Positions 1 through 38,602 of a stretch of DNA of 38,602 nt are shown here, one piece after another. The notes under the pieces were generated by a model. The model was not told the DNA's origin. It ran no database searches and worked only from the letters and a program-made list of their open reading frames with translations. This DNA is from Candidatus Doudnabacteria bacterium (GTDB lineage: Bacteria; Patescibacteriota; Doudnabacteria; UBA920; O2-02-FULL-48-8). The position numbers were made by a program, and so were the translations under genes. Numbering within the stretch: the first letter of the stretch is position 1; each line of letters starts with the position of its first letter. The stretch covers positions 1 to 38,602 of the forward strand of contig JACQHB010000008.1 in assembly GCA_016199215.1 (NCBI GenBank), written 5' to 3'.

Positions 1-57
1 CTTGCCTGCCAAAAACTTATCCAGCCGTTCTTTTTTATCAGCAGTAAATTTAAGCAT
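1..57 (-). CDS. Pseudouridine synthase, RluA/RluD-like (first 19 codons only)
   Basis: Only the start is in the window. It begins MLKFTADKKERLDKFLAGK, with the RLDKFLA pattern that opens the S4 RNA-binding domain at the N-terminus of RluA/RluD-type 23S rRNA pseudouridine synthases. Its ATG overlaps the TAA of the upstream ACT-domain gene by one base (TAATG), so the two are probably co-translated. The catalytic domain lies outside the window, so the enzyme subtype is inferred. Another S4-domain protein, such as a hemolysin/TlyA-type methyltransferase, cannot be excluded from 19 residues. Confidence 0.6.
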   Translation of the reverse strand, partial: MLKFTADKKERLDKFLAGK

Positions 58-716
58 TATCGACTATCGATTAAATCCTTAATAACCTGAAAAGCTCTCT
101 CAATCATCAGATCTTCAAAAATTAAAGTTAGTTCATTTGAAACCGAAATCACTTCAATAAAATTGATATTTTCCCAAGCCAAAGCTTTAAGCACAGGGTA
201 ATAAACTCCTGGCAAATGAGCTGTCGGTTCAGCGAACCTGATAACAATAGCTGAAAGGTTGTCTATTTTTTGATTTACATCTTTGCTTGGTATCAATTTC
301 CCGACTTCTCGCGCAATATTGTTGCTGACAATTAAAGTCGTCTCAAATAACCCTTGGGACAAATTAAAAAATTTATCCTGCTTTTGCCTGGAATTGATCA
401 ATCTATGAACTTGCTTTTGAAGATCGAAAGATCGATTGGAATTATTGAATAGAAATTCAATTAAATTTGATTGAATCGTAAAACTACTAATTTTAGGAAA
501 TTTTCTGTTTATAGCAGTCTTATTCAATCTCAGACTCAATCGATGCAGGGCCATGACTATTGCGCCTATAGATGCCTTCTTTAAATTTACCTTCTCGATC
601 CGGGGCTTGAGTCCTTTGGCCAAAGCCGACATGTTAACAATGCCACGAATTAGACCTTCTTCGATTAGAGGCTCTTTTTTTATCTCTTCTTCAATTAATT
701 GGCTGATTGTTCTCAT
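57..716 (-). CDS. ACT-domain regulatory-type protein, unknown ligand
   Basis: 219 aa. The last ~70 residues (about 150-215) read like an aspartokinase-type ACT domain: DNLSAIVIRF, then LPGVYYPVLKALAWENINFIEV and SNELTLIFED, with the usual N-I-N-F-I / S-x-E-L-T-L pattern of an ACT beta-alpha-beta fold. The first ~60 residues are helical and could be a winged-helix DNA-binding domain. ACT domains usually bind amino acids, so a ligand-responsive regulator is plausible but unproven. There is no ribosome binding site before the ATG. A promoter-like TTTACA-N17-TATATT ends 8 nt before it, predicting a leaderless mRNA. It is followed directly by the pseudouridine synthase. Confidence 0.6.
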   Translation of the reverse strand: MRTISQLIEEEIKKEPLIEEGLIRGIVNMSALAKGLKPRIEKVNLKKASIGAIVMALHRLSLRLNKTAINRKFPKISSFTIQSNLIEFLFNNSNRSFDLQKQVHRLINSRQKQDKFFNLSQGLFETTLIVSNNIAREVGKLIPSKDVNQKIDNLSAIVIRFAEPTAHLPGVYYPVLKALAWENINFIEVISVSNELTLIFEDLMIERAFQVIKDLIDSR

Positions 717-724
717 TTGTTATA

Positions 725-753
725 AATATAACATTTTGTTATTTTTTTGTAAA
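725..753 (-). promoter_or_regulatory. Sigma70-like promoter of the ACT-domain gene
   Basis: On the minus strand, TTTACA (753-748), a 17-nt spacer and TATATT (730-725). The ATG starts at 716, only 8 nt after the -10 box. The expected start of transcription is therefore within 1-3 nt of the start codon (leaderless). Confidence 0.55.
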
Positions 754-817
754 AACCATCATGAAAATAGACTCTACAACAGTCCTCCCCTAACCTGCAA
801 ATACAAGGAGGAAATTT

Positions 818-1129
818 ATGATTCAACCCATCTACTGTCTGCTTGAGGGACTCGAACAAACTTTGAGGATCAGGTCACGCGATGGCAAGACGTTCTTGAT
901 TGTCGGTGTTTATTGGAGAACAAAAAGCAGCGGGTATTACAAGGTCGATGAAGGAGGAAACACCATGTCAGACATCAGCGAACAGGAGGCCGAACACCAG
1001 CTGATAAATGCTGCAGAGCTTGCAATTTGCCGCAGCCGGTTTCCACTCAAAGAGCAAGGGGAAACCGTCCAACTTGATCAGCTCAAGAATCGCGCCCTTC
1101 TGCATTGTCTTGGACGCCTAGGATGGTAG
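818..1129 (+). CDS. Small hypothetical protein of a plus-strand cassette
   Basis: 103 aa, not recognised. The ORF has a strong ribosome binding site (AAGGAGG, then 5-6 nt, ATG). A second site, GAAGGAGGAAACACC, precedes an in-frame internal ATG at 965, which would give a 54-residue product starting MSDISEQEAEH. The frame could therefore make two products, or the real gene may be only the shorter one. It is opposed to the neighbouring genes and ends in its own terminator (1152-1185). In this it resembles the other plus-strand cassettes at 9.8-15.9 kb and 35.6 kb. No transmembrane segment or signal peptide is visible. Confidence 0.5.
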   Translation: MIQPIYCLLEGLEQTLRIRSRDGKTFLIVGVYWRTKSSGYYKVDEGGNTMSDISEQEAEHQLINAAELAICRSRFPLKEQGETVQLDQLKNRALLHCLGRLGW

Positions 1130-1151
1130 TTCGCCAGTCATCCGAGCACCA

Positions 1152-1185
1152 GAGGGTAAGTTCTCGGACTTACCCTCGATTTTTT
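1152..1185 (+). terminator. Rho-independent terminator of the 818-1129 cassette
   Basis: A perfect 10-bp stem (GAGGGTAAGT / ACTTACCCTC) with a 6-nt loop is followed by GATTTTTT. The trmD stop codon on the other strand (1172-1170) lies inside this hairpin, so the last codons of trmD (KNRG-stop) are written by the terminator sequence. Confidence 0.8.
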
Positions 1186-1877
1186 AAAAGATCCGGCCGT
1201 CGTTTTTTTGTCCTCGTAAGCGCTTCGGTCTTCCTCCACTCCGATACTTTCCCGTGGTTGCCGGAAAGTAAAATTTTGGGCACTTTTTTGCCCCTAAAAT
1301 TTTCGGGCCGGGTATATTGCGGATATTCTAAAAGACCTGCCTGTCCGGTAGGCAGGTTCTCTGAGAAGCTCTCATTGACGGTTGATTCAAACTTCCCCAC
1401 CACACCCGGTACCAATCTGGCGACCGTATCTAAAACTGCCATAGCCGGAATTTCTCCACCTGTTAACACAAAATCACCCAAGGAAATTTCCTCGTCAACC
1501 AAGTCGCGAATGCGCTCATCGAAGCCTTCGTAGCGCCCGCAAATCAGTATTAAGGTTTTGTATTGGATTAATCTTTGGGCTATTTTTTGATTGAATGGTT
1601 TCCCTTGTGGGGTCAACAAAATAATTTTTGAATTTTGATTTTTGAATTTTGATTTTATGGTTTTCAGTGCCTTTGCCATAATATCTACTCTGAAAACCAT
1701 TCCAACTCCCCCTCCATATGGCCGATCATCCACGCTGTTGTGCGCGCCTTCCCCCCAATCGCGCAAATTTTTAAGTTCGATCTTTATTAATTTTTTTGCA
1801 AGCGCGCGCTTAATCAAGCTTATGTTGAAATAAGATTGAAAGGCTTCTGGAAACAAAGTAAGTATAATAAATCTCAT
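1170..1877 (-). CDS. trmD: tRNA (guanine37-N1)-methyltransferase TrmD
   Basis: 235 aa. It methylates G37 in tRNAs with G36 to prevent frameshifting, using SAM bound in a trefoil knot. Recognisable motifs are LTLFPEAF at the N-terminus, DDRPYGGGVGMVF (51-63), CGRYEGFDERI (113-123) and GDFVLTGGEIPAM (134-146). Two stretches look like repeat insertions in loops: residues ~74-86 (IKSKFKNQNSKII), written by the AT-rich CAAAATTCAAAAAT repeat, and residues 175-181 (LPTGQAG), written by a GC-rich palindrome. It lies downstream of rpsP and khpA, as in the common ribosomal cluster, but rimM is absent and a terminator separates it from khpA. A possible promoter with -10 TATCTA ends 8 nt before the ATG; no ribosome binding site is seen. 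Confidence 0.95.
   Translation of the reverse strand: MRFIILTLFPEAFQSYFNISLIKRALAKKLIKIELKNLRDWGEGAHNSVDDRPYGGGVGMVFRVDIMAKALKTIKSKFKNQNSKIILLTPQGKPFNQKIAQRLIQYKTLILICGRYEGFDERIRDLVDEEISLGDFVLTGGEIPAMAVLDTVARLVPGVVGKFESTVNESFSENLPTGQAGLLEYPQYTRPENFRGKKVPKILLSGNHGKVSEWRKTEALTRTKKRRPDLLKNRG
1335..1357. repeat. GC-rich palindrome inside trmD
   Basis: ACCTGCCT, a 7-nt loop GTCCGGT and AGGCAGGT make an 8-bp perfect stem. On the trmD strand it encodes LPTGQAG. A related sequence, CCGGCAGGCAGGCGG, ends the DedA gene (2826-2842; peptide LPAGRRG). I recall LPAGRQG/LPTGQAG-type peptides as recurrent in CPR proteins, which fits a dispersed palindromic repeat. Confidence 0.7.
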
Positions 1878-1941
1878 ATAGATATTAGATACTAGATATT
1901 AGATATTAGTCAAACCTATCCAATATCGAATATCCAACTAT
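1878..1941. repeat. AT-rich GATATTAG-type inverted repeat before trmD
   Basis: The left arm is built from GATATTAGATACTAGATATTA units and the right arm is the approximate reverse complement (CCAATATCGAATATCCAAC), around a short centre. The same family recurs before rnc (6797-6880). The element supplies the AT-rich box (TATCTA) that may serve as the trmD -10. Confidence 0.6.
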
Positions 1942-1942
1942 C

Positions 1943-1971
1943 AAAAAATCCCGCTGTCGCGGGATTTTTTT
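1943..1971. terminator. Bidirectional terminator between khpA and trmD
   Basis: AAAAAATCCCGC, loop TGTC, GCGGGATTTTTT: a 12-bp stem whose GC core is flanked by A and T runs, so it can terminate transcription in both directions. It splits khpA from trmD. Confidence 0.85.
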
Positions 1972-2290
1972 ATAGTTTAAACTCGTCGATGTCAGAGGCT
2001 AATTCTTTTTCCGAAGTAGCTTCTCGGTTCTTGCGGAACCCTTCCGGCTCGTAAATCTTCAAATTCACGCGGGATTTGCGCTTGGCTCCGACCACTCGAA
2101 GCAAAGTTCGGATGGACTTGGCGGTTTGTCCCTGCCGGCCGATCACCTGACCCATGTCTTCTTGGTGAAGGTGAAGGGTAATCAGCACTCCCATCTCATC
2201 AACCGTGCGCTCTGTTTTGACATCTTCTGGATGGTCAACCAAAGCTCTCACGACATATTCAACAAACTCTTGGTCTTGTTCTTGTGCCAT
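1970..2290 (-). CDS. khpA: KH-domain RNA-binding protein KhpA
   Basis: 106 aa, a single KH domain. The nucleic-acid-binding GxxG loop reads IGRQGQ in the segment DMGQVIGRQGQTAKSIRTLL (about residues 56-75), followed by the third strand. The start FVEYVVRALVDHPEDV is typical of KhpA, a small RNA chaperone that in other bacteria works with KhpB/EloR. The family length is ~75-80 aa; the extra C-terminal 25 residues are charged and probably disordered. It sits directly after rpsP, as in many genomes, but has its own strong promoter (TTGACA-N16-TATAAT) and a leader of ~70 nt. No ribosome binding site precedes the ATG. Confidence 0.9.
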   Translation of the reverse strand: MAQEQDQEFVEYVVRALVDHPEDVKTERTVDEMGVLITLHLHQEDMGQVIGRQGQTAKSIRTLLRVVGAKRKSRVNLKIYEPEGFRKNREATSEKELASDIDEFKL

Positions 2291-2370
2291 GTTGGTAAAT
2301 TAAAATTCTGTAAAGAACTGACTTGAGGCGGTCGACCTTGGTATACTGCCTGCGCATCAGAATTAAAGAC

Positions 2371-2398
2371 ATTATAACAAAACAAGCGCTTTTGTCAA
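2371..2398 (-). promoter_or_regulatory. Strong promoter of khpA
   Basis: Consensus boxes TTGACA (2398-2393) and TATAAT (2376-2371) with a 16-nt spacer. The -35 box overlaps the loop of the rpsP hairpin at 2384-2405, so termination and initiation signals share the same bases. Confidence 0.7.
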
Positions 2399-2405
2399 AG
2401 CGCTT
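2384..2405 (-). terminator. Hairpin after rpsP
   Basis: AAGCGCTTT, loop, AAAGCGCTT: a 9-bp stem read after the rpsP stop, followed on the minus strand by GTTTTG. It is a weak terminator, with a promoter built into it. Confidence 0.5.
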
Positions 2406-2421
2406 GAGCCGCGTCTTCTTA

Positions 2422-2778
2422 TTAAGAAGCTGTCGGGGTTGGGGAGGGTTCGGTTTTCGCTTCCGCGGAAGCCGCGGGAGCGGGAGAGGCTTGGGCTGGC
2501 TCATCCTTTTTCTTTGGTTTCCAAGCCTTAACTTTCTTGCTTGTAATAAATTGCTTGTCCACGAAAAGATTGTGGACTGTGGGAGAGAGTTGAATGTTTT
2601 TGGCAAGCCAGAACTTCAGCCGGTCTTGGTCTTTGATCCCGAAATCTTTGCTCCTGGGATTGTAATGGCCCAGGACTTCCAGGAATTTCTTGGAAGCGGA
2701 CCGATGCGCTTCTGCCAAAACAATCCGGAAGGTCGGACGATTTTTAGTGCCTGTTCGTTGTAATCGAATGGTTAGCAT
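2422..2778 (-). CDS. rpsP: 30S ribosomal protein S16
   Basis: 118 aa. The N-terminal 80 residues are S16: MLTIRLQRTGTKNRPTFRIV, then EAHRSASKKFLEVLGHYNPR and FWLAKNIQLSPTVHNLF. The tail beyond ~residue 88 is an Ala/Pro/Lys-rich, probably disordered extension. The promoter TTGACC-N17-TATACT ends 9 nt before the ATG, predicting a nearly leaderless mRNA with no ribosome binding site. Its -35 box overlaps the stop of the upstream DedA gene. Confidence 0.95.
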   Translation of the reverse strand: MLTIRLQRTGTKNRPTFRIVLAEAHRSASKKFLEVLGHYNPRSKDFGIKDQDRLKFWLAKNIQLSPTVHNLFVDKQFITSKKVKAWKPKKKDEPAQASPAPAASAEAKTEPSPTPTAS

Positions 2779-2787
2779 GACTTGAAA

Positions 2788-2816
2788 AGTATAACAAAAA
2801 ACTGATTCCGGGTCAA
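2788..2816 (-). promoter_or_regulatory. rpsP promoter; -35 from the end of a repeat
   Basis: TTGACC (2816-2811), 17 nt, TATACT (2793-2788), then 9 nt to the ATG. The -35 lies in a CGGGGTTGAC sequence that recurs at the end of the palindromic element at 36896-36967, and it contains the DedA stop codon. Confidence 0.7.
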
Positions 2817-3445
2817 CCCCGTCTTCCGGCAGGCAGGCGGCTTCTAAAGTGCCTTCTGATCCACCAAATGATTACGATGACGATGACAATAACAATGACC
2901 GCGTCAAATTTCCTGAAGTAGCTTTCAAGTAAAGTCCAATTTTGTCCCAATTTCACTCCTAACCAGGCCAAAAAAAACGACCAAATCAGAGAGCCGGCAA
3001 AAGTGTAGAAAACAAACGGCAAAAATTTGACCTTGCCAATCCCTGCAGGAATCGAAATAAAAGTCCGGACAACCGGCAGAACGCGGCCAATAAACGAGGA
3101 GAGACTACCGAATTTTTTGAAAAACTTTTCAGTCAGCTCTAAATCGTGTTGGCTGATCAAGACAAATCTTCCGTATTTAATGATCAAAGGCCGTCCTCCA
3201 TAATAGCCTAAAGCATAAGTAATCACAGAACCAACTACAGACCCGACTGCCCCAGCCAAACCCAAACCCCACAGATTGAATCTTCCGCTTTCAATCAAAA
3301 AACCGCTGAATGGCATAATAATTTCCGAAGGCAAAGGAATGGCGGCTGATTCAACAGCCATGAGCAAGGCAACGCCAACGTAGCCAAGTTGATCGATGGT
3401 TGAGGTTATGAAGTTAGTGACGGCGAGAATAAGATCAGTGAACAT
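2813..3445 (-). CDS. DedA-family (SNARE-associated) membrane protein
   Basis: 210 aa. DedA proteins are polytopic inner-membrane proteins; characterised members are linked to lipid-carrier recycling and membrane homeostasis. The family signature is clear: ESAAIPLPSEIIMPFSGFLI (31-50), GAVGSVVGSVITYALGYYGGRPLI (65-88) and FIGRVLPVVRTFISIPAG (118-135), with a final membrane helix near 180-197. The C-terminus SRLPAGRRG-stop is encoded by a GC-rich repeat, so the natural end was probably altered by insertion. The substrate is unknown here. It is not tightly linked to the Smc gene upstream, since an AT-rich inverted repeat separates them. Confidence 0.9.
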   Translation of the reverse strand: MFTDLILAVTNFITSTIDQLGYVGVALLMAVESAAIPLPSEIIMPFSGFLIESGRFNLWGLGLAGAVGSVVGSVITYALGYYGGRPLIIKYGRFVLISQHDLELTEKFFKKFGSLSSFIGRVLPVVRTFISIPAGIGKVKFLPFVFYTFAGSLIWSFFLAWLGVKLGQNWTLLESYFRKFDAVIVIVIVIVIIWWIRRHFRSRLPAGRRG

Positions 3446-3448
3446 GTT

Positions 3449-3545
3449 AGAAATTCAAAATCCAAAATTCAGAGCACAAATATATTTTAAATTTAAATAT
3501 TTAATTATTAAACCTTATTTGGATTTTGTGCTTTGAGCTTTGTGT
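3449..3545. repeat. Empty AT-rich inverted repeat (four-helix-bundle element type)
   Basis: The left arm AAATTCAAAATCCAAAATTC plus GAGCACAAAT and the right arm (reverse complement CTCAAAGCACAAAATCC plus AAATAAGGTTTAA) surround ~30 nt of A/T. The same arm words flank the four-helix-bundle gene at 20764-21120, so this looks like that element without its gene. Confidence 0.65.
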
Positions 3546-3546
3546 T

Positions 3547-5985
3547 TTATTCGGCTATTTCTTCTGCCTTTTCAAGTTTAACTGATAATATCTTGGAAAT
3601 GCCATCTTCGCCCATTGTCACCCCATACAATGTATGGCCCTGGCGCATGGTTTCCCGGTTGTGGGTGATGGTAATAAACTGAGTTTGGTTGACGAGGGTG
3701 CCTAAAATTTTGGCAAACCGGATTGAATTGGCTTCATCAAGCGCGGCATCCACCTCGTCCAAAACCACGAACGGCGAAGGGTAAGACGCGAGCATACTGC
3801 AAAGCAGGGCAATCGCGGTTAGCGCCCGCTCTCCTCCTGAAAGAGCGGCGATGGTTGCTAATTTTTTTCCGGGCGGTGTTGCCCGAATCTCAATTCCGAT
3901 AATTTCCTTGGAGCTTTTACTGGCTTCTTGGCTGCTTGTTTCTTCTTCCAGGATTTCCTGCTCCGCTTCAGTCCGCACCACCTCTTCCCGCAGCAAACTC
4001 ATTGTTGCCCGGCCTCCATTGAACAAGATTCGAAAAAATTCTGAAAATTTACCTGAAATTTTATCAAAAGCTTGGTCAAACTGTTTTTTGATAATCTCAT
4101 CCAGGTCGGAAATTATCGCTGTCAGATCCGCAACGCCCTTTTCCAAGTCCGATGCCTGGGAAGTTAAGTATTCAAAGCGCTCGGCTGTTTCCCGATATTC
4201 ATTGAGTGTTGTCTCATCGATGCCGCCGGCTAATTCGAGCTGGTGTTTTAACTTTTCAATCTTGCTGGTAAGCTCCGGGTCTGTCTGAAGTTTCTTGCAA
4301 TTTGCAAGCTCTGCCGCTTTTTGGCCCAAAGCTTCGGAAGCCTCCTTCATCAGGCCGTCTTTGAGGGTGCTGAACCTGGTTTCCTGAATTAAAATCTGGT
4401 TCTGCTCCTCTTTCAGTTTGGCTAAAGCCACGGTCTTTTCCCGGAACTTTTTTTCTTCCTCGGCCAAAAACGATCGCTTGTTCCGGTCTTCCAATTTCAC
4501 TTTTGCCAAAGAGGCCCGCAGGTCCTCTACCTGCCTGTTTAATTGAGTCAGATTATTATTTAACTCCTGCTCTCGTTTAAAAAGTTCATTTTTAAATTCT
4601 TCCGGATTGCTCTTAAGGAGGCTTTTGATTTGGTTAAGCTTGGCATTAGCCGACTCAAGCTGTTCGGAATAAGCCTGCTTCAGTACCTTGCCCTCAACCA
4701 TCCTAAGCTCTAACCGATGCAGCTGCTCCCTGGCTTCGGCTGGAGCCGGGAATGAATTAGTCCTGCTGACAAAATTTGAAACCAATTGCCGGAGCCTGTT
4801 TTTGACAAGATCAAGATTATCGACTTGCAGACTATCCAAAATCTGATTGAACTCGGACGCAAACTTTTCAAAATCCGGCCGTGATCGGCTGTTTGCCTGC
4901 TCACGTAAACTGTTTAGAGACTCCTCGTCTTTTTTGTACTCCACAGTCAATTTCTTAAGCTTGGCGGATAAGACGTCAACTTGCCGTTCCAAATCCAATT
5001 TTTCCGCGTTCAGGCTTTTCTGGTCGATGTTTCCCGGAACCAAATCCGCCTTGATCTTGCCTCTGATTTCCGCCAGGTCTTCCTGCAGTTTATATTTTCT
5101 TGCTTCCAGTCCGTCAATTTGATTGGATAATTCATAAAGGTAAGCGCCAGACTCCCTGCTTTGCCGCTCTTCAATCTCCAAATTTTTCTGGAACTGCTCG
5201 ATTGCTTGCGTGATTTCCGCCACTTCCCGCTTTTTAATGGACAAGCCCTTTCCGATTGAGAGCAGTTCGTTTTCCAATTCAAAAAGTTTACTGCCAAAAA
5301 ATTCAAGATTAAGGCTTGCCAATTCAGAGGCAACGGCTTCCCGCTCCTCCATGCGCTTGGCCTGACGCTTCAAGGATCTAAGCCTGGGCTCAATTTCGGA
5401 AATCAAAGCCGAGACCTGACTTAAATTTTCCCTGGTCTGCTCAAGCCGCCGCAGGGTCTTGTCCCTCTTCATATAATAAGGCTTGACTCCCGCGGCCTCC
5501 TCGACCAGTCCTTTAATTTCAGCAGGGCCGGCCAAAATCAATTGATCGATAGTTCCCTGGCCAATGACAGCGTAATTAGAGGCGCCAAACCCCGACTTTA
5601 GCAGAGCTTCAACAATATCGAAAAGGCGGCTTTTCTGGTTGTTCACCAAATATTCAGACTCCCCGTCGCGGAACAATCGGCGCCGGATTTCCACTTCCGA
5701 ATATTCAAACGGCAATTTCCGGTCTTTGTTGTCGAAAGTCAACGCCACCTCGGCCATAGAAAGCCTGGTTTTCTTGTCAGAGCCCGCGAAAATCACGTCT
5801 TCCGATTTCTTCCCGCGCAAAAGCTTAAGCGACTGCTCCCCGGTAACCCACCTGATCGCGTCCGCGATATTTGATTTGCCGGAACCATTGGGTCCGACAA
5901 TTGCAGTCAAACCCGGCTCGAAATCCAGGATGGTTTTGTGGGCAAAAGATTTGAATCCGTGCAGTTCTAGCCTTTTAAGATACAT
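3547..5985 (-). CDS. smc: Short Smc-like chromosome segregation ATPase
   Basis: 812 aa from the ATG at 5985 (MYLKRLELHGFKSF). The upstream in-frame ATG would add MHFEFP from the AT-rich repeat and is unlikely. Walker A GPNGSGKSN is at 31-39, the Q-loop region follows with GQGTIDQ, the signature LSGGERALTA is at ~715 and Walker B FVVLDEVDAALDEAN at ~738. Between them are two charged coiled coils. Canonical bacterial Smc is ~1150-1200 aa, with a globular hinge of ~150-200 residues in the middle. Here I see no Gly-rich hinge and no CxxC zinc hook; the middle (about residues 365-420) is a short linker with DNLDLVKNRLRQLVSN and FPAPAE. Smc dimerises through the hinge, so DNA entrapment must work differently. 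No scpA or scpB is in the window. Confidence 0.88.
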   Translation of the reverse strand: MYLKRLELHGFKSFAHKTILDFEPGLTAIVGPNGSGKSNIADAIRWVTGEQSLKLLRGKKSEDVIFAGSDKKTRLSMAEVALTFDNKDRKLPFEYSEVEIRRRLFRDGESEYLVNNQKSRLFDIVEALLKSGFGASNYAVIGQGTIDQLILAGPAEIKGLVEEAAGVKPYYMKRDKTLRRLEQTRENLSQVSALISEIEPRLRSLKRQAKRMEEREAVASELASLNLEFFGSKLFELENELLSIGKGLSIKKREVAEITQAIEQFQKNLEIEERQSRESGAYLYELSNQIDGLEARKYKLQEDLAEIRGKIKADLVPGNIDQKSLNAEKLDLERQVDVLSAKLKKLTVEYKKDEESLNSLREQANSRSRPDFEKFASEFNQILDSLQVDNLDLVKNRLRQLVSNFVSRTNSFPAPAEAREQLHRLELRMVEGKVLKQAYSEQLESANAKLNQIKSLLKSNPEEFKNELFKREQELNNNLTQLNRQVEDLRASLAKVKLEDRNKRSFLAEEEKKFREKTVALAKLKEEQNQILIQETRFSTLKDGLMKEASEALGQKAAELANCKKLQTDPELTSKIEKLKHQLELAGGIDETTLNEYRETAERFEYLTSQASDLEKGVADLTAIISDLDEIIKKQFDQAFDKISGKFSEFFRILFNGGRATMSLLREEVVRTEAEQEILEEETSSQEASKSSKEIIGIEIRATPPGKKLATIAALSGGERALTAIALLCSMLASYPSPFVVLDEVDAALDEANSIRFAKILGTLVNQTQFITITHNRETMRQGHTLYGVTMGEDGISKILSVKLEKAEEIAE

Positions 5986-5991
5986 AGGAAA

Positions 5992-6101
5992 TTCAAAATG
6001 CAAAAGTCAAAATACAAAATGACAAATCAAAATTAAAAATTATTCTCTTTGCATTTTTAATTACACCTTGATTTTTGATCTTTGATTTTTGATTTCTCAT
6101 A
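5992..6101. repeat. AT-rich inverted repeat between smc and rnc
   Basis: The left arm has AAATTCAAAATGCAAAAGTC-type words and the right arm is the reverse complement of AAATCAAAAATCAAAGATC words. It has the same composition and symmetry as the element at 3449-3545, with no gene inside. Confidence 0.55.
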
Positions 6102-6103
6102 GG

Positions 6104-6787
6104 TTAAAAGTCTGAAATTTCAAGGCCATTTTTCGCGGCCGCCACTTCGGCCTCTTGTTTGGAAGGCCCCACGCCCTTGGCAATCTGTTTCTGGTTGATA
6201 AACACCCCAACCTCAAAATTTTTGTTATGGTCTGGCCCCCATTCGCCCAAGACTATGTAGTGCGGGGTCACGCCCAATTTTTCCTGAGCCAATTCCTGAA
6301 ACTTGCTCTTCGGATCCAGGACCTCTCCTTCTTCAACAATCGATTGGAGCTTCCCAATAATATTTGCCGTGATAAAGGTTTTTGAGGTTTCAAATCCGGA
6401 ATCCAGGTAAATTGCGCCGATTAAGGCTTCCAGGGCGTTTGCCAAAATCACCTGCCTGGCTCGCCCGATATCTTTTGATTCCCCTTTTGAAAGCAGGATG
6501 TGCTCCTCCAGCCCCAGACTGTTTGCGACATCAGAAAGCATTTTGTAATTAACCAAGGCGGAGCGGAAATTAGTCAGCTCGCCTTCCGGGTTTGGATAAT
6601 TGCGGTAAAGATATTCCGTGGTGATCAATTCCAAAACCGCGTCTCCCAAAAACTCTAATCGTTCGTTGTGCGGCAGAGGCCATTTGCGGTTTTCATTCAG
6701 GTATGACCGGTGGGTCAACGCGCTTTTGAGCAAATCTTTGTCTTTGAATTTTATATTGATTTTGTTTTCTAGCTTTTCTAAATCCAT
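6104..6787 (-). CDS. rnc: Ribonuclease III
   Basis: 227 aa, normal length. It is a double-strand-specific endoribonuclease for rRNA and mRNA processing. The signature NERLEFLGDAVLEL is at 41-54 with the catalytic Glu and Asp, and the second acidic cluster is in NALEALIGAIYLDSG (~115-130). The C-terminal ~70 residues form a double-stranded RNA-binding domain, ending in KGVGPSKQEAEVAAAKNGLE. A weak purine-rich sequence, GAAAGAAG, precedes the ATG. The gene is transcribed in the same direction as smc. A GATATTAG-type inverted repeat separates it from the upstream tRNA-Val. Confidence 0.96.
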   Translation of the reverse strand: MDLEKLENKINIKFKDKDLLKSALTHRSYLNENRKWPLPHNERLEFLGDAVLELITTEYLYRNYPNPEGELTNFRSALVNYKMLSDVANSLGLEEHILLSKGESKDIGRARQVILANALEALIGAIYLDSGFETSKTFITANIIGKLQSIVEEGEVLDPKSKFQELAQEKLGVTPHYIVLGEWGPDHNKNFEVGVFINQKQIAKGVGPSKQEAEVAAAKNGLEISDF

Positions 6788-6796
6788 TGTTTTCTT

Positions 6797-6880
6797 CTTT
6801 CAGATATTGGATACTGGATATTAGATATTAGCGATCATCACTCACCAATAGCCAATATCAAATATCTAATATCAATAATT
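6797..6880. repeat. GATATTAG-type inverted repeat before rnc
   Basis: Arms built from GATATTGGATACTGGATATT and its approximate complement (CAATATCAAATATCTAATAT) surround a ~20-nt unique centre. It is the second copy of the family at 1878-1941. Confidence 0.6.
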
Positions 6881-6884
6881 ATTC

Positions 6885-6959
6885 TGGTGGGCGGTAGAGG
6901 ATTCGAACCTCTGACCCTTTCTACGTCAAAGAAATGCTCTACCACTGAGCTAACCGCCC
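6885..6959 (-). tRNA. tRNA-Val(GAC)
   Basis: Complete cloverleaf with a 7-bp acceptor stem (GGGCGGT/ACCGCCC), D arm GCTC/GAGC, anticodon stem TTTCT/AGAAA around loop TTGACGT (anticodon GAC), T arm with TTCGAAT, and an encoded CCA. Base 37 is G. Confidence 0.95.
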
Positions 6960-6961
6960 CT

Positions 6962-7609
6962 TTAAGATGCTACTTCTGGCAAAATGGCTGCTTGCTCCTC
7001 TTCTAATTTTAGCGGTTTCACTAACTCTTGAAAAGCCAAAACCCAGCAAATTTGAGTAAAAACCAAGGGCAGGGATGCCAGAAGCAAAAAAAACAAGGCC
7101 ACGAAAGCCATCCCTATACTACCATAAAACTGGAAAAAAACAACCGCGGCGATGGCGGGAAAAAGCGCGCTTATTAAAAATAAAATGATACTGAGGATAA
7201 TCAGAATTGGCCAATGTTTGGCCCACAAAGTAAGGGCTGACGAAAAACTGTCAGGGGCTTTCATATCATGCAAGACCACAAACAACAGGCTTAATTCCAG
7301 GAGCGAGGAAACAAAAACAAAGACCGGAACAAATGCCACGACAGACCAAATATAAACCAGCCATAAAAAAATTGCCGCAAAAAAAGCAAGCAGTGTTATT
7401 CGGCCAACAAAGAAACTTCCAGCCTTAAACGATTTGGCAAAATCCGTTTCCCGCTTATCGATCAGCGCGGCAATCGCAGCAACCAAGCCTGGCTTGGCCC
7501 AAGGATAAACAACAACAGAAAACAACAACAGGCCGTAGGGCCACAAAAACCGGTTGGTCTGGGTAAGTCCTAAGGCCTGCCTGAAAATTTTTGAAAAAGG
7601 AAACGGCAT
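6962..7609 (-). CDS. Hypothetical polytopic membrane protein
   Basis: 215 aa, not assigned to a family. At least five hydrophobic helices are visible: FLWPYGLLLFSVVVYPW (22-38), ITLLAFFAAIFLWLVYIWSVV (71-91), FVPVFVFVSSLLELSLLFVVL (93-113), WPILIILSIILFLISALFPAI (133-153) and IGMAFVALFFLLLASLPLVF (165-184). The layout of long helices with a short charged C-terminus resembles DUF4013-like or glycerophosphoryl-diester-type membrane domains, but I cannot name one. It starts three bases before tRNA-Val in transcription order, so it may be read through with ftsH. Confidence 0.7.
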   Translation of the reverse strand: MPFPFSKIFRQALGLTQTNRFLWPYGLLLFSVVVYPWAKPGLVAAIAALIDKRETDFAKSFKAGSFFVGRITLLAFFAAIFLWLVYIWSVVAFVPVFVFVSSLLELSLLFVVLHDMKAPDSFSSALTLWAKHWPILIILSIILFLISALFPAIAAVVFFQFYGSIGMAFVALFFLLLASLPLVFTQICWVLAFQELVKPLKLEEEQAAILPEVAS

Positions 7610-7742
7610 CCAGTAGTAGAAAATTGATTAATGATTTATCCAGCGCTTTGCAGAATACATCACAGCTTGCTGCAAAAAAATGGTTATTTTTATTATTAGC
7701 CGGGTAATAATCTAATTTGTAAACAAATATCAATTTTCACTA

Positions 7743-9635
7743 CTATGCGGAAGCTTGGGATAGTCCTTTGCCTGCCAGAATCTGGGATTCTTTGTTGATT
7801 AACTTGTGTTTTGGCAAAATGTCCAAAACCATGGACTCAAACTCATCCCTCTCAATAGTTTCCACCTCTATCAAACGGTGAGCGATTTTGTCCAGATATT
7901 TGCGATATTTTTTAAGCACCTCAACGGAAGTTTTATAAGCCCGGTCTATGAATCCCGAAACTTCTTCGTCGATCTTGGCCGCGACTTTTTCAGAATAATT
8001 CTTCTGTTCAGCAATTTCCCTCCCCAAAAAAATCATTTCATGAGTTTCGCCAAAGGTCATTGGACCCAAATTTTCCGACATACCGTAAGCGGTCACCAGT
8101 TTGCGCGCCAAATTGGTCGCGATTTTAAGATCATTGGACGCCCCGGTGGTCAGTTCGTTGAAGATCATTTTCTCCGTGGCATACCCGCCGAGAGAAACAG
8201 CCAGCTCCGCCAAAAATTCGGACTTCGAATGAAGATTCCGATCTTCGGTCGGAAGCTTCATGGTATAACCAGCGGCTCTGCCGCGGGAAACAATCGAGAC
8301 TTTATGCACCGGGTCAGCATGCGGCATAACCGAAGCCACCAGCGCGTGCCCTGCTTCATGCCAAGCCGCGATTTCTTTTTCCTGTTTGGAAAGCAGGTGG
8401 CTTTTCCGCTCAGGACCAAGCATAACTTTCTCAATGGCGGCAATCAGGTCAAGCTGGCCGATTTTGTGCTGGTTTTTGCGCGCGGCAAGAATCGCTCCCT
8501 CGTTCATCAAATTGGAAATGTCAGCGCCAGAAAAACCCGGAGTTCGTTCCGCGATGCTGCGAAGATTTACTTCACCTGCCAGGGGCTTGCCTTTGGCATG
8601 AACCTTTAAAATAGCTTCGCGGTCAGCAATATCAGGCAAATCAAGAATCACCTGGCGGTCAAACCTGCCAGGGCGAAGCAGAGCCGGATCCAGGACATCA
8701 GGCCTGTTGGTGGCAGCGATCACAATCACATTGGTCTCGGATTCAAATCCATCCATTTCAACTAAAATCTGGTTTAATGTCTGCTCGCGCTCATCATGCG
8801 ATCCGCCCAAACCAGCGCCGCGCTGGCGGCCGACCGCGTCGATTTCATCAATAAAGACAATGCAAGGCGCGTTTCTTTTTGCCCGCTTAAACAAATCCCG
8901 GACGCGGGACGCGCCAACGCCGACAAACATTTCCACAAATTCAGACCCGGAGATATGGAAAAACGGAACATTAGCTTCCCCGGCAATGGCCCGGGCAACC
9001 AAAGTCTTGCCCACTCCAGGAGGGCCCAGGAGCAATACGCCTCTTGGAATACGCGCGCCCAAAGAGAAAAACTTTTGCGGGAAGCGCAAAAATTCGACAA
9101 TCTCCTTCAATTCTTCTTTTGCCTCTTTCACTCCGGCCACGTCAGAAAAAGTAATCCGTTTTCTGCGGTCTGACTGTTCAAGAAGCTTCGCGCCTGATTG
9201 GCCAAACGACATTGCCCGATTGTTTGAACCGGCAACCTGGCGCATAAGAAACCATATAAATCCGGCAATCAAAATAAATGGGATCAAAAATGGAAGGATG
9301 GTTGAAATAATAAACGAAGAAGATCCTCCGCCCTTGACATCAATCTGGATCTCTTGAATTTTGGTTGAATCAACTCCGTAATTTTTCAAAGTTTCGGAAA
9401 AAGCGACTTCTTCTTCCTTGCTGGAAAATTGTTTGCCGCCGTCTTTAAGATATGCGGTTAATGAATCGCCGGAAATCTCAATCTTGCTGATCTGACCGGC
9501 GTTGGCTTCGTCCGCGATTTGGGAAATCGGAACCGTGGGGATATCTTTATCTGATGTATTAAAAAAACTGAAAGCAGCCGCTACCAAAATAAAGATGGCG
9601 AAAATAATGAGTATATTCTTGAAAAGTTTATTCAT
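7743..9635 (-). CDS. ftsH: ATP-dependent zinc metalloprotease FtsH
   Basis: 630 aa, normal length. It is a membrane-anchored AAA+ protease that degrades damaged membrane proteins and short-lived regulators as a hexamer. Two membrane helices (about 5-24 and 108-131) bracket the extracytoplasmic domain. Walker A GPPGVGKT is at 204-211, Walker B FIDEIDA at ~261, the second region of homology [18 protein letters not shown] at 310-327, and the zinc-binding HEAGH at 426-430. I chose the ATG at 9635, not the TTG at 9674: that TTG is the first triplet of a TTGACA -35 box, and the -10 box TAAAAT ends 10 nt before the ATG, predicting a leaderless mRNA. Confidence 0.97.
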
Positions 9636-9645
9636 AGACTTACAA

Positions 9646-9674
9646 ATTTTAAATGATTTTGCCCTTTCTGTCAA
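9646..9674 (-). promoter_or_regulatory. ftsH promoter (leaderless start)
   Basis: TTGACA (9674-9669), 17-nt spacer, TAAAAT (9651-9646), then 10 nt to the ATG. It begins one base after the CCA end of tRNA-Leu. Confidence 0.75.
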
Positions 9675-9675
9675 T

Positions 9676-9760
9676 TGGTGGCCAGGGAGGGATTCGAACC
9701 CTCAATCCTTTCGGAACGTGATCCTAAGTCACGCGCGTATGCCAGTTCCGCCACCTGGCC
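9676..9760 (-). tRNA. tRNA-Leu(UAG)
   Basis: 85 nt with encoded CCA. Acceptor GGCCAGG/CCTGGCC, anticodon stem CGTGA/TCACG around CTTAGGA (anticodon TAG), a long variable arm, and T arm GAGGG-TTCGAAT-CCCTC. It is a class II tRNA. Confidence 0.95.
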
Positions 9761-9786
9761 CCCGGAACTGTATTATAAACTAAGTC

Positions 9787-9815
9787 TTGACAAAAAGGCA
9801 AAAATCTGCTATCAT
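9787..9815 (+). promoter_or_regulatory. Promoter of the cold-shock-domain operon
   Basis: TTGACA (9787-9792), exactly 17 nt, TATCAT (9810-9815). The predicted start is near 9822, giving a ~190-nt leader before the ATG at 10015. Confidence 0.7.
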
Positions 9816-9821
9816 TGACGG

Positions 9822-10014
9822 TCACAATTGTCTATAATTTCAATCCCTTAAACCTAAGTCTTTAACCTTACTTTAAAGATTAGAAACTTGGGCTTAACCG
9901 GCAACCGCCGGAAGAGACTAAGGACGTTAGGAAGCTCCTGGCGTCTGATCTTTGAAAACTCAAATTTACAAGAAGAACAAAGTGTTCTCTTTTTGCCGCA
10001 CGAGGAGGTGCTGC
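9822..10014 (+). promoter_or_regulatory. Structured 5' leader of the cold-shock-domain operon
   Basis: Several hairpins are visible: TCTTTAA/TTAAAGA near 9862, a perfect CCGGC-AACC-GCCGG near 9898-9911, and AGAACA-AAG-TGTTCT (9974-9988) followed by CTTTTT, which could act as a weak attenuator just before the ribosome binding site CGAGGAGG. Long structured leaders regulate several cold-shock genes; whether this one does is inference. Confidence 0.4.
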
Positions 10015-11904
10015 ATGGCGGAAGGTGTTATCAAGTCGCTTCTCGAAAGGTTCGGATTCATCAAGCCCAGAGATGGGACTGATGACGTTCACTTCCGCCG
10101 TGATCAAGCGCCCCGCGATTGCCGCGAGGGAGATCACGTGGAGTACGACCCGGAAGACGGTCCGAAAGGGCCGCGAGTCCGGGGCAACATTCGGATCATC
10201 CAGCGCTCCCAGCGCCAAGGTGGTCAACAACAACAAGGGCAACAAGGCCAGCACGACCAGCGGAACCTGCACGTGCAGTGGGTGCCGGGAGAACCGGAAC
10301 TGCGGGAATACGACGGCGCACAGCCGACGGATCCCAAAGCGGTTCTCCTGCGAGTTCCTATGACAGTAATTCTCCGCGAGGGGAACCGCTTCAAGCAGGG
10401 AGCCAAAATCCGGCTCAAGGTCTGGGCTAGCGATGTTACCCAGCCCCTGCCGGAACCAGAAACCACTGACAAAGGTGAAGCCTACTTCGTGGCGTTCCTT
10501 TCGGAAACCGCCACGGACGCCGACTTCGCCGCCTTCGTGCACATAGCAAACCAGCTGGTCGCCACGTCGTCGTTCCATTGGCGGCTTGACGAACACCAGG
10601 TCAAACCGAGGGTCAAGATCGCCCGCCACATCAAAGTCAAGGCGGTTGGCACTGACGGCGACTGGACCTTGGTCCGCATCTACACCGCCACCTCAAAGGA
10701 GGCGGATGCGGATGGGATTAAGTCCGGGGTCATCGTCGGTTCAGTTCGCGAAGTCGAGGTCGAAGGCGTTGGTACCAAGGGAAGTCAAGTCAAGATCGAA
10801 ACCGAGACCAATGGGTACGTGACCAAGAAAGTGCGCTTCACCAAGCCTCACAAGGGCGAGGTGGCGTTTGCGCTTGAGCACGACCTGGCGACCGAGGATT
10901 CATTAGAGATCGAGACCAAGGAAGCCGAAGTCAAGACCGTTCGCCACATCCGCGCCCGGAATATCGGGACGGATAGCACTTGGACATCAGTGCGCGTCAT
11001 TCTGCAAGTCGCGGACAAGCCCGAAGCTGAAAAGCTGGAGGCCGATATCCGCGCCGAATCAGACGACGCCATTGAGATCGAAAGTGTCAGCGGGGGCGGG
11101 AACTCGATCAAAGTCAAGATCGACGGCGGCGAGAAGATCATCCGGGTCAAGCGCGCTTCAGTCGGTAAGGCTGAGGTTACGTTTCGCCTGGACAGCAATA
11201 CCGCGGTCGAAAGCGATCCGATCAAAATCGAGACTAAGGCGGCCGAGACCAAACAGGTGCGTTACATCCGCGCCCAAAAAATCGGGACGGATAGCACCTG
11301 GACCACGATTCGCATACTCACGCTCACGTCAAATAAGCCTAATAGCGAAATGCTGGAAGGCGATGTGCTGGCGGAATGTGGGTCCGAAATCGAGGTGGAA
11401 GGTGCGGCGACCAAGGGTCACTCGGTGGGAGTCAAAATCGACAACGGGTCCAAACTGGTCCGGATCAAGCTTGCGAAAGCCGGCAAGGCGGACGTAATCT
11501 TCCGGTCCAAAGAGGACATCCGAGTCGAGAGCGAGCCCGTTGAGATCGAGACCAAAGCGGCCAAGACCTGCAAGAGGATCAAGGCTGAATTGGTTCTCGG
11601 ACGCCCCGGGTCCCGCAACACGCTCAAGGTCGAAACCTTTGCCGAAGTCGGCGACAACGCTGACAAAATTTCGGCCGGGGTCGAGATCGAGAGCGCTGAC
11701 GAAATCGTAGTCGAAGTCGACGGCACGGAGCATCGTGGCAAGCTGGTTCGTTTCAGCACCGACACCACCGGTACGAAAGTGGTGAAGATTGTCTTCGTGG
11801 CTCCGGTTCATTCCGGCCACGTCAATCTGTTCTCCTCGCTGAATCGGTCAGTCGCTGCTACGAACGTTTTCGTCCGTCATCCGGCAACCGAATCGCGGCC
11901 CTAA
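10015..11904 (+). CDS. Cold-shock-domain protein with four 106-residue tandem repeats
   Basis: 629 aa from the ATG at 10015, chosen because CGAGGAGG lies 6 nt upstream. Residues ~4-60 match a cold-shock domain: GVIKSLLERFGFIKPRDG (RNP1-like FGFI), DDVHFRR (RNP2-like), REGDHVEYD and GPKGPRV. A Gln-rich linker follows at ~65-85. After a diverged unit come repeats starting at about 204, 310, 416 and 521. Spacing is 106, 106 and 105 residues; each of the first three opens RxIxxxxxGTDxxWTxxRI and ends in an EIETK motif, except the first in LEIETKEAE. DNA identity between repeats 2 and 3 (ATCGGGACGGATAGCAC) points to recent duplication. The repeats are beta-rich and could be Ig-like. There is no signal peptide, so it is probably cytoplasmic. 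The region is G+C-rich (37 of 60 bases at 10201-10260), unlike its neighbours. Function unknown; nucleic-acid binding is likely from the cold-shock domain. Confidence 0.75.
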   Translation: MAEGVIKSLLERFGFIKPRDGTDDVHFRRDQAPRDCREGDHVEYDPEDGPKGPRVRGNIRIIQRSQRQGGQQQQGQQGQHDQRNLHVQWVPGEPELREYDGAQPTDPKAVLLRVPMTVILREGNRFKQGAKIRLKVWASDVTQPLPEPETTDKGEAYFVAFLSETATDADFAAFVHIANQLVATSSFHWRLDEHQVKPRVKIARHIKVKAVGTDGDWTLVRIYTATSKEADADGIKSGVIVGSVREVEVEGVGTKGSQVKIETETNGYVTKKVRFTKPHKGEVAFALEHDLATEDSLEIETKEAEVKTVRHIRARNIGTDSTWTSVRVILQVADKPEAEKLEADIRAESDDAIEIESVSGGGNSIKVKIDGGEKIIRVKRASVGKAEVTFRLDSNTAVESDPIKIETKAAETKQVRYIRAQKIGTDSTWTTIRILTLTSNKPNSEMLEGDVLAECGSEIEVEGAATKGHSVGVKIDNGSKLVRIKLAKAGKADVIFRSKEDIRVESEPVEIETKAAKTCKRIKAELVLGRPGSRNTLKVETFAEVGDNADKISAGVEIESADEIVVEVDGTEHRGKLVRFSTDTTGTKVVKIVFVAPVHSGHVNLFSSLNRSVAATNVFVRHPATESRP

Positions 11905-11927
11905 AGCCGCACAACGAGGAGAACAAC

Positions 11928-12521
11928 ATGCCATTCTGGCAATCAGTCGTGGCGGCACTAGAGTGGATCCATAAAGTGATCGGCCCTCTGGCAGACATGG
12001 CGGACCTGCACCGCCTGTTTGAAAACGCGGGGAACGCTATCAAAAAGCTCCCCCTTGACATGCAGGCCAAGGTCCGCAAGGGCGACGCGTTCCGGGAGTT
12101 CCGGGACGCGATGTCCGAGCTGGAACTCCACGAGAGGGAGGCAGTCCGCGAGCTTCTTGCGCGACTGCGGACCGACCAGGCCAAGCAAGAGCACTTCATC
12201 CTCAAGGCCGCGGCGCAAGGAGGCCTGGACAATCCGGAAGGAAGCAAAAAGTTCCTGAAGGATCTGGCCACCATGTCCACGGACGAGGCGCTCCTGTACC
12301 TTGAGGACGTCGATGCTACGCAGCCGTCGGTCACGCTGACCGCGGCCAAAAACAGCGTCACCAAAACCGCTGAGGTGCTAGGCGACGCGGCAAAGGCAGT
12401 CGGTAGTGCGATTAAGAAGGGCGAAGCGGCCGTCTCGGCCGACATCGACAACAGCGGATTGAGCAAGATACTGGACAATTCGATTGCCGACCTCGAGAAG
12501 AAACTCGGCATCAAGCCGTAA
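11928..12521 (+). CDS. Helical hypothetical protein, second gene of the operon
   Basis: 197 aa, not recognised. It is almost entirely predicted helix: an amphipathic start (MPFWQSVVAALEWIHKVI), a charged central helix with EFRDAMSELELHEREAVREL, then an Ala/Lys-rich stretch (GDAAKAVGSAIKKGEAAVSAD) and a short closing helix. It has no clear signal peptide or membrane helix. It lies 23 nt after the cold-shock gene, with its own ribosome binding site CGAGGAG 6 nt before the ATG, and 13 nt before the next gene. It shares the G+C-rich composition of the operon. Confidence 0.7.
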   Translation: MPFWQSVVAALEWIHKVIGPLADMADLHRLFENAGNAIKKLPLDMQAKVRKGDAFREFRDAMSELELHEREAVRELLARLRTDQAKQEHFILKAAAQGGLDNPEGSKKFLKDLATMSTDEALLYLEDVDATQPSVTLTAAKNSVTKTAEVLGDAAKAVGSAIKKGEAAVSADIDNSGLSKILDNSIADLEKKLGIKP

Positions 12522-12534
12522 CCAGGAGAAGACA

Positions 12535-13506
12535 ATGGCATACATTGCGATATTGTTCGCGTCGTCGCTCGTTCTCCTGATTGGCGGCATTCGTCGCTAC
12601 GTACTTCGGGCTCTCTACTGGAGCTTGCTCCGCGTGCTCCTACTGTATCAGCAGATCACTGGCAGGGCACCAGCTCCATGGATTACTCGAGTCGTTACCT
12701 GGATACGCAACGCAGCAAGTGCAGCCACCGGCCCGATCGTGAGTTTTCTGCGATGGCTGGGGGTGACCCTAGCTGCGGTAGTGATCATCAACATCGTAGC
12801 CATCGGCTATGGCAACGGCTGGGTCCTTTGGGTTGAAGCAGTGGTTTTGGGAACCATCTGCTACATCTTCTTCTCCATCTCCCGGTTGTGGGACGGCAAG
12901 GCATTCGCCATACCGACTCTCGTGTTTTACGGTATGGCGGTGCTTGGCCTTCTGTTCCCCGACTGGGTGCGGGTCAACCCGCGGCTCTTTGTCATCGGAA
13001 CGCTCTTGATTCCGATGATTAAAGTGGCTACGGTGTTGATCAACCAACGCTGGATCAAGGCAGTGGCAGTCACGAGTCTCGTGATCATTGCGGTAGTCGC
13101 CGGAGCCTACGTTGCCTACCAGCAGGTGGGCTACGTCCAGCTGAAGGCAGGGCGCACAGCGTTTGTCAACAACACGATCAAGGCCCAGGCTAACGCCGAA
13201 TGGGAAGTCCATCCAGAGGCCGAGCGCAAGCTTAGCCAGACGGTTCGCAGCGCGCAACAGACGCTGCTTGCCGAGATGGACAAGGACAACCCCGACCCGA
13301 ACGTCGCGGCCAAACAGTTTATCAAGCTCAATGGGCAGAAGCGAGTAATGGGGGTGATGCACAGCATCAGCCCTGCTCCGGAAGCTCCAAGGGCTAGAAG
13401 GTCGATCGGGCTCAACGAGGAGGCCAAACCGGCGATCATTGCCGGCCTGATTTTCGCCGCACTGGCCGCCGCGTTAATCTTCAAATCGCGAAAAACCGCA
13501 AGCTAG
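12535..13506 (+). CDS. Polytopic membrane protein, third gene of the operon
   Basis: 323 aa from the ATG at 12535 (MAYIAILFASS), placed by the CAGGAG site 7 nt upstream. Hydrophobic segments: ~3-19, a cluster at ~77-120 (GVTLAAVVIINIVAIGYG and VLGTICYIFFSI), ~125-145 (FAIPTLVFYGMAVLGLLF), ~152-172, ~176-198 (AVAVTSLVIIAVVAGAYVAY) and a last helix near the C-terminus (AIIAGLIFAALAAALIF), followed by positive residues. A soluble domain of ~95 residues lies between the last two. No transporter signature was recognised. With the anchored protein after it, it may form a membrane complex; this is inference. Confidence 0.7.
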   Translation: MAYIAILFASSLVLLIGGIRRYVLRALYWSLLRVLLLYQQITGRAPAPWITRVVTWIRNAASAATGPIVSFLRWLGVTLAAVVIINIVAIGYGNGWVLWVEAVVLGTICYIFFSISRLWDGKAFAIPTLVFYGMAVLGLLFPDWVRVNPRLFVIGTLLIPMIKVATVLINQRWIKAVAVTSLVIIAVVAGAYVAYQQVGYVQLKAGRTAFVNNTIKAQANAEWEVHPEAERKLSQTVRSAQQTLLAEMDKDNPDPNVAAKQFIKLNGQKRVMGVMHSISPAPEAPRARRSIGLNEEAKPAIIAGLIFAALAAALIFKSRKTAS

Positions 13507-13519
13507 CGAGGAGGACTTC

Positions 13520-14359
13520 ATGAACACTGTCGTAAAGGCTATCGTGATCTCTTCGCTGGCGCTTGCGGGATTCCTGGTCTTTGTGTGGTATGGGATTCCA
13601 GCGATGCTGCCGGCAGCCGAAGCCTCAATCCGTACCATCAACCGCGCCGCAGACGACCACGAGAGAATCAAGGCGTCTGGTGCCGAACAAAAACTTGCGG
13701 AGTACGTAGGCGGCGATGATCAAACATTCGGTGATCGGCTCAAGCAGGTTGGATCAGAGGCAGGTGCCCGACGTCTGATTCGCCATGCGGCATTGGGTCG
13801 CGGCTATGCGCTGCTTCCACGGCTTGCCCCCAAGCCAATCCTCACCGAGGCAAACAAATGGGTGAGTTTCAACATCCCGGTCGGGGAACCGATCGACGTC
13901 GCTGTCTGGGGAAAATTCTGCCACGGCTATGAGGATTGCCGTGATCCGGACGGCAAGCCGTCCCTCCCCCTGCCAGGACGTTATGAGGGGATGAAGACTG
14001 TCCTTGAGTGGGAAGCACAGGCAACTCCAGTTCCGGAACGGTACGACCCAACTCTCATACCAGCCAACTTCCGGGAACTGGTTGGAGTTGAGTCTAAGCC
14101 GATCCCCGGACAATACGGCGAAGCGCTGGGCCGGCTGTGTGACGCTGTATTCTGCGGGCCCGGATTCCCCATCAGGTTCCAAGCCCAGATTCTGCCCCCA
14201 AGCGACGGCCGCAAAACTTTCCTGGAATTCTCCAGGAACGGGTTCGTAGCCTATATGTTCGGAGGCTACGACCCGACAGTGGACACGGCCGACGGGAAAT
14301 TTATGTTCAGGGTGATCTTCCCCAACGGGACGATCATCGAACCATCATCATCAAATTAG
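13520..14359 (+). CDS. Membrane-anchored extracytoplasmic protein, fourth gene of the operon
   Basis: 279 aa, not recognised. An N-terminal hydrophobic helix (7-29: AIVISSLALAGFLVFVWYGI) has no clear cleavage site and probably anchors the protein. The rest is soluble and beta-rich at the end (GRKTFLEFSRNGFVAYMFGG). Four Cys are arranged as two close pairs, C134-x5-C140 and C207-x4-C212, suggesting disulfides or metal binding outside the cell. The ribosome binding site GAGGAGG is 6 nt before the ATG; the gene is 13 nt after the previous one. A further GAGGAGG follows the stop without a convincing ORF behind it. Confidence 0.7.
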   Translation: MNTVVKAIVISSLALAGFLVFVWYGIPAMLPAAEASIRTINRAADDHERIKASGAEQKLAEYVGGDDQTFGDRLKQVGSEAGARRLIRHAALGRGYALLPRLAPKPILTEANKWVSFNIPVGEPIDVAVWGKFCHGYEDCRDPDGKPSLPLPGRYEGMKTVLEWEAQATPVPERYDPTLIPANFRELVGVESKPIPGQYGEALGRLCDAVFCGPGFPIRFQAQILPPSDGRKTFLEFSRNGFVAYMFGGYDPTVDTADGKFMFRVIFPNGTIIEPSSSN

Positions 14360-14408
14360 TAGAGGAGGAACAAGGGTCCAGGATTAACGTATGCGGTCTT
14401 GGACAGAC

Positions 14409-14445
14409 GACAAGGGTGCTTGCACACACGCAGCGCCCTTTTGTC
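14409..14445 (+). terminator. Terminator of the cold-shock-domain operon
   Basis: GACAA then GGGTGCT pairs with AGCGCCC then TTGTC (one G-U pair, 2-nt bulge) around an 11-nt loop. The U tract is short (TTTT before GTC). It lies 50 nt after the last stop codon. Confidence 0.55.
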
Positions 14446-14455
14446 TTGCCCAAAG

Positions 14456-14612
14456 CCTTGACCCTGCAATACAACATCGATGCTTTTGCTTTTGAAATGG
14501 TTTTTATTAATTAACTTTTATTAAATAACCTGCGTTTAAAAATTACAGAAAATTATTTCTTTTCGCAAAAGCAACCAAAAACCATTTATCGATGTTGATA
14601 TACAGGGTTGAC
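14456..14612. repeat. Long imperfect inverted repeat between two cassettes
   Basis: The left arm reads TTGACCCTG, ..AACATCGAT, then AAATGGTTTTT. The right arm in reverse complement reads TCAACCCTG, ..CAACATCGAT, AAATGGTTTTT. The arms are ~40 nt, apart from an extra GCTTTTGCTTTTG block in the left one, and surround ~70 nt of A/T-rich DNA. The right arm ends in the TTGACA -35 box of the next cassette. No gene is seen between 14360 and 14758 apart from this element, the terminator and the promoter. Confidence 0.6.
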
Positions 14613-14636
14613 AAATTGCCTAATTTTTGCTATACT
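14608..14636 (+). promoter_or_regulatory. Promoter of the STN-domain cassette
   Basis: TTGACA (14608-14613), 17 nt, TATACT (14631-14636). The predicted leader is ~115 nt. Confidence 0.75.
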
Positions 14637-14657
14637 TAGCTGTTTCTTAACTACCTT

Positions 14658-14714
14658 TTCGAGTGTAGCGAGAAATCTCGGTGTTAACACAGAGATCTCT
14701 CACTTCGTTCGAGA
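14658..14714. repeat. Palindrome in the leader of the STN-domain gene
   Basis: Arms of about 21 nt (CGAGTGTAGCGAGAAATCTC and GAGATCTCTCACTTCGTTCG, pairing with some G-U) flank the perfect palindrome GTGTTAACAC. The arms resemble the dispersed GAGATTTCTCGCTTCGCTCG-type repeats common in environmental bacterial genomes. It may regulate translation or be a passenger repeat. Confidence 0.5.
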
Positions 14715-14758
14715 TGGAATCCAAACCAGATCGCAACAACGCCAAGGAGGCATAAGTC

Positions 14759-15844
14759 ATGAAGCGAAACACTATCGTTTTCGCAACGCTCGCGTTCCTC
14801 ACGATCGCCGTCGTCGTGTCCGCTCAAGGTGTCTTCAGCACCGAGGTCGGACCGCTGACCTACGATCAGCCTACCAAGGTCGGCAAGATCATCGATGATC
14901 TGTCGCAGCAGTTTGGATTCGGCGTGCGCGTCGAGGGCGTGCCTCCGGTGGATCGGACCTACACGGGAACGATCCCGAAAATGTCGCTGGCGAAAGCCAT
15001 CGACATCCTCATGGAGACCGTCAATTCCACGGCGAGTATGTCCAACAACCTGCTGGTCATCTACGCCCCCGGCCTCAAGCCGCCAGTGGAAGAGTTGGCT
15101 CAACAGCCAGCGAGATCCGCAATCACTGCGGATTCAGATGATGCCCGGGTGGAAGAAATCAAGCGCCGATACAGTCAGACCGCCGGGCAAGATCTGCCTG
15201 TGGACCTACAGAACCAGATGTCGACCGAGCTGTACCGCGCCGAACAGGCTCGGCTGCAGACTGCGGTTGCAGTGACTCCGCAGCAGGCAAGGGTCGGGCA
15301 AGACCTCCCTGTTGATGTCCAAAATGTGCTTGGTCGAGCCTACTACACAGGCATGTCCGGTGGCTTCTACGATCCCTACGGCTACTACTTCTTGGCGTTT
15401 GACCGCTGCGTGGCAAACCCCCGCCACCGCGACTGCCGTATGGGGAAACTCAAACTCAACGGCGAGGGAGCTCACTTCCTCAGTGAGTTCCTGCGCGTAT
15501 CCTTCGGGGGCGACGGCCTGCTGTCAAAGGTAGACATCTACGTCCAACCGATCTTCCCTGACGGAACCGAGGGCCCCGTCGACAACCTGGGACCGGCCAG
15601 CAAGCGCAACAACATATTCAATAAGGCCCTTCGCCTCCCCGTCGGACGGTATCGTGTAAGGTTCGTGCTCGTCGAACGCAATCTCCTGCTCTATGATGAT
15701 ACCACCCAGGTCTGGTCAGAGTGGGACACGAAAGGTGAACCAACCATTCTGCAAGTGGATAGCAACCACTTCAAGAACGCCCCTTTCCTCGTCGCCGTGG
15801 AAAGGGATCTGCAGAGCAAGAAGGCGGCAAAGGTGCTGAGGTAA
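14759..15844 (+). CDS. Secreted protein with an STN (secretin/TonB N-terminal-like) domain
   Basis: 361 aa. A signal peptide (residues 1-22, cut before QGVFSTEV) is followed at ~36-104 by a pattern matching STN domains of secretins and TonB-linked receptors: VGKIIDDLSQQFGFGVRV, a short strand, then PKMSLAKAIDILMETVNST and NNLLVIYAP. After this is a linker with the motif GQDLPVD twice (143-149 and 180-186), then a beta-rich domain (about 215-361) with two Cys in RCVANPRHRDCR. There is no secretin pore domain. The ribosome binding site AAGGAGG lies 8 nt before the ATG. STN domains normally sit in outer-membrane machines, which CPR cells are thought to lack. G+C-rich like the neighbouring operon. 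Confidence 0.65.
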   Translation: MKRNTIVFATLAFLTIAVVVSAQGVFSTEVGPLTYDQPTKVGKIIDDLSQQFGFGVRVEGVPPVDRTYTGTIPKMSLAKAIDILMETVNSTASMSNNLLVIYAPGLKPPVEELAQQPARSAITADSDDARVEEIKRRYSQTAGQDLPVDLQNQMSTELYRAEQARLQTAVAVTPQQARVGQDLPVDVQNVLGRAYYTGMSGGFYDPYGYYFLAFDRCVANPRHRDCRMGKLKLNGEGAHFLSEFLRVSFGGDGLLSKVDIYVQPIFPDGTEGPVDNLGPASKRNNIFNKALRLPVGRYRVRFVLVERNLLLYDDTTQVWSEWDTKGEPTILQVDSNHFKNAPFLVAVERDLQSKKAAKVLR

Positions 15845-15882
15845 TATCGAGCATCAGGCAGCGCTTCATGATGGTAAATACA

Positions 15883-15957
15883 ACTCCGACGCGAGGTCGG
15901 AGTACAAAACGAAAAGCCACGCTTTGGACTCATCATCCAAGCGCGGCTCTTTGTTTT
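15883..15957. terminator. Double hairpin terminator between convergent genes
   Basis: Hairpin 1: ACTCCGAC-GCGAG-GTCGGAGT (15883-15903). Hairpin 2: 15915-15948, AGCCACGCTT.. with ..AAGCGCGGCT (one mismatch, one bulge), followed by CTTTGTTTT. The A run on the other side (GAAAAG) lets it also stop the pilin operon coming from the right. Confidence 0.75.
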
Positions 15958-15963
15958 ATTGAG

Positions 15964-16338
15964 TTAAACGTTTTGGACCCAACCCTGTCGACCAAGCGCG
16001 TTCATTATTACGATTATAATCACGTATGACAGGATAATGATAATAAGACCGACAATTGCGTTTATTATTGCCTTTTTCCCGGCTTCAGCGGCTTCCTGAT
16101 TTCCAGCGGAAGTAATATAGCGGAATCCGCCGTAGATTAAATACGCCACTGCCAAGATCCCTACAATAGCTAAAGCTATATTTATTATTTTGGTTACCCA
16201 ACCAGTGGCTGTATCTTGATTACTGCCTGGTAGTCCGGTTGGTTGATTTGGGTAATTTAACCCGGGTGTTGCCGCAAACGCGGTCAGAGCAAAAGCAAGC
16301 ACAACAATACAACCAATGAAAATTTGCAATTTTTTCAT
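15964..16338 (-). CDS. Pilin-like protein (TrbC/VirB2, Mbov_0395 type), copy 5
   Basis: 124 aa. A signal peptide (1-22, ending AFA-A) is followed by a Gly/Pro/Asn-rich segment and two membrane helices (about 47-68 and 90-112). The loop YITSAGNQEAAEAGKKAIINAI between them is the hallmark of CPR pilin-like proteins related to VirB2/TrbC conjugative pilins. Such proteins are thought to build type IV secretion-like surface filaments; the assembly ATPase and channel genes are not in this window. It is the last of five consecutive pilin-like genes, 17 nt after copy 4. Confidence 0.8.
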   Translation of the reverse strand: MKKLQIFIGCIVVLAFALTAFAATPGLNYPNQPTGLPGSNQDTATGWVTKIINIALAIVGILAVAYLIYGGFRYITSAGNQEAAEAGKKAIINAIVGLIIIILSYVIIIVIMNALGRQGWVQNV

Positions 16339-16355
16339 TTTTTACAAATCCTTTC

Positions 16356-16736
16356 TTATACTCCCTGTCCAGTCAAAGCGTTGGAGATTACTCTTACAAT
16401 CACGAATGAAAGAATGATCACCACTATACCTATAATTGAGTTGAGGATGATCTTCTTTGCCTTTTCCGCTGTTTCTTCATTGCCCGCGGAAGTGATATAG
16501 CGGAACCCGCCGATGATCAGGAACAGCACAGCGATCAATCCGGCTATAGCCAAAGCAATGTTGATAATCTTAAGGATGAACCCGGAAGCGGTAGAATCTT
16601 GCGTGGTGTTACCGGGAAGACCGGTTCCGCCGGAATTCGGCGGTTGGAATTGCGCCCCTGCAACTAAAGGCAGGGCGACAACAAGCATAATTACCGCCAA
16701 AGTAACAATGTGCCCTTTTTTTGCTAATTTATTCAT
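16356..16736 (-). CDS. Pilin-like protein (TrbC/VirB2, Mbov_0395 type), copy 4
   Basis: 126 aa, the closest relative of copy 5. The signal peptide ends near VAGA-Q, helices lie at about 50-70 and 94-117, and the loop is YITSAGNEETAEKAKKIILNSI. A good ribosome binding site (AAGGAG, 8 nt before the ATG) is present, unlike many genes here. The tandem arrangement and the similarity of copies 4 and 5 suggest recent duplication. Confidence 0.8.
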   Translation of the reverse strand: MNKLAKKGHIVTLAVIMLVVALPLVAGAQFQPPNSGGTGLPGNTTQDSTASGFILKIINIALAIAGLIAVLFLIIGGFRYITSAGNEETAEKAKKIILNSIIGIVVIILSFVIVRVISNALTGQGV

Positions 16737-16804
16737 ATTTTTTACTCCTTACTTTTTGTTTCCCTTTTTGCAAGGAACGTCTGACGTTCCCAAGGGTCGA
16801 CCTT

Positions 16805-17188
16805 TTAAACGCTGCCCTTTAAGGCATTAATTATGACAACTATTACGATATAGGAAAGAATAACTATAATCAATCCCATTATAGCATGCGTCATTGTTCT
16901 TTTTCCAGATTCAGCTTGTTCTTGATCGCCCTGCGAGGTCAAATACTTAACTGCGCCATAAATCAAGAGGGCTAAGGATAATGTTGAAACAATGCCGACA
17001 CCCATCTCTATCAAAAAATGCAAAAGTCCTGAAAAGTTATTCCTAGCATCGCCCAAATCAACAAAATAACTTGGAGCGGGATTGCAGACAGTTGGGTCGC
17101 TTTCGCTGTAGTTGCAGTCTACGGCGAAAGCTGTCTGTAAGAAGAAAGCCCCGAATAAAAGAAGCACAAGAAAACAAAGTTTATTCAT
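16805..17188 (-). CDS. Pilin-like protein, copy 3, with extracytoplasmic Cys pair
   Basis: 127 aa. A signal peptide (1-22) is followed by DCNYSESDPTVCNPAPS, whose two Cys (24 and 35) are close enough for a disulfide, then helices at about 58-80 and 100-123 with the loop YLTSQGDQEQAESGKRTMTHAI. It is more diverged than copies 4 and 5. A short gap (6 nt) separates it from copy 2 upstream. Confidence 0.78.
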   Translation of the reverse strand: MNKLCFLVLLLFGAFFLQTAFAVDCNYSESDPTVCNPAPSYFVDLGDARNNFSGLLHFLIEMGVGIVSTLSLALLIYGAVKYLTSQGDQEQAESGKRTMTHAIMGLIIVILSYIVIVVIINALKGSV

Positions 17189-17194
17189 ATTTTT

Positions 17195-17860
17195 TTATTT
17201 TGGTTGTCCTACGAAAGTTGCAGTCGCCCGCACAAGAACAAACGCCAAAGCTATTACCAGCAGGCCCACTATCGCCCACTGCAAAGTCTCCTTTGCGCTA
17301 GTGGCTTGTTCTTGATCTCCCCTGGCAGTTACGTACTTAAAACCTCCGAACACAATCATTCCCATCGCTATCAAGCTGGCAACTTCCAAAAATCCGGTTA
17401 ACATTCCAAGCAACAAATCCAAGAAAGAATTATATCTTACAGGATTCCAGACAAACTGTCCCCAGCCATAATTATCGGTTGCTGAAGGCCCTTCCCTTCG
17501 AACTCCTATATAATTAGCGGTTGCAGCGATCAAAACAAAAACTAATAGTGATAATGCAAACCCTAAAATCGACCATTTCAATGATTCTCGCGCCTTAGTC
17601 AGATCTTCAGCATGGCCTTGAGAAATGACCATCCTGAAGCCGCTGAACACCACCATTATTATCGCTGTTAAACCAAAAAAAGTAGAAAAAACCACTATTA
17701 ACCGTTCTACAAAAGTAGGCAGGCTATTACCGGAAATATTCTGTAACGGGTTGCAGAGTTGGTTGCTGTTGGGATCAGCCGGGCAAATCTCCGCAGCAGA
17801 AACATAAAAGATTGGAAGGAGCAGCAAAAATATTAAAATCAGATACTTCAATTGCGTCAT
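17195..17860 (-). CDS. Double pilin-like protein (two fused units), copy 2
   Basis: 221 aa, about twice the length of its neighbours. A signal peptide is followed by Cys-containing ICPADPNSNQLCNP, then a first two-helix unit with loop GFRMVISQGHAEDLTKARE and a second unit with GGFKYVTARGDQEQATSAKE. Both units keep the G-x-R/K-x-[IV]-[ST]-x-[GR]-x-x-E/Q pattern, so the protein is a tandem fusion of two pilin-like domains. It overlaps copy 1 by four bases (ATGA type), so the two are translationally coupled. Confidence 0.78.
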   Translation of the reverse strand: MTQLKYLILIFLLLLPIFYVSAAEICPADPNSNQLCNPLQNISGNSLPTFVERLIVVFSTFFGLTAIIMVVFSGFRMVISQGHAEDLTKARESLKWSILGFALSLLVFVLIAATANYIGVRREGPSATDNYGWGQFVWNPVRYNSFLDLLLGMLTGFLEVASLIAMGMIVFGGFKYVTARGDQEQATSAKETLQWAIVGLLVIALAFVLVRATATFVGQPK

Positions 17861-18255
17861 CTGGGTAAAAGATCAAACGCATCAAATAAAGCGCCTGTAC
17901 GGGGCATCCCGCTGCCGCTGACAAGAGAAACAATCAGGTTTAAAAGCAGAAAAGCAGTCATTACCAGAAAAAAACCGATGATGGCGTTGGAGAGAGTGGA
18001 CTTGGCTTCGTTTATTTTTTCTGAATTTCCCCCCGCAGTAACCATCCCCCATGCCGACCACAGAAGAAAAAGAGTAGCTACCAACCAAGCCCAACTCAAC
18101 AAAAAGTTGATTATTCGGGCAACCGTATTTATAAGGATGGGGAGAGTGCAGGGATCCTGGCTCTGTCCTCCACAAGGTACAATCGCCGCGCGAGTAAAAT
18201 CAGCGTAGAACAACATTAAAATTACAGCTGTTACAATTTTGTTTTTTGCTTTCAT
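17857..18255 (-). CDS. Pilin-like protein, copy 1 (first gene of the operon)
   Basis: 132 aa, first of the five. The signal peptide ends TRA-A, then CGGQSQDPC with two Cys, a first helix at ~48-70 (LLSWAWLVATLFLLWSAWG), loop MVTAGGNSEKINEAKSTLSNAI, and a second helix to ~112. It is the most diverged member but keeps the loop signature TAGGNxExxxxAK. A weak -10-like TATAGT lies upstream; I could not find a convincing -35. Confidence 0.75.
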   Translation of the reverse strand: MKAKNKIVTAVILMLFYADFTRAAIVPCGGQSQDPCTLPILINTVARIINFLLSWAWLVATLFLLWSAWGMVTAGGNSEKINEAKSTLSNAIIGFFLVMTAFLLLNLIVSLVSGSGMPRTGALFDAFDLLPR

Positions 18256-18304
18256 TCTAATCTTTTGTCCTAAGTACTATAACATAATAAGCCCTAACAT
18301 TCCA

Positions 18305-19612
18305 CTATTTTTGCAGGATTAAATTAACTTGCGCCACGGCGTTCCGCACCGCCTCCTCCGGACGGAACGAGCGCAGAACCACGTCATCAATCATTTTTAA
18401 GAAAATGCCTTCATACAGCGAAGCGTCTTTTTTGTAAACCGACTTGGCGGTTAAGGCTGACTCGGCAAAAACCCCTAAATTTTCATCGCTAATCTGCTCG
18501 GAAATAATATCGCGGCGGGCCGAGGGCAAACTGTGCTTGCTGTAATATTTCTTCTGGCTTTCTTTGCCAGACAAAAACGCCAAAAAATTCCACGCCTCGT
18601 CCGCGTTCGGCGAAAGTTTGTAAACCGCCTCGCCCCAGTAGTTGGCAAAGTTGACTTTATCCCCCAGTTCGGTGGTCTGCGGAACCGGGGCGATTGCGAA
18701 ATTCAGGTTGGGAGAGCGATTCTCAATCGTCGGCTTCATGTAATAATACGACAGCATCATGGCAAGCTTCCCTTGGGCAAACGAGTCCACGCTGAAATCA
18801 GTCTTGGCATTCCAGGTATAAGTTTTTTTGGCCGGGTCAGAAAATTGGGTATAAAATTCCAAAGCCTTGGCTCCAGGATTAAAACTTTCGGTTGAGCCTT
18901 GATCAAAAATGCTTTGGTCAAAAGTGGCCATGTTCAGACTGTCTGAATAAAATTTGGTTCCGTTTTGGAGCATGAGCAAAGTCAGGATGTCCACGGCCCG
19001 GTTAACGTTGCTTGAGGCGCCAAAAGCCACCCCGGATTTGGAGAAGGTTCCTGGTTTTGATTGGACCGTAATTTTTTGCACATCATCTATAAGCTGCGGC
19101 CAGGTCTTGGGCGGCTGAGCGATCCCAGCGGAGCCCAAAATATCCTTGTTGTAATAAAGCGCCAAGGTGTCGATGGAAAGCGGAATGGCATAAACCCTGC
19201 CGTCTTTAACAAAATCCGAGCTTACCACATCCACATAAGTATCCATAAAAGCCCTCTGCCCAATCAACTTGTCAGGCGCGGGGGCCATTTTTTCTATGTG
19301 TTTGGCAAGCCAGTCATTGTGGATGGTAAAAATATCAGGCCCCTTTCCCGAGGCAATGGCATTCAACAACTCCTGCTCATAATCATTGATGTCTTTTTTG
19401 ACATACTTGATCCTGACATTCTTATGGGCGGACTGGTAATCACCAATCAATTCCGACAAGTTTTCCGGATCTTCGAAAGTCTTCCACCAAGTAAGCTCCA
19501 CTTCTTTGTTCGCTACTTTTTTAGGGCCGCCGCTAAAAGCAAAGGCCGCCCCCAAAATAATTATCAGGAACAAAATCGCCCCGCCTATAATATAGTATTT
19601 TTTGTTTTCCAT
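18305..19612 (-). CDS. Extracellular solute-binding protein (sugar-type), membrane-anchored
   Basis: 435 aa. An N-terminal helix (7-26) with no lipobox Cys anchors the protein. The rest reads as a family 1 solute-binding protein: ELTWWKTFEDPENLSELIGDYQ, GKGPDIFTIHNDWL (about 89-102), YAIPLSIDTLALYYNKDIL and the C-terminal AWNFLAFLSGKESQKKYY. Such proteins deliver sugars or oligosaccharides to an ABC importer, but no permease or ATPase gene is adjacent, so its partner must be elsewhere or it acts alone. It has its own promoter (TTGAAA-N17-TAGAAT, 19677-19649). Confidence 0.85.
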   Translation of the reverse strand: MENKKYYIIGGAILFLIIILGAAFAFSGGPKKVANKEVELTWWKTFEDPENLSELIGDYQSAHKNVRIKYVKKDINDYEQELLNAIASGKGPDIFTIHNDWLAKHIEKMAPAPDKLIGQRAFMDTYVDVVSSDFVKDGRVYAIPLSIDTLALYYNKDILGSAGIAQPPKTWPQLIDDVQKITVQSKPGTFSKSGVAFGASSNVNRAVDILTLLMLQNGTKFYSDSLNMATFDQSIFDQGSTESFNPGAKALEFYTQFSDPAKKTYTWNAKTDFSVDSFAQGKLAMMLSYYYMKPTIENRSPNLNFAIAPVPQTTELGDKVNFANYWGEAVYKLSPNADEAWNFLAFLSGKESQKKYYSKHSLPSARRDIISEQISDENLGVFAESALTAKSVYKKDASLYEGIFLKMIDDVVLRSFRPEEAVRNAVAQVNLILQK

Positions 19613-19625
19613 TTTAATTTCAGAA

Positions 19626-19647
19626 AAGCCAGGCTTTAACCTGGCTT
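19626..19647 (-). terminator. Hairpin after galU
   Basis: AAGCCAGG-CTTTAA-CCTGGCTT, an 8-bp stem followed on the minus strand by TTTTCTG. It terminates galU, and the start site of the next gene falls inside it. Confidence 0.65.
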
Positions 19648-19648
19648 T

Positions 19649-19677
19649 ATTCTACAATAAATCTGCTTTTTTTTCAA
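19649..19677 (-). promoter_or_regulatory. Promoter of the solute-binding protein gene
   Basis: TTGAAA (19677-19672), 17 nt, TAGAAT (19654-19649). The gap to the ATG at 19612 is 36 nt and includes most of the galU hairpin. Confidence 0.6.
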
Positions 19678-20556
19678 CTAAATCTCCAGATCATTCAAAA
19701 ACTTGGCAAAATCGGATTTTAGGTCTTCATGCTTGAGCCCGAACTCGACCACGGCTTTCAGATATTCCAGCTTGTTCCCGCAATCGTAATACCGGGCATT
19801 TTTAATCAGAACCGTATAAACATCCCGCTGGCTGATAAGTCGGTCGATTGCTTCCGGCAACCAGATTTCGCCGCCTTTGCCAGGAGGCAAGTTTTCCAAA
19901 ATTTGAAAAATATCAGGTGTCAGCAGATAACTGCTATGGGTAGCGAAATGGGAGGGAGCCTTGTCTTTCCCCGGCTTTTCTACAATCCGATTAATCTTGT
20001 AAACATCATCTTTTATTTTGGAAACGTCTGCGATGGCATAACGGTCAAGGCCGGCATCATTAACATTGATACCCGCAATCACCGGCCCACCATAAGCATT
20101 ATGCGTTTCGATCAATTGTAAAATAGCTGACGGCTCCGAATAAATGAACTCGTCCCCCCACATGACGATGAAGGGCTCGTCGCCAATCAGGTCTTTGGCC
20201 ACCAGGACAGCGTGACCGTTTCCAAGAGGCTCTTTTTGGCGAACAAATACAAAGTTGGCCAAATCGGAAATTTTTTTTATTTCAGCCAGTTCGTCCTGTT
20301 TATGGGATTGCTCCAAACGGGCCTCCAGCTCAAAATGCCTGTCAAAATGATCTTCAATCGCGCGCTTATGCCAACCAGTAACAATAATAATCTGTTCGAT
20401 GCCGGCATTAACTGCCTGCTCCACAACGTATTGGATAATCGGCTTATCGACTATAGGCAGCATTTCTTTGGGCTGGGCTTTTGTCGCGGGCAAAAACCTG
20501 GTTCCAAACCCGGCCGCGGGGATTATAGCTTTGCGAACTTTCTTTGAATTGATCAT
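19678..20556 (-). CDS. galU: UTP-glucose-1-phosphate uridylyltransferase
   Basis: 292 aa from the ATG at 20556 (MINSKKVRKAIIPAAGFGTR). The longer frame would start inside the lexA regulatory region and is rejected. It makes UDP-glucose from UTP and glucose-1-phosphate for envelope sugars. Nucleotide-binding AAGFGTRFLPATKAQPKEMLP is at 14-34, with VTGWHKRAIEDHF and MWGDEF further on, then the metal-binding and sugar-site region VEKPGKDKAPS. Normal family length. The promoter TTGACT-N18-TATAAT ends 9 nt before the ATG, so the mRNA is predicted leaderless. It diverges from the lexA promoter. Confidence 0.96.
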   Translation of the reverse strand: MINSKKVRKAIIPAAGFGTRFLPATKAQPKEMLPIVDKPIIQYVVEQAVNAGIEQIIIVTGWHKRAIEDHFDRHFELEARLEQSHKQDELAEIKKISDLANFVFVRQKEPLGNGHAVLVAKDLIGDEPFIVMWGDEFIYSEPSAILQLIETHNAYGGPVIAGINVNDAGLDRYAIADVSKIKDDVYKINRIVEKPGKDKAPSHFATHSSYLLTPDIFQILENLPPGKGGEIWLPEAIDRLISQRDVYTVLIKNARYYDCGNKLEYLKAVVEFGLKHEDLKSDFAKFLNDLEI

Positions 20557-20565
20557 AGCCAACGC

Positions 20566-20595
20566 ATTATAGCTGTGGAAAAAACCTGTAGTCAA
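20566..20595 (-). promoter_or_regulatory. galU promoter (leaderless start)
   Basis: TTGACT (20595-20590), 18 nt, TATAAT (20571-20566), then 9 nt to the ATG. No ribosome binding site is present. Confidence 0.75.
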
Positions 20596-20622
20596 TAATG
20601 ATTCCTTAACAATTAAAGCTAT

Positions 20623-20651
20623 TTGACATAAGGTGAACGATCGTTTACCAT
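20623..20651 (+). promoter_or_regulatory. Plus-strand promoter with SOS-box-like operator, probably for lexA
   Basis: TTGACA (20623-20628), 17 nt, TACCAT (20646-20651). The spacer and -10 hold GGTGAACGATCGTTTACC (20632-20649), a palindrome with one mismatch. Its core GAAC-N4-GTTT follows the GAAC-N4-GTTC form of Gram-positive-type LexA boxes. LexA bound here would block the polymerase. The first unambiguous host gene downstream on this strand is lexA. Confidence 0.6.
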
Positions 20652-20672
20652 TAGTCTTACGGAAGATAAAAA

Positions 20673-20720
20673 CGGAGAAGCTGGTGTTAGTTCTACCGCC
20701 AACCGACCCTAGCTTCTCCG
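20673..20720 (+). promoter_or_regulatory. Leader hairpin of the lexA transcript
   Basis: CGGAGAAGCT pairs perfectly with AGCTTCTCCG (10 bp) around a 28-nt loop. It is followed by CCC-rich sequence on the plus strand, so it is not a terminator there. On the minus strand it is followed by GTTTTTATC and would stop any transcript heading toward galU. Confidence 0.5.
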
Positions 20721-20726
20721 ACCCTT

Positions 20727-21169
20727 CCCAAAATTCAAAATCCAAAGTTCAAAGCACAAATAAATGGATAAATCTCAAGATAAAATATATAATCTCGAGG
20801 ATAGAACTCTGAATTTTGCTAAATCAATTAGAGATTTGATAAAATTAGTTCCTAAAAATTTAACTAATATTGAATATTGCAAACAACTAGCTAGATCTTC
20901 AGCTTCTATCGGCGCTAACTATATGGAAGCCAATGAATCAATAAGCAAGAAAGATTTGAGAATGGAAATAGGATTCTCTCGCAAAGAAGCAAAAGAAAGC
21001 AAATACTGGCTTGAACTATTAGATTCCGAAGAAGAAAATCAGATAAGATTATCCCTCCTGAAAGAAGCACTCGAATTAACAAAAATCTTTAGTGCGATTC
21101 AAAGAAAAATTAAAATTTAGTATTAAAATTTAAATCTTATTTGGAATTTGAATTTTGAACTTTGAAATT
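20727..21169. mobile_element. Putative four-helix-bundle element with AT-rich inverted arms, copy 1
   Basis: The left arm AAAATTCAAAATCCAAAGTT plus CAAAGCACAAAT and the right arm (reverse complement TTCAAAGTTCAAAATTC plus AAATTCCAAATAAG) flank one gene, 20764-21120. The arms lie directly against the gene and against the lexA start. The unit sits between the SOS-box promoter and lexA, so it appears inserted into the lexA leader. Mobility is inferred from the layout only. Confidence 0.5.
20764..21120 (+). CDS. Four-helix-bundle protein (23S rRNA intervening-sequence family)
   Basis: 118 aa. The family pattern is present: LNFAKSIRDLIKLVPKNLTN, then the conserved QLARSSASIGANYMEANES (42-60), KKDLRMEIGFSRKEAKESKYWL and a last helix LKEALELTKIFSAIQRK. 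The family (PF05635-type) was first known from insertions in 23S rRNA and is also found stand-alone, with unclear function; the related Avd protein aids diversity-generating retroelements. The gene is very A+T-rich, has no ribosome binding site, and is framed by AT-rich inverted arms. It lies in the lexA leader. Confidence 0.88.
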   Translation: MDKSQDKIYNLEDRTLNFAKSIRDLIKLVPKNLTNIEYCKQLARSSASIGANYMEANESISKKDLRMEIGFSRKEAKESKYWLELLDSEEENQIRLSLLKEALELTKIFSAIQRKIKI

Positions 21170-21784
21170 ATGAACGAACTGACTCCCAAACAACGAAGGC
21201 TTCTCGATCTCCTGACTGACCAAATCCGATCAAACGGCTTGCCGCCCAGTATTTCTGAAATTGCCGCAAGTCTTCGGATCAAATCAAAAAATGCCGTAGC
21301 CAAATTGCTAAAAACCTTGGAAGAAAAAGGTTGCATCAAAAGGTCAGGCAAAGCTCGGGGAATCGAAGTTTTAGATCCAGAAGGAGAACCGATTAGCCGA
21401 GGACTAATCAGCGTGCCCTTGATTGGCCGGATTACGGCAGGGCTTCCAATGCTCGCCGAAGAACAAATCGAAGACTGGCTAAACCTCCCGACTAGTCTGA
21501 TCCGCAGCCGCAAAGATATTTTTCTGCTTAAGGTCCAGGGAATGAGCATGAAAGACGCCGGTATTTTAGACGGTGATTTGGTAATAGTAAAACAGCAGAA
21601 AATTGCCGATGTCAACGATATTGTGGTGGCACTGCTGGAAGATGAAGCAACAGTAAAACGGCTGGTAAAAAGAGACAACCGTTTTTTTCTTAAAGCCGAA
21701 AACAAAGAATATCCCAATATTTACCCTGAGCATGAATGGTCGATCCAGGGGAAGGTAATCGGAGTCATTAGGAGAATGGAGTAA
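21170..21784 (+). CDS. lexA: SOS repressor LexA
   Basis: 204 aa from the ATG at 21170; the upstream TTG would add MNFEI from the AT-rich arm. The N-terminal winged helix is at ~1-65 (MNELTPKQRRLLDLL, then PPSISEIAASL as recognition region). The autocleavage site Ala90-Gly91 is in GRITAGLPM, the catalytic Ser126 in VQGMSMKDAGI, and Lys163 in ATVKRL, so all residues for RecA-stimulated self-cleavage are present. It is followed after one base by a 60-aa Cys protein and then a Pur-alpha-like gene, as an operon. RecA is also in this window, so both SOS switch proteins are encoded nearby. Confidence 0.95.
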   Translation: MNELTPKQRRLLDLLTDQIRSNGLPPSISEIAASLRIKSKNAVAKLLKTLEEKGCIKRSGKARGIEVLDPEGEPISRGLISVPLIGRITAGLPMLAEEQIEDWLNLPTSLIRSRKDIFLLKVQGMSMKDAGILDGDLVIVKQQKIADVNDIVVALLEDEATVKRLVKRDNRFFLKAENKEYPNIYPEHEWSIQGKVIGVIRRME

Positions 21785-21785
21785 T

Positions 21786-21968
21786 ATGAGTGAATTTGAG
21801 AAACAAAAAATAACAATTGTCGAACAACTCCAAGGCTTGTGCGCCCACTGCACAAACCGGATCGATCACAATTGTAAAGTTCGGGCAATTGCCCGCGAAG
21901 TCCGGCAGCTAAACGGAGTCCCGCTGATCGTAAACGACAGATTTAATGGTTTAATCTTTGTTAATTAG
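21786..21968 (+). CDS. Small Cys-containing protein in the lexA operon
   Basis: 60 aa, not recognised. It has CAHCTNRIDHNC (19-30), with three Cys and a His that could bind one zinc ion. The ATG comes one base after the lexA stop (TAATATG), so it is very likely translated with lexA. The C-terminus (RQLNGVPLIVNDRFNGLIFV) is strand-rich. A zinc-binding accessory role in the SOS operon is a guess. Confidence 0.6.
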   Translation: MSEFEKQKITIVEQLQGLCAHCTNRIDHNCKVRAIAREVRQLNGVPLIVNDRFNGLIFVN

Positions 21969-21980
21969 AAGGACAAAATT

Positions 21981-22214
21981 ATGGACGGATTCGCGCCTAC
22001 TCTCTTTTCCTCTAGAGCCCAACTGGGACGTCGAACTTATTTCTTCGACGTGAAGTCTGCGAAAAATGCCAAGCCCTTTCTGAAAATCACTCAATCAGAA
22101 ATCAATGGCGAGGAAAAAAAGAAAAACTATCTCAACGTCTTTGATTCAGAAATTCCGAATTTCGCTCAAGCGTTGAACGAAGCGGTTGATTTCATCAGTC
22201 AATCTGCGAAATAA
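21981..22214 (+). CDS. Pur-alpha-like nucleic-acid-binding protein (DUF3276 type)
   Basis: 77 aa. The stretch LGRRTYFFDVKSAKNAKPFLKITQSE and the end FAQALNEAVDFI match the PUR/DUF3276 fold, which binds single-stranded DNA or RNA (Borrelia BpuR and Bacteroidetes homologues). One PUR repeat is present; such proteins act as dimers. It is the last gene of the lexA operon, 12 nt after the Cys protein, with the site AGAAGGA before the ATG. A single-strand binder controlled by LexA would make sense in a damage response; this is inference. Confidence 0.75.
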   Translation: MDGFAPTLFSSRAQLGRRTYFFDVKSAKNAKPFLKITQSEINGEEKKKNYLNVFDSEIPNFAQALNEAVDFISQSAK

Positions 22215-22216
22215 AA

Positions 22217-22253
22217 AAAGAGGCCCTTATAAGAATTCGTAAGAGGCCTCTTT
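22217..22253 (+). terminator. Terminator of the lexA operon
   Basis: AAAGAGGCC / GGCCTCTTT (9 bp) with an inner CTTA/TAAG pairing. The U tract is short (TTTC). Confidence 0.7.
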
Positions 22254-22705
22254 CAAAAATTAAAAATTAAAGTTAAAAATGCAAAATTATAAAGATTTCC
22301 ATAGGCAAGATGGCCCAAAATTAAAAATTGCTATTAAACAAAGAGGTTACAATTTTTCTTTAAATATTATTAAATTTATTGATACTCTAAACAAACAAAA
22401 TTTTACTGTTTCGGTAATAATAAAACAATTGCTACGAAGCGCAACAAGCATCGGGGCAAACATAATTGAGGGACAAGCTGCAAGTTCAAGAAAAGACTTT
22501 ATTAGTTTTCTAAATTATGCTTTAAAATCAGCAAATGAAACAAGATTCTGGCTTTCTCTATTAAAAGATTCTAATAAAACTGCTCCTGATCGCACAAATC
22601 CGCTTATTCAAGAAACTATTGAGCTTGCTAACATTCTCGCCGCAAGCTTATTGACATTGAGGGACAAAAAATAATTTTTAATTTTTACTTTTTAATTTTA
22701 ATCTT
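22254..22705. mobile_element. Putative four-helix-bundle element with AT-rich inverted arms, copy 2
   Basis: The left arm (AAAAATTAAAAATTAAAGTT) and the right arm after the stop (TAATTTTTAATTTTTACTTT), which is its approximate reverse complement, enclose one four-helix-bundle gene. It has the same design as copy 1 but different arm words and a clearly different protein, so it is not a simple recent copy. Confidence 0.5.
22279..22674 (+). CDS. Four-helix-bundle protein (23S rRNA intervening-sequence family), copy 2
   Basis: 131 aa. It carries the family core QLLRSATSIGANIIEGQAAS (50-69), then RKDFISFLNYALKSANETRFWL and a last helix TIELANILAASLLTLRDK. The N-terminus YNFSLNIIKFIDTLNKQNFT is the first helix of the bundle. 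A+T-rich, no ribosome binding site. It lies between the terminator of the lexA operon and comM, with AT-rich arms on both sides. Function as for copy 1; the two are only distantly similar. Confidence 0.88.
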   Translation: MQNYKDFHRQDGPKLKIAIKQRGYNFSLNIIKFIDTLNKQNFTVSVIIKQLLRSATSIGANIIEGQAASSRKDFISFLNYALKSANETRFWLSLLKDSNKTAPDRTNPLIQETIELANILAASLLTLRDKK

Positions 22706-22710
22706 CTCAC

Positions 22711-24231
22711 ATGACAGCAAAAGTTTATTCAGCGGCAATTGTCGGAATCGATGCCGCGCCAATCGAAGTCGAAGTAGATATCTCCTCGGGGTTGCCCGCA
22801 ACAATCGTAGTAGGTCTTCCGGACGCCGCGGTCCAGGAAGCACGGGAACGGGTGAAATCAGCAATCAAAAACTCCGATGGAATTTATCCAAGGTCACGTG
22901 TCTCCATTAATTTGGCCCCGGCCGACCTCCCAAAGAATGGCACGCACTACGATCTGCCCATTGCCATCGCCATCCTCCTTAACTCCGGACAAATATTCTT
23001 TGATCCGAAAGAAAAATTATTTCTAGGTGAACTAGCCCTGGACGGAAACGTCCGACCTGTGCCTGGCATATTGCCCGTAATTTTGATGGCGAAAGAAAAA
23101 GGTTTTAAAACTGTTTTCATCCCAAAAGACAATGCCAAAGAAGCCGCTCTCGTTTCCGGCCTTAAGATTATTCCTATTAAAAACCTCCATCAACTGATCG
23201 GGTACCTGCAGAACCTGATCAAAATTACCCCGCTTCAGTCGACCAACTGGGACTCTGTTTTAAAATCGCCAGAATCAATTTTCGACCTGAAATTAATTAA
23301 AGGGCAGGAGTTCGCAAAACGGGCTTTGGAGATCGCGGCTGCTGGCGGGCATAACATTCTTCTTTCCGGGCCTCCGGGCACCGGCAAGACTTTACTGGCA
23401 AAAGCCCTGCCCTCGATTCTCCCAAAATTAACCGTGGATGAAGTTTTGGAAATCACAAAAATTTATAGCGTTGCGGGTCTTCTAAATTTAACCAAAACTT
23501 TGGTTACCGAACGGCCATTCAGGAATCCCCATCACAGCTCATCCGCCGTTGCCTTGGTTGGAGGAGGGTCTCATCCAAAACCTGGGGAAATTTCCCTGTC
23601 CCACCGAGGAGTCCTCTTTCTGGACGAATTTCCAGAATTTTCGCGGAACGTTTTGGAAAACCTAAGGCAGCCGCTGGAAGACGGCGTGGTAACGGTGGCA
23701 AGAGCTTTGCAAACGGTTTCTTTTCCAGCGCAGTTTACCTTGGTCGCCGCCCAGAACCCCTGTCCCTGCGGATATTTTTCTGACCCGACAAAATCCTGCA
23801 TCTGTTCCCCCAGCCAGATCATGAAATACCATAAAAAAATCTCAGGGCCGATGTTAGACCGGATTGATTTGCATGTGGAGGTTGGACGAATTGAATACGA
23901 AAAACTTTCTTCAGACTCTTGCGCCGAGCCGTCAAGTGATGTCCAAACCCGGGTGCAAAAGGCCAGGGATATCCAAACAAGAAGATTCAAAAGCAACCCA
24001 GGGGTAAAAAATAATTCAGAAATGACTATCAGGGAAATCAGAGATTTTTGCAAACTTGGGGAAGCGGAGCAGAATCTCATGAAAAGCCTGGTGATGAAGA
24101 TGTATTTATCGGCTCGATCTTACCATCGGATACTAAAGCTTGGGCGAACCATAGCTGATTTGGAAGGCTCTGATGACATCGAAACAAAACATTTATCCGA
24201 AGCCTTCCAATACCGCCCCAAAGTCGAGTAA
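22711..24231 (+). CDS. comM: ComM / YifB-family Mg-chelatase-like AAA+ protein
   Basis: 506 aa, full length. ComM is a hexameric branch-migration helicase that helps integrate imported DNA during transformation. N-terminal domain: VDISSGLPATIVVGLPDAAV (23-42), NLAPADLPKNGTHYDLPIA and FLGELALDG. Walker A GPPGTGKT is at 220-227, RPFRNPHHSSSAVALVGGG follows, Walker B reads GVLFLDEFPEF, and the zinc-like cluster is CPCGYFSDPTKSCIC. The C-terminal Mg-chelatase domain ends LEGSDDIETKHLSEAFQYRP. It is alone on this strand, with no ribosome binding site, convergent with ddl 16 nt away. Together with the pilins it suggests DNA uptake, but no comEC is in the window. Confidence 0.95.
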   Translation: MTAKVYSAAIVGIDAAPIEVEVDISSGLPATIVVGLPDAAVQEARERVKSAIKNSDGIYPRSRVSINLAPADLPKNGTHYDLPIAIAILLNSGQIFFDPKEKLFLGELALDGNVRPVPGILPVILMAKEKGFKTVFIPKDNAKEAALVSGLKIIPIKNLHQLIGYLQNLIKITPLQSTNWDSVLKSPESIFDLKLIKGQEFAKRALEIAAAGGHNILLSGPPGTGKTLLAKALPSILPKLTVDEVLEITKIYSVAGLLNLTKTLVTERPFRNPHHSSSAVALVGGGSHPKPGEISLSHRGVLFLDEFPEFSRNVLENLRQPLEDGVVTVARALQTVSFPAQFTLVAAQNPCPCGYFSDPTKSCICSPSQIMKYHKKISGPMLDRIDLHVEVGRIEYEKLSSDSCAEPSSDVQTRVQKARDIQTRRFKSNPGVKNNSEMTIREIRDFCKLGEAEQNLMKSLVMKMYLSARSYHRILKLGRTIADLEGSDDIETKHLSEAFQYRPKVE

Positions 24232-24247
24232 CCCAACCCTGGCTGCT

Positions 24248-25330
24248 CTACGCGGAAGTTTTGAGAGCTTGTTCATTTTTGTGACGTTCTATGGCTAACT
24301 GGATTAGGCGATCAATCAAATCCGAATAACTTATTCCGGAGGCCTCCCAAAGTTTTGGGAACATGCTGATTTTAGTAAAACCGGGAATAGTGTTTACCTC
24401 ATTCACCAAAGCTTCGCCGTTCGGCTTTAGGAAAAAATCCACGCGAGACATCCCTTCAAGTTCCAGAGTTTTGAATGTTCTTATTGCCAGCTCTTGGATC
24501 AGTTTTACTTCCTGTTCGCCCAACTTCGCCGGGATTTCCAAAGCAGCTCCATTTTCATCAATGTATTTAGCTTCGTAGGAATAAAATTCGTGATGAGGGA
24601 TAACCTCACCAGGAATCGAGGCCATTGGATTCTCATTGCCCAAAACCGCGCACTCAATTTCACGGCCTTCCACAGACTCCTCGATCAAAATCTTATTATC
24701 AAACTGAAAAGCAACGTCAACGGCTCTTTTCAGCTCATCTTCATTTTTAGCTTTGCTGATACCAACGGAAGACCCTAGATTGGCGGGTTTCACAAACAAC
24801 GGCAAGCCTAGCGTCCTGATCACTGCTGAAAAATTAATGTTGTCTTCTTTCCTATATACTGAAAACTCCGCAATAGGAATTCCCCCGTCCCGCATCAATC
24901 TTTTGGCTACATCTTTATCCATAGCTACGGCTGATCCTAAAACTGAAGGCCCGACAAAGGGAATATCCAACAATTTAAGCAAACCCTGCATGGTACCATC
25001 TTCCCCATAAGTTCCGTGTAGAACCGGGAAAACTACATCAATGTTTGCATCAGCCTTAGAAGATACCACCATCAGTCGATTCTCTTGGCCTGGAGTAACT
25101 GCCAAATCTTGATTCGATTTATTTAAAGCAATAAGCCTAGGATCAGAGGAATTCAATAAAAAATCGGCATTGTCCTGCAAATGCCAACCCCCGTGTTTAT
25201 CAATTCCAATCAAGACGGGTTCGTACTTATTTTTATCCAAAGCCTCAATTATATTTTTCGCCGATTGCAAAGATACCTCGTGCTCAGCTGACCTCCCGCC
25301 AAAAATTATTCCAACACGAATTTTAGTCAT
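24248..25330 (-). CDS. ddl: D-alanine-D-alanine ligase
   Basis: 360 aa. It joins two D-Ala for peptidoglycan precursors. ATP-grasp motifs: GGRSAEHEVSLQSAKNI (11-27), FPVLHGTYGEDGTMQGLL, KPANLGSSVGISKA, EESVEGREIECAVLG and the metal site VNEVNTIPGFTKISMFPKLW. The omega loop reads HEFYSYEAKY, the Tyr form of D-Ala-D-Ala ligases and not the VanA-like D-lactate form. A palindromic repeat (25341-25436) sits just upstream and contributes an AAGGAGGG 15 nt before the ATG, rather far for a ribosome binding site. tRNA-Ile lies upstream on the same strand. Confidence 0.95.
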   Translation of the reverse strand: MTKIRVGIIFGGRSAEHEVSLQSAKNIIEALDKNKYEPVLIGIDKHGGWHLQDNADFLLNSSDPRLIALNKSNQDLAVTPGQENRLMVVSSKADANIDVVFPVLHGTYGEDGTMQGLLKLLDIPFVGPSVLGSAVAMDKDVAKRLMRDGGIPIAEFSVYRKEDNINFSAVIRTLGLPLFVKPANLGSSVGISKAKNEDELKRAVDVAFQFDNKILIEESVEGREIECAVLGNENPMASIPGEVIPHHEFYSYEAKYIDENGAALEIPAKLGEQEVKLIQELAIRTFKTLELEGMSRVDFFLKPNGEALVNEVNTIPGFTKISMFPKLWEASGISYSDLIDRLIQLAIERHKNEQALKTSA

Positions 25331-25340
25331 AAGTGTTTAA

Positions 25341-25436
25341 CGAAGCCCTCCTTCGCTAAAGCTTCGGAGGACACTGCTCCGCTCCCAATGCAAGAGTCTG
25401 CTTGCACTGCGAAGCTCCGTTAGGAGCGAAGCAGTG
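25341..25436. repeat. Compound palindromic repeat between ddl and tRNA-Ile
   Basis: One half is CCTCC..GGAGG with CTTCGCTAAAGC inside (25347-25370). The other is CACTGCTCCGCTCC / GGAGCGAAGCAGTG (25372-25436, one mismatch) enclosing TGCAAG/CTTGCA. Its right end overlaps the CCA of tRNA-Ile. It may act as the tRNA transcript's processing or termination structure. Confidence 0.6.
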
Positions 25437-25511
25437 GTGGGCATGCCTGGACTCGAACCAGGAACCCTCTGTGTATAAGACAGATGCTCTAACCAGTTGA
25501 GCTACATGCCC
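25435..25511 (-). tRNA. tRNA-Ile(UAU)
   Basis: 77 nt with encoded CCA: acceptor GGGCATG/CATGCCC, D arm GCTC/GAGC, anticodon stem TCTGT/ACAGA around loop CTTATAC, so positions 34-36 are TAT. T arm CCTGG-TTCGAGT-CCAGG. Most bacteria read AUA with a CAU tRNA modified by TilS; this gene has a direct UAU anticodon. Confidence 0.9.
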
Positions 25512-25530
25512 TCATCAATTCAGTTTATTT

Positions 25531-25559
25531 ATTATATTCTCTCCAGCTTATTTTTTCAA
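25531..25559 (-). promoter_or_regulatory. Promoter of tRNA-Ile
   Basis: TTGAAA (25559-25554), 17 nt, TATAAT (25536-25531), 19 nt before the mature 5' end. Confidence 0.65.
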
Positions 25560-25593
25560 CGCCAGAAGGGTAGCTCCCAACCACAAGGCTAAA

Positions 25594-25616
25594 TAAAAAA
25601 GCGTTAATAACGCTTA
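25594..25616 (-). terminator. Terminator of the KGG mini-gene
   Basis: On the minus strand AAGCGTT-ATT-AACGCTT is followed by TTTTATTT: a 7-bp stem and a U tract, 70 nt after the stop at 25686. Confidence 0.75.
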
Positions 25617-25685
25617 TATTATAGCCTGATCTATCACACCCCCCAAAACAGGCGGTTTATTCACCACCTGGCTTGGGATGAGTTT

Positions 25686-25787
25686 TTAACGGTTTCCAGT
25701 CTTTTTCCTTGCTCTCCCGCCCTTTCTGCCTGCGGCCGCGTGCCCAGCCGGGTCTCCATGCCAGCCTCGTCCTTGTCCTCTAGCCAT
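25686..25787 (-). CDS. KGG-motif mini-protein (33 aa)
   Basis: A very short gene, easily missed. It encodes MARGQGRGWHGDPAGHAAAG, then RKGGRARKKTGNR. The segment G-x-P-x-x-A-x-A-G-R-K-G-G matches the KGG/stress-induced repeat found in small, basic bacterial proteins. A clear ribosome binding site (AAGGGGGTGG) is 4 nt before the ATG, and a terminator follows. It is basic and disordered, so probably nucleic-acid binding. It is G+C-rich compared with the flanks. Function unknown; I recall similar WHGD...KGG mini-proteins from CPR genomes, but could not check this. Confidence 0.6.
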   Translation of the reverse strand: MARGQGRGWHGDPAGHAAAGRKGGRARKKTGNR

Positions 25788-25871
25788 ATATCCACCCCCT
25801 TCCATCAATTAATGCACCAATACTAACTAAGAAGGGTAATTCTTGCTATCCATGTTAAGTCCAATTTTGCA

Positions 25872-26288
25872 TTAATTATGCTTGTTTTTTTGTTCTTTGT
25901 CCCGAAGCAATTGTTTACAAAACGACAAAAAGAAAAGACCAATGATAATCGCAACGTCAGCAAAATTAAAAGTGAAGCCCATTCCTAAATCTATGAAGTC
26001 TCGAACGTATCCCAGGGATATTCTATCTAAAACATTCGAAAACGCTCCTGAACCGACCAACACCAAACCAATGTAATTTTCTTGCTTTTTTTTAAAACAA
26101 AAATAATAAATTATAAATACAGCGATACCGATAACAACAGCGTTTATACCCGGATTAAAATTCAAGCCAAAAGGGAGGCCGTAATTTTTTGCTTGATGGA
26201 AATGAATGGAACCAACAAAAAAATCACGAGTTCCAAAAAAAGTTTTCGTGATTTGATCCAAAAGTAAGATTGCGATCCCCGCAATCAT
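25872..26288 (-). CDS. lspA: Lipoprotein signal peptidase (signal peptidase II)
   Basis: 138 aa, slightly short at the N-terminus. It is a membrane aspartyl protease that removes signal peptides from lipoproteins. Four hydrophobic helices are seen, with the family motifs LDQITK (10-15), NYGLPFGL (about 35-42), and the catalytic pair in SNVLDRISLGYVRDFIDLG and FNFADVAI (the two Asp of N-x-x-D and N-x-A-D). The stop of dksA lies 7 nt upstream, so the two genes are co-transcribed. It shows that this cell processes lipoproteins, although the solute-binding protein in the window has no lipobox. Confidence 0.92.
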   Translation of the reverse strand: MIAGIAILLLDQITKTFFGTRDFFVGSIHFHQAKNYGLPFGLNFNPGINAVVIGIAVFIIYYFCFKKKQENYIGLVLVGSGAFSNVLDRISLGYVRDFIDLGMGFTFNFADVAIIIGLFFLSFCKQLLRDKEQKNKHN

Positions 26289-26295
26289 AATAATT

Positions 26296-26670
26296 TTATT
26301 TCGAGTGCTTTATGCACAAATCAGCTTCAGGCAGGGCTTGCAAGCGAGCCTCTTCAATTTCGTCTCCCATCAAACATTTTCCATAAGTTCCCTGCTGAAT
26401 CCGTTTGAGCGCGGCCTCAACTTTATTCAATTTCTCTTCGAGGTCGCGGGTTATTCCCAAGCTGGCCTCATATCCGGAAACTTCCAAGGCGTTCTCGCCT
26501 TCTTCGTCTCCGATTTCTTGGAATTGAGGTTTATACTCCCCAGGAAATTCCTTGGAGCCATCAAGCTTCCCCTCTTGGGCTAAAAGTTTCCGCAATCGAG
26601 TTACCTCTTGCTCAAGCTTCTTTTTATTTTCCTCAATAAACTTCACCCCGTTAGAAATTACATCGGGCAT
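26296..26670 (-). CDS. DksA/TraR-family protein with degenerate zinc finger
   Basis: 124 aa. A helical coiled coil (FIEENKKKLEQEVTRLRKLL and LGITRDLEEKLNKVEAALKRI) leads to a DksA/TraR-type C-terminus: YGKCLMGDEIEEARLQALPEADLCIKHS. The usual C4 finger is CxxC...CxxC; here the second and fourth positions are Gly and His, so only two of four Cys remain. DksA proteins enter the RNA polymerase secondary channel with ppGpp. Residues 5-9 (ISNGV) are encoded by one arm of a palindromic repeat, so the N-terminus may have been extended by an insertion. A leaderless 12-codon ORF precedes it. lspA follows. Confidence 0.85.
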   Translation of the reverse strand: MPDVISNGVKFIEENKKKLEQEVTRLRKLLAQEGKLDGSKEFPGEYKPQFQEIGDEEGENALEVSGYEASLGITRDLEEKLNKVEAALKRIQQGTYGKCLMGDEIEEARLQALPEADLCIKHSK

Positions 26671-26734
26671 ATTTTATAGAATTAAAAAATACTTTATTTT
26701 CAACTCCCGCTAAATAAATTGTTTCTAACGGGGT
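26645..26734. repeat. Inverted repeat around the dksA start (ACCCCGTTAGAAA arms)
   Basis: ACCCCGTTAGAAA (26645-26657) and TTTCTAACGGGGT (26722-26734) are perfect 13-bp arms. They enclose the dksA start codon. The same arm word (ACCCCGTTxAGAAGT) ends the element at 36896-36967. Confidence 0.75.
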
Positions 26735-26738
26735 TCAT
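26700..26738 (-). CDS. Possible leaderless 12-codon leader ORF of dksA
   Basis: An ATG at 26738 lies 6 nt after a TATAAT box, just where transcription should start. It encodes MNPVRNNLFSGS and stops 29 nt before the dksA ATG. The first codons (NPVRN) come from the ACCCCGTTAGAAA repeat arm. Translation is a prediction; the ORF may simply be a by-product of the repeat. Confidence 0.35.
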   Translation of the reverse strand: MNPVRNNLFSGS

Positions 26739-26744
26739 AAGACT

Positions 26745-26773
26745 ATTATATAGAAAACCATATTTTTCAGCAA
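26745..26773 (-). promoter_or_regulatory. Promoter of dksA-lspA
   Basis: TTGCTG (26773-26768), 17 nt, TATAAT (26750-26745). It lies directly downstream of the terminator of the unknown RNA, so the two units are separate. Confidence 0.65.
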
Positions 26774-26774
26774 A

Positions 26775-26817
26775 CAAAAAAAGCCTCGTAGGCTCTGGCG
26801 TTTGTGGATGCCAGAGC
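26775..26817 (-). terminator. Terminator of the unknown RNA
   Basis: Read on the minus strand: GCTCTGGC / GCCAGAGC (8 bp), then AGCCT-ACG-AGGCT followed by TTTTTT. The two stems share three bases and so compete; the second has the U run. Confidence 0.75.
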
Positions 26818-27203
26818 GGACAGTCCGCTCATATAAAATAAATAATGTAGCGCGTCCGCCCTGGTGGGCGGCCTCTACGGCAGCTCATCTCCGCTTACAG
26901 GTTTTAGAGTTTAAATTGATCTAAGCTCTAAAACCTGAAGCAGAGGTGAACATAACCATGTGTAGAAACCGTAAAACTTATATATCTAGTCAATTTATAA
27001 GCGAAGTTCTTCACTGTTCTTTTGGTCTTATTAGACCTAACAAGCTTTTTATTTTATGTTTGTTTTATTTTGAGACAAACGTTTTTTTGTTTTTGTTTTT
27101 CAAACAGCTGGACTAGAACAGCTATGACGAATAGTGGAGAACGAAGGAAGAACACGTTTTTACTCTCCCGTCTTTCTCCGCTAGAGGTATTTTTCAAAGT
27201 TCT
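26776..27203 (-). ncRNA. Unidentified ~430-nt structured RNA
   Basis: It is bounded by a near-perfect promoter (27238-27210) and an intrinsic terminator (26775-26794), with no credible ORF inside. Conspicuous stems: CAGGTTTTAGAG / CTCTAAAACCTG (12 bp, extended by GCTT/AAGC) at ~26890-26945, CCGCCC-ACCA-GGGCGG at ~26858, AGCGGA/TCCGCT at ~26815, GTTTGT/ACAAAC and GGTCT-AATA-AGACC in the 5' half. I looked for tmRNA (no TTCGA arm, no CCA), RNase P RNA (no GAAAGTCC core) and 6S and found no match. Confidence 0.6.
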
Positions 27204-27209
27204 GATGCT

Positions 27210-27238
27210 AGTATAGCAGATTTTCTAAACGTTGTCAA
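27210..27238 (-). promoter_or_regulatory. Promoter of the unknown RNA
   Basis: TTGACA (27238-27233), 17 nt, TATACT (27215-27210): one of the two best promoters in the window. Confidence 0.75.
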
Positions 27239-27258
27239 TGATTTGAGCGAAAAAAACA

Positions 27259-27284
27259 AAATCCCAAGCGAATGCTTGGGATTT
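27259..27284 (-). terminator. recA terminator
   Basis: AAATCCCAAGC-GAAT-GCTTGGGATTT, an 11-bp stem followed on the minus strand by TGTTTTTTT. It stops 7 nt beyond the recA stop. Confidence 0.85.
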
Positions 27285-27290
27285 TTATGT

Positions 27291-28328
27291 TTATTCGGGG
27301 GATTTTTGCGCCAATTCCGTTTCTTTTGCCTTCTTTCGGATTGTTTTTTCCACTTCTAAGGCAACTTTTGGGTTGTCTTTAAGAAAATTCTTGGAATTTT
27401 CTCTGCCGACCCCCAGTTTCAGGTCTCCAAAACTAAAAGTATTGCCGGTTTTGGAGATAACTTGATAAATAACCCCGGTATCTAACAAATCTCCTAGGTA
27501 AGATATGCCGCCTTCGTGAAACATAATGTCAAATTCTGTCGTTTTGAAAGGCGCGGCAACTTTATTTTTTACAATTTTGGCCTTCACTCTATTTCCAATG
27601 ATCGCATCGCCCTGCTTGATCTGCGCCAGTCTGCGGATTTCAATCCTAACTGAACAATAAAACTTTAATGCCTGGCCTCCGGTTGTTGTTTCTGGATTGC
27701 CGAACATAACTCCAATCTTCATCCTGATCTGGTTTATAAAAATTACGGTAGACTTTGACTTTGAAATAATTCCCGTCAGCTTGCGCAGCGCCTGACTCAT
27801 TAATCGAGCGTGCAACCCCATGTGCGAATCCCCCATCTCGCCTTCTAGTTCGGCTCTTGGAGTAAGCGCCGCTACTGAGTCAACCACAATTATATCCACG
27901 GAGTTGGATCTGACTAAAGCCTCCACGATATCCAAAGCTTGTTCGCCGCTGTCCGGTTGAGAAATCAGGAGTTTGTCTATTTTCACCCCGACTGCTTTTG
28001 CCCGCTCCGGATCCATTGCGTGTTCAGCGTCAACAAACGCCGCGACTCCGCCGAACTTCTGAACTTCCGCCATCATGTGCATGGCTAAGGTTGTCTTGCC
28101 GGATGCTTCAGGCCCAAAAATTTCAATTATCCTTCCTTTCGGAATTCCGCCAACCCCCAAAGCCAAATCCAAAGAAATTGACCCAGTGGGAATTACTTCC
28201 ACGTTCATGGCCTTGGCTTTCTGCAATGTCATTATCGATCCCTCCCCAAACTTGTCACGGATGCTCGCCAAGGTCTGTTCTAAATTTTCTCCGCCTGTTT
28301 TTGCCGCCGCCAAGTTATTTTTTGCCAT
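27291..28328 (-). CDS. recA: Recombinase RecA
   Basis: 345 aa, normal length. It forms filaments on single-stranded DNA, drives strand exchange and triggers LexA self-cleavage. Walker A GPEASGKT is at 72-79, Walker [13 protein letters not shown] near 140, the L1/L2 region includes [10 protein letters not shown] and [20 protein letters not shown], and the C-terminal domain ends in a charged tail. It has a true ribosome binding site (AAGGAGC 8 nt before the ATG), unlike most minus-strand genes here. I see no GAAC-N4-GTTC box in the 56 nt before it, so direct LexA control is not evident. Confidence 0.97.
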
Positions 28329-28384
28329 ATTTTTTGCTCCTTACAATCAGTATAATCGAATAAAAACTTCTTGCCTAGTTTTCT

Positions 28385-29323
28385 TTACTGGACAAGGGTA
28401 GACGAAAATTCCACGTTCCGCACAACTTCTCCAGCTCTCCCAAGCTTTCCCAAATCCTTGCCGTTATAAATTACTGAAGTGGAACCCGCGTTTGCGGAGG
28501 TCAGCAAGACTTCTTCCTTTGCTGACACTGTTTTGGAAGACCCGGGCAGCATTGTTCCCCGCTGAACCACCACACCGTCAACCTCCAAATAAATCCAGGA
28601 GCTTTCCGGCCCTACCTGTATTGTCACATTAACCGGCAAGTTTTGGACAGAAGCCGCGGTCTGCGAAACATCGGCATTGATCGTTCGGATTATTTTATTT
28701 TCTTTCCCAAATTTATTTTTGGCTCTAATTTCAATAATATTTAAGCCATTGCTTAAGATTAGGTTTTCATTAAAAACCCCGTTCTTGTCAGTCAGGACAG
28801 ATTGGCTATTGATGGTGACATCCGCTCCGATTTCAGCCCGGCCTGCGACGACGAGGCTGTTTCCGGAAACTGTCCCATCTGAAGCCGGATCGTTTAGTTC
28901 CAAAAGCGGCGGAGCAAGCACTGATCTAACTTGGGAACCGACATAAACCAGAGCGGACAGGCCGATAATTACTGAGGTTGCAATCACTATTGTCGTCGGG
29001 GTTAAAGAAATCGGCAATTTTGCCGATTTTATTTTTGTTTGAATTTTTGGTTCGAATCCGTGCTCTTTCTCAAACTGTTCGATCAAAACCTCTTCTTTGA
29101 TGTGATAGAGGTCAGCCAGGCTCTTAAGAAATCCCTTGATGTACACTTCTACGGGCAACCGCTTATAATCGCCTTTCTCCAAGGCCTCCAAATAATTTGT
29201 TTTAATTTGAGTAAGCATGCTGACTGTTTTTATATCCAAATTCAATTTAGTCCGAACCTGGGTAAGGTATTCGCCAAGAGTGGCTATATGGACTGCTTTA
29301 GTTTTAAAAAGCAAATTACTCAT
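28385..29323 (-). CDS. RodZ-like membrane protein with N-terminal HTH
   Basis: 312 aa from the ATG at 29323 (MSNLLFKTKAVHIATLGEYL), set by the GAGGAG site upstream and an 8-nt overlap with the ftsK stop (ATGAGTAA). A helix-turn-helix of RodZ type is at ~14-75 (TLGEYLTQVRTKLNLD, LTQIKTNYLEALEKGDYKRLP, VYIKGFLKSLADLY), a single membrane helix at ~110-129, then two beta-rich extracytoplasmic parts: an Ig-like LVVAGRAEIGADVTINSQSV...LNIIEIRAKN domain and a C-terminal DUF4115-like segment (SSWIYLEVDGVVVQRGTMLPG). RodZ links MreB to the envelope; no mreB is in the window. The longer reading frame start is rejected because it runs through ftsK. Confidence 0.8.
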   Translation of the reverse strand: MSNLLFKTKAVHIATLGEYLTQVRTKLNLDIKTVSMLTQIKTNYLEALEKGDYKRLPVEVYIKGFLKSLADLYHIKEEVLIEQFEKEHGFEPKIQTKIKSAKLPISLTPTTIVIATSVIIGLSALVYVGSQVRSVLAPPLLELNDPASDGTVSGNSLVVAGRAEIGADVTINSQSVLTDKNGVFNENLILSNGLNIIEIRAKNKFGKENKIIRTINADVSQTAASVQNLPVNVTIQVGPESSWIYLEVDGVVVQRGTMLPGSSKTVSAKEEVLLTSANAGSTSVIYNGKDLGKLGRAGEVVRNVEFSSTLVQ

Positions 29324-31469
29324 TGAGGTTCTCCTCGTCCTCCTGGCTGGACATTCCGTAAACTTCTCTGGGTTTTGCTCCTTCACCCGGGCCAACAATA
29401 CCTTTATCTTCCAGGATATCCAAAAGCCGCGCCGCCCTGGCATATCCGATCCTTAAACGCCTTTGGAGCAAAGAACTGGAAGCTTTCCCAGCAGCCCTCA
29501 CCACTCCAATTGCGTCGTTGACCAGATCGTCTTCATCATCGAATTGGTCATCAAATCCTCCAACGCTTGTGTTCCGATTCGGTTTTTCCAAAATCTCCTC
29601 GTTATAAACCACTTCGTCGCTCTGTTTTCGAATAAAATCCGTTACGCGCTTAATTTCTTTTTCCGTAACGTAGGCGCCTTGCACTCTCTTAGGTTTGGGT
29701 AATTCCGCGGTAATATATAACATATCTCCGGAACCTAGCAGTTTTTCAGCTCCGCTAATATCAAGAATAGTCCGGGAATCCACCTGGCTTGCCACGGCAA
29801 AAGCGATTCGGGCAGTTATGTTCGCCTTGATCAAACCCGTAATTACGTCCACGGACGGACGTTGAGTTGCCACAACCAAATGGATCCCTACCGCTCTGGC
29901 CATTTGAGCAAGCCGGACAATCGTTGCCTCAACCTCATTTTGAGCCAGGCTCATAAGATCAGCCAACTCATCAACTACGACGATAATATAAGGAAGCCTA
30001 ATCAAAGCAGCCTGATTATATTCCGCGATGTTCCGCTTATGGACTTCTGATAAAAGCTTATATCTGCGGTCCATTTCCGCCACGGTCCACTTCAACGCGT
30101 TAACCGCCTTCTGATGATCAGTAATTACCGGGGTTAAAAGATGGGGCAGCCCATTATACAAAGACAGCTCAACGCGTTTTGGGTCGATCACAATCAACTT
30201 TATTTCCGATGGGGTTGCGCGGTATAAAAAACTAATCAGCAAAGAATTAATGCAAACTGATTTGCCGGTTCCAGTAGCGCCAGCGATCAACAAATGCGGC
30301 ATTCGGGACAGATCCGAAATCATAGGGTGTCCGGCAACATCACGGCCAAGCGTAAACGTCAATTTAGACGGATGCTCATTAAAGATATTGCTGCCAATAA
30401 TTTCTCTGATTCGGACGTTCGCGGAAGACTTGTTTGGAATTTCAACGCCAACCAAAGCCTTGCCCGGGATCGGCAGCTCCATCCTGATTGAATGAGCGGC
30501 CAAAGCCAAGGCCAGATCATTCTGCAGCGCCGCGATTTGAGAAAGCTTCACCCCGACTGCCGGCCGAAGCGTATATTGGGTTACGGTTGGGCCGACGTTG
30601 ACCTCCCCCATCTCAACTTCGATTCCAAAATCGTTCAGGGTTTTTTGGATTATCGCGACATTGGCTTCGATATTGCCAGAATCAACCCTGGTTTTTGATT
30701 CATCCAAAAGGTCCAAAGAAGGAAATTTCCAATCTTTATCTTCAACCTTGGCGATTTGCAGCTTTTTGCTGGACGGCTTCAGTTCCGGAAAATTATTGAT
30801 AACAGGTTCAAGCGGGTCGCGAGTAACCGCCTTGTTTAACTCACTGATGGGTTCCCGGCTAAATCCTTCAGGAACCCCGCTGTTTATCCTCAAGGAATTA
30901 TTTTTTCTGGCCAGTTCTTTCGGTTTTCTCCGGAACAAATCAAGAATGGAAAAATTAAAAGTTACGATAAATGAGATCAAAATTCCGGCAATCATCACTA
31001 CTAGAGTCGCGGCAAAACCCATGACATGCATCAGCGGATAAGAAATTAACAGGCCCAAATATCCCCCGCCAGTTCCCTGCTGAACCATGTCGAAAGCCGT
31101 ATTTAAGTCTTTCCGAATTACCAAAAGGTGCAGGAAATTTGTAAGGGAAAGCATCAAAAGAACGCCGCCAACATAAGCATGCGTGGAAACAGTGTTTTTT
31201 TCTTCATCCTTTGGCTGGCGCAACAGCGCCGCGGCAACCAAAAGGAAAATCGCGGGTACGCCGAAAGCCATCCAGCCAAAAGCCAAGCGTAAAATTTTAT
31301 TCAGGATAGTCCCAAAAGAACCCGCGGAACCAATTAAGCCTAAAATTATCAAAACCGCCAATACGCAAAAAAGAACCACGGCTACGCCCCTGCGGGCATC
31401 AGTTTTTAAGTTAAGCTGTGGTCTCTTAAAATTCGCGTCCCAATCTTGGTCTTGATTTTTTTTTGCCAT
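29316..31469 (-). CDS. ftsK: DNA translocase FtsK
   Basis: 717 aa. It pumps DNA toward the dif region at division. Four membrane helices at ~28-48, 62-84, 98-118 and 136-176 form the anchor; the linker is short. The motor domain has Walker A GATGTGKS at 397-404, Walker B ending VVVDELADLM, and ATQRPSVDVITGLIKAN. The C-terminal gamma winged helix reads SSLLQRRLRIGYARAARLLDILEDKGIVGP, so orientation sensing is probably kept. It lies 46 nt after nrnA on the same strand and overlaps the RodZ-like gene by 8 nt. Confidence 0.95.
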   Translation of the reverse strand: MAKKNQDQDWDANFKRPQLNLKTDARRGVAVVLFCVLAVLIILGLIGSAGSFGTILNKILRLAFGWMAFGVPAIFLLVAAALLRQPKDEEKNTVSTHAYVGGVLLMLSLTNFLHLLVIRKDLNTAFDMVQQGTGGGYLGLLISYPLMHVMGFAATLVVMIAGILISFIVTFNFSILDLFRRKPKELARKNNSLRINSGVPEGFSREPISELNKAVTRDPLEPVINNFPELKPSSKKLQIAKVEDKDWKFPSLDLLDESKTRVDSGNIEANVAIIQKTLNDFGIEVEMGEVNVGPTVTQYTLRPAVGVKLSQIAALQNDLALALAAHSIRMELPIPGKALVGVEIPNKSSANVRIREIIGSNIFNEHPSKLTFTLGRDVAGHPMISDLSRMPHLLIAGATGTGKSVCINSLLISFLYRATPSEIKLIVIDPKRVELSLYNGLPHLLTPVITDHQKAVNALKWTVAEMDRRYKLLSEVHKRNIAEYNQAALIRLPYIIVVVDELADLMSLAQNEVEATIVRLAQMARAVGIHLVVATQRPSVDVITGLIKANITARIAFAVASQVDSRTILDISGAEKLLGSGDMLYITAELPKPKRVQGAYVTEKEIKRVTDFIRKQSDEVVYNEEILEKPNRNTSVGGFDDQFDDEDDLVNDAIGVVRAAGKASSSLLQRRLRIGYARAARLLDILEDKGIVGPGEGAKPREVYGMSSQEDEENLNE

Positions 31470-31515
31470 GCCAGTAGTGAAAATTTGATGTCTGTGGCGT
31501 CATTCTACCATATTC

Positions 31516-32472
31516 TCACACGATCTTCCAAACATCATTATCCCGAACTAGTTTCCCTTTAACCTTGAACCCGGAAGCTAATTTATGGCCGCCGCCGCCA
31601 AGTGTTTTGGCGATTTTTGAAACATCGACGCCCTTATGATTTTCTGACCTCAAGCTTCCTTTTACCACATCGCCATCCTGACGAAGCAATAAAGCGAATT
31701 TGGCCTGGGGAATATTGTTAAGCATTTCAACAAAACCTTCCAAATCGTCAGCCGAAGCATCGGCATTTTTGAAGTCTTCTTCTGAAAGTACCGCGAAAAC
31801 CATTTTCTTTTCCGGGTCAAACCTGGTGTTCTCAAGCCCCTTGGCCCAAGCTCTGACCGTGGCTGGCTTCCGCTTGGCCATAGTGCTTTGCGCGATTTTT
31901 TCGATCCTGGCCCCCTTCTTCATCAAAGCAGCGGCGGTTTCTAACGCCCGCGCGGAAGTATTGGCATGCTTAAACCCGCCCGTATCAGTAAAGATTCCAG
32001 TCAGCAAGCATGTGGCGATTGACTTATCAATATCAACTTCTTCAAACTTAAAAAAATTGTAAACTAATTCCGCTACCGCGGCGCTATCCGGATCTACAAC
32101 ATTGACCAGACCAAAATTGGAATTATCCGGATGATGATCAAAATTAATAATGGGGCAGGAAATCGCGGTCAATTCATCAAACCCTGTCCGATTAAGTTGG
32201 TTACAGCCAAAAGTTATAACCAGGTCATAATTCTTATCTTCAAATCGCGCGGAAACATCCTCAGTCCCGGGCAGAAAATAGAGATTCTCCGGCACCCCTC
32301 CAATAATCCCGATGGTTAATTGCTTGCCTAGCCTGGCCAGGACAAATTTAACCGCGAGCAAACTTCCCAAATCATCGCCATCAGTTCCCTCGTGAGTCGT
32401 CAAAAAAATATTCTTTGATTTTTTTATCAAATCCCAGGCTTTTTGGAAATTCAATTTAATGCTCCGGCTCAT
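31516..32472 (-). CDS. nrnA: DHH-family oligoribonuclease / pAp phosphatase (NrnA type)
   Basis: 318 aa. NrnA-type enzymes degrade nanoRNA and 3'-phosphoadenosine-5'-phosphate. Motif HEGTDGDDLGSLLAV is at 27-41, DHH at 112-114 (INFDHHPDNS), TGIFTDTGGFKHANTS in the middle, and the DHHA1 motif GGGGHKLASG at ~292. It overlaps rbfA by 17 nt, the start codon lying inside the rbfA end, so the two are coupled. The infB-rbfA-nrnA order is common in bacteria and supports the call. Confidence 0.93.
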   Translation of the reverse strand: MSRSIKLNFQKAWDLIKKSKNIFLTTHEGTDGDDLGSLLAVKFVLARLGKQLTIGIIGGVPENLYFLPGTEDVSARFEDKNYDLVITFGCNQLNRTGFDELTAISCPIINFDHHPDNSNFGLVNVVDPDSAAVAELVYNFFKFEEVDIDKSIATCLLTGIFTDTGGFKHANTSARALETAAALMKKGARIEKIAQSTMAKRKPATVRAWAKGLENTRFDPEKKMVFAVLSEEDFKNADASADDLEGFVEMLNNIPQAKFALLLRQDGDVVKGSLRSENHKGVDVSKIAKTLGGGGHKLASGFKVKGKLVRDNDVWKIV

Positions 32473-32797
32473 CTTCTTTGGTTTCTCTTAAAAGTTTATT
32501 AATATGGGAAGCATATTCTTCCGACTTATCAATCACAAAGCTTATTCTCGGCACTATTCTCATCTTGAGTTTACGAATCAATTCCCCCTGCATTTCATAA
32601 ATATGTTCTTGCAGGATTTCAAGAATCCGTTTTTCATCCTTATTATCCAGCACCGTAATCCCAATTTTCCCAAGTTTCAAATCCGGCGTAACTTCAACTT
32701 TGCTAATTGTAGTCAGCGCGGGAAGCTCCAACTTTGCGATCATCTGCCCGAGCTCCTGTTGAATTAAGCTTGCGACTTGGTCAGTCCTCCGGCTCAT
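32456..32797 (-). CDS. rbfA: Ribosome-binding factor A
   Basis: 113 aa from the ATG at 32797; the longer frame would read back through infB. It is a KH-type cold-adaptation factor for 30S maturation. MSRRTDQVASLIQQELGQMI opens it, then SKVEVTPDLKLGKIGITVL, EHIYEMQGELIRKLKMRIVP and ISFVIDKSEEYASHINKLL. It starts one base after the infB stop (TGACATG) and ends inside the nrnA start. Normal family length (110-130 aa). Confidence 0.94.
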   Translation of the reverse strand: MSRRTDQVASLIQQELGQMIAKLELPALTTISKVEVTPDLKLGKIGITVLDNKDEKRILEILQEHIYEMQGELIRKLKMRIVPRISFVIDKSEEYASHINKLLRETKEDEPEH

Positions 32798-32798
32798 G

Positions 32799-34718
32799 TC
32801 AAAGCGTCCTCTTTTTAATGCTTTCTTCAAACAGCCGCAGAATATCCCCGTCCGAAATCTTAACGTCGGTCTTAATACTGACTCCGAATTCGAATCCCTG
32901 AAGCACTTCCTTGACTTTTGCCTTATTTTGCTGCAGTTCAAGAATTTGCCCCCGACCCAAAATCTGGTCTAAACGCTTAATTTCAACAAGCGCCGAATCT
33001 TTTATCTTGCCTTCGATAACAGATCCGCCGACAATCATCCGGTCTTTTTCGCTCCGAAACACGGCCAAAATTTTTGCCGATCCAATCTCGGTCCTGACCA
33101 CTTCCGGAGTCATCATATCGACAATTTGCTTGGTTAAATCTTCCACCAATTCATAAATAATGTCATAAAGACTGATGCTGACCTGTTTTGTTTGAGCAAG
33201 CTTAACAGCTTGCGGATTCAATTTGGTATGAAATCCGAGGATTGTTGCTTTTGCCGCCTGAGCCCGCAAAATATCATTTTCATTTATTTCCCCTACCCCT
33301 TCCTCAATAATATTCAATTTCACTTCCGCGTTCTTGAGTTTGTTCAATGCCTCATTGATTGCCTCAAGACTGCCGGCAACATCAACTTTAATAATCAAAT
33401 TCAGGTCTTTGCCCTCCAAACGAAGTTTCCCCACCGCCCGCATCCGTTTTGCCCGTTCTGATTTAAGGACTTGGGTTGCTTGGGTTTTTGCCTGGTCTAA
33501 ATCCTGATAAGTCTTTAAGGTGTCCCCCGCATCAGGAACCTCTGAAAGTCCAGTTATCTGGACTGGAGTTGCGGGGCCCGCGGTCTTTATCTTGTTTCCT
33601 TTCGCGTCAATCATAACCCTAATTTTGCCATAAGCCCTGCCAACCGCGATTTGGTCCGAAAGGTTGAGGGTTCCGTTTTGAATCAATACAGTGGCCACAG
33701 GGCCCAAAGTCTTTGAGACATTTGATTCAATCACTGTTGCCAGGGTTTGTCCTTTGGGGTTTGCTACCAGATCCAGGACTTCGGCCTGCAATAGGATGAG
33801 ATCAAGCAGCTCTTCGACTCCAAGGCCAGTTGTTGCCGAGATTTTGGCTATCGGAACTTTCCCTCCCCATTCTTCAATCAAAACACCGTATTCAGAAAGC
33901 TCGCGTTTAATCCTTTCGACATTAGCGTCTGGTTTGTCGATTTTATTAATCGCAATTATCAAAGGAGTTTCCGTAATCTTGGCTCGATTGATCACTTCAA
34001 TGGTTTGGGGTTTCACGCCGTCATCAGCGGCCACAACCAAAACTATGATATCAGTAACGTTTGCACCCCTTGCCCGCATCGCCGCAAATGCTTCATGGCC
34101 AGGAGTATCAAGGAAAGTTATAAGTTTTCCATTTTTATTCACCTGATACGCGCCAATATGTTGAGTGATCCTGCCGGCTTCCGTCTCAACAACTTTGGTT
34201 TTCCTAATCGTATCCAAAAGCGTAGTTTTTCCATGATCCACATGGCCCATAATCGCAACTACAGGAGGACGGGCAACAAAATCTGCGGGAGCTTGGGCAA
34301 GCTCTCCGCTTATTACTTCCTCCACATACCCCAACCCCAGTCTTAAACCTGTTTGGGGAGTTTCGGACACATTAAAGCCAAGATCAGCGGCCACAATCGC
34401 GGCCGTGTCATAATCGATCTCTTCATTAATCGTTGCCATCACTCCGTTTTGGATCAGCTGCTTAATCACCGTGGTTACATCAAGTCCCAATGTTTGGGCC
34501 AATTCCTTCACGGTAAGAACCTTTGGCAGAGAGATATCCTTATTTTTTACCGCCTGCTCTGTCTTTGGTTTTTGGCTGAAGGCCGCCAGGACCTGCTTGG
34601 CAATTTGGTTATCAATTTTATTTGCTCTGGGGCTAATCCTAAAACCCGCGGCATTCATCTTAAACCGCAGTTGCGAAACAGGAATATTGAGTTGTCGGGA
34701 AAGACTGGAAATATCCAT
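32799..34718 (-). CDS. infB: Translation initiation factor IF-2
   Basis: 639 aa, short for IF-2 because the N-terminal repeats are reduced to one IF2-N domain (about 1-115). GTPase motifs: GHVDHGKT (158-165), DTPGHEAF and NKID. Domains II to IV follow, with the C-terminal fMet-tRNA-binding part near the end (GQILELQQNKAKVKEVLQGFEFG). It initiates translation by placing fMet-tRNA on the 30S subunit. A likely promoter (TTGATT-N17-CATAAT, 34773-34745) gives a ~20-nt leader. The 3' neighbours rbfA and nrnA share the unit. Confidence 0.96.
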   Translation of the reverse strand: MDISSLSRQLNIPVSQLRFKMNAAGFRISPRANKIDNQIAKQVLAAFSQKPKTEQAVKNKDISLPKVLTVKELAQTLGLDVTTVIKQLIQNGVMATINEEIDYDTAAIVAADLGFNVSETPQTGLRLGLGYVEEVISGELAQAPADFVARPPVVAIMGHVDHGKTTLLDTIRKTKVVETEAGRITQHIGAYQVNKNGKLITFLDTPGHEAFAAMRARGANVTDIIVLVVAADDGVKPQTIEVINRAKITETPLIIAINKIDKPDANVERIKRELSEYGVLIEEWGGKVPIAKISATTGLGVEELLDLILLQAEVLDLVANPKGQTLATVIESNVSKTLGPVATVLIQNGTLNLSDQIAVGRAYGKIRVMIDAKGNKIKTAGPATPVQITGLSEVPDAGDTLKTYQDLDQAKTQATQVLKSERAKRMRAVGKLRLEGKDLNLIIKVDVAGSLEAINEALNKLKNAEVKLNIIEEGVGEINENDILRAQAAKATILGFHTKLNPQAVKLAQTKQVSISLYDIIYELVEDLTKQIVDMMTPEVVRTEIGSAKILAVFRSEKDRMIVGGSVIEGKIKDSALVEIKRLDQILGRGQILELQQNKAKVKEVLQGFEFGVSIKTDVKISDGDILRLFEESIKKRTL

Positions 34719-34744
34719 TGGAGCACTTTCTTAATGACAAACTA

Positions 34745-34773
34745 TTATGACAAAAATCCGAAGAAGAATCAAG
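34745..34773 (-). promoter_or_regulatory. Promoter of infB-rbfA-nrnA
   Basis: TTGATT (34773-34768), 17 nt, CATAAT (34750-34745), just beyond the stop of the TrmB-type gene at 34776. Confidence 0.5.
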
Positions 34774-34775
34774 GA

Positions 34776-35537
34776 TCACTTTTTCCCGGGCTCACTCGAC
34801 TGCTCCCACATATACCAGAACCATTTGCGATAACTTTCCGCTAAATCTTTGCTATGTAGAATAAAAAATACCGTATCATCAGAAATTTTTCCAATCGTCA
34901 ACCCTGTATATGTAATTACGTAATCCCCAAAGATATGAAGTAACGAATTTGTTGAATAATCTTTGGGCAAATATCGATATTCAAGCTTTGCTGGAAAACT
35001 TTCTGCAAAGCCGGGTTTTTGAATCTTCATCTCATAATCAAACAGCTGGTGGAATCTCAGGCTTTTTTTATTTGCTTCTTTAAAAAAAGCAATCCTTGAA
35101 CTCTCTAAACGAGGATCAAACCATCCTCCTTTTGCCCCTACAACATAAGCATCTTTTCCAATCCGAAGCATATCCCTCCAAATATTTTTTTGTCCTTCTA
35201 GACCCCTATAAATAAACGCTTCTTCTCGGGCCAGTCGTTGTCCGAATTTTTTCTTAAGCGCCGGCAATATCTCTTGAAGTTGGTTTTGCTTTTCTCCCAA
35301 AAGCTCGACGAGCTTATCAGGATCCACGGCATTATACCGATTTTCCTTCGACGAAATTATCTCAAAACACAATCCTTTATCAATTAGTCTTGCGATGGCA
35401 TCATAAGCGTTTCGGCGATGGATTTTTGCATTTATGGCAACCTGAGTTATCGAAGACTCCCCATGTTCCACCAGGGATTCATAAATTTTGCCTTCATTTG
35501 GGCTTAGACCCAAGCTTTCATAAACCGCTTGATTCAT
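34776..35537 (-). CDS. TrmB-family transcriptional regulator
   Basis: 253 aa. A winged helix occupies residues ~5-70: YESLGLSPNEGKIYESLVEH, ITQVAINAKIHRRNAYDAIA (recognition helix) and the wing GLCFEIISSKENRYNAVDPDKL. A linker coiled coil follows (VELLGEKQNQLQEILPALKK), then a phospholipase-D-like effector domain from ~105 on, as in archaeal/bacterial TrmB proteins that sense sugars. The ligand and targets are unknown; the adjacent genes are infB and a divergent cassette gene. It could control the cassette promoter 30 nt away on the opposite strand. Confidence 0.8.
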   Translation of the reverse strand: MNQAVYESLGLSPNEGKIYESLVEHGESSITQVAINAKIHRRNAYDAIARLIDKGLCFEIISSKENRYNAVDPDKLVELLGEKQNQLQEILPALKKKFGQRLAREEAFIYRGLEGQKNIWRDMLRIGKDAYVVGAKGGWFDPRLESSRIAFFKEANKKSLRFHQLFDYEMKIQKPGFAESFPAKLEYRYLPKDYSTNSLLHIFGDYVITYTGLTIGKISDDTVFFILHSKDLAESYRKWFWYMWEQSSEPGKK

Positions 35538-35567
35538 TGTGGTGTTGATTACTACCCTATGGTGGTC

Positions 35568-35596
35568 TTGGCCACTCTTAATCCATAATATATGCT
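35568..35596 (+). promoter_or_regulatory. Promoter of the 35.6-kb cassette
   Basis: TTGGCC (35568-35573), 17 nt, TATGCT (35591-35596). A leader of ~35 nt with a perfect AACAGTC/GACTGTT hairpin (35605-35623) leads to the site AAAGGAGG. Confidence 0.55.
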
Positions 35597-35604
35597 TCTT
35601 GGCT

Positions 35605-35623
35605 AACAGTCAACCCGACTGTT
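35605..35623 (+). promoter_or_regulatory. Leader hairpin before the cassette gene
   Basis: AACAGTC-AACCC-GACTGTT, a 7-bp perfect stem ending 4 nt before AAAGGAGG. It leaves the ribosome binding site free but would protect the 5' end. Confidence 0.5.
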
Positions 35624-35638
35624 GCTAAAGGAGGAATT

Positions 35639-36262
35639 ATGAAATCAATTGTCATAGCAATAGTCGCGGTTTTGTCCCCTAGCCTCATCGCGGCGCAGGA
35701 TTTCGACCCGCAAGTCCGTCTGCTCATGCACCATCATATCGTTGAGCCCACACACAAGTTCGGGGTCGCGACCTGGACCATCGTGCCTGACCTCACTGAC
35801 CGCAACCTAACTAGTCCCAATCAAAAACGCCTGCTGTTTGTGGCTGGTCTGCTGGTCCGCTACAACACGACCAATGACTACAACTGGCTCGAGATTATGC
35901 CAGGGGTCATGCTGGAAACCAACCCGGCCACGCGGGTAACCAAAACCCATCCCCTGCTTAACACCAGAGTATATCTTAAATGGCCAAAGGTCGATTTGTA
36001 TCTGGAGAACCACGTCTGGGATGATCGCCTGATATTCAGCGCTTTCGCTACTAGGCCATTCAAAATTGGGCAGTTAACCGGCCGCTTCGGAGGTGAAAGC
36101 GAAGCAATCGTTGGGCTTAAACCAGAAGTGGCAGATGTTTTCCTGATTGGACCCCGGCTAAGTCTACGCCTTAAACCATCCTGGCTGAACATAGCCAACG
36201 CGGTGTACCTGAACCAAGATGCAGAGTTGATTTGGCGGACCTACATCAAAATCGGCAAATAA
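35639..36262 (+). CDS. Secreted beta-rich hypothetical protein
   Basis: 207 aa, not recognised. A signal peptide (1-19, cut near IAA-QD) precedes a chain that alternates polar and hydrophobic residues in strand-like runs (WTIVPDLTD, RLLFVAGLLVRYN, WLEIMPGVMLET, VYLKWPKVDLYLENHVW, LSLRLKPSWLNIANAVYLN), with a basic/aromatic end. Such a pattern is seen in outer-membrane beta-barrels, but it is too short and unusual to claim. The ribosome binding site AAAGGAGG lies 7 nt before the ATG. More G+C than its neighbours (31 of 60 at 35701-35760) and opposed to them. Confidence 0.6.
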   Translation: MKSIVIAIVAVLSPSLIAAQDFDPQVRLLMHHHIVEPTHKFGVATWTIVPDLTDRNLTSPNQKRLLFVAGLLVRYNTTNDYNWLEIMPGVMLETNPATRVTKTHPLLNTRVYLKWPKVDLYLENHVWDDRLIFSAFATRPFKIGQLTGRFGGESEAIVGLKPEVADVFLIGPRLSLRLKPSWLNIANAVYLNQDAELIWRTYIKIGK

Positions 36263-36280
36263 TGAAGGATCAGGGGACCT

Positions 36281-36319
36281 GGAGCATGTCCTATAACCAA
36301 AACTGCTCCTTTTCCTTTT
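36281..36319 (+). terminator. Cassette terminator
   Basis: GGAGCA / TGCTCC (6 bp) with a 17-nt loop, followed by TTTTCCTTTT. Confidence 0.6.
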
Positions 36320-36322
36320 GCA

Positions 36323-36353
36323 GCAAAAAATCCGGCTTTACCGGATTTTTTGC
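36323..36353. terminator. hsp20 terminator (bidirectional)
   Basis: GCAAAAAATCCGG-CTTTA-CCGGATTTTTTGC, a 13-bp perfect stem with T runs on both sides. Confidence 0.85.
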
Positions 36354-36376
36354 TCTCTCGAGGTCTTAAACTTTTA

Positions 36377-36847
36377 TCAAACTCTGCTGCCAACTTTAAC
36401 CTTCTTGGCCTTGGCCTTGGCTGCTTTTGGCAGAATCACGGTCAATATCCCGTCCTTCAAATCAGCGGAGACATTCTCTATATCTACGTCCACTGGCAAA
36501 ACCACGGATCGGCTGAAACTTCCCCAATAACACTCCTGGTAAAAATAATCCGAAGCCTCTGCGTCAAAGTCCCTCTTCCGCTCACCCCGAATGGTGACCA
36601 TGTCATTGGCGATCGTGACATCAATGTCTTCCGGCTTTACTCCCGCTATAGTTGACTTGATGATCACGTTATCTTTCGTCTGATACATATCGATGGTCAA
36701 TTGTCCTTCGTATTCCGAAAGCCAATCTTCCGAATTCTGGGCTTGGTTAACGACTTCGTCTTGTTCCGTTTCTTCATCCTCCTCAACCTTTTGTTCAACC
36801 GCTTGCGTCCCCATTAACTTGTTGATTAAATTCTTGTCTTTAGCCAT
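36377..36847 (-). CDS. Small heat-shock protein, Hsp20/alpha-crystallin type
   Basis: 156 aa. It is an ATP-independent holdase. A Glu-rich, flexible N-terminus (VEQKVEEDEETEQDEVV) leads to the alpha-crystallin domain from ~55: DMYQTKDNVIIKSTIAGVKP, TIRGERKRDF, FSRSVVLPVDVD, and LKDGILTVILPK, ending with the usual A-x-x-x-x-V tail. Normal family length. The promoter TTGACA-N17-TACTAT is at 36900-36872. Its -35 box overlaps the end of the palindromic element next door. Confidence 0.93.
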   Translation of the reverse strand: MAKDKNLINKLMGTQAVEQKVEEDEETEQDEVVNQAQNSEDWLSEYEGQLTIDMYQTKDNVIIKSTIAGVKPEDIDVTIANDMVTIRGERKRDFDAEASDYFYQECYWGSFSRSVVLPVDVDIENVSADLKDGILTVILPKAAKAKAKKVKVGSRV

Positions 36848-36871
36848 ATATTTATAAGTTATCGTATTTAG

Positions 36872-36900
36872 ATAGTAAGGGAATAAGTTTCTAGTGTCAA
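36872..36900 (-). promoter_or_regulatory. hsp20 promoter; -35 from the element end
   Basis: TTGACA (36900-36895), 17 nt, TACTAT (36877-36872). The -35 box straddles the left end of the repeat at 36896-36967 (CGGGGTTGACA read outward). Confidence 0.65.
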
Positions 36901-36967
36901 CCCCGTTTAGAAGTAAGGCGCAAAGCGCCTGCCGATGCGTTTTTGCATCGGACTTCTAACGGGGTCA
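36896..36967. repeat. Palindromic repeat with ACCCCGTTAGAAGT ends
   Basis: Terminal inverted repeats (ACCCCGTTTAGAAGT left, ACTTCTAACGGGGT right) enclose two inner hairpins: AGGCGC-AAA-GCGCCT and CCGATGC-GTTTTT-GCATCGG. Folded, it is a three-way junction. The stop of the glycosyltransferase gene lies in the right arm and the hsp20 -35 in the left. It resembles a MITE or REP element. Confidence 0.75.
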
Positions 36968-38119
36968 AGCAAGGGTTTCCTGGTAATTTTTAACCTGTAT
37001 TTCTGCCTCTTGCGGGGTTACGACTGACAGCGCTTGCTCTAAATTTATGCTCGATTTTGGTTTAACAATCGCCTCGTAAGCTTTTTCAAAATTATATTTT
37101 TTTCCGGAGAGAATCTGCTCCGTGATAAACGCGGCTTCCGCTTTATTTCTGGCAAACTCCACCACCCCATTCTCTAAAAGGAATTCCAAATTTTTGGTCT
37201 CATGCCCAGGCCGGGCGTCTGTGATAATTATCGGCAACTTTTTTACTATCGCCTCGACCATTGTTGGCCCGCCGGTTTTTCCCAGCAGAACGCTTGCGGC
37301 GCTCATCAAAATTTCCATGTTGTTCACGTAACCAAGAATCTTTACCGGATGGTTGCTTGGCGGAGAAATTTTTTCCAATTCTTCCTTGAGCCGCTGGTTA
37401 GTCCCGCAAACCACGACAACTTGAAAAGACTTTTGGCTCCTTAGCAGGCGCAGAAATATTTCTTTCGTCTGCATCCGCACCAAGGCGCCGCTGGTCAGAA
37501 GCACCATAGGCATCGTGGTCAGGAGGTTTAATTGTCTTAATGCCTCCTCTTTCTGGCTGGGTCTTAAAAATTTTTCCGAAACCATTGCCCCTGTTACCGC
37601 TATCTTTGAATATGGAATTCCCAATTCCCTTAATTCTTCGGCTTGCTTGGCAATGTTGCACAAATAAAGATCGGTTCCACCGTATAGCCAAAACCTATGC
37701 AGATGGTAATCAGAAAAGGCCACGACCAGCTTCCCGACATAAAGTTTTTTTGATTTCAGATGGCTAACCACGGCGCTGGGAATGGTCTCCGTCGAGATTA
37801 TGATTGCCGGCTGGAGTTTCCTTAAGACAGCCAACAATTTTTGGGATTTTATGGAAAAGAAAATTTCCCTAAACGGAAGCAGGCAGCCGATAACGATTTT
37901 TGAGTTATACAAAAAACCCCAAAGCCCGGAGATATGCTCAAGGATAACAGAATACGTTTTTTTCCCGGCCGTAAACATTGGCCCTGATTCCAATTCTTCA
38001 AAATCAAGAATCACGGGGTCATAGATTTGGCTCTTTTTTAATTCCTCGGCTATGTTTAGCGCCGTGATTTTGATTCCATGGCCGACTGACGTATGTAAAA
38101 TTAAAACTTTTATTTTCAT
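36965..38119 (-). CDS. GT28-type glycosyltransferase (MGDG synthase/UgtP-like)
   Basis: 384 aa. The N-terminal domain reads LHTSVGHGIKITALNIAEEL and YDPVILDFEEL, followed by IVIGCLLPFREIF and VVAFSDYHLHRFWLYGGTDLYLC; the C-terminal domain has VLLTSGALVRMQTKEIF, FQVVVVCGTNQRLKEELEKI, VKILGYVNNMEILMSAASVLLGKTGGPTMVEAI. This is the layout of diacylglycerol glucosyl/galactosyltransferases and MurG relatives. Substrates are unknown; a glycolipid for the membrane is plausible. The stop lies inside a palindromic repeat, so the last codons (YQETLA) may differ from the ancestral end. tRNA-Ser is just upstream. Confidence 0.8.
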   Translation of the reverse strand: MKIKVLILHTSVGHGIKITALNIAEELKKSQIYDPVILDFEELESGPMFTAGKKTYSVILEHISGLWGFLYNSKIVIGCLLPFREIFFSIKSQKLLAVLRKLQPAIIISTETIPSAVVSHLKSKKLYVGKLVVAFSDYHLHRFWLYGGTDLYLCNIAKQAEELRELGIPYSKIAVTGAMVSEKFLRPSQKEEALRQLNLLTTMPMVLLTSGALVRMQTKEIFLRLLRSQKSFQVVVVCGTNQRLKEELEKISPPSNHPVKILGYVNNMEILMSAASVLLGKTGGPTMVEAIVKKLPIIITDARPGHETKNLEFLLENGVVEFARNKAEAAFITEQILSGKKYNFEKAYEAIVKPKSSINLEQALSVVTPQEAEIQVKNYQETLA

Positions 38120-38125
38120 AATTTT

Positions 38126-38215
38126 TGGCGGAAGCGGTGAGATTCGAACTCACGAAGGGCGTAAACCCTTACGGCTTTTCGAGAGCCGCGCCTTCAACCA
38201 CTCGGCCACGCTTCC
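38126..38215 (-). tRNA. tRNA-Ser(CGA), intact copy
   Basis: 90 nt with encoded CCA: acceptor GGAAGCG/CGCTTCC, anticodon stem CGGCT/AGCCG around CTCGAAA (anticodon CGA), a long variable arm GTAAGGG..CCCTT and T arm GTGAG-TTCGAAT-CTCAC. Its first 71 nt (38145-38215) are repeated without a change at 38527-38597. Confidence 0.95.
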
Positions 38216-38462
38216 GTTCCTGGTTAATTATGTCTCGATAATTAAGCAATCTGCGTCCTTCAGTCGTCTTTAAAAACATTTCCCTGCGCAAAGCGTCACT
38301 TTTCAACAAATATGCTTCGTAACCTAAAAGTTTCACAGGTCGAAAATTTCTAGTGGATTCGACCTTCCCTAACTCATGCTCCTTTACTCTCACATCAATA
38401 TTAGCACATGAACCTTTATAAATATCAGTATTACTCAACAATAGAAAGTAAACATAATACAT
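38169..38462 (-). CDS. GIY-YIG endonuclease, URI type, ending inside tRNA-Ser
   Basis: 97 aa. The URI/GIY-YIG fold is clear: MYYVYFLLLSNTDIYKGSC (the GIY and YIG segments are modified to YVY and YKG), RVKEHELGKVESTRNFRPV, KLLGYEAY (catalytic Glu) and ALRREMFLKTTEGRRLL. The last ~13 residues (RGRVVEGAALEKP) are encoded by the first half of the mature tRNA-Ser on the same strand, so either the stop comes from the tRNA or the natural end is lost. The gene lies exactly between two tRNA-Ser copies, which fits a homing-type unit. No ribosome binding site is seen. Confidence 0.8.
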   Translation of the reverse strand: MYYVYFLLLSNTDIYKGSCANIDVRVKEHELGKVESTRNFRPVKLLGYEAYLLKSDALRREMFLKTTEGRRLLNYRDIINQERKRGRVVEGAALEKP

Positions 38463-38474
38463 ACTTTTGTTTTT

Positions 38475-38597
38475 AGCGGGAGGATTCGCCCGGTCATCCG
38501 ACCGGGCGTCAGGTCGAATGACCTGACGAACTCACGAAGGGCGTAAACCCTTACGGCTTTTCGAGAGCCGCGCCTTCAACCACTCGGCCACGCTTCC
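38475..38597 (-). pseudogene. tRNA-Ser(CGA) copy broken in the T loop by a double hairpin
   Basis: 38527-38597 equals the 5' 71 nt of the intact tRNA (through TTCG of the T loop). The rest continues at 38475-38486 in a diverged form (AGCGGGAGGATT against AGCGGTGAGATT) after a 38-nt insertion. The acceptor end is lost. The anticodon part is perfect, but no functional tRNA can form. Confidence 0.8.
38487..38528. repeat. Double palindrome inserted into the T loop of the second tRNA-Ser
   Basis: CGCCCGGTC-ATCC-GACCGGGCG (38487-38508) and CGTCAGGTC-GAAT-GACCTGACG (38507-38528) are two 9-bp stems sharing CG. The whole lies between TTCG and CGAA, i.e. within the T-loop sequence TTCGAA, with a CG doubled at the junction. 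Confidence 0.8.
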
Positions 38598-38602
38598 TAT
38601 AC

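Follow-up and report, generated by a model that had tools for sequence, protein, structure and literature searches.

The contig end of a Candidatus Doudnabacteria bacterium (JACQHB010000008.1; the whole analysed stretch of 38,602 nt is called the window here) carries what is probably a compact homing-like element, made up of a twin DNA hairpin of about 40 bp, a small GIY-YIG nuclease gene and a tRNA part that rebuilds the invaded tRNA gene. The element is about 400 bp in size. Comparison with other genomes, mostly MAGs, establishes its anatomy, its recurrence, the existence of an empty site and the swapping of tRNA alleles.

The window has a single intact tRNA-Ser(CGA), at 38126-38215 on the minus strand (ARAGORN; Rfam RF00005, 57.9 bits), of an allele termed type B (GGAAGCGTGGCCGAGTGG..). 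A repeat finder shows that positions 38145-38215 are identical to 38527-38597 over 71 nt (100% identity, spacing 382), as an earlier note on this DNA had stated. The repeat begins at the mature tRNA 5′ end and runs through the TTCG of the T-loop; in the intact gene this boundary, TTCG^AATC, lies between 38144 and 38145. Insertion took place in the T-loop, not at the 5′ end of the tRNA. A chance origin of the repeat is ruled out by the 71 exact matches out of 71 and by its recurrence elsewhere. The copy at 38527-38597 (minus strand) represents positions 1-71 of a displaced tRNA-Ser, from the acceptor 5′ strand to the T-loop TTCG. At its TTCG^A is found a twin hairpin of 40 nt (38487-38526, minus strand; 70 bits with covariance model R1), with the sequence TCAGGTC-ATTC-GACCTGA / CGCCCGGTC-GGAT-GACCGGGCG. 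Adjacent to it, by direct reading, is a 12-nt remnant, AATCCTCCCGCT (38475-38486, minus strand), that spans the T-loop and the 3′ strand of the T-stem into the acceptor, i.e., the 3′ part of a different tRNA-Ser allele. The same 12 nt are present without change in the functional tRNA-Ser(CGA) of genomes G004 and G011. Scored together as an interrupted tRNA, the displaced copy, hairpin and remnant reach 23.5 bits, below the Rfam gathering score of 29 bits.

The GIY-YIG ORF (38169-38462, minus strand; 97 aa) runs into the intact tRNA, as had been claimed, with its last 47 nt formed by tRNA sequence. The order in the tRNA sense is tRNA 1-71 ending in ..GTGAGTTCG, twin hairpin, AATCCTCCCGCT, a 12-nt leader, the ORF and the intact tRNA. 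The earlier note placed only a GIY-YIG gene between the two tRNA copies; the ORF is there, but so are the twin hairpin and the 12-nt remnant. No recombinase gene is found in the unit, the GIY-YIG ORF being the only listed minus-strand ORF between the repeats. The displaced tRNA piece is a mosaic of two alleles, and therefore the locus has had a history of several steps. The intact tRNA-Ser retains an uninterrupted TTCGAATC T-loop, and 6 nt past this tRNA is a glycosyltransferase-like gene with an MGDG-synthase domain (36965-38119). The contig stops at 38602, five bases past the 71-nt repeat, thus the left flank of the locus is missing. Elsewhere in the window, between the Hsp20 and glycosyltransferase-like genes, is a T-shaped palindrome of about 62 bp (36900-36962), which reads ACCCCGTTTAGAAGT .. 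two inner hairpins .. ACTTCTAACGGGGT.

GIY-YIG is the only Pfam match of the translated ORF (PF01541, 33.1 bits against a cut-off of 22.6). The Tyr, Tyr, Arg, His and Glu positions are invariant across homologues, and the active-site residues are thus intact. Pairs of homologues display dN values of 0.13-0.40 and saturated dS in nearly all cases; exact dN/dS is mostly not computable because of this saturation, and the coding sequences nonetheless show purifying selection on the protein. The nearest structures by sequence profile are UPF0213 protein BH0048 (1ZG2), followed by SLX1 and I-TevI, the latter two being GIY-YIG DNA nucleases. Searches of viral contigs with peptide patterns gave no relative of the protein, no exact hairpin match was found in viral contigs, and the window protein has no PHROG match; a phage origin was rejected on the lack of viral-contig relatives by these patterns and of a PHROG match. 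One alignment, A1, proved too diverse for pattern searching.

Homologues of the window's nuclease clade were identified by protein alone in a phylum sample of 380 genomes and in named genomes. The clade spans nine or more Patescibacteria families, with hosts among Giovannonibacteria, Liptonbacteria, Staskawiczbacteria, other Parcubacteria-type MAGs and one MAG labelled Omnitrophota. All 19 distinct members, of which 18 have a place in the tree and one, L266, is frameshifted, are situated at a tRNA gene or tRNA fragment, of tRNA-Ser, Lys, Glu or Gln. A frequent occurrence of this gene away from tRNAs, which would have spoken against the earlier note, is thus not seen in any clade member. Nearly all share the window's anatomy and have twin hairpins that are built in the same way. 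No clear copy of this anatomy is seen in two weaker homologues, L271, which is truncated, and L274, which does not belong to the clade. Insertion is in the T-loop (TTCG^A) in 13 members, in the anticodon loop in three and in the D-arm in three. The three anticodon-loop cases are all in tRNA-Ser(CGA), whose anticodon loop holds TCGAA as does the T-loop. The claim that the 5′ part of the tRNA is duplicated applies to the window and to most members, but not to L289 and L290, in which the arrangement is mirrored: intact tRNA, nuclease, hairpin and tRNA 3′ end.

A tree of 168 GIY-YIG domains (80 columns) is poorly resolved, with many weakly supported forks, the domain being short. On this tree tRNA association changes 16 times as compared with a mean of 44 (minimum 36) when shuffled, the hairpin core changes 2 times versus 14.6, and tRNA isotype 23 times versus 31.8; none of 300 shuffles was as low for any of the three. 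Cut-site contexts, read off by hand, are 0.67 identical within nuclease clades and 0.30 between them (permutation p 0.0002). Contexts from the same clade but different isotypes are more alike (0.60) than those from different clades and the same isotype (0.41), thus nuclease lineage predicts the motif better than isotype does. Tree and context comparison together show insertion at a short conserved target with a clade-specific preference. Displaced and intact tRNA segments are identical over 70-73 nt within the window, L283, L286 and L287, and silent sites of the nuclease are saturated between homologues; insertions thus seem to have been recent and repeated.

Alignment of 19 hairpin copies shows standard pairs in 97.4% of cells. 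Double changes are found in 13 of 16 pairs, with 49 double-change cells compared with 11.1 in shuffled alignments, and there are only 2 one-sided changes. The near absence of G-U intermediates suggests that the structure is selected in DNA, but palindrome correction could also leave few of them. In the phylum sample of 380 genomes the hairpin is present in 17, the nuclease in 13 and both in 8 (P 2.8e-9), and by covariance model there are about one to five hairpins per genome. Most examined copies are within tRNA fragments. In the single-contig genome G010 this is so for four of five copies, and three of the five have an intact tRNA within 150 nt; zones of this width next to intact tRNAs make up 1.7% of the visible genome (P 5e-5). 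Some hairpins have no adjoining nuclease, among them hairpins at Gly and Ile tRNAs, as in G010, and others at tRNAs for Val, Arg, Ala and Leu. Copies outside of tRNAs are intergenic in G010, in G004 and on a contig of the window's own genome (C1). Thus hairpin and nuclease are separable. One further copy that fits the same model is in an apparent 23S rRNA gene (L303; G139:C48:19484-19526). Y1 transposase is absent from G010 and from five other hairpin genomes, and present in 11 of the 17; mobilisation by Y1/RAYT was rejected as a requirement, as G010 has five hairpins and no Y1 transposase.

A second type of structured, non-coding repeat was observed in G010, where 6 of 47 tRNAs (G010:C1, at 193518, 560034, 579985, 638636, 659140 and 901093) are followed by about 85-155 nt (CGGAATCGAA..CGCTGCCCCGG..) that end in an exact copy, of about 20 nt, of the 3′ end of the same tRNA. 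These repeats form a separate family of T-loop insertions with the classical 3′ geometry.

The association of GIY-YIG genes with tRNAs extends beyond the window clade. In 14 genomes of the family, GIY-YIG matches are often directly 5′ of a tRNA, with a piece of that same tRNA species further upstream. Of 151 distinct GIY-YIG ORFs counted in 49 genomes, 33 are immediately 5′ and 14 immediately 3′ of a same-strand tRNA, with one ORF in both groups; tRNAs within 200 nt are on the same strand in 46 cases and on the opposite strand in 5. Most of the 5′ loci display an old 5′ tRNA fragment with a GC-rich hairpin that breaks a loop. In Ser(GCT), Cys, Glu and Trp tRNAs the broken loop is that of the anticodon; in Gln, Pro, His, Val, Asn and Leu tRNAs it is the D-loop. 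The earlier note had suggested a search for GIY-YIG genes upstream of tRNAs with a 5′ tRNA duplication. When the 450 nt 5′ of each tRNA were scored against its own first 45 nt, a score of at least 24 was obtained for 21 of 31 tRNAs with a GIY-YIG gene upstream and for 3 of 67 without (Fisher P 5e-11). These comparative data agree with the proposal of a tiny, recurring, tRNA-targeting unit of one GIY-YIG gene and a tRNA 5′ segment. Some loci also keep the 3′ piece of the old tRNA downstream, which leaves the old tRNA split around a complete replacement: in L019 a 5′ GGATCC.. and a 3′ ..GGATCCACCA bracket a different tRNA-Val, and G013 shows a similar arrangement.

Among GIY-YIG genes away from tRNAs, 9 of 95 have flanking direct repeats that score at least 16, and in at least two of the nine the repeats are tRNA pieces not called by ARAGORN; a general rule for such genes was rejected. 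On either side of L111 and L168, which had been classed as tRNA-free, there are duplicated tRNA 5′ pieces that escaped ARAGORN, and the tRNA-linked share is thus underestimated. The window's own genome has GIY-YIG elements of other clades at tRNA-Ser(GCT), in the anticodon loop (L024; G000:C1, around 3178), and at tRNA-Gln(CTG), in the D-loop (L003; G000:C2, around 4592). In L115 (G001:C11, locus position about 1650) a GIY-YIG ORF with a half-type hairpin immediately precedes the start of a 16S rRNA gene.

The related genomes were to be checked for a tRNA-Ser without the insert, and such a site is found in G006, from the same genus, where the unoccupied locus reads RNase HII, tRNA-Ser(CGA) and the same downstream gene as in the window. 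Thus an occupied and an empty allele of one locus are at hand, the upstream flank being missing on the window side. The tRNA-Ser of the window is only 72% identical to that of G006 but 90% identical to that of G013, from another genus, and therefore alleles have been replaced horizontally. G004 and G011 are of different genera and have tRNA-Ser genes without a single difference over 90 nt. In G010 the displaced 5′ half is the same as the intact tRNA of G009 over 36 nt, and the displaced 3′ ends in G004 and G013 correspond to the end of the allele that is intact in G010. Alleles of tRNA-Ala(GGC) in G004, G011 and G012 (L195, L193 and L200) are syntenic and 63-71% identical, as opposed to 97-100% among five other genomes of the family. 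These divergent alleles possibly represent further allele replacement, thus replacement may not be confined to tRNA-Ser.

Other readings of these data should be considered. It is unlikely, in our estimate, that the twin hairpin represents a REP- or MITE-like repeat in its own right, moved by another enzyme into tRNA loops, with the GIY-YIG gene a passenger sheltered by essential tRNAs. Such a repeat would account for the hairpins that lack a nuclease or are occasionally off tRNAs, for the displaced tRNAs of L281 and L265, which have two hairpins each, and for the Y1 transposase in 11 of 17 hairpin genomes. However, hairpin type and cut-site motif both track the nuclease clade, hairpin presence tracks nuclease presence, and the five hairpins of G010 occur with no Y1 transposase. 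Somewhat less likely still is that nuclease and hairpin form a DNA-exchange system of the Ssn/NTS kind that acts on single-stranded hairpin DNA as it is taken up, allele swapping being then a by-product and not a sign of selfish homing. The nearest solved structures, UPF0213 BH0048 and the structure-specific SLX1, the strictly Watson-Crick covariation that suggests a DNA structure, and the frequent exchange of tRNA alleles are in line with such a system, whereas the few hairpins per genome, not hundreds, their being pinned to tRNA loops, and the position of the nuclease gene inside a split tRNA are not.

A toxin and antidote acting at the RNA level, whereby tRNA molecules would be cut in a loop by the nuclease and the linked intact tRNA would come from an allele that resists it, appears very improbable. 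Although the sites are loop-specific and the tRNA alleles at the window locus strongly divergent, it is in DNA that the hairpin marks the site, its covariation involves hardly any G-U pairs, the known relatives SLX1 and I-TevI act on DNA, and at several loci displaced and intact tRNA segments are the same, so that there is no difference in resistance. Least credible is an assembly artefact or a neutral tandem duplication at the contig end, a concern that the earlier note had raised. The repeat does stop five bases short of the contig end, but the same anatomy is found in independent assemblies, with TTCG followed by the twin hairpin in the T-loop in MFHO01000023, JAHJFT010000057 and SICL01000070, and TTTCG followed by the twin hairpin in the anticodon loop in the single-contig G010. 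In addition, the 71 and 40 nt joined to unique sequence are shorter than a typical short read. An artefact was rejected because the anatomy is repeated in independent contigs.

The homing-like element is thus the reading that we favor. Clade-specific sites, a covarying hairpin and allele replacement are established by the comparisons, and around them a mechanism can be proposed, in which cleavage and its causal role, the repair route, the role of the hairpin and the sharing of a promoter are inferred. The nuclease would recognise and cut a short motif of a tRNA gene. In the T-loop this would be TTCG^AA, and tRNA-Ser(CGA) has the similar TCGAA in its anticodon loop as an alternative. Repair off an occupied copy, with tRNA sequence as the homology arms, would bring in hairpin and nuclease. 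A complete tRNA would be rebuilt on one side, often as the donor allele, and the old fragment would stay as a hairpin-bearing pseudo-tRNA. The observed anatomy, read in the tRNA sense, is tRNA 1-71 (..TTCG), twin hairpin, GIY-YIG gene and intact tRNA, or, when mirrored, intact tRNA, GIY-YIG gene, hairpin and a piece from AATC to the 3′ end. Function of the tRNA would survive because the missing part is supplied. The nuclease is probably transcribed from the old tRNA promoter, with a message that would end at or in the intact tRNA. Self-cutting might be avoided by resistance of the donor allele, by hairpin-dependent recognition or by single-strand specificity. We consider it an evenly balanced proposition that such elements form an undescribed class, common across Patescibacteria, of GIY-YIG lineages that move without transposase, recombinase or intron, each with its own hairpin type and tRNA-loop motif; only for the window clade do the data show that a nuclease clade has one hairpin type as its partner. 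That cutting tRNA genes and supplying a replacement part drives horizontal turnover of tRNA alleles is given the same weight.

Double-hairpin elements are found in Allomyces mtDNA. Mobile ORFs with a foreign gene end have been described in fungal mitochondria, in atp6, atp9, cox2 and nad3 of Glomus and in atp6 of Allomyces macrogynus; such an ORF (GIY-YIG in the case of atp9) enters an essential gene, where the foreign end that it brings keeps a hybrid gene functional and the native end is displaced (PMC3630166). Both these and the window element combine a nuclease ORF with a substitute gene part and leave the displaced native part alongside. The window element differs in that it is bacterial and targets tRNA genes of several isotypes, that elements of its type usually supply the 5′ part (the 3′ part when mirrored), and that a clade-cognate hairpin marks the insertion point. 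The fungal mobile ORF may be regarded as the nearest documented mechanism, the likeness being one of mechanism only, with no common descent shown.

Small GIY-YIG nuclease genes of the SegB type are also linked to tRNA genes, but Seg elements are situated between genes and are not known to carry either a tRNA half or a hairpin that covaries, both of which are present here. Ssn of Neisseria is a small GIY-YIG single-strand nuclease with a cognate dispersed palindrome, the NTS repeats; the likeness lies in the small GIY-YIG protein and palindrome, while here a genome has only about one to five hairpins, which are placed in tRNA loops next to the nuclease gene. Short GC-rich palindromes inserted into genes, some of them RNA genes, are also known as Rickettsia palindromic elements, REP/RAYT units and yeast mitochondrial GC clusters. 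The window hairpin, unlike these, goes with a GIY-YIG clade and a single target motif, and in G010 it occurs without Y1. Islands that integrate into tRNA genes by tyrosine recombinases likewise restore the gene with a duplicated tRNA part, but the present unit has no recombinase, is about 400 bp, duplicates mostly the 5′ part and has a hairpin at the junction. SegB of T4-like phages is described as a free-standing homing endonuclease that promotes movement or amplification of a linked segment (PMC13096335).

In the same phylum, CPR rRNA insertion sequences with homing endonucleases are found within rRNA genes (PMC11270868). Homing-type nucleases thus invade essential RNA genes in both cases, but the tRNA is rebuilt here by duplication and there is no intron model match: no intron family is among Rfam matches up to E=1 in 36800-38602. 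A group I intron was rejected, as no catalytic core was matched in Rfam. An ORF of a known homing-endonuclease superfamily, intact active-site residues, a short conserved target preferred by the clade, and occupied and empty alleles are features that the window element shares with classical free-standing homing genes. However, the occupied window allele keeps an uninterrupted T-loop target, neither destroyed nor protected, and because of this retained target the element is set apart from classical homing elements. It works like a homing element and lacks one defining feature of the classical kind. In the literature consulted, mostly openly readable papers, there is no description of bacterial GIY-YIG elements with duplicated tRNA halves.

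Transfer RNA genes are usually treated as passive docking sites, and here a unit of about 400 bp swaps the tRNA itself. Judged from sequence comparison, essential tRNA genes appear to be repeatedly invaded and swapped in Patescibacteria. The sequence of a tRNA in these reduced genomes can follow horizontal exchange and not descent, as seen in identities of 72% within a genus and 90-100% across genera. Nuclease, target and hairpin make up a concrete triple. The tRNA-like protein tails and odd tRNA fragments of these genomes can be read as scars of the element, and the element may account for some of the many small GIY-YIG genes that Patescibacteria have.
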